A stretch of 64,000 bases of DNA from Pseudooceanicola sediminis (GTDB lineage Bacteria > Pseudomonadota > Alphaproteobacteria > Rhodobacterales > Rhodobacteraceae), in NCBI RefSeq assembly GCF_003575965.1, contig NZ_QWJJ01000005.1, forward strand, positions 124,001 through 188,000, written 5' to 3'. The stretch's first letter is position 1. Each line of letters opens with the position of its first letter. Below are positions 1 to 64,000 of the stretch, piece by piece. A model generated the notes under the pieces. The model saw nothing but the letters and a program-made list of their open reading frames with translations. It was not told the DNA's origin and did no database searches. Made by a program: the position numbers and the translations under genes.

Positions 1-63
1 CTTCTCGCCGTGGATGTCCTGACCAACTACCGCATCAAATTGACCAAGAGGGAGGTGGCGTGA
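1..63 (+). CDS. ABC transporter permease, C-terminal end (partial)
   Basis: An open frame enters from the left edge and ends with TGA at 61-63, giving a basic 20-residue tail (ends TKREVA). The next gene is a BPD_transp_2 permease whose ATG overlaps this stop (TGATG), the usual layout of the two paired permeases of BMP-type nucleoside importers. The assignment as the first permease therefore rests on context, since too little protein is visible to identify a domain. Confidence 0.6.
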   Translation, partial: LLAVDVLTNYRIKLTKREVA

Positions 64-983
64 TGGATCTGAGCGCAATCAATCCGATCCTGCTGCTGGC
101 CTCGCTGATGGTGGCGGCCACGGCCGTCATGATCGCGGCACTGGGAGAGCTGATCGTGGAACGCGCCGGGGTGCTGAACCTCGGGGTTGAGGGGATGATG
201 ATCACCGGCGCCATCGTCGGTTTTGCCGCCGCCGTTCACAGCGGATCGCCCACCGTCGGCTTTATCGCCGCGGCGGCGGGGGGCGCGGGCCTGTCGCTGC
301 TGTTTGCCCTGCTGACGCAGGTGGCGCTGGCCAACCAGGTGGCAAGCGGGCTGGCGCTGACGCTGTTCGGGCTGGGGCTGTCGTCACTGATCGGGCAGAG
401 CTATGTCGGGATCAAGCCGCCCTCGACACCCAAGCTGGACATCCCGCTGCTGAGCGACATTCCCGTTCTGGGGCCGATCGTGTTCCGCCATGACCTGATG
501 GTCTATATCGGGATCGCCCTGGTGGCCGTGGTCTGGGCGTTCCTGAAATTCACCCGCGCCGGGCTGGTCCTGCGCGCCGTGGGCGAGAACCACGATGCCG
601 CCCATGCCCTCGGCTACAAGGTGGTGCGCATCCGGGTCATGGCGATCCTGTTCGGCGGCGCCTGCGCGGGTCTTGGCGGCGCCTATATCAGCCTGATCCG
701 CGTGCCGCAGTGGACGGAGGGCATGACCGCCGGCGTCGGCTGGATTGCCCTCGCGCTCGTTGTTTTCGCCAGCTGGAAGCCTTGGCGCGTCCTGCTGGGT
801 GCCTATCTTTTCGGCGGAGTCACTGTCTTGCAGCTTAATTTGCAGGCGGCAGGTATTGCGATTCCCGTCGAATACCTTTCCATGTCTCCATACCTGATCA
901 CCATCCTCGTGCTGGTCATCATGTCCGCTGACCGCAGCGCCGCCCCGGCGTCGCTGGGTCGGATTTTCCACGCTTCGCAGTGA
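63..983 (+). CDS. ABC transporter permease, BMP/nucleoside-type importer
   Basis: Predicted 306-residue inner-membrane permease of the BPD_transp_2 family (YufQ/NupQ-like second permease). It is hydrophobic throughout, with about eight to ten membrane segments. Near residues 28-45 it carries the family signature GELIVERAGVLNLGVEG, and around residues 175-190 the cytoplasmic loop RAVGENHDAAHALGY that would contact the ATPase. The ATG at 63 overlaps the upstream TGA; a GTG three bases earlier is possible but less likely. GAGGGAGG upstream is a good ribosome site. The substrate-binding protein follows, so the two form one importer. The substrate is probably a nucleoside, purine or related compound by family, but cannot be fixed from sequence. 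Confidence 0.9.
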   Translation: MDLSAINPILLLASLMVAATAVMIAALGELIVERAGVLNLGVEGMMITGAIVGFAAAVHSGSPTVGFIAAAAGGAGLSLLFALLTQVALANQVASGLALTLFGLGLSSLIGQSYVGIKPPSTPKLDIPLLSDIPVLGPIVFRHDLMVYIGIALVAVVWAFLKFTRAGLVLRAVGENHDAAHALGYKVVRIRVMAILFGGACAGLGGAYISLIRVPQWTEGMTAGVGWIALALVVFASWKPWRVLLGAYLFGGVTVLQLNLQAAGIAIPVEYLSMSPYLITILVLVIMSADRSAAPASLGRIFHASQ

Positions 984-1017
984 AGCGTCGCAAGCAAAAG
1001 ACAACAGGGAGTTGCAA

Positions 1018-2112
1018 ATGCTGATGAAGAAACGTTCGTTCCTGGCCGGTGCGGCAACGGCACTGGGCCTCATGACCGTCACCACCGGCGCCGCTTGGGC
1101 GCAGCAGGAAAAGGTCAAGGTGGGCTTTGTCTACCTGGGCCCGATCGGCGATGGCGGCTGGACCTACCAGCACAACCAGGGCCGTCTGGCGCTGGAAGAA
1201 GCCCTGGGCGACAAGGTCGAGACGGTCTACGTCGAGAACGTCCCCGAAGGCCCCGACGCCGAGCGCGTGATGACGGAAATGGCGCTGAACGGTTGCGATC
1301 TGATCATCGCCACCTCCTTCGGCTACATGGATTACACAATCAACGTCGCCAAGAAATTCCCCAAGGTGAAGTTCGAGCACGCCACCGGCTACAAGCTGGC
1401 TGACAACGTGGCCGTCTACGGCTCTCGCTTTTACGAAGGGCGCGCCATCCAGGGTACGATCGCCGGCATGGTCACCAAGTCGAACGTGATCGGCTATATC
1501 GGGTCCTATCCGATCCCCGAGGTCATCCGCGGCATCAACTCGGTCTTCATCCACGCCCGCAAGGTCAACCCCGATGTGCAGCTGAAAATCGTCTGGGCCT
1601 TTACCTGGTTCGACCCCGCGAAAGAGGCCGACGCGGCCCGCGTGCTGATCGAACAGGGTGCGGATGTGGTTATCCAGCACACCGATTCCACCGCCCCGCA
1701 GGCCGCCGCAGCCGAGGCCGGCAACGTCTATACCTTTGGCCAAGCCTCTGACATGGCTGACTTTGCCCCGATGCCGCGCGTCAGCTCGATCATCGACAAC
1801 TGGGCGCCCTACTATATCGCCCGCGCCCAGGCCGTGCTGGATGGCACCTGGGAAAGCGCCAACACCTGGGACGGGATCGCCTCCGGGATGGTCGGCATCG
1901 GCGAGGTGTCCGACGCCGTGCCCGCCGAGGTCAAGACCGCTGCGATGGACATGAAGGCGGCGATTGCCGACGGCAGCTATCACCCCTTCACCGGCCCGCT
2001 GAAAAAGCAGGACGGCTCTGACTGGCTGGCCGAGGGCGAGGTCGCCGATGATGGCGTGCTGGCCGGCATGGACTTCTACGTGGAAGGCATCGAAGGCGAA
2101 GTGCCCAACTAA
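1018..2112 (+). CDS. BMP family ABC transporter substrate-binding protein
   Basis: Predicted 364-residue periplasmic binding protein of the BMP (Bmp/PnrA, PF02608) family. It begins with a Sec signal peptide (MLMKKRS, hydrophobic core, cleavage after AWA near residue 26). There is no lipobox cysteine, so it should be a soluble periplasmic protein rather than a lipoprotein. The mature start KVKVGFVYLGPIGDGGW matches the family's conserved first strand. I chose ATG 1018 because AGGGAG lies six bases upstream; an in-frame TTG at 1012 sits inside that site. The gene closes the importer operon and is followed by a strong terminator at 2197-2231. Ligand unknown. Confidence 0.92.
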   Translation: MLMKKRSFLAGAATALGLMTVTTGAAWAQQEKVKVGFVYLGPIGDGGWTYQHNQGRLALEEALGDKVETVYVENVPEGPDAERVMTEMALNGCDLIIATSFGYMDYTINVAKKFPKVKFEHATGYKLADNVAVYGSRFYEGRAIQGTIAGMVTKSNVIGYIGSYPIPEVIRGINSVFIHARKVNPDVQLKIVWAFTWFDPAKEADAARVLIEQGADVVIQHTDSTAPQAAAAEAGNVYTFGQASDMADFAPMPRVSSIIDNWAPYYIARAQAVLDGTWESANTWDGIASGMVGIGEVSDAVPAEVKTAAMDMKAAIADGSYHPFTGPLKKQDGSDWLAEGEVADDGVLAGMDFYVEGIEGEVPN

Positions 2113-2140
2113 GACCACGCCACCAGGACGGGTCCCGCCA

Positions 2141-2168
2141 ATACGGGCCCCAAAATACGGGCCCCAAC
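2141..2168. repeat. 14-bp tandem duplication
   Basis: Two adjacent copies of ATACGGGCCCCAA plus one variable base (2141-2154 and 2155-2168) lie just after the stop codon of the binding protein and before its terminator. It is one of several short tandem duplications found after genes in this window. Confidence 0.7.
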
Positions 2169-2196
2169 AGGATTGGCTGTCATGACAAACTGAGAG

Positions 2197-2231
2197 GCCC
2201 CGTCGGAGCGATGTCTCCGGCGGGGCTTTTT
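2197..2231 (+). terminator. Rho-independent terminator of the BMP importer operon
   Basis: A 12-bp stem (GCCCCGTCGGAG at 2197-2208 with CTCCGGCGGGGC at 2215-2226, one G-U pair), a 6-nt loop and five T's. It ends the importer transcription unit just before the FAD oxidoreductase gene. Confidence 0.9.
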
Positions 2232-2262
2232 CATGCGCGGCAGCTGTGCAAGGATGCCGGTC

Positions 2263-3348
2263 ATGAGCGAAGATTATACAGACATATTGATCATTGGCGG
2301 CGGCGTGGCGGGGATCACCGCCGCCGCCGACCTGGCGCCGCACGGCTCTGTCCGGGTGCTGGAGCGCGAACGCCAGCTGGCCTATCATGCCTCGGGTCGG
2401 TCGGCGGCGATGTTCCTGCTGGACTATGGCAACGACGTGGTGCGCGCCCTGAACGAAGCCAGCGCCGAGGCGCTGAGCCATCGCGACGGAGGGGTGCTGT
2501 CGCCGCGCCCGATGATGCTGTTGGGACGTGCGGAGGAGGCCGACGCCTTTGCCACCGAGGCCGCCGCATTCGGCGTCGAACGGATCGGGCTGGACGAGGC
2601 CGCTACCCTGTTTCCCCTGCTGGATCAGTCGGTTGTGACGGATGCGGCCGCGCGCCATGATGCCAGTGACCTGGATACCGACCTGATGATCCAGAATGCG
2701 CTGCGGCGCGCGCGCGGCGCTGGCGCCATCATCGAAACCGGCGCCGAGGTCACGGCGATCCGCCACGATGGCCTGTGGCAGGTCAACGTCGGCGCGCAGG
2801 TGTACCGGGCGGCAACGCTGGTCAATGCCGCCGGGGCCTGGGCCGACACGATTGCCGTGATGGCCGGGATCGCGCCGCTTGGCATCCAGCCCTATCGGCG
2901 CAGCATGGCCGTGCTGCCGCTGCCCGCGGGCATGGACGGCGCGGGCTGGGCCTTTGTCGATGCGGTCGGTGAACGGTGGTACGCCAAGCCGCAGGCGGGC
3001 AAGCTGCTGGTTTCGCCTTCGGAGGAACATGCGCTGGAGCCGATGGACGCCTGGGCCGACGACATGGTGCTGGCCGAAGGGCTGGCCCGGTTCGAGGAGA
3101 TGGTGAACATCGAGGTCACGCGCGTCGAACACAGCTGGGCGGGTCTGCGCAGCTTTGCCCCGGACCGTGCGCTGGTGGTGGGCCGCGATGCGGCGGTGCC
3201 GGAGTTCGTCTGGGTGGCGGCACAGGGGGGCTATGGCTTTCAGACGGCGCTGGCTGTGTCGCGGCTGGTCGCTGACCTGGTGGCGGGCAAAGCGCCGGAG
3301 CTGTCCGAAAACGTGGTTGCGGCCCTGTCCCCTGCCCGATTTGGTTAA
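2263..3348 (+). CDS. FAD-dependent oxidoreductase (DAO family)
   Basis: Predicted 361-residue flavoprotein of the DAO superfamily (glycine/D-amino-acid oxidase-like). The Rossmann FAD motif GGGVAG is at residues 12-17, an acidic residue ends the second strand (LERE, about residue 35), and HASGRSAAMF follows as in D-amino-acid dehydrogenases. The C-terminal WVAAQGGYGFQTA resembles the second FAD-contact motif of this family. A longer frame starts at 2233, but that ATG lies directly behind the terminator; ATG 2263 has AAGGA eight bases upstream. It would deaminate or demethylate an amine or amino acid. The substrate is not predictable. It is separated from the importer by a terminator, so it is not clearly co-transcribed with it. 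Confidence 0.85.
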   Translation: MSEDYTDILIIGGGVAGITAAADLAPHGSVRVLERERQLAYHASGRSAAMFLLDYGNDVVRALNEASAEALSHRDGGVLSPRPMMLLGRAEEADAFATEAAAFGVERIGLDEAATLFPLLDQSVVTDAAARHDASDLDTDLMIQNALRRARGAGAIIETGAEVTAIRHDGLWQVNVGAQVYRAATLVNAAGAWADTIAVMAGIAPLGIQPYRRSMAVLPLPAGMDGAGWAFVDAVGERWYAKPQAGKLLVSPSEEHALEPMDAWADDMVLAEGLARFEEMVNIEVTRVEHSWAGLRSFAPDRALVVGRDAAVPEFVWVAAQGGYGFQTALAVSRLVADLVAGKAPELSENVVAALSPARFG

Positions 3349-3398
3349 CGGTGCCGGGGTTCTGCCCAAACCATTGAGTTAACCGCAAAATCCCCCAT

Positions 3399-3442
3399 CG
3401 GTATCTGAGCGGTATCGGAGCGGTATCACGTCGGTATTCGTG
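3399..3442 (-). repeat. GATACCG repeat with 11-bp period (locus 1)
   Basis: Four copies of CGGTATC/T start at 3399, 3410, 3421 and 3432, exactly 11 bp apart with 4-nt variable spacers. On the minus strand the unit reads GATACCG plus 4 nt, downstream of the minus-strand FAD/GcvT gene. Eighteen bases (minus strand, AATACCGACGTGATACCG) recur exactly at 40474-40491. Related arrays are at 40463-40495 and 54906-54949. Confidence 0.8.
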
Positions 3443-3446
3443 CGGA

Positions 3447-3484
3447 CACCGCGCGCGCGTTAACGCAGCGCGCGGTGATTTTTT
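3447..3484 (+). terminator. Terminator between convergent genes
   Basis: A perfect 10-bp stem (CACCGCGCGC 3447-3456 with GCGCGCGGTG 3468-3477) closes over an 11-nt loop containing GCGTTAACGC, followed by ATTTTTT. It is oriented to stop plus-strand transcription from the FAD oxidoreductase before it meets the convergent FAD/GcvT gene. Confidence 0.8.
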
Positions 3485-3521
3485 GAGAGTGTCAAATCGG
3501 GGTTGCCCCCGCCCCCAGCCC

Positions 3522-6011
3522 CTATTCGGAAACGCGGATCTTTGCGTTGGTCGGGTCGTAGGGGCTGTCCTCGGTGATCTCGGCATCCCAGAGCTGGTCG
3601 AACATCTTGACCTTGAGTTTTGTGCCCGGCACCGCCAGGTCGGGCGTGACGTAGCCCATGCCGATGCTTTTGCCGAAGGCAACCGAGTAGCCCCCCGAGG
3701 TCAGGCGGCCAACTTTGGTCGCGCCATCGTACAGCGCTTCGCGGCCCCAGGGATCGGCGTCGTCGGGGCCGTCGATCAAAAGGGTGACGCATTTCGCGCG
3801 GATGCCCGTGGCCTCCATCGCGGCCTTGCCGTGAAACTCTTTTGTCAGATCGACGAACCGGGGCAGATCGGCCTCAAGCGGGGTGGCGTCACGGCCAAGC
3901 TCGGTGCCGAAGGCGCGATAGGATTTTTCCTGACGCAGCCAGTTTTGCGCCCGCGCCCCGACGAGTTTCAGCCCCAGCGGTTCACCCGCCTTCACCAGCA
4001 TGTCCCAGAGGTGGTTCTGCATCTCGATCGGGTGGTGCAGTTCCCACCCCAGTTCGCCCGTGTAGGCGACGCGGATGGCGCGGACGGGGACCATGCCCAG
4101 CTCGATCTCGCGCGCCGAAAGCCAGGGGAAACGCTTGTTCGAGAGCGCGGTTTCGGGATCGGCGTCGCAGATCACCGATTTCAGCAGCTCACGCGATTTC
4201 GGGCCCGCGATGGCGAAGACGCCCCATTGGGTGGTGACGTCCTGGATCTCGATATAGCCGAACTCGGGCGCTTTGTCTTCGGCGGCCTTGCGCAGGAAAT
4301 CGGCGTCATAGGCCGTCCACGCCCCGGCGGAGACCAGGTAATAGCTGTCCTCGGACAGGCGCACGATGGTGTATTCGGTGCGGGTGGTGCCGGCGGTGGT
4401 CAGCGCGTAGGTCAGGTTGATGCGGCCGACCTTCGGCAGCTTGTTGCAGGTGAACCAGTCGAGGAAGGCAGTCGCGCCGGGGCCCTTGACGACGTGCTTG
4501 GTAAAGGCGGTGGCATCGACGAGGCCGACCCCTTCGCGGATCGCCTTGGCTTCCTCGACCGCGTATTGCCACCAGCCGCCACGGCGGAAGCTGCGCGATG
4601 CGTGGTCGTCGAACCCGGCGGGCGCATAGTAGTTCGGGCGATCCCAACCGTTGACGGCGCCGAATTGCGCGCCTTTTTCCTTTTGGCGGTCATAGGCGGG
4701 CGAGGTGCGCAGGGCGCGCGCACGCTCACGCTCCTCATCCGGGTGGTGCAGGACGAAGACGTGCTCGTACGCCTCTTCGTTCTTTTGCACGGCGTATTCG
4801 GAGGTCATCCAATTGCCGTAGCGCTTGGGGTCGAGGGAGGCCATGTCGATCTCGGCCTCTCCTTGCGTCATCAGCTGGGCGAGGTAGTAGCCGGTGCCGC
4901 CCGCGGCGGTGATCCCGAAGGAGAAGCCTTCGGCCAGCCACATGTTGCGCAGGCCGGGGGCCGGGCCGATCAGCGGGTTGCCATCGGGGGTATAGCAGAT
5001 CGGGCCGTTGAAATCGTCCTTGAGGCCAACGGTTTCCGAGGTCGGCAGGCGGTGGATCATCGACATGTATTCTTCCTCGATCCGCTCCAGATCGAGGGGA
5101 AAGAGGTCGGCGCGGAAGCTGTCGGGCACACCGTAGCGGAAGCGCGCGGGGGCGTTGCGTTCATAGGGGCCGAGAATCCAGCCGCCGCGTTCCTCGCGCA
5201 CGTACCACTTGGCGTCGGCGTCGCGCAGAACGGGGTGTTCGGGGTTGGTCTTGCGGTATTCGACCAGCGCGGGGTCGGGTTCGGTCACGATGAACTGATG
5301 CTCGACCGGAATCGCGGGGGTCTTGAGGCCCAGCAGGCGCGCGGTGCGCTGTGCGTGGTTGCCGGTGGCTGTGACGACATGTTCGGCGGTGATCACGGCA
5401 GTTTCGTCCGAGGGCACGAGGTTGCCGCCCTTTTCCACCATCTTGGTCACGCCGACCTGCCATTCAGACCCGGTCCAGGTATAGCTGTCGACCTGCCATT
5501 TGCGTTCGATCAGCACACCGCGCTGGCGCGCGCCCTTGGCCATGGCCATCGTCACGTCGGCGGGGTTGATGTAGCCGTCGGTCGGGTGGAAGATCGCGCC
5601 CTTCAGATCGTCGGTGTTCAGCAGGGGCCAGCGCGATTTCATCTGCGCGGGCGTCATCCACTCATACGGCACGCCGGCGGTTTCGGCCGTCGAGGCATAG
5701 AGCATGTATTCGTCCATGCGGTCCTGCGTCTGCGCCATGCGCAGGTTGCCGACGATGGAGAAACCGGCGTTCAGGCCCGTCTCGGCCTCGAGGCTCTTGT
5801 AGAACTCGACCGAGTACTTGTGGATGTGGGTGGTCGCATAGCTCATGTTGAACAGCGGCAGCAGACCGGCGGCGTGCCAGGTCGAGCCGGAAGTCAGCTC
5901 ATCGCGTTCGAGCAGCATCACGTCGTCCCACCCGGCAGCCGCGAGGTGATAGGCGATGGAGGTGCCGACGGCGCCGCCGCCGACGACGAGAGCTTTGACG
6001 TGGGATTTCAT
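3522..6011 (-). CDS. FAD-dependent dehydrogenase with GcvT domain (dimethylglycine/sarcosine dehydrogenase-like)
   Basis: Predicted 829-residue two-part enzyme. Residues about 1-370 are a DAO-type FAD domain with GGGAVG at 11-16 and GSTWHAAGL at 42-50. In mitochondrial dimethylglycine dehydrogenase the His of that motif carries covalent FAD (family knowledge). A linking FAO_M region (about 375-430), a GCV_T folate domain (about 435-710) and GCV_T_C (about 720-820) follow. Such enzymes oxidise N-methyl groups and pass formaldehyde to tetrahydrofolate. The start at 6011 is followed by MKSHVKALVVGGG and has AGGAA nine bases upstream; the frame extends 62 codons further 5' without coding character. 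Electron transfer flavoprotein, a usual acceptor, is encoded divergently next door. Exact methylamine substrate unknown. Confidence 0.85.
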   Translation of the reverse strand: MKSHVKALVVGGGAVGTSIAYHLAAAGWDDVMLLERDELTSGSTWHAAGLLPLFNMSYATTHIHKYSVEFYKSLEAETGLNAGFSIVGNLRMAQTQDRMDEYMLYASTAETAGVPYEWMTPAQMKSRWPLLNTDDLKGAIFHPTDGYINPADVTMAMAKGARQRGVLIERKWQVDSYTWTGSEWQVGVTKMVEKGGNLVPSDETAVITAEHVVTATGNHAQRTARLLGLKTPAIPVEHQFIVTEPDPALVEYRKTNPEHPVLRDADAKWYVREERGGWILGPYERNAPARFRYGVPDSFRADLFPLDLERIEEEYMSMIHRLPTSETVGLKDDFNGPICYTPDGNPLIGPAPGLRNMWLAEGFSFGITAAGGTGYYLAQLMTQGEAEIDMASLDPKRYGNWMTSEYAVQKNEEAYEHVFVLHHPDEERERARALRTSPAYDRQKEKGAQFGAVNGWDRPNYYAPAGFDDHASRSFRRGGWWQYAVEEAKAIREGVGLVDATAFTKHVVKGPGATAFLDWFTCNKLPKVGRINLTYALTTAGTTRTEYTIVRLSEDSYYLVSAGAWTAYDADFLRKAAEDKAPEFGYIEIQDVTTQWGVFAIAGPKSRELLKSVICDADPETALSNKRFPWLSAREIELGMVPVRAIRVAYTGELGWELHHPIEMQNHLWDMLVKAGEPLGLKLVGARAQNWLRQEKSYRAFGTELGRDATPLEADLPRFVDLTKEFHGKAAMEATGIRAKCVTLLIDGPDDADPWGREALYDGATKVGRLTSGGYSVAFGKSIGMGYVTPDLAVPGTKLKVKMFDQLWDAEITEDSPYDPTNAKIRVSE

Positions 6012-6368
6012 GACGCAGGGTTCCTGATTGGGTGATCTGGCGCCAGCTTTACCATCGTGACAAATTTCCGCACCGCCCAGCCGACGCAATGCGCGCTGAA
6101 TGCGACGTGGGGCCAGAATGCCGCCGGATTGGATGCCGGGACGACCCCATGCGCGGCGCGCATCAAGAGACGGGGGTTGCGCATTGTCCTGCCGCATTGC
6201 AGAATAACTACCGCATAACGGAAATAAACGTGACGTTGCAAGGCGACGGAAAGTCTGTTTTGTCCTGTCATGGCTGGGCGCAAGATTATATCAAAGCGCC
6301 TGAGACGGATTGATCCGCGCCGAATCCGGCGCAGGTCGCAGAGTGAAAAACAAGGGGAGTGACCGCAG
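6012..6368. other. Divergent intergenic region, FAD/GcvT gene to etfB
   Basis: 357 bp with no convincing gene. For etfB the best promoter I can see is TTGTCC (6260-6265), an 18-bp gap and GATTAT (6284-6289), which is weak. AAGGGGAG just before 6369 is the etfB ribosome site. I see no clear inverted repeat. Confidence 0.5.
6260..6289 (+). promoter_or_regulatory. Possible etfB promoter
   Basis: TTGTCC (-35 like), 18-bp spacer, GATTAT (-10 like, 4 of 6 matches), about 75 bp upstream of the etfB start. This is only a weak sequence match. Confidence 0.3.
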
Positions 6369-7127
6369 ATGAAGGTACTGGTGCCTGTCAAACGCGTGAT
6401 CGACTACAACGTGAAAGTTCGCGTCAAGGCGGATGGCAGCGGGGTCGATCTTGCCAATGTGAAGATGTCGATGAACCCGTTCGACGAGATTGCCGTGGAA
6501 GAGGCGATCCGTCTGAAAGAGGCCGGCAAGGCGGAGGAAGTCATCGCCGTTTCCATCGGCGTGAAACAGGCGCAGGAAACCCTGCGGACCGCCCTGGCCA
6601 TGGGCGCCGACCGCGCCATCCTGGTCATTGCGTCGGACGATGTGCATCAGGACATCGAGCCGCTGGCCGTGGCCAAGATCCTGGCCAAGGTGATCGAGGA
6701 CGAACAGCCCGGTCTGGTCATCGCCGGCAAACAGGCGATCGACAACGACATGAACGCGACGGGCCAGATGCTGAGCGCGCTGCTGGGCTGGTCACAGGCG
6801 ACATTCGCCAACGATCTGGACGTGGAGGGCGATTTCGCCACCGTCACGCGCGAGGTCGACGGCGGGTTGCAGACCGTCAAGGTCAAGCTGCCGGCGATTG
6901 TCACCGCCGATCTGCGTCTGAACGAACCGCGCTATGCCAGCCTGCCCAACATCATGAAGGCAAAGAAGAAACCGCTGGACGAGAAGACCGCAGAAGAGCT
7001 GGGCGTCGACGTCACGCCGCGCCTCGAGGTCGTCAAGACATCCGAGCCGGAAACCCGCAGCGCGGGCATCATCGTCGGGTCTGTCGATGAACTGGTTGCC
7101 AAACTCAAAGAGAAGGGGATCGTGTAA
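6369..7127 (+). CDS. etfB: Electron transfer flavoprotein beta subunit
   Basis: Predicted 252-residue small subunit of electron transfer flavoprotein, the soluble carrier that takes electrons from acyl-CoA and N-methyl dehydrogenases to ETF:quinone oxidoreductase. The start [19 protein letters not shown] and the C-terminal signature [18 protein letters not shown] followed by KAKKK are typical. Length matches the family (about 250). The stop overlaps the etfA start by one base (TAATG), so the pair is translationally coupled and should be made in equal amounts. Confidence 0.97.
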
Positions 7128-8053
7128 TGGCCGTTCTTCTGCTTGCCGAAGTCAATGATGGCGTGCTGGCGCTGGACGCCACCGCCAAGGCCGTATCGGC
7201 CGCCGGAAAACTGGGCGACGTGACCGTCCTGGTCGCGGGTGAAAAGGCCGCTGACGCTGCCGCCGAGGCCGCCAAGATCGCCGGTGTCGCAAAGGTGCTG
7301 ACCGCCGAGGATGCCCTGTACGGCCACCGCCTGGCGGAACCTGTCGCGGCGCTGATCGTGTCGCTGGCCGGCGATTATTCCCACATCGTCGCCCCGGCGA
7401 CGACGGACGCCAAGAACATCCTGCCGCGCGTCGCCGCGCTGCTGGACGTGATGATCCTGACGGATGTGTCCGGGGTGGTCGACGCCGACACGTTCGAGCG
7501 CCCGATCTATGCGGGCAACGCCATCCAGACGGTGAAATCGAAGGATGCGACCAAGGTCATCACTTTCCGTACCTCGACGTTCGACGCCGCGGGTGATGGT
7601 GGGTCTGCCACGGTCGAAAGCATCGGCGCGGCCGAAAATCCCGGCCTGTCGGAATGGGTCGAGGACAAGGTTGCCGAAAGCGACCGCCCAGAGCTGACCA
7701 GCGCGGGAATCGTCGTCTCTGGGGGGCGCGGTGTCGGCTCCGAAGAGGATTTTGCGCTGATCGAGAAACTGGCGGACAAGCTGGGCGCGGCAGTTGGTGC
7801 ATCGCGCGCCGCGGTCGATTCGGGTTTTGCCCCGAACGACTGGCAGGTTGGCCAGACCGGCAAGGTCGTCGCCCCCGAGTTGTATGTCGCGGTCGGGATT
7901 TCCGGCGCGATCCAGCACCTTGCGGGGATGAAGGATTCCAAGGTGATCGTCGCGATCAACAAGGACGAAGAGGCGCCGATCTTTCAGGTTGCCGATTTCG
8001 GACTGGTCGCGGACCTGTTCACCGCCGTCCCCGAGCTGATCGAAAAGCTGTAA
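7127..8053 (+). CDS. etfA: Electron transfer flavoprotein alpha subunit
   Basis: Predicted 308-residue FAD-binding subunit of electron transfer flavoprotein. The C-terminal half has the FAD-binding sequence of the family: VVSGGRGVGSEEDF, GASRAAVDSGF, QVGQTGKVVAPELY and GISGAIQHLAGMKDS. It is the partner of EtfB in an alpha-beta dimer carrying one FAD and one AMP. It is coupled to etfB by overlap and followed by a strong terminator. Likely electron donors encoded in or near the window are the divergent FAD/GcvT dehydrogenase and acyl-CoA dehydrogenases. Confidence 0.97.
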   Translation: MAVLLLAEVNDGVLALDATAKAVSAAGKLGDVTVLVAGEKAADAAAEAAKIAGVAKVLTAEDALYGHRLAEPVAALIVSLAGDYSHIVAPATTDAKNILPRVAALLDVMILTDVSGVVDADTFERPIYAGNAIQTVKSKDATKVITFRTSTFDAAGDGGSATVESIGAAENPGLSEWVEDKVAESDRPELTSAGIVVSGGRGVGSEEDFALIEKLADKLGAAVGASRAAVDSGFAPNDWQVGQTGKVVAPELYVAVGISGAIQHLAGMKDSKVIVAINKDEEAPIFQVADFGLVADLFTAVPELIEKL

Positions 8054-8100
8054 GGGATCAGGTGGCGGGGCGCGCCCCGCCCGGTCGTATCGAAAACGGC

Positions 8101-8134
8101 CGAATATTGGAAAGGCCCGAATATTGGAAAGGCC
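8101..8134. repeat. 17-bp tandem duplication before the etfA terminator
   Basis: Two perfect adjacent copies of CGAATATTGGAAAGGCC (8101-8117, 8118-8134). The second copy runs into the left arm of the terminator hairpin. Confidence 0.85.
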
Positions 8135-8156
8135 CGCCGGGAATGGCGGGCCTTTT
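8128..8156 (+). terminator. Terminator after etfBA
   Basis: A perfect 11-bp stem (AAAGGCCCGCC 8128-8138 with GGCGGGCCTTT 8145-8155), a 6-nt loop and a short T run. The next gene, hbd, therefore probably has its own promoter or relies on read-through. Confidence 0.85.
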
Positions 8157-8299
8157 GCATGGGGAGGGCAGGCCCGCTGCGCGCTGCGCCCTGCCACCTG
8201 CGACCTGTCAGGTGGCAAATGGCGATGAACCGGGCGCAGGGCCTTGCGGCGCTGCCGCCGTCGGTCCACATTGCGCGCATCAAGCGACAGGAGTTTCAG

Positions 8300-9175
8300 G
8301 TGGATATCAGGCAGATTGGCGTCATCGGCGCAGGTCAGATGGGCAACGGCATCGCACATGTGCTGGCAGTCGCGGGATACGACGTGCTGCTGAACGATAT
8401 CAGCCAGGAGGCGCTGGATCGCGCCGTCGCGCTGGTCAACAAGAACCTCGACCGGCAGGTGCAGCGCGAAAAGATCAGCGCCGACGACAAGGCGGCCGCC
8501 ATGGCGCGCATTTCGATCACCCGGACCCTGCCCGACCTTGGCAATTGCGATCTGATCATCGAAGCTGCGACCGAGCGCGAAACGGTGAAGGAGGCGATCT
8601 TTCAGGATCTGCTGCCGCACCTGAAACCGACGACGATCCTGACCTCGAACACCTCCTCGATCTCGATCACCCGGCTGGCCAGCCGCACCGACCGGCCCGA
8701 GAAGTTCATGGGCTTTCACTTCATGAACCCCGTGCCTGTCATGCAGCTGGTCGAACTGATCCGGGGCATTGCCACGGATGCCGAGACCTATCAATCCTGT
8801 CTGAGCGTGGTGGAAAAGATCGGCAAGACCGCCGCATCGGCCGAGGATTTCCCGGCGTTCATCGTCAATCGCATCCTGATGCCGATGATCAACGAGGCGG
8901 TCTATACGCTGTACGAGGGTGTCGGGAACGTGAAATCGATCGACGAGAGCCTGAAGCTGGGCGCCAACCATCCGATGGGCCCGCTGGAGCTGGCGGATTT
9001 CATCGGTCTGGACACCTGCCTGGCGATCATGAACGTGCTGCACGACGGGCTTGCCGATACCAAGTACCGCCCCTGCCCGCTGCTGACGAAATACGTCGAA
9101 GCCGGTTGGCTGGGCCGCAAGACCGGCCGCGGCTTTTACGACTATCGTGGCGAGACGCCGGTTCCGACCCGCTGA
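8300..9175 (+). CDS. hbd: 3-hydroxybutyryl-CoA dehydrogenase
   Basis: Predicted 291-residue NAD(P)-dependent 3-hydroxyacyl-CoA dehydrogenase interconverting acetoacetyl-CoA and (S)-3-hydroxybutyryl-CoA. The dinucleotide motif GAGQMG is at residues 10-15, the catalytic His lies in GFHFMNPVPVM, and ANHPMGPLELADFIG and a GRKTGRGFYDY C terminus are typical. Start: a longer frame begins at 8159 inside the terminator, so I chose GTG 8300, which has AGGAG six bases upstream and gives the normal 282-293-residue length. It follows etfBA, as in many acyl-CoA oxidation clusters. Confidence 0.95.
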   Translation: MDIRQIGVIGAGQMGNGIAHVLAVAGYDVLLNDISQEALDRAVALVNKNLDRQVQREKISADDKAAAMARISITRTLPDLGNCDLIIEAATERETVKEAIFQDLLPHLKPTTILTSNTSSISITRLASRTDRPEKFMGFHFMNPVPVMQLVELIRGIATDAETYQSCLSVVEKIGKTAASAEDFPAFIVNRILMPMINEAVYTLYEGVGNVKSIDESLKLGANHPMGPLELADFIGLDTCLAIMNVLHDGLADTKYRPCPLLTKYVEAGWLGRKTGRGFYDYRGETPVPTR

Positions 9176-9203
9176 TCCGGGCGCGCCTGTGGCCCTCTTG
9201 CAT

Positions 9204-9222
9204 GCCTCCGGCGGGGGTATTT
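9204..9222. repeat. CCTCCGGCGGGGG-TATTT intergenic element
   Basis: GCCTCCGGCGGGGGTATTT lies between the convergent hbd and helicase genes. I recall near-identical sequences at many gene ends in Rhodobacteraceae genomes. A related sequence in reverse orientation is at 40401-40419. It has no T-tract hairpin of its own. Confidence 0.5.
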
Positions 9223-9320
9223 CACGCCAGATGACAAAGAGCGCGCCCGCGCCCTGATCGTGCCGGGGGCCGGGTCAGAGGGGGTGGTTTCGCAAGGGGC
9301 CGATGCCGGGGGAGTGGCCG

Positions 9321-10859
9321 CTAGAGGCCCTCGGCCTCGGGTTGCGTCAGTTCCAGGGGGGCGACCTCCTTTGCCCGCAGGTCCGCGATACCCAAGGGCC
9401 CCTCGGGGCGGGAGAGACGGTTGCGCACGACCCAGAGCAGGCGATTTTCGGCACGCGTGATGGCGACATAGGCCAGGCGTTTCCAGAGCGGTTGGCCTGC
9501 CTCGACGCGGCCTGCGCGGGAGGCGGCGTAGATGTCGGGGGCGAAGACCTGAACGGCGGGCCATTGGCTGCCCTGCGCCTTGTGGATCGTGACCGCCGCG
9601 CCGTGCAGGAACGTGGCCCCCATGCGCGCGGCGTAGGGGATGAAGGGTTCTTCCTGGTCCGGTTTTTCGATCTTGACGATCGAGGCGGCCGAGACCTGGG
9701 GGTTTTCGGCACCGACGACATGCAGTCGTGAAAAGCCCGGCTTGGCCCCGGGGCCGAGGTAGATGACCTGCGCCCCCTTGATCAGGCCGCGGGCCTCGAG
9801 GTCCTGGCGTTTCTTGCGGTGCTTGAGCGGCAGTTCGATGCCGTCGCAAATCAGCGGTTCGCCGGGCAGAAGGGCATCTTCGGGGGCGTCGTGCACGTTG
9901 CGGAAGGCATTGATCAGGCGGATGCGGGTGGCGTTGCGCCAGACCAGGACCGGAGAGCGCGCCATCAGCTCCGCCTCGACGCGCTGCGCCCAGACGACGC
10001 GCTCATCGCGTTGCGCGGCCTCTTCGATCATGCGTTCGAAGCGATAGAAGTCGACCTGCGGATCGGCCAGCAAATGGGCCAGGTCGAGGATCGGGTTGTC
10101 GGCCTCTTGCCGGTGGATGCGCGACAGTTCCAGCCGGGCCGGCGCGGGCAGCGTTTCGAACACCATCTGGCCGGACTGTCCGACCGGAGCGAGCTGGGCC
10201 GGGTCACCGAAGATGATCAGGTTCGGGAAGATTTCGCACAGGTCGCTGAACTGCTTTTCGTCGAGCATCGAGGCTTCGTCGACAAAGCCGACGTCCAGCG
10301 GATCATCGCGGCGTTTCCAGCCGGTGATGAAATCCGAGCCACGCAGACCGGCGACGGCCAAGGCCCCCGGAATCGACTTGTTGCCCTCGTAAAACAGTTT
10401 GGCGCGGTCCATCGCCTCGTCCGTCAGCCCCTCGACCACCGGGCGTTCGCCCTGCCCTTCGAGCCATTCCGCGACCTTTTCATATTCCGGGTCGTAGACC
10501 GGCGTGTAGAGGATGCGGTGGATGGTCGTGGCCCGCACGCCCCGCAGGCGCAGCACCGACGCGGCCTTGTTGGTGGGGGCAAGAATGGCCAGGCTGCGGC
10601 GTTCGCGGGCGCGCTTGGGTTCGTAATCGCCCGAGACGACGGCGAGGCCCGCGGCCTCGCACGCCTCGGCCAGGGCGCTGAGAAGCAGGGTCTTGCCCGA
10701 GCCGGCCTTGCCGATCACCGCCAGAACGCGGCTCTTGCCGTCGCGCGCCGGGGCGGTCGTGGCTTCGACCAGGTTGATGCCCGCCTCGGCCAGAGCCTCG
10801 GCGATACGATCGAAGGCATCGGCCTGATCATGGGAAAATGTGAGCGCCGGAAGGGTCAT
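9321..10859 (-). CDS. ATP-dependent DNA helicase, RecD-like superfamily 1
   Basis: Predicted 512-residue SF1 helicase. Walker A GKAGSGKT is at residues 50-57, LAPTNKAA (motif Ia) near 95, Walker B VDEAS at 193-197, GDPAQL (motif III) at 218-223, HKAQGSQ (motif V) in the C-terminal quarter and VAITRAE (motif VI) near residue 470. The order matches RecD/TraA-type helicases with a UvrD_C_2 end. It lacks the N-terminal domain of RecD and there are no recB/recC genes nearby, so it is probably a stand-alone helicase in repair. The start is followed by MTLPALTFSHDQADAF; the ribosome site is weak (GAGAG). Confidence 0.88.
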   Translation of the reverse strand: MTLPALTFSHDQADAFDRIAEALAEAGINLVEATTAPARDGKSRVLAVIGKAGSGKTLLLSALAEACEAAGLAVVSGDYEPKRARERRSLAILAPTNKAASVLRLRGVRATTIHRILYTPVYDPEYEKVAEWLEGQGERPVVEGLTDEAMDRAKLFYEGNKSIPGALAVAGLRGSDFITGWKRRDDPLDVGFVDEASMLDEKQFSDLCEIFPNLIIFGDPAQLAPVGQSGQMVFETLPAPARLELSRIHRQEADNPILDLAHLLADPQVDFYRFERMIEEAAQRDERVVWAQRVEAELMARSPVLVWRNATRIRLINAFRNVHDAPEDALLPGEPLICDGIELPLKHRKKRQDLEARGLIKGAQVIYLGPGAKPGFSRLHVVGAENPQVSAASIVKIEKPDQEEPFIPYAARMGATFLHGAAVTIHKAQGSQWPAVQVFAPDIYAASRAGRVEAGQPLWKRLAYVAITRAENRLLWVVRNRLSRPEGPLGIADLRAKEVAPLELTQPEAEGL

Positions 10860-10966
10860 GGCGCGACGCTACTCTCTGGGGGCAAAAAGCACCAGACGGA
10901 TCAGCCACGCCGCCCGCGAATCCGGGGCCGATCGTGGGCGTTATCGGGTCGGAGCGCGTGGCGAGA

Positions 10967-11197
10967 TCAGAGTTTCTTGCACGGGGCGGGTTCATCGTCG
11001 GTGTTGTCCTGCACCGTGGTCGGACGTGCGACGGGAGGGTGCCCTGAGGCGGCGGTGCTATCGGGTTGGCCCGACATTTCGACATGGGCGACGCGGCGGG
11101 CGCGCTGGAGTTGTTCGGCGAAGGCGACCAGCCCCCGGTCCTGTGCGGCCATCTGCAAGTCCTTCAAAACATCAATCATCCAGAGATTGGATTTCAT
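10967..11197 (-). CDS. Small conserved protein of unknown function, paralogue 1
   Basis: Predicted 76-residue protein with no function I can name. Its first half (LWMIDVLKDLQMAAQDRGL, then FAEQLQRARRVAHVEM) aligns without gaps to the middle of the 91-residue protein encoded at 11710-11985. The shared part looks like two amphipathic helices. The C-terminal 30 residues are polar, Pro/Thr-rich and end in KKL. I chose ATG 11197 because AAGGTGG lies upstream and the N terminus then matches the paralogue; an upstream in-frame ATG would add a hydrophobic stretch. A 90-bp AT-rich block 5' of the gene (11290-11395) probably holds its promoter. Confidence 0.72.
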   Translation of the reverse strand: MKSNLWMIDVLKDLQMAAQDRGLVAFAEQLQRARRVAHVEMSGQPDSTAASGHPPVARPTTVQDNTDDEPAPCKKL

Positions 11198-11709
11198 GCC
11201 GCCCACCACCTTCAGATACCACGTCAACAGGAACACCAGTCGCATACAGGCAAGGAAATGCCGGAGGATCGCATTAAGATCAGCCGAATGCCATTTGCCG
11301 CGCATTCAATAAAAGTTGCAGGAATTGCATTGTAATATCAAATGTTTTTTGACCGTCGCGTCAATTAATTTGCCAAAAGGAAACAATGCTGGAAGGGGCC
11401 GCGCCAGCGCCACCGGGCAGTGTGGCGCACAAGCGGCGCGTGGATGCAGACGGCCCTTGGTGGTGCTGACGGTGCCGCGGAATCGTCCGGTGCCGGGGCG
11501 GAGATCGGGAGTGATGTCCTGGCGGGCCGATGCAGGCTGCGGCGCGGAGTGGGAACTGGCGCAGGGCGTCGTGATGGCGCGGCGAGACCAATCCCGATGA
11601 TGTGCGCCGCGTTCCCGGGGAGGGAATTTGATCGTCCGCCAAGCGCCGCGATGCAGGCGGCATTGCGGGGCCATGCCCGCGCGTGCCGAAAGAAGTCGGC
11701 GCCCCGCGC
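11198..11709. other. 512-bp region between the two small paralogues
   Basis: No frame here looks coding. 11290-11395 is unusually AT-rich for this genome and contains, on the minus strand, TTGACG and downstream ATATTACAATGC, a plausible promoter region for the 76-residue gene. ATATTACAATGC differs by one base from ATATTGCAATGC (13464-13475) in the ccr leader. The remaining 300 bp (11400-11709) is GC-rich with no recognised structure. Confidence 0.45.
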
Positions 11710-11985
11710 CTAGTTGCGGCGGTAGCCTGCGGGCGGAACGGTATAGTAGAAGGCCGTATGGTCGACCTCGTTCGGGCGGCGGATGCCGGCCTCGACCCGC
11801 TTGCGCGCAATTTCCTGTTTGGTGACGCGGGTGGCGATTGCAAGCTGATCGACCACTGCCATCATGCCACGATCCCGCGCCGCCTCTTGCAGATCGGCGA
11901 GGACATCGACCATCCATTGGTCCGATGCCAGCCGCGGTATGGCCAGCGACGAAAGATCTGCTTCAACTCGGTTCTGACCACGCAT
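11710..11985 (-). CDS. Small conserved protein of unknown function, paralogue 2
   Basis: Predicted 91-residue protein. Residues about 23-62 (QWMVDVLADLQEAARDRGM, then VVDQLAIATRVTKQEIARK) align without gaps to the 76-residue protein at 10967-11197. N-terminal extension 22 residues; the C terminus contains HTAFYYTVPPAGYRRN. Of three in-frame ATGs I chose 11985 because GGGGAG is eight bases upstream; the ATG at 11991 is too close to it. It lies between ccr and paralogue 1, all on the same strand, but 116 bp from ccr. The helical core suggests a protein-binding or oligomerising role; no function can be assigned. Confidence 0.72.
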   Translation of the reverse strand: MRGQNRVEADLSSLAIPRLASDQWMVDVLADLQEAARDRGMMAVVDQLAIATRVTKQEIARKRVEAGIRRPNEVDHTAFYYTVPPAGYRRN

Positions 11986-12101
11986 GTACATCGCTCCCCA
12001 CAAAAAGACGTTTCGAATGCCCCGGCCCCACCTGCCGGACGGAAGACAGGCGACCCCATCGACTCGTCCATCACATTGTCATTACGGCCCTTAAGAAGGT
12101 G

Positions 12102-13388
12102 TTACCGACCGGCTTCCAGAACGTCTTCAACTGTACGCAAACCGGTGCGCGGGGCCTGCACCAGAACCGCCATGTTGCCCGGTTTATGCTGATTTCGCAG
12201 CATCTTCATATGGGCGGCGGGAATTTCGGCCCAGGGAAAGACCTCGGACATGCAGGGGTCGATCCGCCGTTCGATCATCAACTTGTTGGCGGCGGCGGCC
12301 TGCTTGAGATGGGCGAAGTGGCTGCCCTGAAGACGCTTCTGGTGCATCCACATGTAGCGCACGTCGAAGGTGCAATTGAAGCCGCTGGTCCCGGCGCAGA
12401 TCACGACCATGCCGCCCTTCTTGCAGACCAGCGCCGAGACGGGAAACGTCGCCTCGCCCGGGTGTTCGAACACGATATCGACGTTGTTGCCCTTGCCGGT
12501 GATGTCCCAGATCGCCTTGCCGAACTTGCGCGCCTCGGAGAACCATTCCTTGTATTCGGGCGTGTTGACGGTGGGCAGCTGGCCCCAGCATTTGAATTGC
12601 TTGCGGTTGATGACCCCCTTGGCACCAAGGCCCATGACAAAATCGCGCTTGTCCTCTTCCGAGATGACCCCGATGGCATTGCCGCCAGCCGCATTGATCA
12701 GCTGGATCGCGAAGGACCCGAGGCCGCCAGAGGCGCCCCAGACCAGCACGTTCTGACCCGGCTTGAGTTCATGCGGGTGATGGCCGAACAGCATCCGGTA
12801 GGCGGTGGCGAGGGTAAGGGTATAACAGGCCGATTCCTCCCACGTCAGGTGTTTGGGGCGCGGCATCAGCTGCTGCGCCTGGACGCGGGTGAACTGGGCA
12901 AAGCTGCCGTCGGGGGTTTCATAGCCCCAGATCCGCTGCGAAGGCGAGAACATCGGATCGCCGCCGTTGCATTCCTCGTCGTCGCCGTCATCCTGATTGC
13001 AGTGGATCACGACCTCGTCCCCGACCTTCCATGAACGCACGGAGGAGCCGACGGCCCAGACGATGCCGGAGGCATCCGAGCCTGCGATATGATAGTCCGC
13101 GCCATGCCCGTCGAAGGGCGAGATCGGCACGCCGAGACCCGCCCAGACGCCGTTGTAATTGACCCCCGCCGCCATCACGAGCACCAGCACCTCGTGGCTT
13201 TCCAGCGTGGGGACGTCGACGATTTCCTGCTGAAAGCTGGTGTCCGGGTCGCCATGGCGTTCCCGGCGGATCGCCCAAGCGTACATCTGACGCGGCACGT
13301 GGCCTAGGGGGGGCAGCTCGCCCACCTCGTAGAGGTCCTTTTGCGGTGCGTCATAGGGCGCGATGCCCGTTTCGATGTCCAGAGCCAT
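12102..13388 (-). CDS. ccrA: Crotonyl-CoA carboxylase/reductase
   Basis: Predicted 428-residue key enzyme of the ethylmalonyl-CoA pathway: NADPH-dependent reductive carboxylation of crotonyl-CoA to (2S)-ethylmalonyl-CoA. It is a medium-chain dehydrogenase/reductase; the NADPH-binding motif GASGGLG is at residues 218-224 after VLVW. The VNYNGVWAG segment, the acidic loop DDGDDEE near 133-139 and GSHFAH toward the C terminus are typical of Ccr and absent from ordinary quinone reductases; Asn and His in these places form the CO2 pocket in characterised Ccr. Length matches (about 430). Ribosome site GGAGGAGG. It is transcribed divergently from ecm, the mutase three steps later in the pathway once the epimerase is counted. 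Confidence 0.96.
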   Translation of the reverse strand: MALDIETGIAPYDAPQKDLYEVGELPPLGHVPRQMYAWAIRRERHGDPDTSFQQEIVDVPTLESHEVLVLVMAAGVNYNGVWAGLGVPISPFDGHGADYHIAGSDASGIVWAVGSSVRSWKVGDEVVIHCNQDDGDDEECNGGDPMFSPSQRIWGYETPDGSFAQFTRVQAQQLMPRPKHLTWEESACYTLTLATAYRMLFGHHPHELKPGQNVLVWGASGGLGSFAIQLINAAGGNAIGVISEEDKRDFVMGLGAKGVINRKQFKCWGQLPTVNTPEYKEWFSEARKFGKAIWDITGKGNNVDIVFEHPGEATFPVSALVCKKGGMVVICAGTSGFNCTFDVRYMWMHQKRLQGSHFAHLKQAAAANKLMIERRIDPCMSEVFPWAEIPAAHMKMLRNQHKPGNMAVLVQAPRTGLRTVEDVLEAGR

Positions 13389-13459
13389 GCCGACCTCCTC
13401 CGGTCAAGAATTGCCGCGACGCAGAATCGCGGGATGCCGCCCTTGGATAGCTTTCGTCA

Positions 13460-13485
13460 CGTAATATTGCAATGCCTGAGTTATA
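13460..13485 (-). promoter_or_regulatory. Candidate ccr -10 box and ATTGCAAT operator
   Basis: On the minus strand TATAAC (13485-13480, 5 of 6 to the -10 consensus) is followed at the expected start point by GCATTGCAATATTACG, which contains the perfect 8-bp palindrome ATTGCAAT (13466-13473). No good -35 is present, which suits an activated promoter. A regulator bound at the palindrome would cover the transcription start. Sequence-based inference only. Confidence 0.45.
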
Positions 13486-13680
13486 ATTTTTGTAACTTTG
13501 TTTCGCATGGGATTTTTAGATCAGGGGGCCTGAGGCCGCCTCGTCTTTGTTTTCATGGACTGATGAACGCGGTGCGCTGCGTTGAGCGCCTGCGCCCCTG
13601 ATGGAGCCGCGCGGCTGAGCGTCGCTGCCAAGGCGATCCAGGCGCGGCAGGAAAGGCCGACTACGCCGCGTCGCGGCGAA

Positions 13681-13732
13681 TTGACAGGGCCACATTCTTT
13701 CATATACCTACATGGTTGCGTAATTAAATTAC
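13681..13732 (+). promoter_or_regulatory. Candidate ecm promoter with downstream palindrome
   Basis: A perfect -35 TTGACA (13681-13686), a 16-bp spacer and TATACC (13703-13708). At about +5 to +17 lies the perfect inverted repeat GTAATTAAATTAC (13720-13732, 6-bp arms about a central A), a position suited to a repressor. The ecm start codon is at 13756. Confidence 0.6.
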
Positions 13733-13755
13733 CGCCAGAACCAACGAGGCCCGCG

Positions 13756-15774
13756 ATGACCGAGACCCAGCCCGCCCCGCCGACCGGCACCGAGACCGCG
13801 CCCGCGCCCGAAACTGCGGCGCGGGATCGCCCGTGGCTGTTTCGCACGTATTCGGGGCATTCCACGGCTGAGGCGTCGAATGCGCTGTACCGGGCCAACC
13901 TGTCGCGCGGACAGACCGGTCTGTCGGTCGCCTTCGATCTGCCGACGCAAACGGGCTATGACAGCGATCATGTGCTGGCGCGGGGTGAGGTCGGCAAGGT
14001 TGGCGTGCCCATCGGCCATCTCGGGGATATGCGCGCCCTGTTCGACCAGATCCCGCTGGCCGAGATGAACACCTCGATGACGATCAACGCCACGGCGCCC
14101 TGGCTGCTGGCGCTGTATATCGCCGTGGCCGAGGAACAGGGGGCGGACCCGCACGCGTTGCAGGGGACGGTGCAGAACGACCTGATCAAGGAATACCTGA
14201 GCCGGGGCACCTATATCTGTCCGCCGAAACCCAGCCTGAAGATGATCGCGGACGTGGCCGAATATTGCTATGCGCATGTGCCCAAGTGGAACCCGATGAA
14301 CGTCTGTTCCTACCATCTGCAAGAGGCTGGCGCGACGCCGGAGCAGGAGCTGGCCTATGCGCTGGCCACCGGCATCGCGGTGCTGGACGCGTTGCGCCCG
14401 CGTGTGCCTGCGGCCGATTTTCCCGCGCTGGTCGGGCGGATCAGCTTTTTCGTCAACGCGGGCATCCGCTTTGTCACCGAAATGTGCAAGATGCGCGCCT
14501 TTGTCGATCTGTGGGACGAGATCTGCCGCGACCGCTATGGCGTGGAGGAGGAGAAGTTCCGCCGCTTTCGCTACGGCGTGCAGGTGAACAGCCTTGGCCT
14601 GACCGAGCAGCAGCCCGAAAACAATGTCTACCGTATCCTGATCGAGATGCTGGCCGTGACGCTGAGCAAGAAGGCCCGCGCGCGCGCCGTGCAGCTGCCC
14701 GCGTGGAACGAGGCGCTCGGCCTGCCCCGGCCCTGGGATCAGCAGTGGTCCCTGAGGATGCAGCAGATCATGGCCTATGAGACGGACCTGCTGGAATTCG
14801 ACGACCTGTTCGATGGCAACCCGGCGGTCGATGCCAAGGTCGCTGCTCTGAAAGAGGCCGCGCGGGCGGAACTGGCGAACCTTGGCGCCATGGGCGGCGC
14901 GATCGGCGCCATCGACTACATGAAGGCGCGGCTGGTCGAGAGCAACGCGGCGCGGGTCAACCGGATCGAACGGAACGAGACGACGGTGGTGGGCGTCAAC
15001 CGCTGGCGCGAGGCCGAGCCATCGCCGCTGATGGGCGCGGACGGGGGCATCCTGACCGTCGACCCCGCCGTCGAGGCGCAGCAGGTCGCCCGCCTTGGCG
15101 CGTGGCGGGCGGCGCGCGACGCCGACGCGGTTCGCGGGGCGCTCGATGCGCTGCGCGAAGCGGCCCGCGCCGGGGACAACATCATGCCGGCCTCGATCGC
15201 GGCCGCAAAGGCAGGCGTCACCACTGGCGAATGGGCCGCCACCATGCGCGCCATCCACGGCGAATATCGCGGCCCCACCGGCGTCGCCGCCGGGGTCAGC
15301 AACCAGACCGAGGGGCTGGACGAAATCCGCGCCGCGGTGAATGCTGCCAGCGACACGCTGGGGCGGCGGCTGAAGTTCGTGATCGGCAAGCCGGGGCTGG
15401 ACGGCCATTCGAATGGAGCCGAGCAGATCGCCTTTCGCGCCCGCGATTGCGGCATGGATATCACCTATGAAGGCATCCGCCTGACGCCGGACGAAATCGT
15501 GCAGCGCGCCCGCGCGGAGGAGGCCCATGTGATCGGTCTGTCGATCCTGTCGGGCAGCCATATGCCGCTGGTCGAAGACACGCTGGCCCTGCTGAGGGAA
15601 CAGGGGTTGGGGCATATCCCGGTCGTCGTCGGGGGCATCATTCCCGACGACGATGCGCGCCGTTTGCTGGAAATGGGGGTCGCGCGGGTCTATACCCCCA
15701 AGGATTTCGAGCTGAACCGGATCATGATGGACGTGGTCGCGCTGGCCCGACCAGCGCCCGTGGCGGCCCAGTAA
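13756..15774 (+). CDS. ecm: Ethylmalonyl-CoA mutase (coenzyme B12-dependent)
   Basis: Predicted 672-residue adenosylcobalamin mutase converting (2R)-ethylmalonyl-CoA to methylsuccinyl-CoA. Residues about 35-500 form the acyl-CoA-binding barrel (FRTYSGHSTAEASN, FDLPTQTGYDSDH). The C-terminal B12 domain has the cobalt-ligand motif D549-x-H551-x-x-G554, then LSILSGSH and VVVGGIIPD. The N-terminal 25 residues are Pro/Thr/Glu-rich. Start ATG 13756 gives the family length; the frame extends 58 codons further 5' through the promoter. Adjacent ccr and the presence of mch and mcl2 support Ecm over methylmalonyl-CoA mutase. Its mRNA has 17-bp tandem repeats straddling the stop codon. Confidence 0.95.
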   Translation: MTETQPAPPTGTETAPAPETAARDRPWLFRTYSGHSTAEASNALYRANLSRGQTGLSVAFDLPTQTGYDSDHVLARGEVGKVGVPIGHLGDMRALFDQIPLAEMNTSMTINATAPWLLALYIAVAEEQGADPHALQGTVQNDLIKEYLSRGTYICPPKPSLKMIADVAEYCYAHVPKWNPMNVCSYHLQEAGATPEQELAYALATGIAVLDALRPRVPAADFPALVGRISFFVNAGIRFVTEMCKMRAFVDLWDEICRDRYGVEEEKFRRFRYGVQVNSLGLTEQQPENNVYRILIEMLAVTLSKKARARAVQLPAWNEALGLPRPWDQQWSLRMQQIMAYETDLLEFDDLFDGNPAVDAKVAALKEAARAELANLGAMGGAIGAIDYMKARLVESNAARVNRIERNETTVVGVNRWREAEPSPLMGADGGILTVDPAVEAQQVARLGAWRAARDADAVRGALDALREAARAGDNIMPASIAAAKAGVTTGEWAATMRAIHGEYRGPTGVAAGVSNQTEGLDEIRAAVNAASDTLGRRLKFVIGKPGLDGHSNGAEQIAFRARDCGMDITYEGIRLTPDEIVQRARAEEAHVIGLSILSGSHMPLVEDTLALLREQGLGHIPVVVGGIIPDDDARRLLEMGVARVYTPKDFELNRIMMDVVALARPAPVAAQ

Positions 15775-15819
15775 CCGTGGCGGCCTAGTAACCGTGGCTG
15801 CGCAGTAACCGTGGCAGAC
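15769..15819 (+). repeat. 17-bp tandem repeat, three copies, spanning the ecm stop codon
   Basis: Three adjacent 17-mers (15769, 15786, 15803) share AGTAACCGTGGC. The first contains the ecm TAA (15772-15774), so each copy repeats the stop codon. The copies diverge only in the last five bases and the first base. Confidence 0.85.
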
Positions 15820-15945
15820 GTGATTTCCGGGTGATCATGCGATCGCGGTGAACATGGCCGGCGCGACATGCGTTGTCATGGCAGGGGGCACGCCTCTGGC
15901 GGCCAATCACCGCCAGCCAGCCACCACCACCACTAGGAGACCGCC

Positions 15946-16221
15946 ATGACAGTGATCACCAGAACCGCCCGCATCACGGGCCGCGTGCAGGGCGTGGCCT
16001 ATCGGGCCTGGGTGCGCGGGCAGGCCGAAAAGAAGGGCCTGCAAGGCTGGGTCAGGAATTGCGACGATGGATCGGTGATGGCGCTGTTTCATGGCCCCGA
16101 ACCCGACGTCGACGCCATGATCACCGCGTGTTGGAGCGGCCCCGGCGCGGCCTCGGTCCGCAATGTCGACTGCGCCAGCGCCGCGCCGCCGACCGAGGCA
16201 GGGTTTCATATCCTGCGCTGA
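15946..16221 (+). CDS. acyP: Acylphosphatase
   Basis: Predicted 91-residue cytosolic hydrolase of acyl phosphates. The signature GRVQGVAYRAW supplies the catalytic Arg20, and GWVRNCDDGSV supplies the catalytic Asn38. Length is typical. AGGAG eight bases upstream fixes ATG 15946. It lies 171 bp after ecm on the same strand with three tandem repeats between them; co-transcription with ecm is possible but not shown. Confidence 0.95.
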   Translation: MTVITRTARITGRVQGVAYRAWVRGQAEKKGLQGWVRNCDDGSVMALFHGPEPDVDAMITACWSGPGAASVRNVDCASAAPPTEAGFHILR

Positions 16222-16490
16222 ATTTCTGCGCAGCCCGGCGCGGAAATCGGCAAACCGCCGCGTGCCCCCTGCCAAACCCCGGAACGTGATTGGATATCCT
16301 CCGCAGGCTGACCAGTTAGAGGGCCATGCGAACGATCCCCATCCCCTTCGCCGGCCGTCGCGCCGCGCGCCTGTTTCCACGCTTGCTACCTCGTCTGGTT
16401 ACACGCCGGGCCATGCGCATGGCGCGCAAGCTGGCACACGGTCCGGCACGGCATCCGGCACGTCAGATCCCGCCGGGGCAGGCCGGGTTG

Positions 16491-17519
16491 ATGACGCTGG
16501 TGCGGTCCTTGGCGATTACGCTGGTCTTGTCCCTGGTGTCGACGGCCCTCCTCGCCCCGTCGCCTGCCCGCTCCGGACCGGCGGCCACAACATTGCTGCG
16601 CCCCAAGGCCATTTCCTATGCGGCCGATGGTGGCTATGCCCTGTCGTTCAATCGCAACTGGGGGTCGCTGTCTTTCGACATCTTCACCCCTCGTCGGGTG
16701 ATCCTGGGGAACGACGGGCTTGGCGAAGTCAGCTTTGACCACGTTGCCCTGGCGTTCAGCGGCAACGACAGCGCGCACTCTGCCCAGCTGTCCTATGGCC
16801 GGGTCTGGCGCACCAGCCTGTCGGCCAACCGCGTGCTGGGGATCAATGGCTACCTCGATTTCGGCAAACGCGCCGCCATCGACGAGGTGATGGCCCAGGC
16901 CACGGTCGGGCTGGAATACGAAATCGCCTTGCAGGGTGTGGAAACCGCGACCAACCTGACCTTTGGCAGCAACCTGTACCTGACCTTGGACGATTACACC
17001 CGCGCCCGTTACAGCAGCAGCGCCTGGGTGCCACGGCGCGGCGTCGACAGTTATGTCGCATGGTCGCAGACCGTCGGCAGCGGATTGCAGATGGGCGCGC
17101 GGGCCAGCCTGTTCCAGTATCCCGCCACCGCCACGCGCCAGGCACGCGGGATCGGGACATTGTCGCTGACCAGCCGGGTGACCCGTGGCCTGCCCCAGGG
17201 CACATCGCTGAGCGCGGCCCTGACCGGGCGTTTCACTCCGGGCGAAGTGATCGCCCCCCGGCTGAAGCTGCAATTGCGCCGATCACGCCCCGTGATCCAT
17301 GCACAGGGCACCCGCCCCGTCGGAACCTTGCAGCCCAGCCGCAAATGCAGCATCCGCCCCGCTGCGACACGGCTGGACCGGCTGGATTGTGGTCGGCGCG
17401 CCTATCATCCGCGCCGGATGCATGAGTATTACCGCCCCAAGGGCACACGGACCGAAGGCACGGTAAGCGTTCCCACCCCCAGGCGCCGCCTCGGCTATGG
17501 CTCTCTCTACGTGCCCTAG
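16491..17519 (+). CDS. Secreted, possibly outer-membrane beta-barrel protein (inverse-autotransporter-like)
   Basis: Predicted 342-residue protein. It starts with a signal peptide (MTLVRSLAITLVLSLVS, cleavage near SPARSG). Residues about 40-260 alternate polar and hydrophobic residues in many short strands; GINGYLDFGKR, VGLEYEIALQGV and GVDSYVAWSQTVGSGLQMG resemble the strand pairs of inverse-autotransporter (IAT_beta) barrels. The last 75 residues are Arg/Pro-rich and not barrel-like. I prefer ATG 16491 for the signal peptide; an in-frame ATG at 16326 would add 55 Arg-rich residues with atypical codons. Neither has a strong ribosome site. No passenger domain is present. The barrel idea is weak; a generic secreted protein is the alternative. 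Confidence 0.6.
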   Translation: MTLVRSLAITLVLSLVSTALLAPSPARSGPAATTLLRPKAISYAADGGYALSFNRNWGSLSFDIFTPRRVILGNDGLGEVSFDHVALAFSGNDSAHSAQLSYGRVWRTSLSANRVLGINGYLDFGKRAAIDEVMAQATVGLEYEIALQGVETATNLTFGSNLYLTLDDYTRARYSSSAWVPRRGVDSYVAWSQTVGSGLQMGARASLFQYPATATRQARGIGTLSLTSRVTRGLPQGTSLSAALTGRFTPGEVIAPRLKLQLRRSRPVIHAQGTRPVGTLQPSRKCSIRPAATRLDRLDCGRRAYHPRRMHEYYRPKGTRTEGTVSVPTPRRRLGYGSLYVP

Positions 17520-17666
17520 CGCCACGACCGACCGCATTTTCCGCGGCGGCGGTACACAGGGCGATACAAAGGGCGGTGCAATGCGCGCCTTGTCGCCCTC
17601 ATCGCCTTGCCCCTGCCGGTGAACCGCTTAGGTTGGCGGCGAAACAGCTGTGGAGGCCGCAATCAA

Positions 17667-18656
17667 ATGACGTTCAAACAAGTGGAACTGGGCCGCGGCG
17701 GACCGCTGGTGCCGCAACTTGGGTTTGGCGCGATGTCGCTGGCAGGCATGTTCGGGCCGACGGACGAGGCGACCAGCTTTGCCACGCTGGATGCTGCGAT
17801 CGCCGGGGGGATCACGTTCTGGGACACCGCCAACATCTATGGCATGGGCATCAGCGAAACGGTGCTGGGCAAGTACATTGCCGAAAAGGCACCGCAGATC
17901 ACGCTGGCCACCAAGGCCAGCATCGTGCCCGGCCCGCCGCGCACCATCGACAATTCCTATGACCATCTGCGCAGCGAGCTGGAACAATCGCTGAAGCGGC
18001 TGAACGTCGACCGGGTCGACCTGTTCTATGCCCACCGCCACAACCCCGACACCCCACCCGAAGCCCTGGCCGAAACCATGCAGCGCCTGATCGATGCCGG
18101 GCTGATCGGTGGCTACGGCCTGTCCGAAGTTGCCCCCGGCACCGTCGCCCGCGCCCACGCGGTCAGCCCGGTGCGCGCGGTACAGAATGAATATTCGCTA
18201 TGGTCGCGCCAGCCTGAGCTGGGGTTGATCGACCTGTGCGAACGGCTGGGCATCGCCTTCGTGGCGTTCTCTCCGCTGGCGCGGGGCATGTTTGGCGAAG
18301 TGTCGATCCACCCCGACAACATGCGCGAAGGTGAATTCCGCCGTGTGAATCCGCGCTTTATCGAACCCAACTACAGCTACAACCTGGCGGCCATCGACGG
18401 ATTCCGCGACTGGGCCCATGGCAAGGGCTGGACAGTTGCCGCCGCGGCCCTGGCCTGGGTGCTGGCCCGTGGCGAACACGTGATCCCGATCCCGGGCACG
18501 CGCACCCCTGGCCATCTGAACGAATGGCTTGGCGCCGCTGACATCACGCTGAGCGCGCAGGACATGGCCGAGATCGCCGCGCTGCTGCCCGTCGGCTTTG
18601 CGCATGGCGACAGGTATTCCGACAGTCAGGCGGCATCGGTCGAACGCTACTGCTGA
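17667..18656 (+). CDS. Aldo/keto reductase
   Basis: Predicted 329-residue NADPH-dependent aldo/keto reductase with the complete catalytic tetrad: Asp53 and Tyr58 (DTANIYG), Lys83 (LATKAS) and His123 (YAHRH). The C-terminal NADPH-phosphate loop IPIPGTRTPGHLNEWLGA places it near the YajO/Tas/YhdN group. ATG 17667 has GGAGG ten bases upstream; the frame continues 20 codons 5'. It stands alone between two unrelated genes. Substrate unknown. Confidence 0.92.
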   Translation: MTFKQVELGRGGPLVPQLGFGAMSLAGMFGPTDEATSFATLDAAIAGGITFWDTANIYGMGISETVLGKYIAEKAPQITLATKASIVPGPPRTIDNSYDHLRSELEQSLKRLNVDRVDLFYAHRHNPDTPPEALAETMQRLIDAGLIGGYGLSEVAPGTVARAHAVSPVRAVQNEYSLWSRQPELGLIDLCERLGIAFVAFSPLARGMFGEVSIHPDNMREGEFRRVNPRFIEPNYSYNLAAIDGFRDWAHGKGWTVAAAALAWVLARGEHVIPIPGTRTPGHLNEWLGAADITLSAQDMAEIAALLPVGFAHGDRYSDSQAASVERYC

Positions 18657-18760
18657 GGGGCGCGACCGGCGTGCGGGTCGGGGCAAGGCAGGTCAGGTCG
18701 GGGCAAGGCGGGGGAGCAAGGTGCGCTGCCCCCCGCCCCCGATTTGACGCCACCCCTCGA

Positions 18761-19639
18761 TCACAGGCCGTGGCTGCCGTCATAGGCGCTGCGCAGCGGT
18801 GGCTGCCATCCCGGCAGGCTGTCTGACCCGGGCGTCAGCACCTCGATCAGAAGCGGATGGCAGAGAGCCGTATCGGAGGAATGTTCGGACGAGCAATCCC
18901 CACCGGGGCAGGCGCTGAGCGCGCCAAGCAGATCGACCTCTGCAAACAGCGTCAGGGCGTCGCCCGGGCGCACCGGGCTGGCCTTCATGAAATACTGGCC
19001 GGTGTCGCGGGTAAATCCGGTGCACATGAAGACATTCAGCACGTCATGCACCATGGGTTCGGCCTGACGCGCCGGAATGCCCAGCTCGGCCGCGAGGGCA
19101 CGGGTCAGGTTGGAATGGCAGCACCGGTGATAGTGCGTTCCCGCCAGCAGAGCGCCGGTATAGGGATCGCACCGGGTGCCGATCACGTCGTGCACGGAAC
19201 CGCCATAGGCGTCGATGCCGTACCAGTCCAGCGTGTCCTGCACGATGGTCGCCATCGGGCGCAGGTGCGGAAAGCATGACCAGAGCCGGTCGCCGGTGCT
19301 GACATGGGTGCCGTGCAGCGCACGGGTCTTGCCGGAATAGAACCGCTCGGTCAGGTCCGCCGCGTTCCACAGGTTGAGATCGCCGACCTGCGGGCCATCC
19401 TGGCAGCTGATGCGAAAGAACGAACCGGCGGGCACGCGAAACGTGGCGGCGTCACGTGCCGGGGCAATCACGCGGGCGGTGACCTGCGTCGTCGCAAGGG
19501 CCGCGCGATAAAGCGCGAGGTCCGGCCGGGGCAGCGTTTCGACCGGGTAACAGATGACGGGCGCGACGGCGCGGCGCGCGTCGGCGTCGTCCGGGAGCGT
19601 GGCGGTGCGGTGCGGTGCGGAGGTGTCGGGCGGGGTCAT
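18761..19639 (-). CDS. DUF1989 (urea carboxylase-associated) family protein
   Basis: Predicted 292-residue DUF1989 protein. Family hallmarks visible: CQDGPQVGDLNLWNA, GTHVSTGDRLWSC, GTHYHRCCHSNLTRAL, NVFMCTGFTRDTG and CPGGDCSS. His and Cys clusters suggest a metal site. Relatives are linked to urea carboxylase and aminomethyltransferase loci, but no urea genes are here. I chose ATG 19639 (AAAGG eight bases upstream) over a longer frame to 19675. It lies downstream of the decarboxylase on the same strand, separated by 161 bp and a hairpin. Confidence 0.85.
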   Translation of the reverse strand: MTPPDTSAPHRTATLPDDADARRAVAPVICYPVETLPRPDLALYRAALATTQVTARVIAPARDAATFRVPAGSFFRISCQDGPQVGDLNLWNAADLTERFYSGKTRALHGTHVSTGDRLWSCFPHLRPMATIVQDTLDWYGIDAYGGSVHDVIGTRCDPYTGALLAGTHYHRCCHSNLTRALAAELGIPARQAEPMVHDVLNVFMCTGFTRDTGQYFMKASPVRPGDALTLFAEVDLLGALSACPGGDCSSEHSSDTALCHPLLIEVLTPGSDSLPGWQPPLRSAYDGSHGL

Positions 19640-19738
19640 AGATCTGGCCTTTCTCGGGACGTTTGGCCCAGACAACAGTGCGGCGGGCGCGGGTGCAAGG
19701 GGCGTGCGGACAGACGTCCCAAGGCCGGAAAACGCGAA

Positions 19739-19762
19739 ACCGGGCAGATCTCTCTGCCCGGT
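19739..19762 (-). terminator. Hairpin after the PLP decarboxylase gene
   Basis: A perfect 10-bp stem (ACCGGGCAGA 19739-19748 with TCTGCCCGGT 19753-19762) and a 4-nt loop, 38 bp after the decarboxylase stop. On the minus strand it is followed by TTCGCGTTTT, a poor T tract, so termination may be partial. Confidence 0.5.
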
Positions 19763-19800
19763 TCAGGGTGGTCAGGGTGCGCGGCGCGCCGAAACGGCGA

Positions 19801-21015
19801 TCAGTCCTGCAACACCACGATATCCAGCGGCGGAAAACCGTTGAAGCCGATCGACGCATAGGTCGAGGTATAGGCCCCGGAGTTGCGGATCACGACACGA
19901 TCACCGCAGCGCAGCCCCAGCGGCAATTCGACGGGGCGCTTTTCATACAGGACATCGGCGCTGTCGCAGGACGGACCGGCCAGCACGCAGGGGCCCGTCG
20001 CCTCGTGGTCGCGGTCGGTCAGGAACTGATAGCGGATCGCCTCGTCCATGGTCTCTGCCAGCCCCGAAAACTTGCCGATGTCGAGGTATACCCAACGGTG
20101 CAGGTCATTGTCGGACTTGCGCGACACCAGCAGGACCTCGGCCGCGATGGCGCCTGCCTCGGCCACAAGACCGCGGCCCGGTTCCGCCATGATCCGGGGC
20201 ACATCACCGAACCGGTCGTGGATCAGCGCCATCACACGGGCGGCATAGGGCGTCGGGCCGTCGATCGCTTCGCCGTAGAAGGCGGGAAAACCGCCGCCGA
20301 TATTCAGCAGGGTCAGGTCATGTCCGGCGGCGCGTGCCTCGGCCCAGACTGCGGCAACCTGGTCCAGCGTGGTGGTCCACATGTCTGCGCGCCGGGTCTG
20401 GGAACCGACATGGAAAGACAGGCCTACCGGGCGCAACCCAAGGGCAACTGCTTGATCCATCAGGCGAATCGCATGATCCCGCGATACCCCGAATTTGCGC
20501 GACAGCGGCCAGTCGGCCTGTGACGCGTCGACGATCAGGCGGATGTAGACATCTGCGCCGGGCGCGTGGGTGGCGATCTTTTGCAGCTCTTCTTCGGCAT
20601 CGGCGGCGAAAAGCGTGATCCCCGCAGTCCAGGCGAATTCGATGTCACGCGGTTTCTTGACCGTGTTGCCAAAGGAAATCAGGCCGGGGTGCGCCCCGAG
20701 CGACAGACACAGCTCGATCTCGGCGCGCGAGGCCGCGTCGAACCCCGAGCCGAGACCGACAAGCCGTTCGATGATTTCGCGCTGCGGGTTCGCCTTGACC
20801 GCATAATGGATATGGGCCCGCCCGAGACCGGCCTTCAGCGCATGATACTGACCCTCGACCTGGTTGATATCCAGGACCAGCGTGGGTCGGTCAAAGCGGT
20901 TTTGCCCGATGAAGGTTTCCACGCGCGAGGCGGCCCGAGATACAGGGCGAGCGGCGGGGTGCAAGACAGGGCGCATGGGGTCGCGCGCCGAAAAATCGGT
21001 TACGTTCACGTTCAT
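19801..21015 (-). CDS. Type III PLP-dependent ornithine/lysine decarboxylase
   Basis: Predicted 404-residue fold-type III decarboxylase of basic amino acids, making putrescine or cadaverine. Lys74 in HYAVKANP binds PLP. FHVGSQ, NIGGGFP and AEPGRGLV follow in order, and GPSCDSADVLYE carries the active-site Cys supplied across the dimer. Start: GGAG touches the ATG at 21021, so ATG 21015, six bases further, is better placed. Just upstream (about 21068-21086) GTTAC and GTAAC form an inverted repeat that may be regulatory. The specificity helix does not allow me to choose between ornithine and lysine. Confidence 0.92.
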   Translation of the reverse strand: MNVNVTDFSARDPMRPVLHPAARPVSRAASRVETFIGQNRFDRPTLVLDINQVEGQYHALKAGLGRAHIHYAVKANPQREIIERLVGLGSGFDAASRAEIELCLSLGAHPGLISFGNTVKKPRDIEFAWTAGITLFAADAEEELQKIATHAPGADVYIRLIVDASQADWPLSRKFGVSRDHAIRLMDQAVALGLRPVGLSFHVGSQTRRADMWTTTLDQVAAVWAEARAAGHDLTLLNIGGGFPAFYGEAIDGPTPYAARVMALIHDRFGDVPRIMAEPGRGLVAEAGAIAAEVLLVSRKSDNDLHRWVYLDIGKFSGLAETMDEAIRYQFLTDRDHEATGPCVLAGPSCDSADVLYEKRPVELPLGLRCGDRVVIRNSGAYTSTYASIGFNGFPPLDIVVLQD

Positions 21016-21274
21016 GGTCATCTCCAATAGACCCGGCCATATATGACCGCTCACTTCCAAGGGAGACGTTACCGTCGCTACGTAACCTTAGGGCTGCCAG
21101 CCCTTTCGCCAGAGGCGCGTGCGTTGGCGTCTTGAAACGCGATATTGTGCGGATCGCGGATTCGATCAAGGAGTATTTTTCAGCTCTGGAGAATTTTGGC
21201 CGATGCAGGCTGCGAACCGGTTTGCAGCGGCGGCGTCGGGCCAAACGGACGCGCGCCCCGGCCTTGCAATTCAA

Positions 21275-21478
21275 TCACTTGCGCTTGGCAACGCAGATCT
21301 TTGGCGGTGTCGTGCCCTCTACCCATTCCTCGGCGCCGCAGGCCGCGCAATGGTAATAGGTCTGACCGTCGCGGTTGCGCGACCGGTCCATCCGCCAGCG
21401 GCAGCCCCGCGTCGAGGGATTCGAATAGATCATGATCAGGACGATGGCCAGGATCAGAAAGACCGGGGCAAAAATCAT
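21275..21478 (-). CDS. Small membrane protein with zinc-ribbon-like cysteines
   Basis: Predicted 67-residue protein. Residues 2-18 form one hydrophobic membrane segment (FAPVFLILAIVLIMIYS). The cytoplasmic part has four cysteines: C26, C44 and C47 (CAAC) and C62, arranged like a small zinc ribbon. AGGAGAG precedes ATG 21478. It stands alone, downstream of a 53-residue gene on the same strand. I do not recognise a named family. Confidence 0.72.
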   Translation of the reverse strand: MIFAPVFLILAIVLIMIYSNPSTRGCRWRMDRSRNRDGQTYYHCAACGAEEWVEGTTPPKICVAKRK

Positions 21479-21656
21479 CGGGCTGCTCTCCTCTTGTCTT
21501 CGACTGACGATCGGGTCTCGGCCGGGCCGGCGCTGGCCGGTCCACCCCTGGCACGATCAGACGTGGGGCACCGGCAGCAGGGGCCGAAACGACAAACCGC
21601 GCAGCCCGAGGGAGACTGCGCGGTTCGCGTCGGCCTGCCTGGCGCCACTGGGGCGA

Positions 21657-21818
21657 TCAGGCGGCGTAGGGGACATACTCCGCCGCCTTGGCCTCGGACT
21701 TCGTGGCAACGGGGGTCGCCGGCGTGAAGTAGGAGAGCGTCTCTTCGAGGAGCGTCAGCGCCTCGGCGGGGGAAAATTGGTGGGTCCGGTGGTCGTTTGT
21801 CTGGGTCTTGCGCGTCAT
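21657..21818 (-). CDS. Short protein of unknown function (53 residues)
   Basis: Predicted 53-residue polypeptide, polar at the start (MTRKTQTNDHRTHQFS), with a central helix (PAEALTLLEETLSYF) and an Ala/Lys-rich tail ending in EYVPYAA. AAAGG lies about eight bases before ATG 21818. Good codon use for its size and same strand as the membrane protein 178 bp downstream support it. No function. Confidence 0.55.
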   Translation of the reverse strand: MTRKTQTNDHRTHQFSPAEALTLLEETLSYFTPATPVATKSEAKAAEYVPYAA

Positions 21819-22055
21819 CTCGGGGGCCTTTCGTCTGTCTCGCCTCCCTGCCCCCTCCATATGGGACGCGCGGCCCCCAAGGGAACGTATAATCCTGCAC
21901 ATGCGCTATGCTGCGCGTGCAAAGGTCACGCGGCAGGAAACTGCGGCGCGCGTTTCGGACACAATAGCGCAGGTCCGGCACGCAGCAGTGCTTGTGCGGA
22001 CGCGCAACTTGGTGCATTGGCTGGCCGACACGCGCCAACCGTAAAGGACGCCGCA

Positions 22056-22220
22056 ATGGACTACGGAAAACAAGGTGCTCCCAAGCTCCACAAGAATGCC
22101 CCGCGCTACAAGGGCGACAAATCGAACAGCGGCAAGGATGCCGGTGTCGGCGGCGCTTCGTCGAAAGAAGAGCTGGTGGCCCGCATGAAGGCCGCTGCAG
22201 AGGCCAAGAAAAAGGGCTGA
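22056..22220 (+). CDS. Short Lys/Gly-rich protein (54 residues)
   Basis: Predicted 54-residue basic protein. The first 33 residues are disordered and Lys/Gly/Asn-rich (MDYGKQGAPKLHKNAPRYKG), followed by a predicted helix SSKEELVARMKAAAEAKKKG. AAGGA seven bases before ATG 22056 is a good ribosome site, and the gene is followed by a strong bidirectional terminator. It could bind nucleic acid or the ribosome, but this is guesswork from composition. Confidence 0.7.
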   Translation: MDYGKQGAPKLHKNAPRYKGDKSNSGKDAGVGGASSKEELVARMKAAAEAKKKG

Positions 22221-22525
22221 GGCCCTTTGCTGTCCTGACCGCGATTGTGCCCAACCGCAGCCTGCCCGGCCTTCTGACCGGGCGGGATCGTTGCCGCTTG
22301 CGCCGAGGACAGGCAGAGTGTGCGGCGGAGAAAAAGCCGCGCCCGCCAAAACTGCACGTGCCGAATAGCCAGGCTCGGCACGTTCTGTAACGGCCTCTCC
22401 CCACCTACCCTCCCCCGCCCTCCCAGTTCAAACTCCCAGGTCACACGGACGCAGAGGGTCACGCCCTCAGAATCGCAAAAGGCCCCGGAATGCTCCGGGG
22501 CCTTTTTGTCGTGACGGGAAATGGT
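22221..22525. other. Convergent intergenic region before sdhB
   Basis: 305 bp with no supported gene. Only the terminator at 22477-22507 is recognisable. Confidence 0.5.
22477..22507. terminator. Bidirectional terminator
   Basis: A perfect 13-bp stem (AAAAGGCCCCGGA 22477-22489 with TCCGGGGCCTTTT 22494-22506) and a 4-nt loop. A's on one side and T's on the other let it act on both strands: for the small plus-strand gene and for sdhB, whose stop codon is 20 bp away. Confidence 0.92.
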
Positions 22526-23308
22526 TCAGACGGTGCGTTCGACCATCATCTGCTTGATCGACGAAATCGCCTTGGCCGGGTTCAGACCCTTGGGGCAGGT
22601 CTTGGCGCAGTTCATGATCGTGTGGCAGCGATACAGCTTGAACGGGTCTTCCAGCTGGTCCAGACGCTCGGGTGTTGCCTCGTCGCGGCTGTCGATGATC
22701 CAGCGATAGGCATGCAGCAAGGCGGCCGGGCCGAGGTAACGATCGCCGTTCCACCAGTAGCTGGGGCACGACGTCGAGCAGGAGGCGCACATCACGCACT
22801 CATACAGACCGTCGAGTTTCTTGCGATCCTCGATCGACTGGCGCCATTCATTGGCCGGGCGGTTCGTCTTGGTTTCAAGCCATGGCATGATGCTGGCGTG
22901 CTGGGCGTAAAAGTGCGTCAGGTCCGGGATCAGGTCGCGCACCACGGGCATGTGGGGCAGCGGATAGATCTTGACGACCTTCGACTTGACCTCGTCCAGA
23001 CCAAAGATGCAGGCCAGCGTGTTGCCGCCATCGATGTTCATCGCACAGGAGCCGCAGATGCCTTCGCGGCACGACCGGCGGAAGGTCAGCGTCGGATCGA
23101 TCTCGTTCTTGATCTTGATCAGCGCGTCCAGAACCATCGGGCCGCACTTGTCCATGTCCAGGAAGTACGTGTCGATGGTCGGGTTTTCGTCGTCATCCGG
23201 GCTCCAGCGATAGATCTGGAACTTGCGAACGTTGGTGGCACCCTCGGGTTTCGGCCAGGTCTTGCCGGTCTTCATCCGTGAGTTCTTGGGGAGCGTCAGT
23301 TGTACCAT
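22526..23308 (-). CDS. sdhB: Succinate dehydrogenase iron-sulfur subunit
   Basis: Predicted 260-residue iron-sulfur subunit of complex II. The [2Fe-2S] ligands are in CREGICGSC, then NTLAC; the [4Fe-4S] and [3Fe-4S] ligands are in [16 protein letters not shown] and [17 protein letters not shown]. The Trp of SYWWNGD lies at the quinone site in known structures. Its ribosome site TAAGGAGG overlaps the sdhA stop codon, so it is directly coupled to sdhA. It is the last gene of sdhCDAB and ends at a strong terminator. Confidence 0.98.
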
Positions 23309-23318
23309 GTCGTCCTCC

Positions 23319-25124
23319 TTAGAACGTCCGCGCCTTGGGCGCGATTTTCTTCAGCGAGATGCCACCCTGGTCTTCGGTGGTCAGCGGATCGAGGATGACG
23401 GGGCGATAGGTCAGGTCGACCTTGTTGCCGTCAACGCGGCTGATCGTGTGGACGCGCCAGTTTTCGTCGTCACGTTCCGAATAATCCTCGTGCGCGTGGG
23501 CGCCGCGGGATTCGTGGCGCGCCTCGGCCCCGACGATGGTCGCCATGGCGTTCGGCATCAGGTTGGTCAGCTCCAGCGTTTCCATCAGGTCGCTGTTCCA
23601 GACCAGGCTGCGGTCGGTGACGTGCAGATCGGGGATCTTGGCCGCGATCTCGGTCATCTTCTCGACCCCCTCTTTCAGCGACTCGGAGGCGCGGAACACG
23701 GCGGCGTCGGACTGCATGGTCTTCTGCATTTCCAGGCGCAGCTCGGCTGTCGGCGTCCCGCCCTTGGCATTGCGGAAATAGTCGAACCGGTCGAAGGCCT
23801 TGTCGATCGATGCCTGGTTCGGCACGGCCACCGGTGCGGCCCGGTCGACAACCTTGCCGGCGCGGATCGCGGCGGCGCGGCCAAAGACCACGAGGTCGAT
23901 CAGCGAGTTGGAGCCGAGGCGGTTGGCCCCGTGAACGGATGCGCAGCCTGCTTCGCCCACGGCCATCAGGCCGGGCACGACCTGCGTCGGGTTGTCCGCT
24001 GTCGGGTTCAGCACTTCGCCGAAGTAGTTCGTCGGAATGCCGCCCATGTTGTAGTGCACCGTCGGCAGAACCGGGATCGGCTCCTTGGTCACATCGACGC
24101 CGGCAAAGATCTTGGCCGATTCCGAGATACCCGGCAGACGTTCCGCCAGCGCCTCGGCGGGCAGGTGCGCCAGGTTCAGGTGAATGTGGTCGCCATGTTC
24201 ACCGACACCACGGCCTTCGCGGATTTCCATGGTCATGGAGCGCGAAACGTAGTCACGCGGCGCGAGGTCCTTGTACTGGGGCGCATACCGCTCCATGAAC
24301 CGTTCGCCTTCGGAGTTGGTCAGGTAGCCACCTTCGCCGCGCGCGCCCTCGGTGATCAGGCAGCCGGAGCCGTAGATCCCGGTGGGGTGGAACTGGACGA
24401 ACTCCATGTCCTGCAGCGCCAGGCCCGCGCGGGCCACCATACCACCGCCGTCGCCGGTGCAGGTATGGGCCGAGGTCGCGCTGAAGAAGGCGCGTCCATA
24501 GCCGCCGGTGGCCAGAACGACCATCTTGGCGTTGAAGATGTGCATCGTGCCGTCGTCAAGCTTCCAGCAGACAACGCCCTGGCATTGCCCGTCTTCGGAC
24601 ATGATCAGGTCGATGGCGAAATATTCGATGTAGAACTCGGCGTTGTTCTTCAGCGACTGGCCATAGAGCGTGTGCAGGATCGCGTGCCCGGTGCGGTCAG
24701 CCGCCGCACAGGTGCGTTGCACGGCAGGGCCTTCGCCGAATTCGGTGGTGTGACCGCCGAAGGGGCGCTGGTAGATCTTGCCCTCTTCCGTGCGGCTGAA
24801 CGGCACGCCGTAATGCTCAAGCTCGTAAACGGCCTTGGGGGCTTCGCGGGCGAGGTATTCCATCGCATCCGTGTCGCCCAGCCAGTCGGACCCCTTGACG
24901 GTGTCGTACATGTGCCACTGCCAATTGTCCGGGCCCATGTTCGACAGAGAGGCGGCGATGCCGCCCTGCGCCGCAACAGTGTGCGAGCGGGTCGGGAAAA
25001 CCTTGGTCACGCAGGCCGTCCGCAGCCCCTGTTCGGCCATGCCGAGGGTCGCGCGCAGACCTGCGCCACCGGCCCCAACCACGACCACGTCATATTCGTG
25101 TGTTTCGTATTCGTAAGCAGCCAT
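23319..25124 (-). CDS. sdhA: Succinate dehydrogenase flavoprotein subunit
   Basis: Predicted 601-residue FAD subunit of complex II, oxidising succinate to fumarate. GAGGAG at residues 17-22 binds FAD, and His48 in [10 protein letters not shown] is the covalent FAD attachment site by homology. HPTGIYGSG and RLGSNSL, then a [11 protein letters not shown] segment near the C terminus, are conserved active-site and FAD-contact motifs. Length is typical. It lies between sdhD (15 bp) and sdhB (10 bp) in one operon. Confidence 0.98.
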
Positions 25125-25139
25125 AGGGAACCTCGGGTC

Positions 25140-25511
25140 TTAAAGGGCGAGCCGGATCAGCGAGAAGACGCCAACAGCGGCAATGGCGTAGGCCAGGCAG
25201 GAAACCAGGATGATGGTGATGCGGCCGGTCAGCCCATGCACGTAATCCTCGATCGCCATCTGGGCGCCGTTCTTGAAATGCATCATGCCAACGCTGAGCG
25301 TCAGGGCCGCCACGATGGCAGGCCAGGGATGCGAGTAATAGGCGATGATCTCTTCGTAGGTGCCGCCAAGGGCGGGACCGAAGGTGAAGACGAACAGCGG
25401 CACCAGGATGATCAGGGCAATCGAGCTGACCTGCATGGACCAATGGTGTTCGGTCCCGGTCTTGGATGCACCCATGCCCACGGCGCGCTTGCGGTCGGTC
25501 AGATAACGCAT
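25140..25511 (-). CDS. sdhD: Succinate dehydrogenase membrane anchor subunit
   Basis: Predicted 123-residue membrane anchor of complex II with three hydrophobic segments (about 28-48, 60-80, 96-120). The motif HFKNGAQMAIEDYVHG matches the conserved SdhD helix that contacts haem b and quinone. Start ATG 25511 leaves 14 bp to the sdhC stop, where AGAGAGGT gives a ribosome site. Second gene of the operon. Confidence 0.93.
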   Translation of the reverse strand: MRYLTDRKRAVGMGASKTGTEHHWSMQVSSIALIILVPLFVFTFGPALGGTYEEIIAYYSHPWPAIVAALTLSVGMMHFKNGAQMAIEDYVHGLTGRITIILVSCLAYAIAAVGVFSLIRLAL

Positions 25512-25525
25512 GCTGGCTACCTCTC

Positions 25526-25915
25526 TCAGACGAAGATGATTGTGATGATGGTCAGAATGACCGAGCCGATCAGCATGCCCCAGCCCAGCTTGTCCGACGT
25601 CTCCATGTCGAGGCAGTAGCCGTTGTCCCAGAGCAGGTGCCGCACACCCGCAAGGGCGTGATACCAGAGGCCCAGCGTTGAGAAGAGCAGGATGATGTCG
25701 CCGATCCACGATGTGATCACGAAGTCGGCGGTCGCGAAATACTCGGGGCCCGTGGCGGCGGCCATCAGCCACCATGCGATCAGAAATGCCTCCACCACCA
25801 GCGCGTTGCCGGTGATCCGCGTCAGGATCGACGTGACGGAATTCAGCTGGAAGCGATAATCCTTCCCAAGTACGAATGGAGAGAGCGGGCGGTTGCCCCG
25901 GTTGACGTCGGCCAT
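25526..25915 (-). CDS. sdhC: Succinate dehydrogenase cytochrome b556 subunit
   Basis: Predicted 129-residue membrane subunit. RPLSPFVL and the SVTSILTRITG start are typical of SdhC, followed by three membrane helices. HALAGVRHLLWDNGY includes the conserved His haem ligand region. ATG 25915 has AAAGGA six bases upstream; the frame continues 35 codons further without support. First gene of sdhCDAB. A double TGTGATCACA palindrome lies about 120-150 bp upstream (26033-26065). Confidence 0.94.
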   Translation of the reverse strand: MADVNRGNRPLSPFVLGKDYRFQLNSVTSILTRITGNALVVEAFLIAWWLMAAATGPEYFATADFVITSWIGDIILLFSTLGLWYHALAGVRHLLWDNGYCLDMETSDKLGWGMLIGSVILTIITIIFV

Positions 25916-26032
25916 CACATGTCCTTTCCGGATTCCCTTGGGCCCGTGTTTTACCAGACAATAGCGCTTTGTCATCCGCGCACCATGCCGCAGTAGGCAG
26001 AATTTGACACAAGCAACCATTTCTTTTTGCCT

Positions 26033-26065
26033 TTGTGATCACAAGAAATAATGCTGTGATCACAA
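26033..26065 (-). promoter_or_regulatory. Paired TGTGATCACA operators upstream of sdhC
   Basis: TTGTGATCACAA (26033-26044, perfect 12-bp palindrome) and CTGTGATCACAA (26054-26065, 11 of 12) have centres exactly 21 bp apart, two helical turns. The pair is about 134 bp upstream of the sdhC start. The same pair with the same spacing occurs before sucC (31106-31138). Some GntR- or CRP-like regulators recognise related sequences, but the protein is unknown. Confidence 0.75.
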
Positions 26066-26192
26066 AATGAGCGATAATTTTGCCCTGCTATATCTGACTG
26101 ATTTGGTGGGTTTTTGCGGTTGATTCTGCGCTGCGCGGGCCGCCCCCACCGGCATCTCCTGCCCCGCACCCAAGGGCGCGGACGGGTAATTC

Positions 26193-27224
26193 CTACAACG
26201 GAATCAACGCCCAGTAGTCAAGGTCGAGCAAGACGTGAGGCAGATAGCGGCCATCCTCGGCCTTTCGGGTGAACGCCTCACCGCCGCTGCGGGCGACCAG
26301 CCGCAGCCGGATCGCGCCGATCCCCGGCGCCGCCGTTTCCGCCTTGTCCAGCACCTCGGACCACGCATGCACCGTGGTGCCCGCAAAGCACGGGTTGGCA
26401 TGTGCCCCGCCGTTCAGGCCGACAACCATCTGCGCATTGGCCAGCCCGTTGAACGACAGCCCCCGCGCAAGAGAGATGACGTGCCCGCCATAGATCAGCC
26501 GCTGCCCATCCGGGCGCACCGTTGCATCGAAATGCACCTTGGAGGTGTTCTGCCAAAGGCGTGTGGCCATCATGTGCTCGGCCTGCTCGATCGTCACGCC
26601 GTCAACGTGATCGATCTGCTCGCCAATCTCGTAGTCGCCCCAGCGGTGCGCCTCGCCTGCCAGCGTGAAATCATAGCTGCTGAAATCCAGCCCCACCGGG
26701 ATCACCAGATCGGCGGGCGCAATGGCATCGGCCAGCGCGGGAACCACCGGCGCGGGGGCCGGGGCCTGTGGGTCACGCTTTTTCACCATCACCCAGCGGC
26801 AATAGCTCATCACGACCTCATCGCGCTGATTCAGCCCTTCGGACCGGACGTAGACCACACCGGTCTTGCCGCTGGAGTTCTCCTTCAGGCCGATCACGGT
26901 CGACCGGGCGCGCAGGGTGTCGCCGGGATAGACCGGCTGCAGCCAGCGGCCCTCTGCATATCCCAGGTTCGCCACCGCATTCAGGGAGATATCGGGAACG
27001 GTCTTGCCGAACACGATATGGAACGCCGCCAGATCATCCAACGGCGATCCGGCCAGACCGCACCCGCGCGCGAAGGCATCCGAGGAATACAGCGCGTGAC
27101 GCGCCGGGTAGAGCGCATGATACAGCGCCCGTTCCCCCGACGTGACGGTGCGCGGCACCGCATGCTGGATCTGCTGACCCAGGGTGTAATCCTCGAAGAA
27201 GCGGCCGGGATTGGTCTTGGCCAT
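26193..27224 (-). CDS. mch: Mesaconyl-CoA hydratase (beta-methylmalyl-CoA dehydratase)
   Basis: Predicted 343-residue double-hotdog MaoC-type hydratase converting mesaconyl-C1-CoA to beta-methylmalyl-CoA, a late step of the ethylmalonyl-CoA pathway. First MaoC half about residues 8-155 (FFEDYTLGQQIQHAVPRTVTSGE), second about 190-340 (RWGDYEIGEQIDHVDGVTIEQAEHMMATRLWQNT is one conserved run, of which the Mch-type EQAEHM and RLWQNTSKVH are diagnostic). Its ATG overlaps the DUF1737 stop (TGATG). It ends the mcl2-nnrU-DUF1737-mch operon. The context with mcl2, ccr and ecm is decisive for the specific call. Confidence 0.94.
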   Translation of the reverse strand: MAKTNPGRFFEDYTLGQQIQHAVPRTVTSGERALYHALYPARHALYSSDAFARGCGLAGSPLDDLAAFHIVFGKTVPDISLNAVANLGYAEGRWLQPVYPGDTLRARSTVIGLKENSSGKTGVVYVRSEGLNQRDEVVMSYCRWVMVKKRDPQAPAPAPVVPALADAIAPADLVIPVGLDFSSYDFTLAGEAHRWGDYEIGEQIDHVDGVTIEQAEHMMATRLWQNTSKVHFDATVRPDGQRLIYGGHVISLARGLSFNGLANAQMVVGLNGGAHANPCFAGTTVHAWSEVLDKAETAAPGIGAIRLRLVARSGGEAFTRKAEDGRYLPHVLLDLDYWALIPL

Positions 27225-27427
27225 CAATAGGCGCCCAGTTTGGTGTCGGGTGTATAGGTGCCCTCGACCTCCTTCACCACGGCCTGACCGCAGCGCATCG
27301 TGCCGTTCGCCGCGTCATAGGCGTAGGTCGGATCGCCATGCAGCAGCCAGCCGTCGTTCAGGGCCTTGGTCACCTTGTGGCAAAACGCCGAGGTGTCGTC
27401 TTCGGAGAGGAATCGGTAAAGCTTCAT
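27224..27427 (-). CDS. DUF1737 domain protein
   Basis: Predicted 67-residue DUF1737 protein (MKLYRFLSEDDTSAFCHKV, NDGWLLHGDPTYAYD, QAVVKEVEG). These small alpha-beta proteins have no known function. It is translationally coupled to mch by a TGATG overlap and starts 7 bp after the NnrU-like gene, so it belongs to the ethylmalonyl-CoA operon. Its own ribosome site is weak (GAGACCCC), consistent with coupling to the upstream gene. Confidence 0.85.
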   Translation of the reverse strand: MKLYRFLSEDDTSAFCHKVTKALNDGWLLHGDPTYAYDAANGTMRCGQAVVKEVEGTYTPDTKLGAY

Positions 27428-27434
27428 AGGGGTC

Positions 27435-27986
27435 TCACATGGGCAATGGGTTCGGGCCGAGCCAGCCATGGATCAATACGATCACGGCAAAGACGACGAC
27501 GGTGATCAGGGCCAGGCGGATGTCACCCGCCAGCGTTCCACCAGCATAAGGGATATAGTCGGGGTGACGCGCATTCGTCACCAGCCACCCCGCCACCGCC
27601 CAGACGATCATACCGCCCCAAAGCAGCAGCGACGCGCTATCGCCGCGCACCAGCAGGTGCGCGATGCCCCACAGGATGACGGCCAGGAACATCGGATGGC
27701 GCAGCCGCCCGCGCAGGCGCGACTTGGAATGCGCCGTGCCCAGCATCAGCACCGCGATCACCATCAGCAAATTGTTCAGGTGCTGCCCCCAGGCGGGCGG
27801 AAAATAGACCTGCGCCCCATCCGCCGTGCGGTACCCGATCACCATCAGGACCACGGCAATCAGCGCCACCACGGCCACAAGCGGTCGCGCCGCGTTTTCC
27901 GGCAAACCGGCGCGCAGGCCGGGGGTGTATTCCTTACTCAGGTGGGGCCAGGTCCACAATATAAGGCCAATCAATATCAGTGCCAC
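27435..27986 (-). CDS. NnrU family membrane protein
   Basis: Predicted 183-residue inner-membrane protein of the NnrU family (PF07298) with five or six membrane segments. RHPMFLAVILWGIAHLLVRGD is one conserved run; RHPMF and WGIAHLLVRGD within it are the family core, and HP..WG..H resembles the isoprenylcysteine methyltransferase fold. NnrU was named from denitrification gene clusters, but here it sits between mcl2 and DUF1737-mch. Start is GTG 27986 with AGGAA seven bases upstream; no ATG fits. Role in this operon unknown. Confidence 0.85.
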   Translation of the reverse strand: MALILIGLILWTWPHLSKEYTPGLRAGLPENAARPLVAVVALIAVVLMVIGYRTADGAQVYFPPAWGQHLNNLLMVIAVLMLGTAHSKSRLRGRLRHPMFLAVILWGIAHLLVRGDSASLLLWGGMIVWAVAGWLVTNARHPDYIPYAGGTLAGDIRLALITVVVFAVIVLIHGWLGPNPLPM

Positions 27987-28030
27987 GATGGGTTCCTAAG
28001 ACAGGGTCAACTGCGGCCACGTTGGGCGCA

Positions 28031-28885
28031 TCAGGCCATTTGTGCAATGGCCTCGGCCTTGGCCAGCGTCTTTTTGGCGGTCTCGACATGCAGGTTCTCG
28101 ACGATCTTGCCATCGACCACGGCAACGCCCTGCCCCGTCGTCTCGACCTCGGCATGGGCGGCAATCTGACGCCGCGCCAGGTCGATTTCCGCGTCTGTCG
28201 GGGCAAAGCAGGCATTGGCGATGGCGACCTGCGCCGGATGGATCAGGGTCTTGCCGTCAAACCCCAGGTCGCGGCCCTGTTCACATTCTGCCCGCAGCCC
28301 GTCTTCGTCCTTGTACTGATTATAGACGCCGTCGGCGGCAATGACGCCATGTGCCCGCGCTGCCATCAGGATGGTCTGCAACGCCATCTGTAGCGGCAGG
28401 CGATCCGCCCGGTCACGACAGCCAAGCTCTTTCGCCAGGTCGTTCGTACCCGCGACAAAGCCCTGCACCCGGGGGTGGGCCGCGATTTCAGCGGCATGGA
28501 AGATGGCCTGCGGCGTTTCCATCATCGCCCAGATCGGCGTGTCATCCCCCAGCAGGTCGGCCAGGGCGTCGATGTCGGCCGCGCGGTTCACCTTGGGCAA
28601 AAGAAAGGCATCTGCCCCGGCGCCCTTCAACGCCGCGACATCGTCGGCCCCCCAGGGCGTATCCAGCCCGTTGACACGGATGATCCTGGCCCGTGCGCCA
28701 TACCCCCCCGCAGCAAGTGCCTCCTTCAGCGTCTCGCGCGCGGTGGCTTTCGCGTCGGGCGTCACCGCATCCTCCAGATCGAACAGGATCGCATCGACCG
28801 GCAGGCCACGTGCCTTGTCCAGCGCCCGCTCCTTGGAGCCCGGGATATACAGAAGCGAACGGTAGGGGCGAAACTCTGCGTCCAT
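28031..28885 (-). CDS. mcl2: (3S)-malyl-CoA thioesterase (Mcl2), CitE-like
   Basis: Predicted 284-residue CitE/HpcH-fold enzyme that hydrolyses (3S)-malyl-CoA to malate and CoA in the ethylmalonyl-CoA pathway. FRPYRSLLYIPGS, the Mg2+ ligand Asp/Glu in ILFDLEDAV, WAMMETPQAI and VAGTNDLAKEL are conserved. The length (about 285) fits the thioesterase Mcl2 rather than the lyase Mcl1 (about 318), and the position beside mch matches my memory of R. sphaeroides. Start ATG 28885 with GAGGA nine bases upstream. A citryl/malyl lyase activity cannot be excluded from sequence. First gene of the operon ending with mch. Confidence 0.88.
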   Translation of the reverse strand: MDAEFRPYRSLLYIPGSKERALDKARGLPVDAILFDLEDAVTPDAKATARETLKEALAAGGYGARARIIRVNGLDTPWGADDVAALKGAGADAFLLPKVNRAADIDALADLLGDDTPIWAMMETPQAIFHAAEIAAHPRVQGFVAGTNDLAKELGCRDRADRLPLQMALQTILMAARAHGVIAADGVYNQYKDEDGLRAECEQGRDLGFDGKTLIHPAQVAIANACFAPTDAEIDLARRQIAAHAEVETTGQGVAVVDGKIVENLHVETAKKTLAKAEAIAQMA

Positions 28886-29269
28886 GAAATAAATCCTCAC
28901 GGTAATATTGTTGCGTCGTGATGGCATCATTTGCCCGATTAGTTCAACCCCATTCCGGCAGATCCGCCACCTTTTTCGCCGCATTGCAGAAACCACGCGT
29001 CGTCGCGCGACAGGAAAATCCGCACAATCCTAACGATCTACTGCGCAGTTAACCCGATTGCAGCCGGTACATGCGCAGGGTGACGGGGTCGGTCAGACCC
29101 CCTTTCGCAGCTCAGGTTCCTGCGGTTCCGGGGGTGTGGAACCGCAGGGTTCCAGACCCGGTCAGGCAGGCTGTCGCCCGTAAATCAGACCGGCGCCTGC
29201 CCCTGCCCCAGATGCAACAACCGCCTTCCGACCCGACAGGCCGGTCAGAGGGATAAGAAAGGGACTGCC
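28886..29269. other. Divergent region, mcl2 to a secreted protein gene
   Basis: 384 bp without a gene. It contains the phaB-like half operator at 28904-28920 and a perfect 10-bp hairpin at 29120-29147 (CTGCGGTTCC with GGAACCGCAG, 8-nt loop) with no T tract. AAAGG before 29270 is the ribosome site of the secreted protein. Confidence 0.5.
28904..28920. promoter_or_regulatory. Putative operator half-site upstream of mcl2
   Basis: AATATTGTTGCGTCGTG matches 14 of 17 positions of AATATTATTGCGACATG (57964-57980), the left half of the 30-bp palindrome before phaB. It lies 19-35 bp upstream of the mcl2 start. The right half is not conserved here. Confidence 0.4.
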
Positions 29270-29653
29270 ATGAACAAGAACGATCCAACCTTGGCGCAGT
29301 GGCGCGCATGGCCCGGGCGGGTCCGCACCCCCCCTGCCCTGACACTGCTGACCTGTGCCGTGTTGCTGGGCGTCCCGTCGTCGGGCGTTGCAACCCCCGC
29401 ACATGGCAATGGTGCACAGGCCTGCGCGCCACGCGACGTCGTGATCAAGCGCCTTGCCTCCGGCTATGGCGAAACCCGTCAGTCGATCGGCCTGGGCACC
29501 AACAATTCGATGGTCGAGATATTTGCCTCCGACGTCAGCGGCAGCTGGACCATCACGGTCACCTCCCCCCAGGGCATCACCTGCCTGATCGCCAGCGGGC
29601 AGGCCTTTGAAACCCTGGCCGAGGCTTTGCCGGTCGATGATCAGGATGCCTGA
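29270..29653 (+). CDS. Secreted protein of unknown function
   Basis: Predicted 127-residue exported protein. A signal peptide with a long polar N region (hydrophobic core TPPALTLLTCAVLLGVP, cleavage near THE VATPAHG stretch) precedes a domain of about 80 residues: CAPRDVVIKRLASGYGETRQ, SIGLGTNNSMVEIFAS and GSWTITVTSPQGITCL. Two cysteines (about 52 and 105) may form a disulfide. I recall this domain as a common uncharacterised protein in Rhodobacteraceae. AAAGG upstream supports ATG 29270. Confidence 0.75.
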   Translation: MNKNDPTLAQWRAWPGRVRTPPALTLLTCAVLLGVPSSGVATPAHGNGAQACAPRDVVIKRLASGYGETRQSIGLGTNNSMVEIFASDVSGSWTITVTSPQGITCLIASGQAFETLAEALPVDDQDA

Positions 29654-30932
<1,279 letters not shown>

Positions 30933-30954
30933 GGCCTGCCTCAGAAGTAATGAC

Positions 30955-30980
30955 AAAAAGGCGCCTTCGGGCGCCTTTTT
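30955..30980 (+). terminator. mdh terminator
   Basis: Stem GGCGCC (30960-30965) and GGCGCC (30970-30975) with a TTCG tetraloop, flanked by five A's and five T's that lengthen the stem to 11 bp. Confidence 0.9.
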
Positions 30981-31105
30981 GCGTGGGCAGACCTGTTCCG
31001 TGCCACGCGGCGTCTAGCGGCAGGATGACTGTGCATGTGCGTCCCAGGCCCGCCCGAGTCGTCCCGCTGCCCTGTTTCCACACATTTTCGTCCCGCCACC
31101 ATGTT

Positions 31106-31138
31106 TTGTGATCACAGCTTTTTTGCGTGTGATCACAA
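31106..31138 (+). promoter_or_regulatory. Paired TGTGATCACA operators upstream of sucC
   Basis: TTGTGATCACAG (31106-31117) and GTGTGATCACAA (31127-31138) share the perfect 10-bp core TGTGATCACA, with centres exactly 21 bp apart, about 125 bp upstream of the sucC start. Spacing and distance match the sdhC pair (26033-26065), which suggests one regulator for both TCA operons. Confidence 0.75.
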
Positions 31139-31246
31139 AACACCCCAAATCGGCGAAAATTGTCCGTTCAACGAAAAAATGAGTTCATTGCACCGTAAGA
31201 CTGTGCCAGTACCGATGCCAATCGTAGCAAACGAGGGACGGAGTTC

Positions 31247-32440
31247 ATGAATATCCATGAATATCAGGCGAAGGCTATTCTTCGCGAATACGGCGCCCCG
31301 GTTTCGGATGGTCGTCCGGTCACCAAGGCCGACGAAGCCAAAACCGCCGCCGGCGAACTGGACGGCCCGCTCTGGGTCGTGAAGGCACAAATCCACGCAG
31401 GTGGTCGCGGCAAGGGGTCCTTCAAGGAATCCGACGCCGGTGAAAAGGGCGGCGTGCGCCTGGCCAAGTCGGTCGAGGAAGCCGCTGAGGAAGCCAAGAA
31501 GATGCTTGGCCGCACCCTCGTGACCCACCAGACCGGCCCCGCCGGCAAGCAGGTCAACCGCATCTACATCGAAGACGGTTCGGATATCGAGCGTGAGCTC
31601 TATCTGGCGCTTCTGGTCGATCGTCAGACCAGCGCGATTTCCTTCGTCTGCTCGACCGAGGGCGGCATGGACATCGAGGAGGTTGCGGCCTCCACCCCCG
31701 ACAAGATCCTGTCGTTCTCCGTCGACCCGACCACCGGCTACCAGCCGTTCCACGGTCGCCGCGTCGCCTTCGCCCTCGGGTTCGAAGGCCAGCTGGTCAA
31801 GCAGTGCGTCAAGCTGATGGGTCAGCTCTACAAGGCCTTCGTCGAGAAGGACATGGAGATGCTGGAGATCAACCCGCTGATCGTCATGCCCGGCGGCAAC
31901 CTCAAGGTGCTGGACGCCAAGGTCAGCTTTGACGGCAACGCCATGTATCGCCACGGCGACATCGCCGCGCTGCGCGACGAAACCGAGGAAGACCCGAAAG
32001 AGCTGGCAGCGTCGAAATACGACCTGAACTACATCGCGCTCGACGGTGAAATCGGCTGCATGGTGAACGGCGCAGGCCTGGCCATGGCGACGATGGACAT
32101 CATCAAGCTCTACGGCGCCGAGCCGGCAAACTTCCTCGACGTTGGTGGCGGCGCCACCAAGGAGAAAGTGACCGAAGCGTTCAAGATCATCACCTCTGAC
32201 CCCAACGTCAAAGGCATCCTGGTCAACATCTTCGGCGGCATCATGCGCTGCGACGTCATTGCCGAAGGCGTCATCGCCGCGGTCAAGGAAGTCGGCCTGC
32301 AGGTTCCCCTTGTCGTCCGCCTCGAAGGCACCAATGTCGAAAAGGGCAAGGAGATCATCGCGACCTCCGGTCTGAACGTCATTGCCGCCGACAACCTGTC
32401 GGACGGTGCCGAGAAAATCGTGAAAGCAGTGAAGGGCTAA
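31247..32440 (+). CDS. sucC: Succinyl-CoA synthetase beta subunit (ADP-forming)
   Basis: Predicted 397-residue ATP-grasp subunit of succinate-CoA ligase. [19 protein letters not shown] is the standard start; [14 protein letters not shown] is the nucleotide-binding loop; LEINPLI carries a metal ligand; [15 protein letters not shown] and [10 protein letters not shown] contact the alpha subunit and phosphohistidine. Length typical. It starts the suc operon under the paired operators and is separated from sucD by 5 bp. Confidence 0.98.
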
Positions 32441-32445
32441 GAACC

Positions 32446-33327
32446 ATGGCAGTTCTCGTCGACGAAAACACCAAGGTGATCTGTCAGGGCTTCACCGGCT
32501 CGCAGGGCACCTTCCACTCCGAACAGGCCATCGCCTACGGCACCAAGATGGTTGGCGGCGTCACGCCCGGCAAAGGGGGCCAGTCCCACCTGAACCTGCC
32601 GGTGTTCGACAGCGTGCACGAAGCAAAGGACGTCACCGACGCCAATGCGTCTGTCATCTACGTGCCGCCCCCCTTCGCCGCCGACTCGATCCTCGAAGCG
32701 ATCGACGCCGAGATGGAGCTGATCATCTGCATCACCGAGGGCATTCCCGTGCTCGACATGATGAAGGTCAAGGCTGCGCTGAAGAATTCCAAATCGCGCC
32801 TGATCGGTCCGAACTGCCCCGGCGTCATCACGCCGGACGCCTGCAAGATCGGCATCATGCCCGGCCACATCCACAAACGTGGCTCGGTCGGTGTCGTGTC
32901 GCGCTCGGGCACGCTGACGTACGAGGCGGTCAAGCAGACGTCGGATGCGGGCCTCGGCCAGTCGTCCGCGGTCGGTATTGGTGGCGACCCCATCAAAGGC
33001 AGCGAACATATCGACATCCTCGAAATGTTCCTGGCGGACCCCGAAACGCAGTCGATCATCATGATCGGTGAAATCGGTGGCTCGGCCGAAGAAGAAGCCG
33101 CGCAATTCCTGGCCGACGAAAAGAAGAAAGGCCGCTGGAAACCCACGGCTGGCTTCATCGCGGGCCGGACCGCCCCTGCGGGCCGTCGCATGGGCCATGC
33201 CGGCGCCATCGTCGCCGGTGGCAAAGGCGGCGCGGAAGACAAGATCGAAGCGATGAAATCCGCTGGTATCGTTGTTGCCGACAGCCCTGCGGGCCTCGGC
33301 GAAGCCGTCCTGAAAGCGATCGGCTGA
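32446..33327 (+). CDS. sucD: Succinyl-CoA synthetase alpha subunit
   Basis: Predicted 293-residue alpha subunit binding CoA and carrying the phosphohistidine. [15 protein letters not shown] is the CoA-binding loop, GPNCPGVI and [13 protein letters not shown] are conserved, and the His in [10 protein letters not shown] is phosphorylated. It follows sucC by 5 bp. After it come 297 bp with a 12-bp hairpin before the DUF805 gene. Confidence 0.98.
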
Positions 33328-33461
33328 TAAAATGGGCCCGGCAGTGGCCATAGGGCGAGGGCGCGACGCGCGGTTCCGGGGTTCCGGTCCGCAGCGTGGC
33401 GCCCCCTGCCCGGCGCCGCTGCCGGTTTCGCACACGATTGAAACGACCCGAATTCCCAGTC

Positions 33462-33488
33462 TCGCCCGGTCCGTCGCGGACCGGGCGA
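33462..33488 (+). other. Intercistronic hairpin between sucD and the DUF805 gene
   Basis: A perfect 12-bp stem (TCGCCCGGTCCG 33462-33473 with CGGACCGGGCGA 33477-33488) and a 3-nt loop. There is no T tract, so it may be an RNA-stability or processing element rather than a terminator. It separates sucCD from sucAB. Confidence 0.6.
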
Positions 33489-33624
33489 CTGTCCTGAAAG
33501 CGCTGGCGATGCCTGCTGTGCCCCTTTCCTCTGCCGTCACCGCGCCCTTGGCGATCGCCGCCGGGGTGCCGCGCATTTGCGGCGTTGGTGCATGCTGCGG
33601 CGCAATCCGCGCCGGGGGGTCGGC

Positions 33625-34140
33625 ATGAGCTTTTCCCAAGCCATTTCCACCTGCTTTCGCAAATATGCCGTGTTCTCGGGTCGCGCCACGCGGTCGGAAT
33701 ACTGGTACTTCGTCCTTTTCCTGATCCTCGGTGGAATTGCCTGCGACATCCTGGACGGGATCGTCTTCGGCGGCAGCATCCAGACCACCGAAAACAGCGT
33801 CTCCCTGCGCAGCGAAGGGCCCCTGAACGGCCTGTTCAGCCTGTTGACACTGCTGCCCTCGCTGGCCGCCGGCTGGCGCAGGATGCACGACACCGGGCGA
33901 TCGGGTCTCTACCTGCTTTACCCGTTGATCGTCATCGTCGGCATCGGCACCTTTACCGCGCTGTTCGGTGTTCTGCCCTGGCAGCTCGACGGGATCTTCA
34001 TGATCGCGATGAGCATTGCGATGGTGATCCTGATCATTTCGCCGTTGCTGGTGTTGTGGTGGCTCAGCCGGCCCAGTCAGCCGGGCGCGAACGAATGGGG
34101 CGCGGCCCCTGTCAGCGTCGACGCGCAGGTGACACCATGA
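33625..34140 (+). CDS. DUF805 family membrane protein
   Basis: Predicted 171-residue inner-membrane protein of the DUF805 (YhaH/YhaI) family. The N-terminal FSGRATRSEYWYF is the family signature, and GWRRMHDTGRSGLYLL is its conserved loop. Four membrane segments. ATG 33625 fits the usual MSFSQAI start; upstream GGGGGG is a modest ribosome site. It lies between sucD and sucA on the same strand. Function unknown; nothing in it suggests a part in 2-oxoglutarate metabolism. Confidence 0.88.
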   Translation: MSFSQAISTCFRKYAVFSGRATRSEYWYFVLFLILGGIACDILDGIVFGGSIQTTENSVSLRSEGPLNGLFSLLTLLPSLAAGWRRMHDTGRSGLYLLYPLIVIVGIGTFTALFGVLPWQLDGIFMIAMSIAMVILIISPLLVLWWLSRPSQPGANEWGAAPVSVDAQVTP

Positions 34141-34393
34141 CCGGCGCGCACAGTTCCACGGCCCACGCGCCCGCCCGGCGCGCCGCGCAATCCTTCACTG
34201 CCATCGGCCCGCGTCGGGCCGTGACCCTCAACAATATCCGTCAGCGGGCGACGTCGTTCCGCTGCCACCCGCCACCGGCTCATGACGGCCCGCAGGCAAG
34301 CTCGCGCTTCGGCGCGCTGTTGTCCTGCGCGAACTTCTCCGCCACAGCCATCCCCTGTCGTCGTCCAGCCCACCACACCCCCGAGGTGAAATC

Positions 34394-37354
34394 ATGACCG
34401 AACAAAGCCCGAATGACCTTTTCCATGCGTCCAGCTTCATGCAGGGCCACAATGCCGAATACCTTGAACAGCTTCAGGCCCGCTGGGCCGCCGACCCGTC
34501 GTCGGTCGATGAAGGCTGGGCCGATTTCTTCCGCCAGCTGGAAGTGACCGAAGGCGATGCCCGCGCCGAGGCGGCAGGCCCGTCCTGGGCGCGCACCGAC
34601 TGGCCGCCGACCCCGAACGACGACCTGACCGCGGCGCTGGACGGCATGTGGCCGGTCCCCGCCGAGGCCAAGGATGCCGGCAAGAAGATCAAGGAAAAGG
34701 CTGCGGAAAAGGGCATTTCCGTGTCGGACGAAGCGGTCAAGCGCGCCGTGCTGGATTCGATCCGGGCGCTGATGATCATCCGCGCCTACCGCATCCGCGG
34801 GCACCTGATCGCAGATCTGGACCCGCTGCGCATGCAGGACCAGAACCAGCATCCGGAACTGGACCCCAAGACCTACGGCTTTACCGACGCCGACATGGAC
34901 CGGCCGATCTTCATCGACAACGTCCTGGGCCTGCGTATCGCCTCGATGCGCCAGATCCTCGACATCGTGAAGCGTACCTATTGCGGCACTTTCGCGCTGC
35001 AATACATGCACATTTCCGACCCCGAACAATCCGCCTGGCTGAAAGAGCGGATCGAAGGCTTCGGCAAGGAAATCACCTTCACCCGCGAAGGCCGCCGTGC
35101 CATCCTGAACAAGCTGGTCGAGGCCGAGGGCTTTGAAAAGTTCTGCCACGTCAAGTTCATGGGCACCAAGCGTTTCGGCCTGGACGGTGGCGAGGCGTTG
35201 ATCCCCGCGATGGAGCAGATCATCAAGCGGGGCGGCAACCTGGGCGTCAAGGAAGTCGTCATCGGCATGCCGCACCGTGGGCGCCTGTCGGTGCTGGCCA
35301 ATGTCATGGGCAAACCCTATCGCGCGATCTTTAACGAATTCCAGGGCGGGTCGTACAAACCCGAGGATGTCGATGGATCGGGCGATGTCAAATATCACCT
35401 CGGCGCGTCATCCGATCGTGAATTCGATGGCAACACCGTCCACCTGTCGCTGACCGCCAACCCCTCTCACCTCGAGGCGGTGAACCCGGTCGTTCTGGGC
35501 AAGGCCCGCGCCAAGCAGGCGCAGCTGAACGACCCGGACCGCACCAGCGTGATCCCGATCCTGCTGCACGGCGATGCGGCCTTTGCCGGCCAGGGCGTCG
35601 TCGCGGAATGCTTCGGCCTGTCGGGCCTGGTCGGTCACCGCACCGGCGGCACGATCCATATCGTCGTGAACAACCAGATCGGCTTTACCACCGCGCCGCA
35701 TTTCTCGCGCTCCTCGCCCTATCCGACCGACATCGCCCTGATGGTCGAGGCCCCGATCTTTCACGTCAACGGCGACGACCCCGAGGCCGTGGTGCACGCC
35801 GCCAAGGTCGCGACCGAGTACCGCCAGAAGTTCCACAAGGACGTCGTCATCGACATCTTCTGTTATCGCCGTTTCGGCCATAACGAAGGCGACGAGCCGA
35901 TGTTCACCAACCCGATCATGTACAAGAACATCAAGGGTCACCGCACGACCCTGTCGCTCTATACCGACCGGCTGATCAAGGACGGCCTGATCCCCGAGGG
36001 CGAGATCGAGGACATGAAGGCCGCGTTCCAGTCCCACCTGAACGGCGAATTCGAAGCCGCCAAGGATTTCAAACCCAACAAGGCCGATTGGCTGGACGGG
36101 CGCTGGTCCGGCTTTGACCGCGAAAAGGAAGAATACCAGCGCGGCGAGACAGCGATCAGCGAAGAAACCATGAAAGAGGTGGGCGACGCTCTGACCCGCG
36201 CACCCGAAGGGTTCCCGCTGCACCGCACCGTCGAACGCCTGCTGGAATCCAAGGCCAAGATGTTCGACACCGGCGAAGGCTTCGACTGGGCAACCGGCGA
36301 GGCGCTGGCCTTCGGCTCCCTCGTGACCGAGGGCTATCCGGTGCGCCTGTCGGGCCAGGATTCGACCCGCGGCACCTTCAGCCAGCGCCACTCGGGCCTG
36401 ATCAACCAGGAAACCGAAGAGCGGTACTATCCGCTGAATAACATCAAGGCGGGCCAGTCGCGTTACGAGGTCATCGACTCGATGCTCTCCGAATACGCGG
36501 TGCTCGGGTTCGAATACGGCTATACCCTGGCCGAACCCAATGCCCTGGTGATGTGGGAAGCGCAGTTCGGCGATTTCGCCAATGGTGCGCAGATCATGTT
36601 CGACCAGTTTATCTCCTCGGGCGAGGCGAAATGGCTGCGCATGTCCGGCCTCGTGATGCTGCTGCCGCACGGCTACGAAGGCCAGGGCCCCGAGCACTCC
36701 TCGGCGCGCCTGGAACGCTTCCTGACGATGTGTGGCCAGGACAACTGGATCGTCGCCAACTGCTCCACCCCGGCGAACTATTTCCACATCCTGCGCCGCC
36801 AGATGCACCGGTCCTTCCGCAAGCCGCTGGTGCTGATGACACCGAAATCGCTGCTGCGTCACAAGATGGCCGTCAGCAAGGCGTCTGATTTCACCACCGG
36901 GTCCAGCTTCCACCGGATCCTGTGGGATGACGCCCAGCAGGGCAATTCCGAGACGCAGCTGGTTGCGGACGACAAGATCAAGCGCGTCGTCATGTGCTCC
37001 GGCAAGGTCTACTACGACCTGCTTGAGGAACGCGACGCCCGCGGCATCACCGACGTCTACCTGATGCGCGTCGAACAGTTCTATCCCTTCCCCGCCATCA
37101 CCATGGTAAAGGAGTTGGAGCGCTTCAAGACTGCCGAAGTCGTCTGGTGCCAGGAAGAACCCAAGAACCAGGGCGCCTGGACGTTCATCGAACCCAACAT
37201 CGAATGGGTTCTGGGCCGCATCGGTTCCAAATCCCAGCGTCCGCGCTACGTCGGACGTCAGGCCGCCGCCGCCCCCGCCACGGGTCTCGCAGCCCAGCAC
37301 AAAGCACAGCAAGCCGCGCTCGTTGACGAAGCGCTGACCATCGAAGGAAACTAA
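34394..37354 (+). CDS. sucA: 2-oxoglutarate dehydrogenase E1 component
   Basis: Predicted 986-residue thiamine-diphosphate decarboxylase of the 2-oxoglutarate dehydrogenase complex. The N-terminal segment NDLFHASSFMQGHNAEYLEQ binds the complex core. MPHRGRLSVLANVMGKPY, the long HLSLTANPSHLEAVNPV region, HGDAAFAGQGVVAE, NNQIGFTT and GDDPEAVV form the ThDP and Mg2+ site. The C-terminal pyrimidine domain follows (LSGQDSTRGTFSQRHS). Length typical of E1o (930-990). The 253 bp before it hold no gene I can support. It is followed 6 bp later by sucB. Confidence 0.98.
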   Translation: MTEQSPNDLFHASSFMQGHNAEYLEQLQARWAADPSSVDEGWADFFRQLEVTEGDARAEAAGPSWARTDWPPTPNDDLTAALDGMWPVPAEAKDAGKKIKEKAAEKGISVSDEAVKRAVLDSIRALMIIRAYRIRGHLIADLDPLRMQDQNQHPELDPKTYGFTDADMDRPIFIDNVLGLRIASMRQILDIVKRTYCGTFALQYMHISDPEQSAWLKERIEGFGKEITFTREGRRAILNKLVEAEGFEKFCHVKFMGTKRFGLDGGEALIPAMEQIIKRGGNLGVKEVVIGMPHRGRLSVLANVMGKPYRAIFNEFQGGSYKPEDVDGSGDVKYHLGASSDREFDGNTVHLSLTANPSHLEAVNPVVLGKARAKQAQLNDPDRTSVIPILLHGDAAFAGQGVVAECFGLSGLVGHRTGGTIHIVVNNQIGFTTAPHFSRSSPYPTDIALMVEAPIFHVNGDDPEAVVHAAKVATEYRQKFHKDVVIDIFCYRRFGHNEGDEPMFTNPIMYKNIKGHRTTLSLYTDRLIKDGLIPEGEIEDMKAAFQSHLNGEFEAAKDFKPNKADWLDGRWSGFDREKEEYQRGETAISEETMKEVGDALTRAPEGFPLHRTVERLLESKAKMFDTGEGFDWATGEALAFGSLVTEGYPVRLSGQDSTRGTFSQRHSGLINQETEERYYPLNNIKAGQSRYEVIDSMLSEYAVLGFEYGYTLAEPNALVMWEAQFGDFANGAQIMFDQFISSGEAKWLRMSGLVMLLPHGYEGQGPEHSSARLERFLTMCGQDNWIVANCSTPANYFHILRRQMHRSFRKPLVLMTPKSLLRHKMAVSKASDFTTGSSFHRILWDDAQQGNSETQLVADDKIKRVVMCSGKVYYDLLEERDARGITDVYLMRVEQFYPFPAITMVKELERFKTAEVVWCQEEPKNQGAWTFIEPNIEWVLGRIGSKSQRPRYVGRQAAAAPATGLAAQHKAQQAALVDEALTIEGN

Positions 37355-37360
37355 GGACCA

Positions 37361-38893
37361 ATGAGCACCGAAATCCGAGTCCCCACCCTGGGCGAAAGCG
37401 TGACCGAAGCCACCGTCGCGACCTGGTTCAAGAAGCCCGGCGATAGCGTGGCCGTTGATGAAATGCTGTGCGAGCTGGAAACCGACAAGGTGACCGTCGA
37501 AGTGCCCGCCTCCGTCGCGGGCGTGCTGTCCGAAATCGTCGCCAAGGAAGGCGATACGGTCGGCGTCGACGCCCTGCTCGGCAACATCGCCGAAGAAGGC
37601 AACGCCGGCCCGGAAGAGACCAAGCCCAAGGCCTCCGCCCAGGCCGAGGAGTCCTCCGACAGCGCCCCCGCCGCCGCTGACAAGGGCGAAACCGTGGCCG
37701 TCATGGTCCCGACGCTTGGCGAATCCGTCTCCGAAGCGACCGTGGCCACCTGGTTCAAGAAAGAGGGCGACAGCGTCACCGCTGACGAAATGCTCTGCGA
37801 ACTGGAAACCGACAAGGTCTCGGTCGAAGTCCCCGCCCCCGCCTCGGGTGTGCTGACCAAGATCATGGCCGCCGAAGGCACCACCGTCGAAGCCGGTGGC
37901 CAGCTGGCCGAGATGTCCTCGGGCGACGGCGCCGCGGCCGCACCCAAATCGGACGCCCCGAAAGCCGACGACAAAGCCCCGGCACCCGCCGCCAGCTCGG
38001 GCAAGGACGTCGAGGACGCGCCCTCGGCGAAAAAGGCGATGGCCGAAGCGGGTCTTTCCCGTGACCAGGTCAGCGGCTCGGGCAAGGACGGCCGCATCAT
38101 GAAGGACGATGTCGCCAAGGCCCTGTCTGCCGCAAAATCCGCTCCGGCCCCGGCTTCTGCCGCGCCGCGCGCACCCGTCGCCGCCGACGATGCCGCCCGC
38201 GAGGAACGCGTGAAGATGACGCGCCTGCGTCAGACCATCGCGCGCCGCCTGAAAGAGGCGCAGAACACCGCCGCCATGCTGACGACCTACAACGAGGTCG
38301 ACATGACCGAGGTCATGGCCCTGCGCAGCCAGTACAAGGACATGTTCGAAAAGAAGCACGGCGTGCGTCTCGGCTTCATGTCCTTCTTCACCAAGGCCTG
38401 CGTGCATGCGCTGAAGGAAGTGCCGGACGTCAACGCCGAAATCGACGGCACCGACGTGGTCTACAAGAACTTCGTCCACATGGGCGTCGCGGCGGGTACG
38501 CCCCAGGGCCTCGTCGTGCCGGTGATCCGTGACGTCGACCAGATGTCCTTTGCCGACATCGAAAAGGCGATTGCCGAAAAGGGCAAGCGCGCCCGGGACG
38601 GCAAGCTGTCGATGGCGGAAATGCAGGGCGGCACCTTCACCATCTCCAACGGTGGTGTCTACGGCTCGCTCATGTCCTCGCCCATCCTGAACCCGCCGCA
38701 GTCCGGCATCCTCGGCATGCACAAGATCCAGGACCGCCCGATGGCGATCAACGGCAAGGTCGAAATCCGCCCGATGATGTACCTCGCGCTGTCCTACGAT
38801 CACCGCATCGTCGACGGCAAGGGCGCCGTGACCTTCCTCGTCCGCGTCAAGGAAGCGCTGGAAGATCCCCGTCGCCTGCTGATGGACCTGTAA
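37361..38893 (+). CDS. sucB: Dihydrolipoyl succinyltransferase (E2) with two lipoyl domains
   Basis: Predicted 510-residue E2 of the 2-oxoglutarate dehydrogenase complex. It has two lipoyl domains, at residues about 3-77 and 111-186, each with the lipoylated Lys in ETDKV (Lys43 and Lys152). Ala/Pro-rich linkers, an E3-binding domain (about 222-260, [12 protein letters not shown]) and the catalytic domain (about 275-510) follow, with His481 and Asp485 in SYDHRIVDG. Most bacterial E2o proteins have one lipoyl domain. I recall two in Rhodobacter relatives, so this is likely a lineage trait. Coupled to sucA. Confidence 0.97.
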
Positions 38894-38902
38894 AGACAGA
38901 CC

Positions 38903-38925
38903 GGCCGGCCCCCAGCGGGCCGGCC
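38903..38925 (+). terminator. Hairpin after sucB
   Basis: A perfect 9-bp stem (GGCCGGCCC 38903-38911 with GGGCCGGCC 38917-38925) and a 5-nt loop, followed by CCCCCTT rather than a T tract. It may slow exonucleases or terminate partially, allowing read-through toward lpd. Confidence 0.45.
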
Positions 38926-39354
38926 CCCCTTGCCCGGGTCGGACATCGGCACATCGCACCTCCCCCATGTCCCGCCCGATGCCAAATGACCCGCACGCAC
39001 CCGCCCGACCGCACCCGCCCGCACAGCCCCAGCCTGCCCAGCCCCAGCCTGCAAGGCACCAGCCCGCAAAGCCCGGCGGCCCGCGCCGCCCGAGAGATCC
39101 CGGCCCATGTTCCACAGCGCCCCCTCACGCCCCGACAGGCCTGCCGCAGATGCCGCACGCCCGGCCGCGCCTGGCAACCTGCGGTCCCACCCTGCCGAGA
39201 GCCCGGGGCTGTCGCATGACCCTGCCCCCCTCAACGCCAGCCTCTCAACGCCAGCCCCTCAACGGTGGAAACATCCGCCCGCGACGTTACCTTCCCTGTC
39301 GACCGCTCCAAGGACGTCGCCTAACATGACGCTATCAGACAGGAAGGCTCACCC
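38926..39354. other. Cytosine-rich spacer between sucB and the next small gene
   Basis: About 430 bp, very C-rich on the plus strand, with short repeats of CCCGCACAG and CCCCAGCCTGC (about 38990-39060). Its open frames are Pro/Ala/Arg-rich composition artefacts. I see no promoter. Confidence 0.4.
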
Positions 39355-39588
39355 ATGACCAGGCAACTGCTTCTGCGCCACGACAGTTTCGACCAGGCCG
39401 CCCATGACGCGGGCGCCGAAGACCGCGCCGCCGCCGGTCTGACCCAGCTCCAGCTCTGGCGCGACGACACCGGTGGCCACTGGGCCCTGTTCTCGGTGAA
39501 CGACGCGACGCGGGCAAAGGCCTGGCTCGACAAGGCCGCATCCCTCGGACACGCCCCGTCAGAGCATCACTTCCTGGAGACGCTATGA
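39355..39588 (+). CDS. Small protein of unknown function in the suc-lpd interval
   Basis: Predicted 77-residue soluble protein (MTRQLLLRHDSFDQAAHDAG, LQLWRDDTGGHWALFSVND, KAWLDKAASLGH). An alpha-beta fold is plausible. Its last codons overlap the start of the first MAPEG gene (ATGA at 39585-39588), so it is translationally coupled to it. No family recognised. Confidence 0.75.
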   Translation: MTRQLLLRHDSFDQAAHDAGAEDRAAAGLTQLQLWRDDTGGHWALFSVNDATRAKAWLDKAASLGHAPSEHHFLETL

Positions 39589-39974
39589 CTCCCGAACTCA
39601 TCGCCCTCGCGCTCGTCGTCCTGCTCCATGTGGTCCTCATCGGCCTGTCGCAAGCCTATTTCAACCGCGATGTCGGACCCGAGGCCAATGCCTCGCCCCG
39701 CGATGACCTGCCGCCCCTCTCCACCGCCACGCAGCGCCTGCGCCGCGCGCTGTCCAATCACACCGAAAACTTCGGCCCCTTCATCGCCGCCGTGGTCATC
39801 GTCACGCTCTCGGGCCAGGCCAGTACCTTCACCGCGATCTGCGGCTTTGTCTATGTCGCGGCCCGTGCCCTCTACATCCCGGCCTATCTCTACGGCTGGG
39901 CTCCCTGGCGCTCGCTGATCTACACGCTCGGCCTCGCCGCCACCCTCGCCATGATCATCGCGGCGTTCGTCTGA
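39585..39974 (+). CDS. MAPEG family membrane protein 1
   Basis: Predicted 129-residue four-helix membrane protein of the MAPEG family (glutathione S-transferase/eicosanoid-type). [19 protein letters not shown] and [19 protein letters not shown] are the family's conserved loop and helix. It overlaps the previous gene by 4 bp and the next by 1 bp (TGATG), forming a tight three-gene unit. Substrate unknown. Confidence 0.88.
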
Positions 39975-40384
39975 TGCCGAACGAACTCCAGATCCTCGCC
40001 CTCGCGGGCCTGCTCCAGGTGCTGCAGATCATCCTGATGGCCGTGCCGGCCAATCTCGAACTCGGGCGCGGCAAGACCACCTCGCCCCGCGATCCCGGGC
40101 GCATGGAAAAACCGCTGATGGATCAGGTCAGCCCGGTCACGGGCCGCCTCTACCGCGCCATGAACAACCACTTCGAAGGGCTGATCCTGTTCACCATCGC
40201 GGTCCTCACCGTCTCCCTGCTCGACGCCTCCACCCCGCTCACCCGCGCCTGCGCCGCGCTCTACCTCGCGGCCCGCATCCTCTACATCCCCGCCTATGCC
40301 TTTGGCTGGGTGCCCTGGCGCAGCCTGATCTGGCTCGCAGGCCTCACCGCGACCACGCTCATGCTGATCACCGCCCTGCTCTGA
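39974..40384 (+). CDS. MAPEG family membrane protein 2
   Basis: Predicted 136-residue MAPEG protein, a diverged neighbour of the previous one: [20 protein letters not shown] and [19 protein letters not shown] match its conserved parts. The two may form a hetero-oligomer, since MAPEG enzymes are trimers. A hairpin-rich repeat element and the 11-bp repeat array follow before lpd. Confidence 0.88.
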
Positions 40385-40397
40385 TCCGTTTCCCTGT

Positions 40398-40448
40398 TCC
40401 AAATATCCCGGGGGGAGTCAGCCACAGGCTGACGGGGGCAGCGCCCCC
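40398..40448. repeat. Composite hairpin element (REP-like)
   Basis: TTCCAAATATCCCGGGGGGA is followed by two perfect hairpins: GTCAGCC/GGCTGAC (40417-40433, 3-nt loop) and GGGGGC/GCCCCC (40434-40448, 3-nt loop). I recall similar composites after many Rhodobacteraceae genes. The first part resembles, in reverse, the element at 9204-9222. Confidence 0.6.
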
Positions 40449-40462
40449 TCCCGGACCGCCCA

Positions 40463-40495
40463 GAAACCGTTCCAATACCGACGTGATACCGACGC
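40463..40495 (+). repeat. GATACCG repeat with 11-bp period (locus 2)
   Basis: Three 11-bp units (GAAACCGTTCC, AATACCGACGT, GATACCGACGC) start at 40463, 40474 and 40485. An exact 18-mer is shared with locus 1 (3399-3442, opposite strand). It lies after the second MAPEG gene and 27 bp before lpd. Confidence 0.75.
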
Positions 40496-40521
40496 CGGAA
40501 ACCGACCCGAAGGAGACCCAA

Positions 40522-41916
40522 ATGGCCCAATACGATGTCATCGTGATCGGTGCAGGCCCCGGCGGCTATGTCGCCGCCATCCGCTGCGCCCAGCTCGGCC
40601 TGAAAACCGCCTGCGTGGAGGGGCGTGAAACCCTCGGCGGCACCTGCCTCAACGTGGGGTGCATCCCCTCCAAGGCGCTGCTGCATGCCACCCACCAGCT
40701 GCACGAAGCCGAACACAACTTCGCCACGATGGGCCTCAAGGGCAAATCCCCCTCGGTCGACTGGCCGACGATGCAGGATTACAAGCAGTCCGTCGTCGAC
40801 TCCAACACCAAGGGCATCGAATTCCTGTTCAAGAAGAACAAGATCGACTGGATCAAGGGCTGGGGGTCGATCCCCGAGGCCGGCAAGGTGAAAGTCGGTG
40901 ACGACACCCACGACGCCAAGAACATCATCGTCGCCTCCGGCTCCGTCCCCTCGTCCCTGCCCGGTCTCGACGTCGACAACGACGCTGGCGTGGTGGTCGA
41001 TTCCACCGGTGCGCTGTCGCTGCCCAAGGTGCCGAAAAAGATGATCGTCGTCGGCGCCGGTGTCATCGGCCTCGAAATGGGCTCCGTCTACGCCCGCCTC
41101 GGCACCGAGGTCACGGTGATCGAATTCCTCGACCAGATCACCCCCGGCATGGATGGCGAAGTCCAGAAGACCTTCCAGAAAATGCTCAAGAAACAGGGCA
41201 TGGAGTTCATCATGGGCGCCGCCGTGCAAGGCGCCGAAGCGACCAAGTCCAAGGCCAAGCTGACCTACAAGCTGCGCAAGGACGACAGCGAACACCAGCT
41301 CGACGCCGATGTCGTTCTGGTCGCCACGGGGCGTCGTGCCTTCACCGACGGCCTTGGCCTCAAGGATCTCGGGGTCGAGATGACCGAGCGCGGACAGGTC
41401 AAGACCGACGATCACTGGGCCACCAACATCAAGGGCGTCTATGCCATCGGTGACGCGATCATCGGCCCGATGCTGGCCCACAAGGCCGAGGACGAAGGCA
41501 TGGCCGTGGCCGAGGTCATCGCGGGCAAGGCCGGGCACGTCAACTATGGCGTCATCCCCGGCGTCATCTACACCCACCCCGAGGTCGCATCGGTCGGCAA
41601 GACCGAAGAGCAGCTCAAGGACGAAGGCCGCGCCTACAAGGTCGGCAAGTTCTCCTTCATGGGCAACGCGCGCGCCAAGGCCGTCTTTGCCGGCGACGGC
41701 TTTGTCAAACTGCTGGCCGACAAGGAAACCGACCGTATCCTGGGGGCGCACATCATCGGCCCCGGCGCGGGCGACCTGATCCACGAGGTCTGCGTGACGA
41801 TGGAATACGGCGGCTCTGCCGAAGACCTTGCCCTGACCTGCCACGCACACCCGACCTTCTCCGAAGCGGTTCGCGAAGCGGCGCTGGCCTGCGGCGACGG
41901 CCCAATTCACATGTGA
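40522..41916 (+). CDS. lpdA: Dihydrolipoyl dehydrogenase (E3)
   Basis: Predicted 464-residue FAD/NAD disulfide oxidoreductase that reoxidises dihydrolipoyl groups of the 2-oxoglutarate dehydrogenase complex, and possibly others. GAGPGG at residues 10-15 binds FAD; the redox disulfide is Cys42 and Cys47 ([13 protein letters not shown]); [17 protein letters not shown] binds NAD; the catalytic His-Glu pair is in [13 protein letters not shown] 40522 with AAGGAGA upstream is clear; the frame extends 13 codons into the repeat array. Third enzyme of the complex after sucA and sucB. Confidence 0.97.
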
Positions 41917-41966
41917 TCGGCCGCCTGCGGGTTTAAACCTGCCGCAGTATCTGCATAGTCTTTCTC

Positions 41967-41999
41967 AGGGCCCCGTGGCGTACGCCTCGGGGCCCTTTG
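41967..41999 (+). terminator. lpdA terminator
   Basis: A 9-bp stem (AGGGCCCCG 41967-41975 with CGGGGCCCT 41988-41996), a 12-nt loop that can itself pair (GGCGTACGCC), then TTTGT. Confidence 0.75.
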
Positions 42000-42020
42000 T
42001 CGACCGGAGAGAGGACTGCG

Positions 42021-42833
42021 ATGTCGCTGCCCTATGTCACCGTGATCATTCCCGCCTACCGGGCCGCGGACACGTTGCCGGCCGCGCTCGCTTCGATCCG
42101 CACATGCGGCCTGCCCCCCGACCAGGTCGAGGTGATCATTGCCTCGGACGATGGCCAGGACTACGCGACACGGTTCACGGATCCCATGTTGGCGTTCACG
42201 CCGGTCGGGCCGGTGCGCAGCGGTGCCGGGCCGGCCCGCAACCGGGCACTGGCCCAGGCCCGCGGCAATTTCATTGCCTACCTGGATGCCGATGACACCT
42301 GGTCACCGGGGTATCTTGCCGCGCTGGTGCCACTGGCGCGGCGCCACGGCGCGGCATTCGGCCTGACCTCGGTCTACAGCGACGGCAAGGAACTGATGCA
42401 ACTGCCGCGCCGCGACGGCTTCACCCTGTCGCTTGAGGATTTCGGCGCGACCGGAGCCAGCTATCATCCGGTGCTGGAACGCCATCAGGCCCGCCCCTTT
42501 ACCAACCAGCCGTCGCAGGATGTGCGCCACGCCGTCGAGCTGCTGGCGCGTCTTGGCGGCACCGCCCCACTGGGGCAGGCACGCTACTGTCTCAATCTCA
42601 ACCCGGACAGCGCCACCGCCGATGGCACCTTCGCCCGCCGCGTCGGGCTGGCCTACCAACGCCACATCGCCCAGATAGAGGCCGGGGAAGGCGACATCCC
42701 GGACGCGATGCGCGCCCGCTGCGCGCAGGTCTTTCGGGACAAGGATCGCCTGAACCACGCCTTTACCAACAGCGCCACGCCCGGTCTTTCGTATTACGAT
42801 TTCGTCGCGGCCTGGCAGCAGGACCGCGCCTGA
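42021..42833 (+). CDS. Glycosyltransferase family 2 protein
   Basis: Predicted 270-residue GT-A glycosyltransferase. The N terminus VTVIIPAYRAADTLPAAL is typical of family 2, and the metal-binding DxD is Asp89-x-Asp91 in AYLDADDTW. No membrane segment. AGAGGA six bases before ATG 42021. It is a single gene behind the lpd terminator, with no other polysaccharide genes nearby, so donor and acceptor are unknown. Confidence 0.88.
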   Translation: MSLPYVTVIIPAYRAADTLPAALASIRTCGLPPDQVEVIIASDDGQDYATRFTDPMLAFTPVGPVRSGAGPARNRALAQARGNFIAYLDADDTWSPGYLAALVPLARRHGAAFGLTSVYSDGKELMQLPRRDGFTLSLEDFGATGASYHPVLERHQARPFTNQPSQDVRHAVELLARLGGTAPLGQARYCLNLNPDSATADGTFARRVGLAYQRHIAQIEAGEGDIPDAMRARCAQVFRDKDRLNHAFTNSATPGLSYYDFVAAWQQDRA

Positions 42834-42847
42834 TCCGCGCCGTCGGG

Positions 42848-42914
42848 CCAGGCCTGCAACCGGCCAGGCCCGCAACTAAGCAGGCCCGCAACCAAGCAGG
42901 CCCGCACCCCAAAA
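42848..42914. repeat. Degenerate 16-bp tandem repeat after the glycosyltransferase gene
   Basis: Four to five copies of CAGGCCCGCAACNAAG-like units (starting about 42849, 42865, 42881, 42897) lie between the convergent glycosyltransferase and dioxygenase genes. Confidence 0.65.
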
Positions 42915-42932
42915 CAGGTCCGCAGCGCTGCC

Positions 42933-43817
42933 CTACTCCGCAACGCCCGGCAGGGTCGGATCGCCCCCCTCGGCGCCCGATGGGGCGGGGCCGCCCGGCC
43001 CCTCCATGCCATCCGGCGCGCCACCTGGGGGCGGGCCCGCAGGCCGCGTCCCACCCGGCTGCTGCCCGCCCGGTCCGCCAGAACCATCCATCCCGGAGGT
43101 CGAGCGCGCGTCGGGGTTGATCCCCACCACCAGCGACGCATCATAGTATTCGGGCTGTTCGCGAATCGCCGCATAGGCCCCGGCGCCCGCTGCGCGCGCA
43201 ATGGAATCGCTGCCATTCATCGTGTCACGCGTTGCCCCCCGTTCATTGTAGGGCGGCACGGAGCGGAACAGATAGGCAGACAGCGCATCGGGGAAAAAGA
43301 TCTGACTGGTCAGAATGGTCTGCTCGTCCAGAAACACCTTGTAGTGGATATGCGTCGTGCGCCCCCGGTACCATCCTGGATAGATCGTGTCGAAAACGGC
43401 GATGCCGTCGTCACCCGTGTTCTGCGTGCCGCGCAAAAAGGTCTGGTCCGTGGTATCCTCGGCGCCCATGTTGGTCACGCCGGAATAGATCCCGGCGGCG
43501 TCGCAATGCCAGACGTCGACCCGGGCACCGGGCACGGGCACGCAATCACTGGTCACCACCTGAAGGTTCAGGCGCATCGGCACACCGGGGCGGCCTTCGG
43601 TGATATCGCGGCGCACCAGCTTGGGGTCAATATAGAACGGACCCTCCGTAACCTCGGTCTGCACCATGCAGACATTGGCACTGATCAACCCGGCCGCCTG
43701 CGCCTGGGCGCGCGTCGCCGAAGCAAAGCTGCCTACCCCCATCAGCGCCACCGGCGATAGGGAGAGGAACCGCAAGAGCTTGCGGCGATCTTGATCGGGG
43801 GGTGTCGCGGATGACAT
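42933..43817 (-). CDS. Exported intradiol ring-cleavage dioxygenase-like protein
   Basis: Predicted 294-residue protein. A twin-arginine-type signal (Arg11-Arg12 in DRRKLLRFLSLSPVALMG, cleavage near AQAQA) suggests export of a folded metalloprotein. The intradiol dioxygenase fold follows: VDVWHCDAAGIYSGV and YPGWYRGRTTHIHYKV supply the two Tyr and two His Fe(III) ligands. The last 55 residues are Gly/Pro-rich and probably disordered. AAGGA eight bases before ATG 43817. Substrate unknown; no catechol pathway genes nearby. Confidence 0.85.
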   Translation of the reverse strand: MSSATPPDQDRRKLLRFLSLSPVALMGVGSFASATRAQAQAAGLISANVCMVQTEVTEGPFYIDPKLVRRDITEGRPGVPMRLNLQVVTSDCVPVPGARVDVWHCDAAGIYSGVTNMGAEDTTDQTFLRGTQNTGDDGIAVFDTIYPGWYRGRTTHIHYKVFLDEQTILTSQIFFPDALSAYLFRSVPPYNERGATRDTMNGSDSIARAAGAGAYAAIREQPEYYDASLVVGINPDARSTSGMDGSGGPGGQQPGGTRPAGPPPGGAPDGMEGPGGPAPSGAEGGDPTLPGVAE

Positions 43818-44002
43818 GGCAAACGTCCTTCTTCGGTCTGTCTGCCCTATGATACGCAGCGCACGATAACTTCCGTCGCACCTTTGCGTGTGATCCGCCG
43901 GGCTGGCAGCGGCTTTCTGCCGCCTCTCGCCGCATCCCGGTTGCCGCATCCCGGTTGCCCCCAGCCGGACGGAGCCCCCGGCGCGTCAGCTGTCTTGGGG
44001 CG

Positions 44003-44608
44003 TTACCACATCGTGCGCGCGGCGCGTGCGGCCCAGCTGCTGTCGTACTCCTGTCCGCCGACCTCGCCATCCGTCATCGCGGCAAGGATCTGGCCGACGG
44101 TGGGCAAATCGCCGCTCTCGTCCTCGCCCGACCACAGGCGCGCGCGGATGATGGCCCGGGCACACTGGCTATAGATTTCGTGGATCTTGATGATGATCAC
44201 CGTGGCCGGCTGGCGGCCTTCGCGTTCGAAACTGGCCCGCAGATCGGCATCGTCGGTTATGCGCGCTGCTCCGTTCACCCGCACGGCATTGGCGGATCCG
44301 GGCACCATGAACATCAGCGCAATGCGCGGATCACGCACGATGTTGCGCAGCGTGTCCAACCGGTTGTTGCCGCGCCAGTCGGGCATGGCCAGCGTGTCGT
44401 CATCCAGCACCCGCACCACAGGGCCATCATCGCCACGGGGGCTGCCATCTGCGCCCTCGGGCCCCACGGTCGAGACGACACAGAACCGCGATGCCATGAT
44501 CCAGGCGCGATATTCCGGTGTCAGACGGTGCGCGACCTTGCGCAGGGCGGCCGCACCGGGTTTGCCGTACAGCGCCTCAAGCGCCTCTGTCGATTGCAGA
44601 TAGTTCAT
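44003..44608 (-). CDS. Pyridoxamine 5'-phosphate oxidase family protein
   Basis: Predicted 201-residue flavin-binding split-barrel protein (PNPOx-like, MSMEG_1061-type). ASRFCVVSTVGPEGADGSPRG, WRGNNRLDTLRNIVRDPRIAL and NAVRVNGAARIT match the family. The final third (RLWSGEDE and beyond) is outside the barrel. ATG 44608 lies inside the end of plsC, so the genes overlap by 32 bp. It is last in the ftsE-ftsX-plsC unit. Such proteins use FMN, F420 or haem; the cofactor is uncertain here. Confidence 0.85.
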   Translation of the reverse strand: MNYLQSTEALEALYGKPGAAALRKVAHRLTPEYRAWIMASRFCVVSTVGPEGADGSPRGDDGPVVRVLDDDTLAMPDWRGNNRLDTLRNIVRDPRIALMFMVPGSANAVRVNGAARITDDADLRASFEREGRQPATVIIIKIHEIYSQCARAIIRARLWSGEDESGDLPTVGQILAAMTDGEVGGQEYDSSWAARAARTMW

Positions 44609-45335
44609 TGGCCGCAAAGCCCCCTTCCAGCATCAACGCGTTTGACCGCGACTCGATCACCTGTTCCAGCGTGGCGCGAAAGCGCGCCCGATCCAGACCC
44701 GGGGGGATCGGCGCAAGGAATTCGATAATCGCAAGCCCGGGGCGCCGCAGCATTCCCTGCCTTGGCCAGAACAGCCCCACATTGGCGGCGACCGGCACGC
44801 AACTCTGTCCCGTTTCCTCGTAGATCACCAGCGCCCCGACCTTGTAGGGCAACACCGCCCCCGGCGCCACGCGGGTCCCCTGGGGAAAGATGATCAACTG
44901 ACCCGCCGGCGCATTGCCGTCGTGCACCGCATCCATCATCGCGTGGATCGCCTCGGCCCGGTGGCCCCGGCGCACGGACACACAGCCGATACGCAGCGCG
45001 TACCACCCCAGGATCGGCATGTAGCGCAGGCTGTTCTTCATGATGAACTTGGGCCGGTCCACCACGCTGACGATCATGATGATGTCCAGAAAGCTCTGAT
45101 GTTTTGAGGCGATCACCACCTCGCCCGTGGGGACCGTGCCCCGCACCTCGCTTTGCAGGCCGCAGATCAGGCGCAAGGACCAGCGCACGTAGCGGCTGTA
45201 AAAGCGCACCGCGGAATAGGCCCCCTGCCGGCTGACCACGGCCCAGGGCAGGAACACCGCCCCCGCCACCAGCATCGCCAGATACATCTGCACGATAAAG
45301 ATCACTGATCGGACATAGTGCAGCGCGATCATCAT
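44577..45335 (-). CDS. plsC: 1-acyl-sn-glycerol-3-phosphate acyltransferase
   Basis: Predicted 252-residue membrane-associated acyltransferase making phosphatidic acid. The catalytic HX4D motif is His79 to Asp84 (KHQSFLD), and FPQGTRVAPG is the conserved motif III. N-terminal hydrophobic segment about residues 8-30. Its ATG overlaps the ftsX stop by 4 bp (ATGA), so it is translationally coupled to the ftsEX division genes, an alphaproteobacterial arrangement. Confidence 0.93.
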   Translation of the reverse strand: MMIALHYVRSVIFIVQMYLAMLVAGAVFLPWAVVSRQGAYSAVRFYSRYVRWSLRLICGLQSEVRGTVPTGEVVIASKHQSFLDIIMIVSVVDRPKFIMKNSLRYMPILGWYALRIGCVSVRRGHRAEAIHAMMDAVHDGNAPAGQLIIFPQGTRVAPGAVLPYKVGALVIYEETGQSCVPVAANVGLFWPRQGMLRRPGLAIIEFLAPIPPGLDRARFRATLEQVIESRSNALMLEGGFAANELSAIDRGA

Positions 45336-46237
45336 GCCAGCCCCCGCAGAATGCGCCGTGCCGCCCGGCGCGTTGCCCAGAATGCCACGGCACCGGCCAG
45401 CAGCGGCAACAGAAAGGGCCAGATCCAGCCCCACCCCTGAAATCCCAGGCCAGTCAGGAATCCGCCCTCAGGCTGCGCCGACGGCAGCAGCAAAATCCCC
45501 CCGAGACCAAGCGCGAGGCCCAGGATCGCGCCCGATATCGCCCGCAGGGTAAAGCGGCGCACAAAGGCGCGGGCGATGAAATCGTCCCGCGCGCCCACCA
45601 GTCGCAAAACCGCGATGACCTGCGCGTTGGCGGCCAGCGCCGAATGGGCGGCCAGGGTGATCATGGCGGCCATGATACCCCCGATAAGACCCAGCGACAG
45701 CAGACCCATGGCGCGGATTCGCGATGCCGCGCGCACCAGCGGCCGCCGCCATCGGGTGTGATCGTCCAGCACCGCGCCCGGAACCTCGGCCGCCAGGCGC
45801 AGGCGCAGGCCCTCCGCGTCATAGCCCTTGCGGGTCTCTATGATCTCGATCAGCTGCGGCACCGGCAAATCCGCAATCGGCACATCCGGGCCGAACCACG
45901 GTTCCAGCAGGGCCTGCTGCTCTGCCTCGCTCAGGGCGCGCGCACTTGCCACCCCTTCGGTGGTTTGCAGAACCTGCAGGGCCGCCGCCGTCTGCGCCGC
46001 CACCTGATCCTGCGATGTCGAGATACGCAATGTCGCGCTGCGGGCCAGTTCCGTGCTCCAGTTATGGGCCAGGCGGCCGGTCGCCAGCGACAGCGCCAGC
46101 GCGAACACCGCAAGGAACGTCATCGCGGCCGCCGCGAACAGGGTCAGCCGCGCGGTAAAGCCGGTCGGTGGCACGACCCGATCGGCCTGCGTATCGCCGC
46201 GCAGCAAATCCGCCAGGATGACAAGAACCGCTCTCAC
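45332..46237 (-). CDS. ftsX: Cell division protein FtsX
   Basis: Predicted 301-residue permease-like partner of FtsE. Four membrane segments (about 35-55, 180-200, 225-250, 270-290) flank a periplasmic domain of about 110 residues that in other bacteria controls peptidoglycan hydrolases. The late conserved segment VIAVLRLVGARDDFIARAF is typical of FtsX. It overlaps ftsE and plsC by 4 bp at each end. Confidence 0.92.
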   Translation of the reverse strand: MRAVLVILADLLRGDTQADRVVPPTGFTARLTLFAAAAMTFLAVFALALSLATGRLAHNWSTELARSATLRISTSQDQVAAQTAAALQVLQTTEGVASARALSEAEQQALLEPWFGPDVPIADLPVPQLIEIIETRKGYDAEGLRLRLAAEVPGAVLDDHTRWRRPLVRAASRIRAMGLLSLGLIGGIMAAMITLAAHSALAANAQVIAVLRLVGARDDFIARAFVRRFTLRAISGAILGLALGLGGILLLPSAQPEGGFLTGLGFQGWGWIWPFLLPLLAGAVAFWATRRAARRILRGLA

Positions 46238-46911
46238 AGGTCCGCCCCCGCCAATTGCAGCCGCCGGTTCGCGATGCGCAGAACCCGTGTCTGGACCTGG
46301 CTCTTGGCGGCCCGGATCAGCGACAGGTCGTGCGTCGCGATCATCACCGTCTTGCCCATCCTGTTCAGCTCCACCAGCAATTGCAGCAGGCGTTGCGACA
46401 TCTCCCAGTCGACGTTGCCCGTGGGCTCATCCGCCAGGATCACCTCCGGGCTCATGATCACGGCCCGCGCCAGCGCGGCCCGCTGCCGCTCGCCCCCCGA
46501 CAATTCCGGCGGCAGGGCGTTGCGGCGATGCGACAAACCGCACCACGCGATCAGATCGTCCAGGTTCTGCGCCTCGGCCGCCACGTCGCGGCCCGACACC
46601 ATCAGCGGCAGCGCGATGTTTTCCGCCAGCGGCAGGTGGTCCAGAAACTGGCAATCCTGATGCACGACGCCGATCCGGCGCCGCAGCAGCGCCACGTCAT
46701 CGCGCCCCAGTTCGCGCACATCCTGACCAAACAGCATCGCGCGCCCCGCCGTCGGGATCAGCGCACCGTAGCATAATTTCAGAAACGTCGTCTTGCCCGC
46801 ACCCGATGGCCCGGTCAGAAAATGGAACGAGCCGGGCGCAAGGCGCAGCGAAATCTCGCTCAGCAGTTCCCCGCCGCCGTAGCTGTAGGCCAGATTGTCG
46901 AGTTCGATCAC
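46234..46911 (-). CDS. ftsE: Cell division ATP-binding protein FtsE
   Basis: Predicted 225-residue ABC ATPase. Walker A GPSGAGKT at residues 34-41, signature ELSGGERQR, Walker B VILADEP, and the D-loop TGNVD are all intact; IGVVHQDCQFLDHLP is the FtsE-type Q-loop region. With FtsX it transmits division signals to wall hydrolases. First gene of the ftsE-ftsX-plsC-PNPOx unit. Confidence 0.95.
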   Translation of the reverse strand: MIELDNLAYSYGGGELLSEISLRLAPGSFHFLTGPSGAGKTTFLKLCYGALIPTAGRAMLFGQDVRELGRDDVALLRRRIGVVHQDCQFLDHLPLAENIALPLMVSGRDVAAEAQNLDDLIAWCGLSHRRNALPPELSGGERQRAALARAVIMSPEVILADEPTGNVDWEMSQRLLQLLVELNRMGKTVMIATHDLSLIRAAKSQVQTRVLRIANRRLQLAGADL

Positions 46912-47253
46912 AGATGACCCCCGGGGATTGGTGTTTCCTTTTGCATCAGGACGCCCGGTCTTTCAATCGGCGGACCCTGCGGAAATAGCACTTTTCCGCT
47001 AAGGGTTAAGGACATATGCTACAGCGCAAAATACAGGTCCACGACCCTGGCCCTCGATCCAGACCCACGTTGCAGGCCCACGATACCGGCCCACGATGCG
47101 GTCCCAAGACAAAAGGCCCGGGACACGGGCCTGCAACACCAGGCCACGGCGGCCCGGAACGGATCGTCGCAGCGGGCCAGGCCCCGCGGTGGCCGGGGCC
47201 GGTCAGTGGCAGCAATCCGGACCGTGTGAACGGCGCCAGTCCAAGGGGGCAGA
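46912..47253. other. Divergent region, ftsE to the zinc ribbon gene
   Basis: 342 bp without a supported gene. GCGGAAA (46979-46985) and TTTCCGC (46993-46999) form an inverted repeat near CTAAGGGTTAAGG, which may be a control site. From 47035 to 47120 there are degenerate repeats of GGCCCACGAT. Confidence 0.45.
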
Positions 47254-48033
47254 ATGCGGCTAACGTGCCCAAGATGCAGCGCACAATACGAAGTTCCGAC
47301 CGCGGCGATCCCCGCTGCCGGGCGCGATGTCGAATGTTCCGCCTGTGGCGAAACGTGGTTTCAACCTGCGTCCGCCGGGTCGGATGGCCCCCTGCAGATG
47401 CCCCGGGGGGACGAGATACCTCAGGGGGACGGGGGCTCGCAGGCCATTGACCCCTCGGCGCCTCCCCCCCGCCGCCGAGAGCTTGATCCTGGAATCCGCG
47501 ACCTGCTGCGCGAAGAGGCCGAGCATGAAGCCCGTGTCCGCGCACGCGAAGCCGGGCAAACTGCGGCCACCACCGCATCCGCGCGCCCTGCTGCCCCACT
47601 CCAAACGCCGTCCAGAACTCCGCCCCAAGCGCCAAGCGGCGATGACAATGCCCGCCGCCTGGCCGAGGCACAGGCGCGGACGGCGCGCCTTGGTGCGACT
47701 CCGGGTGCCGTGACACACCGCCCGGCGTCGCGGGCCGACCTGTTGCCTGATGTCGAAGAGATCAACTCGACCCTGCGCTCGCCCTCCCAAGGCGCGCAGC
47801 CCACGGTGTCCGCGCAGGATCGCGCGCGGCAGCGCCGGAATTTCCGCATCGGACTGGCCGTGCCGGTCGTCGCCGCGCTGCTCATGCTCTTTGTCTATTT
47901 GAATGCGGATCGTATCCGGTTGTCGCTGCCACAGACGACACCCGCGATCGACAGTTTTACAGCCACGCTCGACCAGGGGCGTTTCTGGCTCGACGCGCAC
48001 CTACAGGCTCTCGTCGGCCTGTTCCGCGCCTAG
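47254..48033 (+). CDS. MJ0042-type zinc ribbon membrane protein
   Basis: Predicted 259-residue protein. The N-terminal zinc ribbon has Cys5, Cys8, Cys28 and Cys31 (CPRC and CSAC), matching the MJ0042 family zinc finger. A long Pro/Ala/Arg-rich disordered linker (about 35-185), one membrane segment (IGLAVPVVAALLMLFVYL, about 201-218) and a short periplasmic tail follow. AAGGGGG lies just before ATG 47254. This organisation is common next to ftsE in alphaproteobacteria; the role is unknown. Confidence 0.85.
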   Translation: MRLTCPRCSAQYEVPTAAIPAAGRDVECSACGETWFQPASAGSDGPLQMPRGDEIPQGDGGSQAIDPSAPPPRRRELDPGIRDLLREEAEHEARVRAREAGQTAATTASARPAAPLQTPSRTPPQAPSGDDNARRLAEAQARTARLGATPGAVTHRPASRADLLPDVEEINSTLRSPSQGAQPTVSAQDRARQRRNFRIGLAVPVVAALLMLFVYLNADRIRLSLPQTTPAIDSFTATLDQGRFWLDAHLQALVGLFRA

Positions 48034-48326
48034 GCCCGCGCACCACCTCCTCCACAGGGACGGCGGCGCCCCGCCTCTGCCCCACGCCGCCCGCGCAGCG
48101 GCCTGAACCGATTGTGAACCGGGCAACGGACGATCGCGGCGCGGCCCACAGGCCCGCCGCGCATGTCTCGGACAAGACCAGCCCCCGGCGACCGCCAGCC
48201 TACGAGGGCGCTGACACAGCCTGATCCCGCCATCCAGATCTGTCCTTAGCCCGCCCTGCTCCGCCGCAACTCGGGTGGGTATGTCCCGCGGCAGGCACGC
48301 AGGCGGCGCAAAACCAGCGCTTCGCG

Positions 48327-50969
48327 TCAGAACCGTTCCAGCAGGCGGCGCAGATAATCCAGCTCGTCCTCGGTGCGGGCCGTATCGCCAGAGCGGCGGC
48401 GGATCTCGTCCAGCAGATCACGGGCGCGGCGATATACGTCTTCGCCCTGCAACATCTCGCGGTCGTTGCCCAGGTTGCCGCTGGTCCCGGCGTTGCGCCC
48501 AAGCGGATCGTTCTTCTGCCCGCCAGTGTTGCCCTCGGCCTCGCCCTGTTGTCCGGCCATCTGGCGATCCTGTTCGGCCATCGCCTCGCCAACCTGGCGC
48601 ATGCCTTCGCGCAGCGCCTCCATGGCCTGGCTCTGCTGGTCGATGGCTTCGGCCAGATCGCCCTCGCGCAGGGCGCCCTCGGCCCCGCGCATCGCACGAT
48701 CGGCGTCTTCCAGTGCCTCGCGCGCGGCACGTCCCTCGGCGGTACCATCGCCGGGAAGGTTGCCGCGTTGGCGCTCAAGCTCGCGGCGCAGGTTCTGCTG
48801 ACGTTGCGCCAGCGTGCCCGCGTCGGGGCTGGCTTGCCCCCCGCCTTGCTCGCCGCCCTGGCGCTGACCCTGTTGCTGGCCCTGTTGCTCACCCGGCTGA
48901 CCCTGGCCCTGCTGACCGGGCTGCTGCCCCTGCTGCTGACCCTGGCCCTGTTGCTGACCCTGGCCCTGCTGCTGGCTCTGCCCCTGCTGGCCCTGTTGCT
49001 GACCCTGTTGGCCGGGCTGATTGAACTGATCCTGCAGCTCGCGGAACGCCTCGTCCGACAGGCCCTGCTGATTGCGCAGGGTTTCCGAAAGCCCTTCCAT
49101 GGCCTGCTGACCCGGGCTCTGCTGGCCCTGGCCACCCTGCCCCTGCGTGACCTTCATGTTCTCCATCATCTGTTGCAGCTCTCGCAGCGCCTCTTGCGCC
49201 TCGGCCATGCGGCCCTGTTCCATCAGCTCCTGGATGCGGTCCATCATGCGTTGCAGATCGTCCTGGTTCATCTGCATCGCATTATCCATGTTCATCGGCG
49301 GTTGATCCGGGTTCTGCTCGGACTCCCGCGCGGCCTGTTGCGACAGCTGACGCATGTAGTCTTCGGTGGCGTCCCGCAACTCCTGCATCAGCTTGGCGAT
49401 TTCCTGGTCCGAGGCGCCGTTGCGCATCGCCTCGCTCAGACGCTCCTGCGCACGCTCCATCCGGGCGCGGGCGTCGTCGATATCGCCGTCCTCCAGCTCG
49501 ACGGCCAGATCCCACAGTGCCTGCGTGATCTCGCCCACCTGGGTATCGCTCAACCGGCCATAGGTCGAAATCGCCTCGATCCGTCGCATCAGGGCCCGCG
49601 CCCGCAAGTATGAGGTCTCAGAGGAGAACAGCCCCTCCGGAGACCAGGTGATCGCGCGCATCACCTGCGCCGTGCGGGCCGCATTGTCGCGGTTCCAAAG
49701 CAGATCGCGGCGCATTTCGATCAGCGCCGCGGCCACCGGGTCGAAAAAGCGTCGGGCGTCCAGTATCATGGCGAAATCTTCGCTATGCCCGGTCTGGCCC
49801 CGTGAATCCTCGACCGTCAGCTTGACCTTGACCGGCATGTTCGCCCAGGGGTGCTGAGAGAAATTCTCGATCAGCGCCTCGTTGAATTCGGTGCGGCTGC
49901 CTGAAATCGGCATCGGCAGCGCCACCTCGATAGGGTCGCGCGGCTCCGGCTCGATGGTCAGGCCATAGCGGCGATCCAGCGCCGCCATGTCCAGCGCGAT
50001 CACCGCGCGCCCGGCCTCGACGCCATAGTCGTCGCGGGCGCTGAACGGGATCGAGATCTGGCCATCCACGGTCGCCTCTCCCGGCGCCTCTATGTCGACC
50101 TCGGGCGCCGCATCGGGGATCAGCGCCACCTGCCACGCCTGCCCGCCGGGTCCGTCAATCGACAGGTCGCCGGCTTGCATGACGCTGAATTCCTGTGCAG
50201 CCGAGGTCGCCGGCGGCAATTCTCCGATGCGCCCCGAGACGGATTCGGCCACCGACAGCCGTCCTTCGGGGCCATAAAGCCGCAATGTGACCAGTGCCCC
50301 TTCGGGCGCGGTCAGTGTTTCATCGCGAATATCTGACAGGTAAATCGTCGGCAAACCGGTATAGGCGGGTGGGGCCACCCAGCCCTCCCAGCTCGGTCCG
50401 GCGGCCGCGTTCGCGCTGCCCGGCGTCATGCCCCCGACGCTGCCGACCCGCCAGAAAGACCCGAACAACAGGGCCACCATAAGCCCTAGCAAGGCGACAT
50501 AGCGCAACCCGAACGGGTCGCGCGATGCCAGCCTGAGGTCGGGTTCGACAGGCCTGGCGCTGGCGGCACGGTCCGCCATCCGGCGCTGGTGCGCCGCCCA
50601 GAGCGCAGTTGACCCAGCGTCGGCGGCGCCGATTGCCTGCCCATCTCTAAGCGCTTGAAGAGGCTGCCCTTTCAGGGATTGATCGAGGCGCGCCAGCGCC
50701 TCCCTGCGGCGCGGAAACCGAAACCGCAGCGCACCGTAGATCAGCACCCCCAGGGCCGCCATCACCGAGACTGCGGCAAAGCCCCAGACCACCTCGACCG
50801 AGGCTGAATCCTGTACGCCCAGCATCAGCAGCGCCAGGACCGCGATACAGATCGACCACAGCGGCCAGAAGGCACGCGCCATACGCTCCGCCAGCAGGCC
50901 GAGGAAGGTCAGGGTCAGCGGCCACCTGAGGCGGCGCAACGTATCGGTGTAATGGGTCTGCTCAGCCAT
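48327..50969 (-). CDS. TIGR02302/DUF4175 family membrane protein
   Basis: Predicted 880-residue protein. Two membrane segments near the N terminus (about 15-50 and 58-82) and a third near 155-175 anchor a large domain. The C-terminal 300 residues are helical and extremely Gln/Gly/Glu-rich, with a low-complexity run near residues 650-710 built from GQQQGQ-type repeats. The family is widespread in alphaproteobacteria without a defined function. Its start is 33 bp after the lysA stop, so it is likely co-transcribed with lysA. The 293 bp between its stop and the convergent zinc ribbon gene show no clear terminator. Confidence 0.88.
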   Translation of the reverse strand: MAEQTHYTDTLRRLRWPLTLTFLGLLAERMARAFWPLWSICIAVLALLMLGVQDSASVEVVWGFAAVSVMAALGVLIYGALRFRFPRRREALARLDQSLKGQPLQALRDGQAIGAADAGSTALWAAHQRRMADRAASARPVEPDLRLASRDPFGLRYVALLGLMVALLFGSFWRVGSVGGMTPGSANAAAGPSWEGWVAPPAYTGLPTIYLSDIRDETLTAPEGALVTLRLYGPEGRLSVAESVSGRIGELPPATSAAQEFSVMQAGDLSIDGPGGQAWQVALIPDAAPEVDIEAPGEATVDGQISIPFSARDDYGVEAGRAVIALDMAALDRRYGLTIEPEPRDPIEVALPMPISGSRTEFNEALIENFSQHPWANMPVKVKLTVEDSRGQTGHSEDFAMILDARRFFDPVAAALIEMRRDLLWNRDNAARTAQVMRAITWSPEGLFSSETSYLRARALMRRIEAISTYGRLSDTQVGEITQALWDLAVELEDGDIDDARARMERAQERLSEAMRNGASDQEIAKLMQELRDATEDYMRQLSQQAARESEQNPDQPPMNMDNAMQMNQDDLQRMMDRIQELMEQGRMAEAQEALRELQQMMENMKVTQGQGGQGQQSPGQQAMEGLSETLRNQQGLSDEAFRELQDQFNQPGQQGQQQGQQGQSQQQGQGQQQGQGQQQGQQPGQQGQGQPGEQQGQQQGQRQGGEQGGGQASPDAGTLAQRQQNLRRELERQRGNLPGDGTAEGRAAREALEDADRAMRGAEGALREGDLAEAIDQQSQAMEALREGMRQVGEAMAEQDRQMAGQQGEAEGNTGGQKNDPLGRNAGTSGNLGNDREMLQGEDVYRRARDLLDEIRRRSGDTARTEDELDYLRRLLERF

Positions 50970-51002
50970 GCTCCGTCCCGATGGGTCAGCGCGGGGATCG
51001 CG

Positions 51003-52268
51003 CTACACCCATTCAGGTACCGTATCTCGGTTAATGATCTCCTCAAAGGAGGGTCTTTTTCGGATGACGGCAAATTGATCGCCCTGCACCAGAACTTCGG
51101 GGATCAGCGGACGCGTGTTGTACTCGCTCGACATCACGGCGCCATACGCCCCGGCCGAACGGAAGGCCACCAGATCCCCCGCCGCCAGCGGCGCCATCAT
51201 GCGCTGCTTGGCAAAGGTATCGCCGCTTTCGCAGACCGGCCCGACAATGTCATAGGGCTGCTGCTCGACGCCCGGCGCGGGTTCGATCACCGGCACGATA
51301 TCGTGGTGCGCATCGTACATCGCGGGGCGGATCAGATCGTTCATCGCCCCGTCAATGATCAGGAAATCGCGCCCCTCGCCCTGTTTGACGTAGATCACCT
51401 CGCTGACCATCACCCCGGCGTTGCCGGCGATGAGGCGACCCGGCTCGATCTCGATCTCGCATCCGGTGTGGCCCAGCATCTCCTGCACCATGGCGCCGTA
51501 TTCGTGCGGCAGGGGCGGCGCGGTGTTGCCGCGCTCATAAGGGATGCCGAGGCCCCCGCCGAGGTCGAGGCGAATGATCTCGTGACCGTCGGCGCGCAGC
51601 ACCTCCGTCAGCTCGGCAACCTTGGCGAAAGCTTGCCGATAGGGCTCCAGATCCGTCAGCTGGCTGCCGATGTGCACGTCGATGCCAATGGCCTTCAGGC
51701 CGGGCATCCGGGCGATGCGCGCGTAAACCTCGCGGGCACGGGTGATCGGAATGCCGAACTTGTTCTCGCTCTTGCCGGTGGCGATCTTGGCATGTGTCCT
51801 GGCATCGACATCGGGGTTCACCCGCACGGTCACCGGGGCCACGACGCCCATCTCCAGCGCGACGGCGTTCAGAACCTCCATCTCCGGCTCGCTCTCAAGG
51901 TTGAACTGGCGCACACCGCCCGACAGCGCCATCCGCATCTCGTCGCGGGTCTTGCCGACACCGCTGAACACGATGCGGTCACCGGGCACGCCGGCGGCCT
52001 TGGCGCGGGCATATTCGCCCCCCGACACCACGTCCATCCCGGCCCCCAGCCCCGCCATCAGCGTCAGGATCGCCTGGTTGCTGGCCGCCTTCATCGCGTA
52101 GCAGATCAGGTGATCCATGCCCGCCAATGCCTCGTCGAACGCCTTGAAATGGCGAACCAGGGTTGCGCTGGAATAACAATAGAACGGCGTGCCGACAGCG
52201 GCGGCAATCTCGGCCAGCGGCACGTCTTCGGCATGAAGCGCGCCATTGCGATACAGAAAATGGTCCAA
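51003..52268 (-). CDS. lysA: Diaminopimelate decarboxylase
   Basis: Predicted 421-residue PLP enzyme, last step of lysine synthesis. CYAMKAASN holds the PLP Lys; HIGSQLTD, DLGGGLGIPY and EPGRLIAGNAG bind cofactor; GPVCESGDTFA supplies the active-site Cys across the dimer. The start is TTG 52268: GGAGGTGA lies 4-5 bases upstream and the product begins MDHFLYRNGALHAED, the usual LysA N terminus. No ATG fits; an upstream in-frame ATG would add 35 non-homologous residues. Part of argH-lptM-DUF2834-lysA-TIGR02302. Confidence 0.95.
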   Translation of the reverse strand: MDHFLYRNGALHAEDVPLAEIAAAVGTPFYCYSSATLVRHFKAFDEALAGMDHLICYAMKAASNQAILTLMAGLGAGMDVVSGGEYARAKAAGVPGDRIVFSGVGKTRDEMRMALSGGVRQFNLESEPEMEVLNAVALEMGVVAPVTVRVNPDVDARTHAKIATGKSENKFGIPITRAREVYARIARMPGLKAIGIDVHIGSQLTDLEPYRQAFAKVAELTEVLRADGHEIIRLDLGGGLGIPYERGNTAPPLPHEYGAMVQEMLGHTGCEIEIEPGRLIAGNAGVMVSEVIYVKQGEGRDFLIIDGAMNDLIRPAMYDAHHDIVPVIEPAPGVEQQPYDIVGPVCESGDTFAKQRMMAPLAAGDLVAFRSAGAYGAVMSSEYNTRPLIPEVLVQGDQFAVIRKRPSFEEIINRDTVPEWV

Positions 52269-52323
52269 GGCGTCACCTCCGGCAGAGCATTCAGAACAGC
52301 GGGGCCCAGGGCCCGCGCCCCGC

Positions 52324-52638
52324 TTACACCGCGCGTGTGCGAAGGAAAAGATAAAGCGGCAGCCCGCAGCCAACCCCGATCAGAAAGGTCGCCGGAATGG
52401 CCCAGAGCGCGCTCCAGTTCCGCCGCACCCAGACTTCGGCGCAGATCCACAGCGTCAGCGCGACAGCGGCAACCGTCAGATCCCAGACCAGCCCGCTGGT
52501 CGCGGCGTTGACGTGCCAGGCCGCCAGCAGCCCCGACAGCGACAGACCCTCCTGCCGGAACCATGCGACGAACCACAGCATCGGATGCACGGCGCCCCAG
52601 ATCGCCAGCCCCAGGTAGGCGATCCGCAGCCCCGACAT
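52324..52638 (-). CDS. DUF2834 family membrane protein
   Basis: Predicted 104-residue protein with three membrane segments. HPMLWFVAWFRQEGLS, NAATSGLVWDLTVAAV and GCGLPLYLFLRTR match the DUF2834 pattern. Its ATG overlaps the lipoprotein stop (TGATG), so it is coupled to it. Function unknown. Confidence 0.82.
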   Translation of the reverse strand: MSGLRIAYLGLAIWGAVHPMLWFVAWFRQEGLSLSGLLAAWHVNAATSGLVWDLTVAAVALTLWICAEVWVRRNWSALWAIPATFLIGVGCGLPLYLFLRTRAV

Positions 52639-52826
52639 CAGATGGATGTCCCGTACAGCTCGGCGCTGGCCACCCCGATACCGCTGCCCAGTTCAGGGCT
52701 TATGTCCAGACCCGCCCCCGGCGTCGGCAGCGTGTTCGGCTGCGGCGGCTGGGGCGATCCGTCCACCCCGCATCCCGTCAGCAGCATCAGCGCAAGCGCT
52801 GCGATCAACCCAGTTTTTCTGTCCAT
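52638..52826 (-). CDS. lptM: Small lipoprotein, LptM (YifL)-like
   Basis: Predicted 62-residue lipoprotein. The signal ends in the lipobox LLTGC with the acylated Cys19, then GVDGSPQPP, as in LptM/YifL proteins that help LptD oxidative folding in enterobacteria. Position just upstream of lysA is typical for this family. Its start overlaps the end of argH by 22 bp, and its stop overlaps the next start. The tail is longer than in E. coli LptM and without similarity I can see, so the function transfer is tentative. Confidence 0.75.
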
Positions 52827-54196
52827 GCCGTCACCTGTTCCCGCACCCGCTCCGGTGCCGTTCCGCCATAGGACATCCGCGAGGCGACAGAATTGTGCAC
52901 GCCCAGCACACCAAACACCTCGTCGGTGATGCGCGGCTCGACGCCCTGCATGTCGGCCAGGCTCAACTCCGGCAGGTCGCATCCCTTGCCCTCGGCCAGC
53001 GCGACCAGCGCGCCGGTCACATGGTGCGCGTCACGGAACGGCATCCCCAGCACCCGCACCAGCCAGTCGGCCAGATCCGTTGCGGTACTGAACCCGGCGC
53101 CCGCAGCAGCCTCCAGTGCCGGTACATTGGCCTGCATGTCGCCCACCATTCCCGTCATCGCCGCAAGCGCCAGCATCAGGTTGTCGGCGGCGTCAAAGAC
53201 CTGTTCCTTGTCTTCCTGCATGTCCTTGGAATAGGCCAAGGGCAGCCCCTTCATCACCATCATCAGCGCCACGTTGGCGCCGAAGATCCGCCCGATCTTG
53301 GCCCGGATCAACTCGGCCGCATCGGGGTTCTTCTTTTGCGGCATGATGGAGGAGCCGGTCGAAAACCGGTCCGACAGCACGACAAAGCGGAACTGCGCGG
53401 ACGACCAGATCACCAGCTCCTCGGCCATCCGGCTCAGGTGCATGGCACAGATGCTCGACGCGCCCAGAAACTCCAGCGCGAAATCGCGGTCGCTCACGGC
53501 GTCCAGCGAATTGGCCATCGGGCGGTCAAAGCCCAGCGCCGCAGCCGTCGCATGGCGATCAATCGGAAAGGACGTGCCCGCCAGCGCCGCCGCCCCCAGC
53601 GGGCTTTCGTTCATGCGGCGGCGGGCATCCTCGAACCGGCTCTTGTCGCGGGCGAACATCTCGACATAGGCCATCATGTGATGGCCCCATGTGACCGGCT
53701 GCGCGGTCTGCAAGTGGGTAAAGCCCGGCATCACCCAATCCGCACCGGCCTCGGCCTGCCCCAGCAGCGCGCGCATCAGCGCCTCCAGCCCGGCAATCGC
53801 CGCATCCGCCTGGTCGCGCACCCACAGACGGAAATCCGTCGCCACCTGGTCATTGCGCGACCGCCCGGTGTGCAGACGCCCGGCAGGTTCCCCGATCACC
53901 TCTTTCAGGCGCGCCTCGACATTCATGTGAATGTCTTCCAGCGCGGTCGAAAACTGGAACGATCCGCCCTCGATCTCTGACAAGACCGTGAGAAGCCCTT
54001 CCCTGATCGTGTCCGAATCCTTATTTGTGATGATGCCCTGCGCGGCCAACATGGCCGCATGGGCGCGTGAGCCTGCAATATCCTGTGCCGCCAGCCGCTG
54101 GTCAAAGCTGATCGAGGCGTTGATCGCCTCCATGATCGCATCGGGGCCAGAGGCGAAACGGCCGCCCCACATCTGGTTCGCAGTCTTGTCGGTCAT
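52805..54196 (-). CDS. argH: Argininosuccinate lyase
   Basis: Predicted 463-residue lyase producing arginine and fumarate. MWGGRF at the start, [26 protein letters not shown] and the fumarase/aspartase signature [12 protein letters not shown] with the catalytic Ser are all present. ATG 54196; only 22 bp separate it from the divergent tlpA start, so its promoter must lie inside the tlpA coding sequence or in these few bases. First gene of the argH-to-TIGR02302 run. Confidence 0.97.
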
Positions 54197-54218
54197 CGGG
54201 CCACCCGTCGGAGGAAAC

Positions 54219-54785
54219 ATGAAGAAATTGCGTTCCGCGTTCGTTTATACGGCCATTGCCTTGGGTGCAATCGCCACCCACCCCCTGCCCGGTCTGGCTG
54301 CGCCCGATGCCCTTGACGGCCTGCGGACGGGCGAAATGCGCAAGCTCTCGGTTCTCGACAGTCCGCGCCAACTCAAGACGACCGTCGAATGGCTGTCCCC
54401 GGATGGGCCGGTCTCGCTTGCCGATTACAGCGGCAAATGGGTCGTGCTGAATTTCTGGGCCGTCTGGTGCGCCCCCTGCCGAGAGGAAATGCCGACGCTT
54501 TCCGCCTTGCAGCGCGACCTCGGCGGCGATGATTTCGCCGTCGTGACGCTGGCCTCCGGCCCCAACAAGCCCGAGGCGGTTGACAGTTTCCTTGCGGAAA
54601 ACGGTGCCGCCAACCTGCCGCGCCTGCGCGACCCCAATACCGAACAGGCCCGGGATGCCGGGGTCTTCGGCCTGCCCGTCACGGTTCTGGTCAACCCGCA
54701 AGGGGCCGAGGTCGCCCGCCTGATCGGCGGCGCCGACTGGAACTCGCCCGAGGCGCGCGCCGTCATCGCTGCCCTGCGCCAGTAA
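54219..54785 (+). CDS. tlpA: TlpA family thiol-disulfide protein
   Basis: Predicted 188-residue periplasmic thioredoxin-like reductase. Signal peptide ([17 protein letters not shown], cleavage near GLAAPDA) and the active site WCAPC in [16 protein letters not shown] cis-Pro follows in [10 protein letters not shown]. Such proteins reduce apo-cytochrome c or copper-site cysteines. GAGGAA precedes ATG 54219. Its stop lies in the first copy of a 15-bp tandem duplication. Confidence 0.93.
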
Positions 54786-54809
54786 CCCCCGCGACAGTAA
54801 CCCCGCGAC
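54780..54809 (+). repeat. 15-bp tandem duplication spanning the tlpA stop codon
   Basis: CAGTAACCCCCGCGA (54780-54794) is followed by CAGTAACCCCGCGAC (54795-54809), so the Gln-stop junction of tlpA is repeated downstream. Compare the ecm 3' end at 15769-15819. Confidence 0.7.
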
Positions 54810-54905
54810 CGCCCATCGCTCCGGCGCGCAGCACCCGGGGGGCCCACTCCCGCCCCTCTGCCCCCTTTCGCGCGCCGTCCTCCTTCGCGCCAAGGGGCGT
54901 TTTTT

Positions 54906-54949
54906 TTCACCGTTCAGATACCGCTCGGATACCGTTCAGATACCGACGT
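54906..54949 (+). repeat. GATACCG repeat with 11-bp period (locus 3)
   Basis: Units TTCACCGTTCA, GATACCGCTCG, GATACCGTTCA and GATACCGACGT start at 54906, 54917, 54928 and 54939, exactly 11 bp apart. The array begins within a run of eight T's (54900-54907) downstream of tlpA. One more lone GATACCG is at 54993. Confidence 0.8.
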
Positions 54950-55021
54950 TCGAATTATGCGTTTTCAATGCCTTAGCGGACCCAGGCCCGCAGATACCGA
55001 TGCCGGGGGCAAAATTGTGGC

Positions 55022-55609
55022 TCAGCCCGCCTTCAACGCCGCGCAGCGGTCGTGGCAATCGCATCCGACAAGGTGGTCGTTGACCAGCCCGCAGGCCTCC
55101 ATGAAGGCATAGACGATCGTCGGCCCGACAAAGCGGAACCCGGCCTTTTTCAGGTCTTTCGAGATCCTTTCGGACAGCGGCGTCGCGGGCGGCACCTCGC
55201 TCTGCGCACCATAGCGGGGTTGCAGGGCCTCGCCATCGACGTAGTCCCACAGGAACCGATCAAACCCCTGTTTTCCCTCAATTTCCAGCCAGGCCCGGGC
55301 GTTGCCGATGGTCGCCTCGATCTTGCCACGGTGACGAATGATGCCCGCATCCCCAAGCAGGCGCTGCACATCGGCCTCGCCCCAGGTCGCGATCACTTCG
55401 GGGTCGAACCCGGCAAAGGCCGCGCGAAAATTGTCGCGCTTTTTCAATATGGTGATCCAGCTCAGACCCGCCTGGAACCCGTCCAGCACCAGCTTTTCCC
55501 ACAGCGCCCGACTGTCACGTTCGGGCACCCCCCATTCCGTGTCGTGGTACGCCAGATAGATCGGCTCGGTCCCGACCCAGCCACAGCGGGATGTGTCAAA
55601 GCTTTCCAT
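55022..55609 (-). CDS. tag: DNA-3-methyladenine glycosylase I
   Basis: Predicted 195-residue base-excision enzyme removing 3-methyladenine. RCGWVGTEPIYLAYHDTEWG is the family start, SWITILKKRDNFR and the zinc-binding end HLVGCDCHDRC are conserved. It is convergent with tlpA, with the 11-bp repeat array between them. Confidence 0.95.
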   Translation of the reverse strand: MESFDTSRCGWVGTEPIYLAYHDTEWGVPERDSRALWEKLVLDGFQAGLSWITILKKRDNFRAAFAGFDPEVIATWGEADVQRLLGDAGIIRHRGKIEATIGNARAWLEIEGKQGFDRFLWDYVDGEALQPRYGAQSEVPPATPLSERISKDLKKAGFRFVGPTIVYAFMEACGLVNDHLVGCDCHDRCAALKAG

Positions 55610-55672
55610 GCATTAGCCCCTTCTTAACCGCGCATCGCCATAAAACATGGCGGCACAAAGAGGCATGATCAG

Positions 55673-56527
55673 ATGGCTGGTGGCAAGGGCGAATGGGCAA
55701 ACGGGCCCGTCAGTCGGAACAGCAAGTACGACGGCGAGGTCACCCGCATTGCGCTGCGTGCACCCGACGTGCGAACCCTCGTCGCCACCGCACTCGACAG
55801 TGGTGCCGTCGCCCTTGCCTACCAACCCATCGTCGGTGTCGGCCGCAATGCCCGCACCGCCTATCACGAAGGCCTTATTCGCCTGTTTGATCCCGCCGGG
55901 CACGTGATCCCCGCCAAGGATTTCATCGGCGCGGTCGAAACCTCTGAACTGGGCCGCGTCATCGACTGCAAGGCGCTCGATATCGGGCTTAAGACCCTGA
56001 ACGAGCAACAGGATATCCGCCTGGCAATCAACATGTCGACGCGGTCCATAGGCTATGCCGACTGGAACCGTACGTTGCATCGCTGGCTTGAAAGGGACCC
56101 CACAATCGGGGAACGCCTGATCATCGAAATCACCGAGCGCTCGGCCATGCTCTCGCCCGAACTGGTGATCAGCTTCATGCAGGATCTTCAGCGGCACGGC
56201 ATCTGCTTCGCACTCGACGATTTCGGCTCCGGCTACACCTCGTTCCGCTACCTGCGCGATTTTTCATTCGATATCGTCAAGATCGACGGCGCCTTCATCC
56301 GCGACATCAGCGCGACCCCCGACCACCAGGTGCTGACGCGCGCGCTGGTAATGATCGCGGACCACTTCGATATGCTGACAATTGCCGAACGCGTCGAAAC
56401 CCAACGCGACGCCGACTGGCTTTCGGAATGCGGCATCGACTATCTTCAGGGATATTTCCTTGCCCGTCCAACGCTCTATCCGCCTTGGATCGACAGCACC
56501 ACCGGGCCACCGCCCCCTCCCGGCTGA
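55673..56527 (+). CDS. EAL domain protein, probable c-di-GMP phosphodiesterase
   Basis: Predicted 284-residue stand-alone EAL domain. The catalytic residues look complete: Glu66 in HEGLIR (EGL variant of EAL), Asn in AINMSTR, Glu in IEITERS, the DDFGSGYTSF loop, Lys in VKIDGAF, Glu in AERVET and Gln in QGYFLARP. An active phosphodiesterase is therefore likely. No GGDEF, sensor or membrane segment. AAGAGG nine bases before ATG 55673. It precedes phaA by 151 bp; no functional link is shown. Confidence 0.9.
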   Translation: MAGGKGEWANGPVSRNSKYDGEVTRIALRAPDVRTLVATALDSGAVALAYQPIVGVGRNARTAYHEGLIRLFDPAGHVIPAKDFIGAVETSELGRVIDCKALDIGLKTLNEQQDIRLAINMSTRSIGYADWNRTLHRWLERDPTIGERLIIEITERSAMLSPELVISFMQDLQRHGICFALDDFGSGYTSFRYLRDFSFDIVKIDGAFIRDISATPDHQVLTRALVMIADHFDMLTIAERVETQRDADWLSECGIDYLQGYFLARPTLYPPWIDSTTGPPPPPG

Positions 56528-56678
56528 TCCTCCCGCCTGATCCCTCGCGGTTGATCGCAGTCAAAAACGCTGCATTCAGCCGCAGGTCCGCGCGGCGTTA
56601 TTGAGGCACCTCATCAATTCCTATATGCCATTGGGCAATGGGCGCGATTGTCACGCGTCTGCACTGGTGGAGGAAACC

Positions 56679-57854
56679 ATGACCAATGTCGTAATCGCAT
56701 CCGCGGCCCGTACGCCCGTCGGCTCTTTCCTTGGCGCCTTCGCGGGCACCCCCGCCCATGACCTCGGCGCCACCGTTCTGGCGGAACTCGTCGCACGGGC
56801 CGGGATCGAAAAGTCCGATGTCTCGGAAACCATCCTCGGGCAGGTTCTGACGGCGGGACAGGGCCAGAACCCGGCGCGTCAGGCGCATATCAACGCAGGT
56901 TTTCCGATTGCCTCAGCCGCGTGGAGCCTTAACCAGGTCTGCGGCTCCGGCCTGCGCGCCGTCGCCCTTGCCGCTCAGCACATCCAGTTGGGCGACGCAG
57001 CGATCGTTGCGGCCGGCGGCCAGGAAAGCATGTCTCTCAGCCCCCATGTCGCGCATCTGCGCGCCGGGCACAAAATGGGTGATGTGAAATACATCGATTC
57101 GATGATCCGTGATGGTCTGTGGGATGCCTTCAACGGCTACCACATGGGTCAGACCGCCGAAAACGTGGCAGAGCAGTGGCAGATTTCGCGCGAAGCACAG
57201 GATGCCTTCGCCGTCGCGTCGCAGAACAAGGCCGAAGCCGCGCAGAAGGCTGGCAAGTTCGCGGATGAGATCGTTCCGTTTACCGTCAAGACACGAAAAG
57301 GCGACATTGTCGTTTCCGAAGACGAATACATCCGCCACGGTGCCACCATCGACGCCATGCAGAAACTGCGCCCCGCTTTCACCAAGGATGGCTCCGTGAC
57401 CGCCGCGAATGCCTCGGGTATCAACGATGGTGCAGCAGGCGCGCTGATGATGACCGCACAGGAAGCCGAAAAGCGCGGCATTGAACCACTGGCGCGAATC
57501 GTCTCCTACGCGACCGCCGGTGTCGATCCGTCGATCATGGGCATCGGCCCGGTTCATGCCTCTCGCAAGGCGCTGGAAAAGGCCGGCTGGAAGCCCGAAG
57601 ACCTCGATCTGGTCGAAGCGAACGAAGCCTTTGCCGCGCAGGCCTGCGCCGTGAACAAGGACATGGGCTGGGATCCGGCCATCGTGAACGTGAATGGCGG
57701 TGCCATTGCCATCGGCCACCCCATCGGCGCATCGGGCGCACGGATCCTGAACACGCTTCTGTTCGAAATGCAGCGGCGTGGTGCGAAAAAGGGTCTTGCA
57801 ACCCTGTGCATCGGCGGTGGCATGGGCGTCGCCATGTGCCTTGAGCGTCCGTGA
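56679..57854 (+). CDS. phaA: Acetyl-CoA acetyltransferase (beta-ketothiolase)
   Basis: Predicted 391-residue thiolase condensing two acetyl-CoA to acetoacetyl-CoA, the entry to both polyhydroxybutyrate and the ethylmalonyl-CoA pathway. Cys88 (NQVCGSGL) is acylated; the His of [13 protein letters not shown] and the Cys of TLCIGGGMG complete the site. GGAGGAAA before ATG 56679 is strong; the frame extends 26 codons 5'. CATTG-GG-CAATG (about 56629-56640) upstream is a small inverted repeat. Its own terminator separates it from phaB. Confidence 0.97.
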
Positions 57855-57869
57855 CATCAGGACGGAAAG

Positions 57870-57895
57870 AAGGCGCCCACGGGCGCCTTTTTTTG
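57870..57895 (+). terminator. phaA terminator
   Basis: Stem AAGGCGCC and GGCGCCTT with the loop CACG, followed by more T's (seven in a row), within 57870-57895. Strong rho-independent type, so phaB needs its own promoter. Confidence 0.88.
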
Positions 57896-57952
57896 TTGCA
57901 CAGCCAAGCATTTACACGTTCTAATCAGGAAATGACGGAGTGATCTTCGGCC

Positions 57953-57993
57953 AATATTTCGGAAATATTATTGCGACATGCGGCAAAAATATT
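57953..57993 (+). promoter_or_regulatory. Overlapping palindromes upstream of phaB
   Basis: AATATTTCGGAAATATT (57953-57969) is a perfect palindrome with 8-bp arms. It shares its right AATATT with a 30-bp near-palindrome (57964-57993), in which 12 of 15 base pairs match: outer AATATT arms, inner TTGC/GCAA and central CATG. The block is 44-84 bp upstream of phaB, where a promoter should be. It probably binds a dimeric regulator at two sites. Confidence 0.7.
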
Positions 57994-58036
57994 CAACAGT
58001 ATTGCCGAGTGAATATCCAAAGGGGGAGGAGAAAAG

Positions 58037-58759
58037 ATGGGACGAACAGCACTCGTGACCGGGGGCTCGCGCGGGATTGGCGCCGCGATCTCCAAGGCGC
58101 TGAAAGCCGCCGGGTACACTGTCGCTGCCACATACGCCGGCAACGACGAGGCCGCAGCGGCCTTTACCACGGAAACAGGGATCGCCACCTACAAGTGGGA
58201 CGTCGCGGATTATGACGCGTCGAAAGCAGGATTAGCATCCGTCGAGGCCGATATCGGGCCGATCGACGTTGTGGTCGCCAATGCCGGGATCACCCGCGAC
58301 GCGCCTTTTCACAAGATGACGCCACAGCAATGGGGCGATGTCGTCAACACCAACCTGACAGGCGTGTTCAACACGATCCATCCCGTCTGGCCGGGGATGC
58401 GCGAACGCAAGTTCGGCCGTTTCATCGTCATTTCGTCGATCAACGGTCAAAAGGGCCAGTTCGGTCAGGTCAATTATGCCGCCACCAAGGCAGGTGATCT
58501 GGGCATCGTGAAATCCCTCGCCCAGGAAGGCGCACGGTTCAACATCACCGCCAACGCGATCTGCCCCGGCTACATCGCGACCGACATGGTCATGGCCGTT
58601 CCAGAAAAGGTGCGTGAGGCTATCGTCGGCCAGATACCGGTTGGCCGCCTGGGCGAACCGGAAGAGATCGCGCGCTGCGTCGTGTTCCTGGCATCCGACG
58701 ATTCGGGCTTTGTCACCGGTTCGACAATTACCGCGAACGGCGGCCAGTTCTTCGTCTGA
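58037..58759 (+). CDS. phaB: Acetoacetyl-CoA reductase
   Basis: Predicted 240-residue short-chain dehydrogenase making (R)-3-hydroxybutyryl-CoA with NADPH. TGGSRGIG at residues 8-15 binds the cofactor, and Ser134, Tyr147 and Lys151 form the catalytic triad (SINGQKGQFGQVNYAATKAG region). Length matches PhaB. GGGGGAGGAG precedes ATG 58037. It follows phaA but has its own operator region; the polymerase phaC is not in this window. Confidence 0.97.
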   Translation: MGRTALVTGGSRGIGAAISKALKAAGYTVAATYAGNDEAAAAFTTETGIATYKWDVADYDASKAGLASVEADIGPIDVVVANAGITRDAPFHKMTPQQWGDVVNTNLTGVFNTIHPVWPGMRERKFGRFIVISSINGQKGQFGQVNYAATKAGDLGIVKSLAQEGARFNITANAICPGYIATDMVMAVPEKVREAIVGQIPVGRLGEPEEIARCVVFLASDDSGFVTGSTITANGGQFFV

Positions 58760-58778
58760 ACTCTGACGGATCTGCCAC

Positions 58779-58811
58779 AAAAGGGGCCGGTGCCAGATGC
58801 GCCGGCCCTTT
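58779..58811 (+). terminator. phaB terminator
   Basis: GGGCCGG (58784-58790) pairs with CCGGCCC (58802-58808), with two further inner pairs, followed by TTT. Moderate strength. Confidence 0.65.
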
Positions 58812-58851
58812 CCGCGTTGACCTTGCCCGCCCGCCTGGCGCAGCTGGGCGC

Positions 58852-59724
58852 ATGACACAATCGCGCGCCACGACCATCGGCTTCACAGCCATCCTTCTCT
58901 GGGCTCTCCTTGCCCTGTTCACGGTCGGAACGGCCCCTGTGCCACCGCTGCAACTGAACGCGATGTGCTTCGCCGTCGGCGGCATCATTGGCCTGCTCTG
59001 GACCGTGAAAACAGGCCAGCTGCGCGCTCTGCGCGGGGTCCCGACTCTGGCTTATGTCCTTGGGATTACAGGCCTCTGCGGATATCACGCCTTGTATTTC
59101 GCGGCCCTGCGCAACGCACCGGCAGCCGAGGCAGGGCTGATCGCCTATCTCTGGCCCCTGCTCATCGTGCTGTTTTCAGGGCTGCTGCCCGGCGAAAGAT
59201 TACGACCTGCGCATTTGCTTGGGGCTCTGCTGGGTTTCGCCGGCGCGGCGATCATCATTGTCGGCGGGCAATCGGGGTATGATCCGAAATATCTGAACGG
59301 CTACCTTCTGGCGATGGCCTGTGCCCTCACCTGGTCCGGATATTCGGTGTTGTCACGGCGATTTGCGACGGTCCCGACTGCGGCCGTCACGCTGTTCTGT
59401 CTGGCCACATCCGTCCTCTCCGCAGGGCTTCACCTTTGGCTTGAAGACAGTGTCTGGCCGGTGGGCGTCACAGGCTGGGGATCGGTTCTTGCCCTCGGGC
59501 TGGGGCCCGTCGGCCTTGCGTTCTATTCCTGGGATATCGGCGTCAAGCGGGGCGACATTCAACTCTTGGGTGTAGCATCCTATGCCGCCCCGCTGCTGTC
59601 CACTTTGGCCCTGGTCCTGGTTGGCATTGCCGACCCGAGCTGGAAGATAGCCTTGGCGGCGCTATTGATCACCGGCGGCGCCCTTATCGCCGCGCGCGCC
59701 AGTTTTGCGTCGCCAAAGCCGTGA
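58852..59724 (+). CDS. EamA/DMT family transporter
   Basis: Predicted 290-residue inner-membrane protein with ten membrane segments in two EamA repeats (about 8-130 and 150-285). FAALRNAPAAEAGLIAYLWP is the end-of-repeat signature and recurs in weaker form as VASYAAPLLS. Probably an exporter of amino acids or small metabolites; relatives include YddG-like aromatic amino acid exporters. No strong ribosome site before ATG 58852. Confidence 0.9.
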   Translation: MTQSRATTIGFTAILLWALLALFTVGTAPVPPLQLNAMCFAVGGIIGLLWTVKTGQLRALRGVPTLAYVLGITGLCGYHALYFAALRNAPAAEAGLIAYLWPLLIVLFSGLLPGERLRPAHLLGALLGFAGAAIIIVGGQSGYDPKYLNGYLLAMACALTWSGYSVLSRRFATVPTAAVTLFCLATSVLSAGLHLWLEDSVWPVGVTGWGSVLALGLGPVGLAFYSWDIGVKRGDIQLLGVASYAAPLLSTLALVLVGIADPSWKIALAALLITGGALIAARASFASPKP

Positions 59725-59804
59725 TGTCATCGTCTGGGATGCGCCCAGCCGTTTCCGGCAGGGCAGCAAGAGCCTGGCGGGCATAACCCTGCCAGCGCGT
59801 GATG

Positions 59805-59975
59805 TCAGTGCGCCGGTGCCAGGCGGCTGATCTGCTCTTTCAGGGCCAGTTTGCGCTTTTTCAAAGCGGTAATTTCCAGATCCGACGTGCCGGGCGATCT
59901 GTGTGCCTGATCGACGGCCGCCGAGAGAGATGCGTGTTTCTTCTTCAGTTCCTCAAGATGTGAACTCAAGCTCAT
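59805..59975 (-). CDS. DUF465 (YdcH) family protein
   Basis: Predicted 56-residue all-helical protein (MSLSSHLEELKKKHASLSAA, then TSDLEITALKKRKLALKEQI), a short antiparallel coiled coil typical of DUF465. AGGAGA six bases before ATG 59975 sets the start; the frame runs 23 codons further. Convergent with the DMT transporter gene. Function unknown. Confidence 0.88.
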   Translation of the reverse strand: MSLSSHLEELKKKHASLSAAVDQAHRSPGTSDLEITALKKRKLALKEQISRLAPAH

Positions 59976-60144
59976 GGATCGTCTCCTCTCTGATGATGCA
60001 GTGGTTCCAGTCCACCACACTTTCATAATCCTGTCACGTTGCACGTTCGGTGCACCGGCAAAGCTGCGCCCAATCTCTTAATCAAAAGTAAAATTCCGCT
60101 CAAATCGCCACCCTTGGGTTAATGACGCGCAGGGACTCGCCGGT

Positions 60145-60915
60145 TCACCGTGCAAAGATGAGCGGATCTGCGTCACGCAGAATGCGACTCACCTCAGGCG
60201 TGTAATCCGCGCCGTCGGCGCCGTGGCTTTCCCCCTGGTGCAGGACCATCCCCGCATGCAGGCGAAATGCAGCTCTGCCGCCCTTGCGGCCGCGCAGCAG
60301 GACCAGATGGGCGGCACGGCCGGCTCTGGGCAACAGCGGCTTCAGCTCGATCGAGCCGAGGCATTGCGAAAACGCGGCCAGCAGCTCCGGCAGGCGCTCG
60401 CTCCGATGAACGAAGGTCACGTAGCCGCCCGGCAGACACCGCCGGGCCGCCGCCGCTACCCAGACGTCCAGCGGCGTATCCTCTCCCAACGCGCCTTCGC
60501 GATCCTGTGCCTGCGCCGGCACCGAGGCATCGCGCCGGAAAAACGGCGGGTTGGCGATAACGTGATCGAAACGGAGCTGCCGCAAATCAGGCGGCATCGT
60601 CGCAAGATCTCCCTCGAAGACGCGCATCTGCAAATCATTGTCGGCTGCATTGCGGCGCGCCAGCTCGGCGTAGGGGGCCTGTCGTTCCAGCCCGGCCAGC
60701 GACATCCCCGGAATGCGCGCACCAGCACACAAGGCGGCAACCCCGCCACCACAGCCCAGGTCCAGCAGGCTCTGCCCTGCTTGCGCCTGAACAGAGGCCG
60801 CAAGGAAAACCGGATCCACCCCGGCGCGATAACCGCGCCTGGGCTGCAAAAGGGTCAGCCGACCGCCCAGAAAGCGATCTCGACTCAGGTCCTCATCCAT
60901 CCAGCGGGATGTCAT
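60145..60915 (-). CDS. Class I SAM methyltransferase, TrmN6-like
   Basis: Predicted 256-residue methyltransferase. The SAM motif LDLGCGGG is at residues 51-58 and the catalytic NPPF at 122-125, the pattern of N6-adenine methyltransferases such as the one modifying A37 of tRNA1(Val). GYRAGVDPVFLAASV is the family's N-terminal motif. It overlaps the DUF2007 gene by 23 bp and is coupled to it. The tRNA target is inferred from family only. Confidence 0.88.
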   Translation of the reverse strand: MTSRWMDEDLSRDRFLGGRLTLLQPRRGYRAGVDPVFLAASVQAQAGQSLLDLGCGGGVAALCAGARIPGMSLAGLERQAPYAELARRNAADNDLQMRVFEGDLATMPPDLRQLRFDHVIANPPFFRRDASVPAQAQDREGALGEDTPLDVWVAAAARRCLPGGYVTFVHRSERLPELLAAFSQCLGSIELKPLLPRAGRAAHLVLLRGRKGGRAAFRLHAGMVLHQGESHGADGADYTPEVSRILRDADPLIFAR

Positions 60916-61108
60916 TGTCCTGCATCACGATGACAGCGGCCTCATAATCCGCCTCGCGCACCATCAGCCGCCGCGGCAGGATACCGATCGAGCCTTCGAG
61001 CACGCTCATATTTACGTCCATTTCAAAGCAGTCTATATCCTCGCCCTGAAGCATAGCCTGGGCGAAGGCGAGGCGGGTCGGGTCATTTGTGCGCAGGAGC
61101 TGTTTCAT
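60893..61108 (-). CDS. DUF2007 family protein
   Basis: Predicted 71-residue DUF2007 protein (MKQLLRTNDPTRLAFAQAML, GEDIDCFEMDVNMS, RLMVREADYEAA), a small ferredoxin-like alpha-beta fold thought to act in signalling or protein turnover. It starts 59 bp from the divergent polyprenyl synthase and overlaps the methyltransferase start. Confidence 0.9.
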   Translation of the reverse strand: MKQLLRTNDPTRLAFAQAMLQGEDIDCFEMDVNMSVLEGSIGILPRRLMVREADYEAAVIVMQDNDIPLDG

Positions 61109-61167
61109 TGCTCAGCAGATAAATGCAGGGCACCCGCTTTGTCGAGACCAATGACGGGAGAGTCGGT

Positions 61168-62163
61168 TTGGACCAATTCGCAAGCAGACCTCATGATGCG
61201 CTGGCCGCAGCCCTCAGCGAGGAGCTGGAAGCAGTCAACGCACTGATAAACGAAAAGATGTCGTCGCGTCACGCGCCGCGCATCCCCGAAGTCACCGCAC
61301 ACCTCGTCGGGGCGGGCGGCAAGCGCCTGCGACCGATGCTGACGCTGGCCGCTGCCCGGCTCTGCGGATACCGGGGCGGGTATCACGTTCACCTGGCGGC
61401 AACGGTGGAGTTCATTCACACCGCTACCTTGCTGCATGACGACGTCGTCGATGAAAGCGAACAACGGCGCGGACGCCCCACCGCCAACCTGCTCTGGGAC
61501 AATCAGAGTTCGGTGCTGGTCGGCGATTACCTGTTCGCGCGCGCCTTCCAGCTGATGGTCGAACCTGGCAACCTGCGGGTGCTGGACATTCTCGCAGGTG
61601 CTGCGTCGACCATTGCTGAGGGCGAAGTGCTGCAATTGACTGTCGCGCAGGACATCACGACCTCGGAAGAGACCTACCTTCAGGTGGTTCGAGGCAAGAC
61701 GGCCGCATTGTTTTCGGCAGCAACCCAATCGGGCGCGGTTCTGGCAGAGGCGCCGGACGACCATGTCCAAGCGCTGTACACCTACGGCGACGCGCTCGGT
61801 ATCGCGTTCCAGATGGCCGATGATCTGCTGGACTACGGCGGAAACAGCGATCAGACCGGCAAGAACGTCGGGGATGATTTTCGAGAGCGCAAACTGACCC
61901 TGCCCGTGATCCGCGCCATCTCTGCCGCGGATGAGACAGAGCGCAGCTTTTGGGAACGCACCATTGGCCGTGGCAAGCAGGCCGAAGGCGACCTGGAGCA
62001 CGCTCTGGCCCTGATGGCCCGTCATGGCACACTTGAAACCACGCGCCAGACAGCGCTCGAATGGTCGCAAAAAGCACGTGATGCCCTGACCATCCTGCCC
62101 GAGAGCGACCTGCGCGACATCCTGTCCGACCTTGCGGCTTACGTGGTTTCGCGCCTCAACTGA
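61168..62163 (+). CDS. Polyprenyl diphosphate synthase (quinone side chain)
   Basis: Predicted 331-residue trans-prenyltransferase. Both Asp-rich motifs are present: DDVVD at residues 91-95 and DDLLD in QMADDLLDYGG; GGKRLRP binds isopentenyl diphosphate. It probably makes the decaprenyl or octaprenyl tail of ubiquinone. I prefer TTG 61168 (GGGAGAG seven bases upstream, N terminus LDQFASRPHDALAA as in relatives); ATG 61123 is in frame but has no ribosome site. Chain length cannot be read safely from sequence. Confidence 0.93.
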   Translation: MDQFASRPHDALAAALSEELEAVNALINEKMSSRHAPRIPEVTAHLVGAGGKRLRPMLTLAAARLCGYRGGYHVHLAATVEFIHTATLLHDDVVDESEQRRGRPTANLLWDNQSSVLVGDYLFARAFQLMVEPGNLRVLDILAGAASTIAEGEVLQLTVAQDITTSEETYLQVVRGKTAALFSAATQSGAVLAEAPDDHVQALYTYGDALGIAFQMADDLLDYGGNSDQTGKNVGDDFRERKLTLPVIRAISAADETERSFWERTIGRGKQAEGDLEHALALMARHGTLETTRQTALEWSQKARDALTILPESDLRDILSDLAAYVVSRLN

Positions 62164-62230
62164 CGCCGCCACGGACAGGCTGAACGGGGCGCGTGGTGCC
62201 GGACCGTGCCCCGCTTGCACTGGCGGTTCG

Positions 62231-63259
62231 TCAATCAAAGATTGCGGCGACGCGCCCCAGCAGCATGAAAGCCCGCGCGGTGCGGGTTTCCGAGAGCCCT
62301 TGAATTTCGGCGTCCGACGCCGATTTCTCGAATTCGATGAACATCTTGTCGAAACGCCGCAGGAAGTGATGCGCGACATCGCGAAAGATCGGGTCCTGCT
62401 TCATGCGTCCCGCGGCAAGTGCCAGGCATGACCGGTCGCGGATGCCACCCAGGCTCGCGACCTCCGGCCCCCGGTCCCCGGCGGCAAAGCGGCGCCAGGT
62501 CTCGGCGCTGGCCGCGTCGACCCGAAGGTCATCCATGTAGATCCCGTCCTGGCTGAGAAGGGTAAGGATATCCTGTGAGGCCTGGATCAGCAGCGCTGAC
62601 TGGCGATCCCTGAGGGCCTTGCGAAGCGCCGCAAACCCTTCCTGATCCTCCGCTGTTTCGGGAAAGTTCATGGCGCGGATGAAATCCTCACGCGCCAGCG
62701 GCTCGGGTGTGTCGGCGTCGGACGGGCCGAGCGGCAAGGGCGCCTGCCCTTCATCCACCGACCGCGCCGGTGGGACAGGCGCCTCGGCACGTACGACGCT
62801 GTGTTCACGGATCGAACTGATCGTCAGCAACGCGGTCTCCGTCTTGCGCTGCGCGGATGCGATCTCGTCCAGCTTGCGGGCGATGTTGCTTTCAGTGGCG
62901 GCGCCGCCACGCTGGCTCTGCGTGACATAGGCGTGTCGTATGGCGTCGATCGCGGCGCGCAGGCGGCGGCTCTCGTCGCGCATCACGCGCGCTGAGCGTG
63001 CGGCCATGGCCGCGACCCAGACCAGTGCAACCGGAACGACCACGGCCATCACCATCATGGCGATCTGCAGAGTGTACAGCCCAGTCTCAGCGGCGTCCGA
63101 AGGTTGACGGAACGCCACGAAATAAACGCCGGCACCGACCATCCACAGCAGGCTGACGATCAGGGCAATGGTTTCGACCGGGCTGAAGACCTGCCGATCA
63201 GCTGCGTCATGGTGAGCACGCTGCGCTGGCCTGCTCTCCTGTTCCTGGTTGTCCGTCAT
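62231..63259 (-). CDS. Membrane protein of unknown function
   Basis: Predicted 342-residue protein. A short polar N terminus, two membrane segments (about 29-50 and 66-90) and a long cytoplasmic part: a probable coiled coil (about 95-150, RMLRR-like basic start, KLDEIASAQRKTETALL), a Pro/Glu-rich linker and a helical C-terminal domain (EDFIRAMNFPETAEDQEG). AGGGG seven bases before ATG 63259. I recall similar proteins only in Rhodobacteraceae. Convergent with the prenyl synthase; upstream is greA on the same strand. Confidence 0.78.
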   Translation of the reverse strand: MTDNQEQESRPAQRAHHDAADRQVFSPVETIALIVSLLWMVGAGVYFVAFRQPSDAAETGLYTLQIAMMVMAVVVPVALVWVAAMAARSARVMRDESRRLRAAIDAIRHAYVTQSQRGGAATESNIARKLDEIASAQRKTETALLTISSIREHSVVRAEAPVPPARSVDEGQAPLPLGPSDADTPEPLAREDFIRAMNFPETAEDQEGFAALRKALRDRQSALLIQASQDILTLLSQDGIYMDDLRVDAASAETWRRFAAGDRGPEVASLGGIRDRSCLALAAGRMKQDPIFRDVAHHFLRRFDKMFIEFEKSASDAEIQGLSETRTARAFMLLGRVAAIFD

Positions 63260-63338
63260 CTGCGGCCCCTGGTTGGCGTGGCACCGGTCACGGCAGAGTT
63301 GCCTGGACCGTATCCAGCACAAACACGGCCTTGCTCCG

Positions 63339-63809
63339 TTATTCGAAGGTTATCTTGAGAACCTCGTATGAGCGATCACCGCCCGGCGTACGAACTTCGA
63401 CCGAGTCGCCTTCGTCCTTGCCGATTAGCGCACGGGCAATGGGCGAGCGGATGTTAAGCAGCCCCTTGTCGATATTCGCCTCGTATTCGCCAACAATCCG
63501 CCAGGTCTTTTCCTCATCCGTGTCTTCATCCACGAGGGTCACGGTCGCCCCGAACTTGATCGTGCCTGACAGGGTCTTGGGATCAATCACGTCGGCCAGG
63601 GACAAGACGCCCTCCAGCTCCTTGATCCGCCCCTCGATGAAGCTCTGCTTTTCGCGGGCAGAGTGATATTCGGCGTTTTCCGACAGATCACCGTGTTCAC
63701 GGGCCTCAGCAATCGCCTTGATAATTTCCGGGCGCTCCACGGACTTCAGCTGTTTCAGCTCGGCTTCGAGTTTCACAAAGCCCGCCCGGGTCATCGGTAT
63801 CTTTTCCAT
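63339..63809 (-). CDS. greA: Transcription elongation factor GreA
   Basis: Predicted 156-residue GreA. The N-terminal coiled coil ([20 protein letters not shown] to about residue 75) carries the acidic tip GDLSENAEY that rescues backtracked RNA polymerase, followed by the FKBP-like C-terminal domain ([22 protein letters not shown]). GGAGGG seven bases before ATG 63809. It ends 79 bp before the next minus-strand gene. Confidence 0.97.
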
Positions 63810-63833
63810 CAAGGCCCTCCATGGCACGCAGAA

Positions 63834-63852
63834 AGGGGCCACTGCGGCCCCT
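63834..63852 (-). terminator. Hairpin upstream of greA
   Basis: AGGGGCC (63834-63840) pairs with GGCCCCT (63846-63852) over a 5-nt loop. On the minus strand it is followed by TTTCT, so it probably ends a minus-strand gene lying beyond the right part of the window. Confidence 0.6.
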
Positions 63853-63853
63853 C

Positions 63854-64000
63854 TCGTATCCTAAACGGTTCAGCTACCTGACCCAAACCGTACCCCAAAT
63901 GCAAGCGGTTTGCCCAGTGCGGCGGATTACGACCGATGGCCGATCCGAGCGATGCCGGATGGCTATCGTCGCGCCGAGGGCCTGACGCTCCTTCGCGCGT
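63854..64000. other. Right edge of the window, unassigned
   Basis: 147 bp with no feature I can support. A plus-strand frame from ATG 63954 (MPDGYRRAEGLTLLRA) runs off the edge with reasonable codon use and might be the start of a gene, but it is too short to judge. Confidence 0.3.

Follow-up and report, generated by a model that had tools for sequence, protein, structure and literature searches.

Twin palindromes upstream of sdhC and sucC of Pseudooceanicola sediminis as predicted operators of an AkgR-like GntR regulator

Introduction

The AkgR regulon of Rhodobacter sphaeroides was reportedly described by Imam et al. in 2015, and AkgR is presumably the protein RSP_0981. This identification agrees with two papers (PMC6365646, PMC4344238). 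RSP_0981 belongs to the GntR family, and a network model of R. sphaeroides predicts that it controls the genes of succinyl-CoA synthetase, succinate dehydrogenase and 2-oxoglutarate dehydrogenase (PMC4344238). Price et al. call AkgR a transcriptional activator of R. sphaeroides; GTGATCAC is among its reported binding sites, and a gntR-like homolog shares this motif (PMC6365646).

Two further regulators invite comparison. PS417_07240 of Pseudomonas simiae, a gntR-like gene in a deoxyribonate catabolism cluster, is 32% identical to AkgR, and its proposed binding site is a GTGATCAC ahead of its own gene; however, it serves another pathway and has one palindrome, located at -47 to -40 from its start codon (PMC6365646). 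Atu1419 of Agrobacterium fabrum, an FCD/VanR-type GntR protein, is a dimer of dimers in which each dimer binds a 10-bp palindrome, and its sites lie in and near its own promoter. In contrast to the system described here, its site is ATGTATACAT, the sites are 109 and 190 bp apart, it represses by looping, and the pathway is a different one (PMC7797058).

We analysed a stretch of 64,000 nucleotides of Pseudooceanicola sediminis, hereafter the window. The core motif GTGATCAC occurs in it upstream of the succinate dehydrogenase and succinyl-CoA synthetase genes, and a GntR-family gene with the same site is present in the genome. Regulator family, TCA targets and motif are thus those of the R. sphaeroides AkgR regulon, here in another genus, and on this match the sites are read, with high confidence, as predicted AkgR operators. 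The regulon is already in print, and the new detail may be the twin geometry across the family and the layout of the akgR promoter; both the 21-bp arrangement and the placing of the palindrome over the akgR core promoter come from our measurements on Pseudooceanicola and its relatives. Neither sites paired at 20-21 bp nor a palindrome in the akgR promoter were found in the literature searched, which did not include the main AkgR paper, and we do not claim that they are unpublished.

Materials and Methods

The family sample consisted of 394 genomes from 393 genera, drawn evenly from a larger group. Pairs were searched as two GTGATCAC with 5-35 bp between the cores. All 75 places listed from 36 genomes were fetched and, together with the two of the window, gave 77 places for examination. 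SdhA, SdhB and SdhC served as queries when locating genes in relatives. The sucC leader set comprised 30 sequences, six of 36 having been dropped by length. The search outside the family covered 385 genomes; five of them belong to the family itself (four of these with a pair), and 380 were counted. The homologs of the regulator are the best 80 named of at least 506 confirmed (79-98% identity), labelled as Rhodobacteraceae and kin, with one Phyllobacteriaceae and two Alphaproteobacteria among them. The regulator loci L166-L195 overlap partly with the genomes of L086-L165, and counts are given for the 80 named loci.

Results and Discussion

Twin palindromes in the window

An earlier note on this DNA had described two palindromes before sdhC with centres 21 bp apart, about 134 bp upstream of the gene, and had reported the same arrangement at sucC but at no other place in the window. 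All of this holds: a scan for exact TGTGATCACA returns four copies, which make up the two pairs (Table 1), each with 21 bp between centres, and 134 bp separate the sdhC ATG from the midpoint of its pair (26049).

Table 1. Positions of the TCA genes, the palindromes and the predicted sdhC promoter in the window
Feature	Position	Strand	Remarks
sdhD, sdhA, sdhB, remainder of the operon	22526..25511	-	from the ORF list
sdhC, first gene of sdhCDAB	25526..25915	-	start at 25915 chosen by us; the mechanical ORF is longer
Predicted sdhC core promoter, ATGACA-16-TAAAAC	25948..25975	-	-35 is 63 bp downstream of the proximal palindrome centre
Palindrome TTGTGATCACAA	26033..26044	.	sdhC-proximal predicted AkgR operator; core TGTGATCACA at 26034-26043
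Palindrome CTGTGATCACAA	26054..26065	.	sdhC-distal predicted AkgR operator; core TGTGATCACA at 26055-26064
Palindrome TGTGATCACA	31107..31116	.	sucC-distal predicted AkgR operator
Palindrome TGTGATCACA	31128..31137	.	sucC-proximal predicted AkgR operator; 109 bp to the sucC ATG
sucC and sucD, head of the suc genes	31247..33327	+	from the ORF list
sucA, sucB, lpd and small ORFs between them (2-oxoglutarate dehydrogenase complex)	34394..41916	+	from the ORF list

One further copy of TGTGATCACA, with one mismatch, lies within the sdhC coding region at 25712. When the window was shuffled 100 times, matches with at most one mismatch averaged 1.44, and the observed five were reached in two shuffles. 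The plain count is therefore only moderately unusual, and the case is carried by the twin layout and its conservation. The names sdhD, sdhA and sdhB are putative and rest on sequence features. The gene order sucC-sucD-sucA-sucB-lpd is kept in all three stretches inspected in relatives.

Operators of the CRP/FNR type have the consensus TGTGA-N6-TCACA or TTGAT-N4-ATCAA; in all four palindromes of the window the half-sites abut with zero gap, and this class was rejected. CceR (RSP_1663) was also rejected at the pairs: its consensus, [AGT]GTT-N6-8-AAC[ACT] (PMC4344238), has no match in 25900-26200 or 30930-31260. Among the three upstream regions scanned, a match to the CceR consensus, TGTTGCCGCTAACA, was found at 29755-29768, about 200 bp before mdh, and Mdh is a predicted CceR target (PMC4344238).

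The 4.44 Mb genome contains seven exact copies of TGTGATCACA, of which four make up the sdhC and sucC pairs. The fifth (C10:4066) precedes the ATG of a GntR gene by 8 bp. The sixth (C10:4547), 481 bp from the fifth, is inside a metallopeptidase-like ORF; it was rejected as a functional site and is probably due to chance, since only one of 79 named loci has any GTGATCAC at 100-1000 bp upstream of the regulator gene. The seventh (G000:C4:145193; L001, 1501-1510) is a single copy upstream of a transporter permease ORF, possibly a further target or a chance occurrence. The GTGATCAC core is common, with 205 copies, so that a lone core means little, but pairs are a different matter. Only two GTGATCAC pairs with 5-35 bp between cores exist in this genome, and both are in the window; they are also its exact 21-bp pairs (C41:150035 and C41:155108). 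Random occurrence across the genome, which the earlier note had named as grounds for giving up the proposal, was accordingly not seen, the only pairs being those of sdhC and sucC. The fumC locus of this genome has no GTGATCAC, and its sole 10-mer within two mismatches is found towards the distal end of that locus rather than ahead of the gene; fumC was therefore rejected as a target in this genome.

Promoters and predicted mode of control

We hold it to be highly likely that the four palindromes are operators of an AkgR ortholog, paired dimers activating sdh and suc and a single site at akgR repressing. A single dimer would occupy each TGTGATCACA. The sdhC and sucC promoters would each carry a pair of adjacent dimers, separated by two turns of the helix and located some 85-120 bp ahead of the predicted start of transcription, and these would activate sdhCDAB and the suc genes jointly. 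At akgR, the single palindrome between the TTGAC -35 and the start codon, across the expected -10, would most likely serve self-repression. A TCA-related carboxylate is the putative ligand.

Generic sigma-70 scans gave no promoter at the sdh or the suc operon, and the sdhC promoter in Table 1 came from comparing relatives. In 24 of 33 sdhC leaders, a -35-like GTGAC follows the centre of the proximal palindrome at a distance of 61-64 bp, as against at most three in any of 40 windows over 1000 rounds of shuffled leaders. The sdhC leader of P. sediminis is among the nine without GTGAC there and has ATGACA-16-TAAAAC at 63 bp instead. Counted from the predicted sdhC start, the two palindromes would be centred at about -97 and -118, positions that suit an upstream activator.

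The sucC promoter is less clear. The best candidate, a weak one, has its -35 about 49 bp from the proximal centre. Among the 30 sucC leaders, the 7-mer GTGCCAT is present in 12 (at most one mismatch), always at 69-71, and the 7-mer CGTTTAT in 12, of which 11 cluster near 49, both 7-mers being best-of-many picks. The distance from palindrome to -35 would thus be about 49 bp at sucC versus 62-63 bp at sdhC, and the difference of 13 bp, which is not a whole helical turn, speaks against our preferred explanation. Either the sucC promoter has been misassigned, or the helical face need not be strictly kept with respect to RNA polymerase.

Repression is common among GntR-family proteins, and the AkgR ortholog might bind the twin sites but mainly repress, or act in both directions by ligand, for example as a pre-formed tetramer bridging the palindromes. 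The related FCD regulator Atu1419, a dimer of dimers, is indeed a repressor (PMC7797058). However, we consider this reading unlikely, as the pair lies upstream of the conserved sdhC -35 and not across the promoter, and AkgR is called an activator (PMC6365646). The suggestion of the earlier note that the far-upstream position suits an activator gains from the same two points.

The predicted regulator

The candidate regulator gene, at G000:C10:3410-4057 on the minus strand (L002:845-1492), is the GntR gene behind the fifth TGTGATCACA copy and encodes 215 aa. The protein matches GntR PF00392 with 45.9 bits (cut-off 27) and FCD PF07729 with 64.6 bits (cut-off 24.3), and the N-terminal GntR helix-turn-helix followed by a C-terminal FCD domain places it in the FCD group of the GntR superfamily. 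Four NCBIfam models matched it, all below their cut-offs. Its closest named relative, among the best 80 of at least 506 confirmed, is from Pseudooceanicola spongiae (98%). FCD domains usually bear one D and three H as metal ligands. In the regulator, N136, H140, H183 and D205 are invariant in all 111 aligned sequences (some genomes being represented twice), and its metal site may differ from the usual one. McbR of E. coli is distant from the regulator in sequence and controls other genes; it is the best sequence match with a solved structure (PDB 4p9f; E 5e-20, residues 20-210). Judging from family, motif, targets and co-occurrence, the gene is very probably the ortholog of AkgR (RSP_0981), and is called akgR here. 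Three matches to the RpiR family in the P. sediminis genome were set aside, because AkgR is given as GntR in PMC6365646 and PMC4344238.

The palindrome in front of the gene is widely kept: GTGATCAC occurs within 100 bp of the start codon in 78 of the 80 named homologs (the best 80 of at least 506 confirmed). It begins exactly 18 bp after the start of TTGAC in 69 of these 78, and the start codon follows 9 bp after the palindrome in 35. A -10 element 16-17 bp after the TTGAC -35 would overlap the palindrome. With the palindrome over the expected -10 and the start codon close behind, the akgR mRNA may be leaderless and the site appears to be placed for self-repression.

The regulator was found at E<=1e-40 in 362 of the 394 family genomes, and at E<=1e-50 in none of the 380 genomes outside the family. 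Gene and pair occur together in 353 family genomes and are both missing from 24; eight have the pair only and nine the gene only (Fisher p 2e-24, a test which treats genera as independent though they are related). Five of the eight pair-only genomes are under 90% complete; the other three are at least 90% complete, and the eight count against the preferred explanation. As for the gene-only genomes, G054, G122, G281 and G338 have weaker regulator matches only (E 1e-46 to 1e-61), and G040, G291 and G344 carry, ahead of sucC or sdhC, a degenerate 21-bp pair that deviates at one or two bases, whereas G147 and G155 are accounted for by neither. No degenerate pair was seen beside a tested TCA gene in the genomes lacking gene and pair, in a partial check of one locus in each of the 29 genomes, out of 33, that had any match.

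A further point against our explanation is that the regulator gene, on C10, is not near the TCA genes, on C41, in the P. sediminis genome. In three genomes, selected for having regulator and pair on one contig, the regulator gene is found 0.4-1.3 kb past lpd, where the suc genes end, and faces these genes.

A different protein of the same specificity, either another GntR member or a paralog, is quite improbable as the one that binds the twin sites. The GntR domain model has 38 matches in the P. sediminis genome at E<=0.001, 34 of them over the cut-off, a second match to the regulator, though a weaker one, is present in many family genomes, and outside the family a different GntR gene has a 21-bp pair just upstream (L196). 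However, the P. sediminis genome has a single regulator match at E<=1e-40, and, among the genes whose upstream regions were inspected, this one alone was found to have TGTGATCACA immediately ahead of its start; its site is retained in nearly all of the named homologs, and its presence tracks the pairs. The earlier note had proposed a single regulator for both TCA operons, and this is now well supported by conserved pairs at both, by a co-occurring GntR/FCD gene bearing the same palindrome in its own promoter, and by the prediction for RSP_0981 (PMC4344238).

Conservation of the pairs and their spacing

At least one GTGATCAC pair is present in 361 of the 394 family genomes, most often two, and among the fetched places the pairs are mostly before sdhC or sucC; absence from relatives, on which the earlier note would have dropped its proposal, is thus not the case. 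Sixty-nine of the 77 places precede sdhC or sucC, 63 with 21 bp and six with 20 bp between centres. All 71 places with a spacing of 20-21 bp precede a TCA-cycle gene (sdhC, sucC, sucA or fumC), and three-turn spacing was found at none of the 71, although the search range allowed it. A reversed-pattern control gave a pair in two of the 394 genomes; this control counts for little, since CTAG, a rare sequence in bacteria, is part of its pattern, and weight is placed instead on the fixed spacing and the fixed targets.

The recurrence of 20-21 bp at unrelated promoters, together with the lack of three-turn spacing, suggests that neighbouring dimers touch, with the limit that promoters of orthologous genes cannot be counted as independent cases. 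A tetramer is an alternative, as Atu1419 forms a dimer of dimers with one palindrome per dimer (PMC7797058); side-by-side dimers or a tetramer both fit the near-invariant spacing.

We give an even chance to a wider proposal, in which AkgR dimers, paired at a fixed distance of 20-21 bp, switch the TCA cycle throughout the family, and this cooperative arrangement recurs at sdhC, at sucC and in single cases at sucA and fumC. The same palindrome in the spacer/-10 of the probably leaderless akgR promoter would make AkgR a self-limiting activator, and the position and copy number of the palindrome would set the sign and the cooperativity of control. If position does set the sign, akgR, sdhC and sucC would offer a compact example of a protein that activates a central pathway and limits itself. 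In any event, a known but little studied regulator is assigned to predicted operators in hundreds of genera of a single family, to which abundant marine bacteria belong, and the geometry is precise enough to be tested with a few promoter mutants.

An origin of the palindromes by chance or from codon usage, without any part in regulation, has next to no probability, because, common as GTGATCAC is, and although five fetched places at 18, 27 or 31 bp adjoin none of the tested genes, this reading is already contradicted by a spacing of 20-21 bp and targets that stay fixed over many genera while spacers and flanks have diverged.

Besides these five, the eight places that do not precede sdhC or sucC include three individual cases. 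In genome G177, where sucA directly follows mdh, a 21-bp pair (L251, sites 701 and 722) lies between the two genes and so stands at the head of the 2-oxoglutarate dehydrogenase genes. In genome G042, a 21-bp GTGATCAC pair (L242, sites 701 and 722) precedes a fumarase (fumC-like) gene, and it looks as if fumC had joined the regulon there. At L209 (G187 C1:3357949-3357969), two GTGATCAC cores 13 bp apart are found beside the regulator gene, which elsewhere has a single site. One family genome, G265, has 11 GTGATCAC pairs versus mostly two in the others.

Of the 380 genomes outside the family, two have an exact 21-bp pair. One 21-bp GTGATCAC pair in a genome of another family (L196, genome G539, 992-1020) is just upstream of a different GntR/FCD-like gene, which adjoins a TonB-receptor-like gene, and the motif is therefore not exclusive to one protein.
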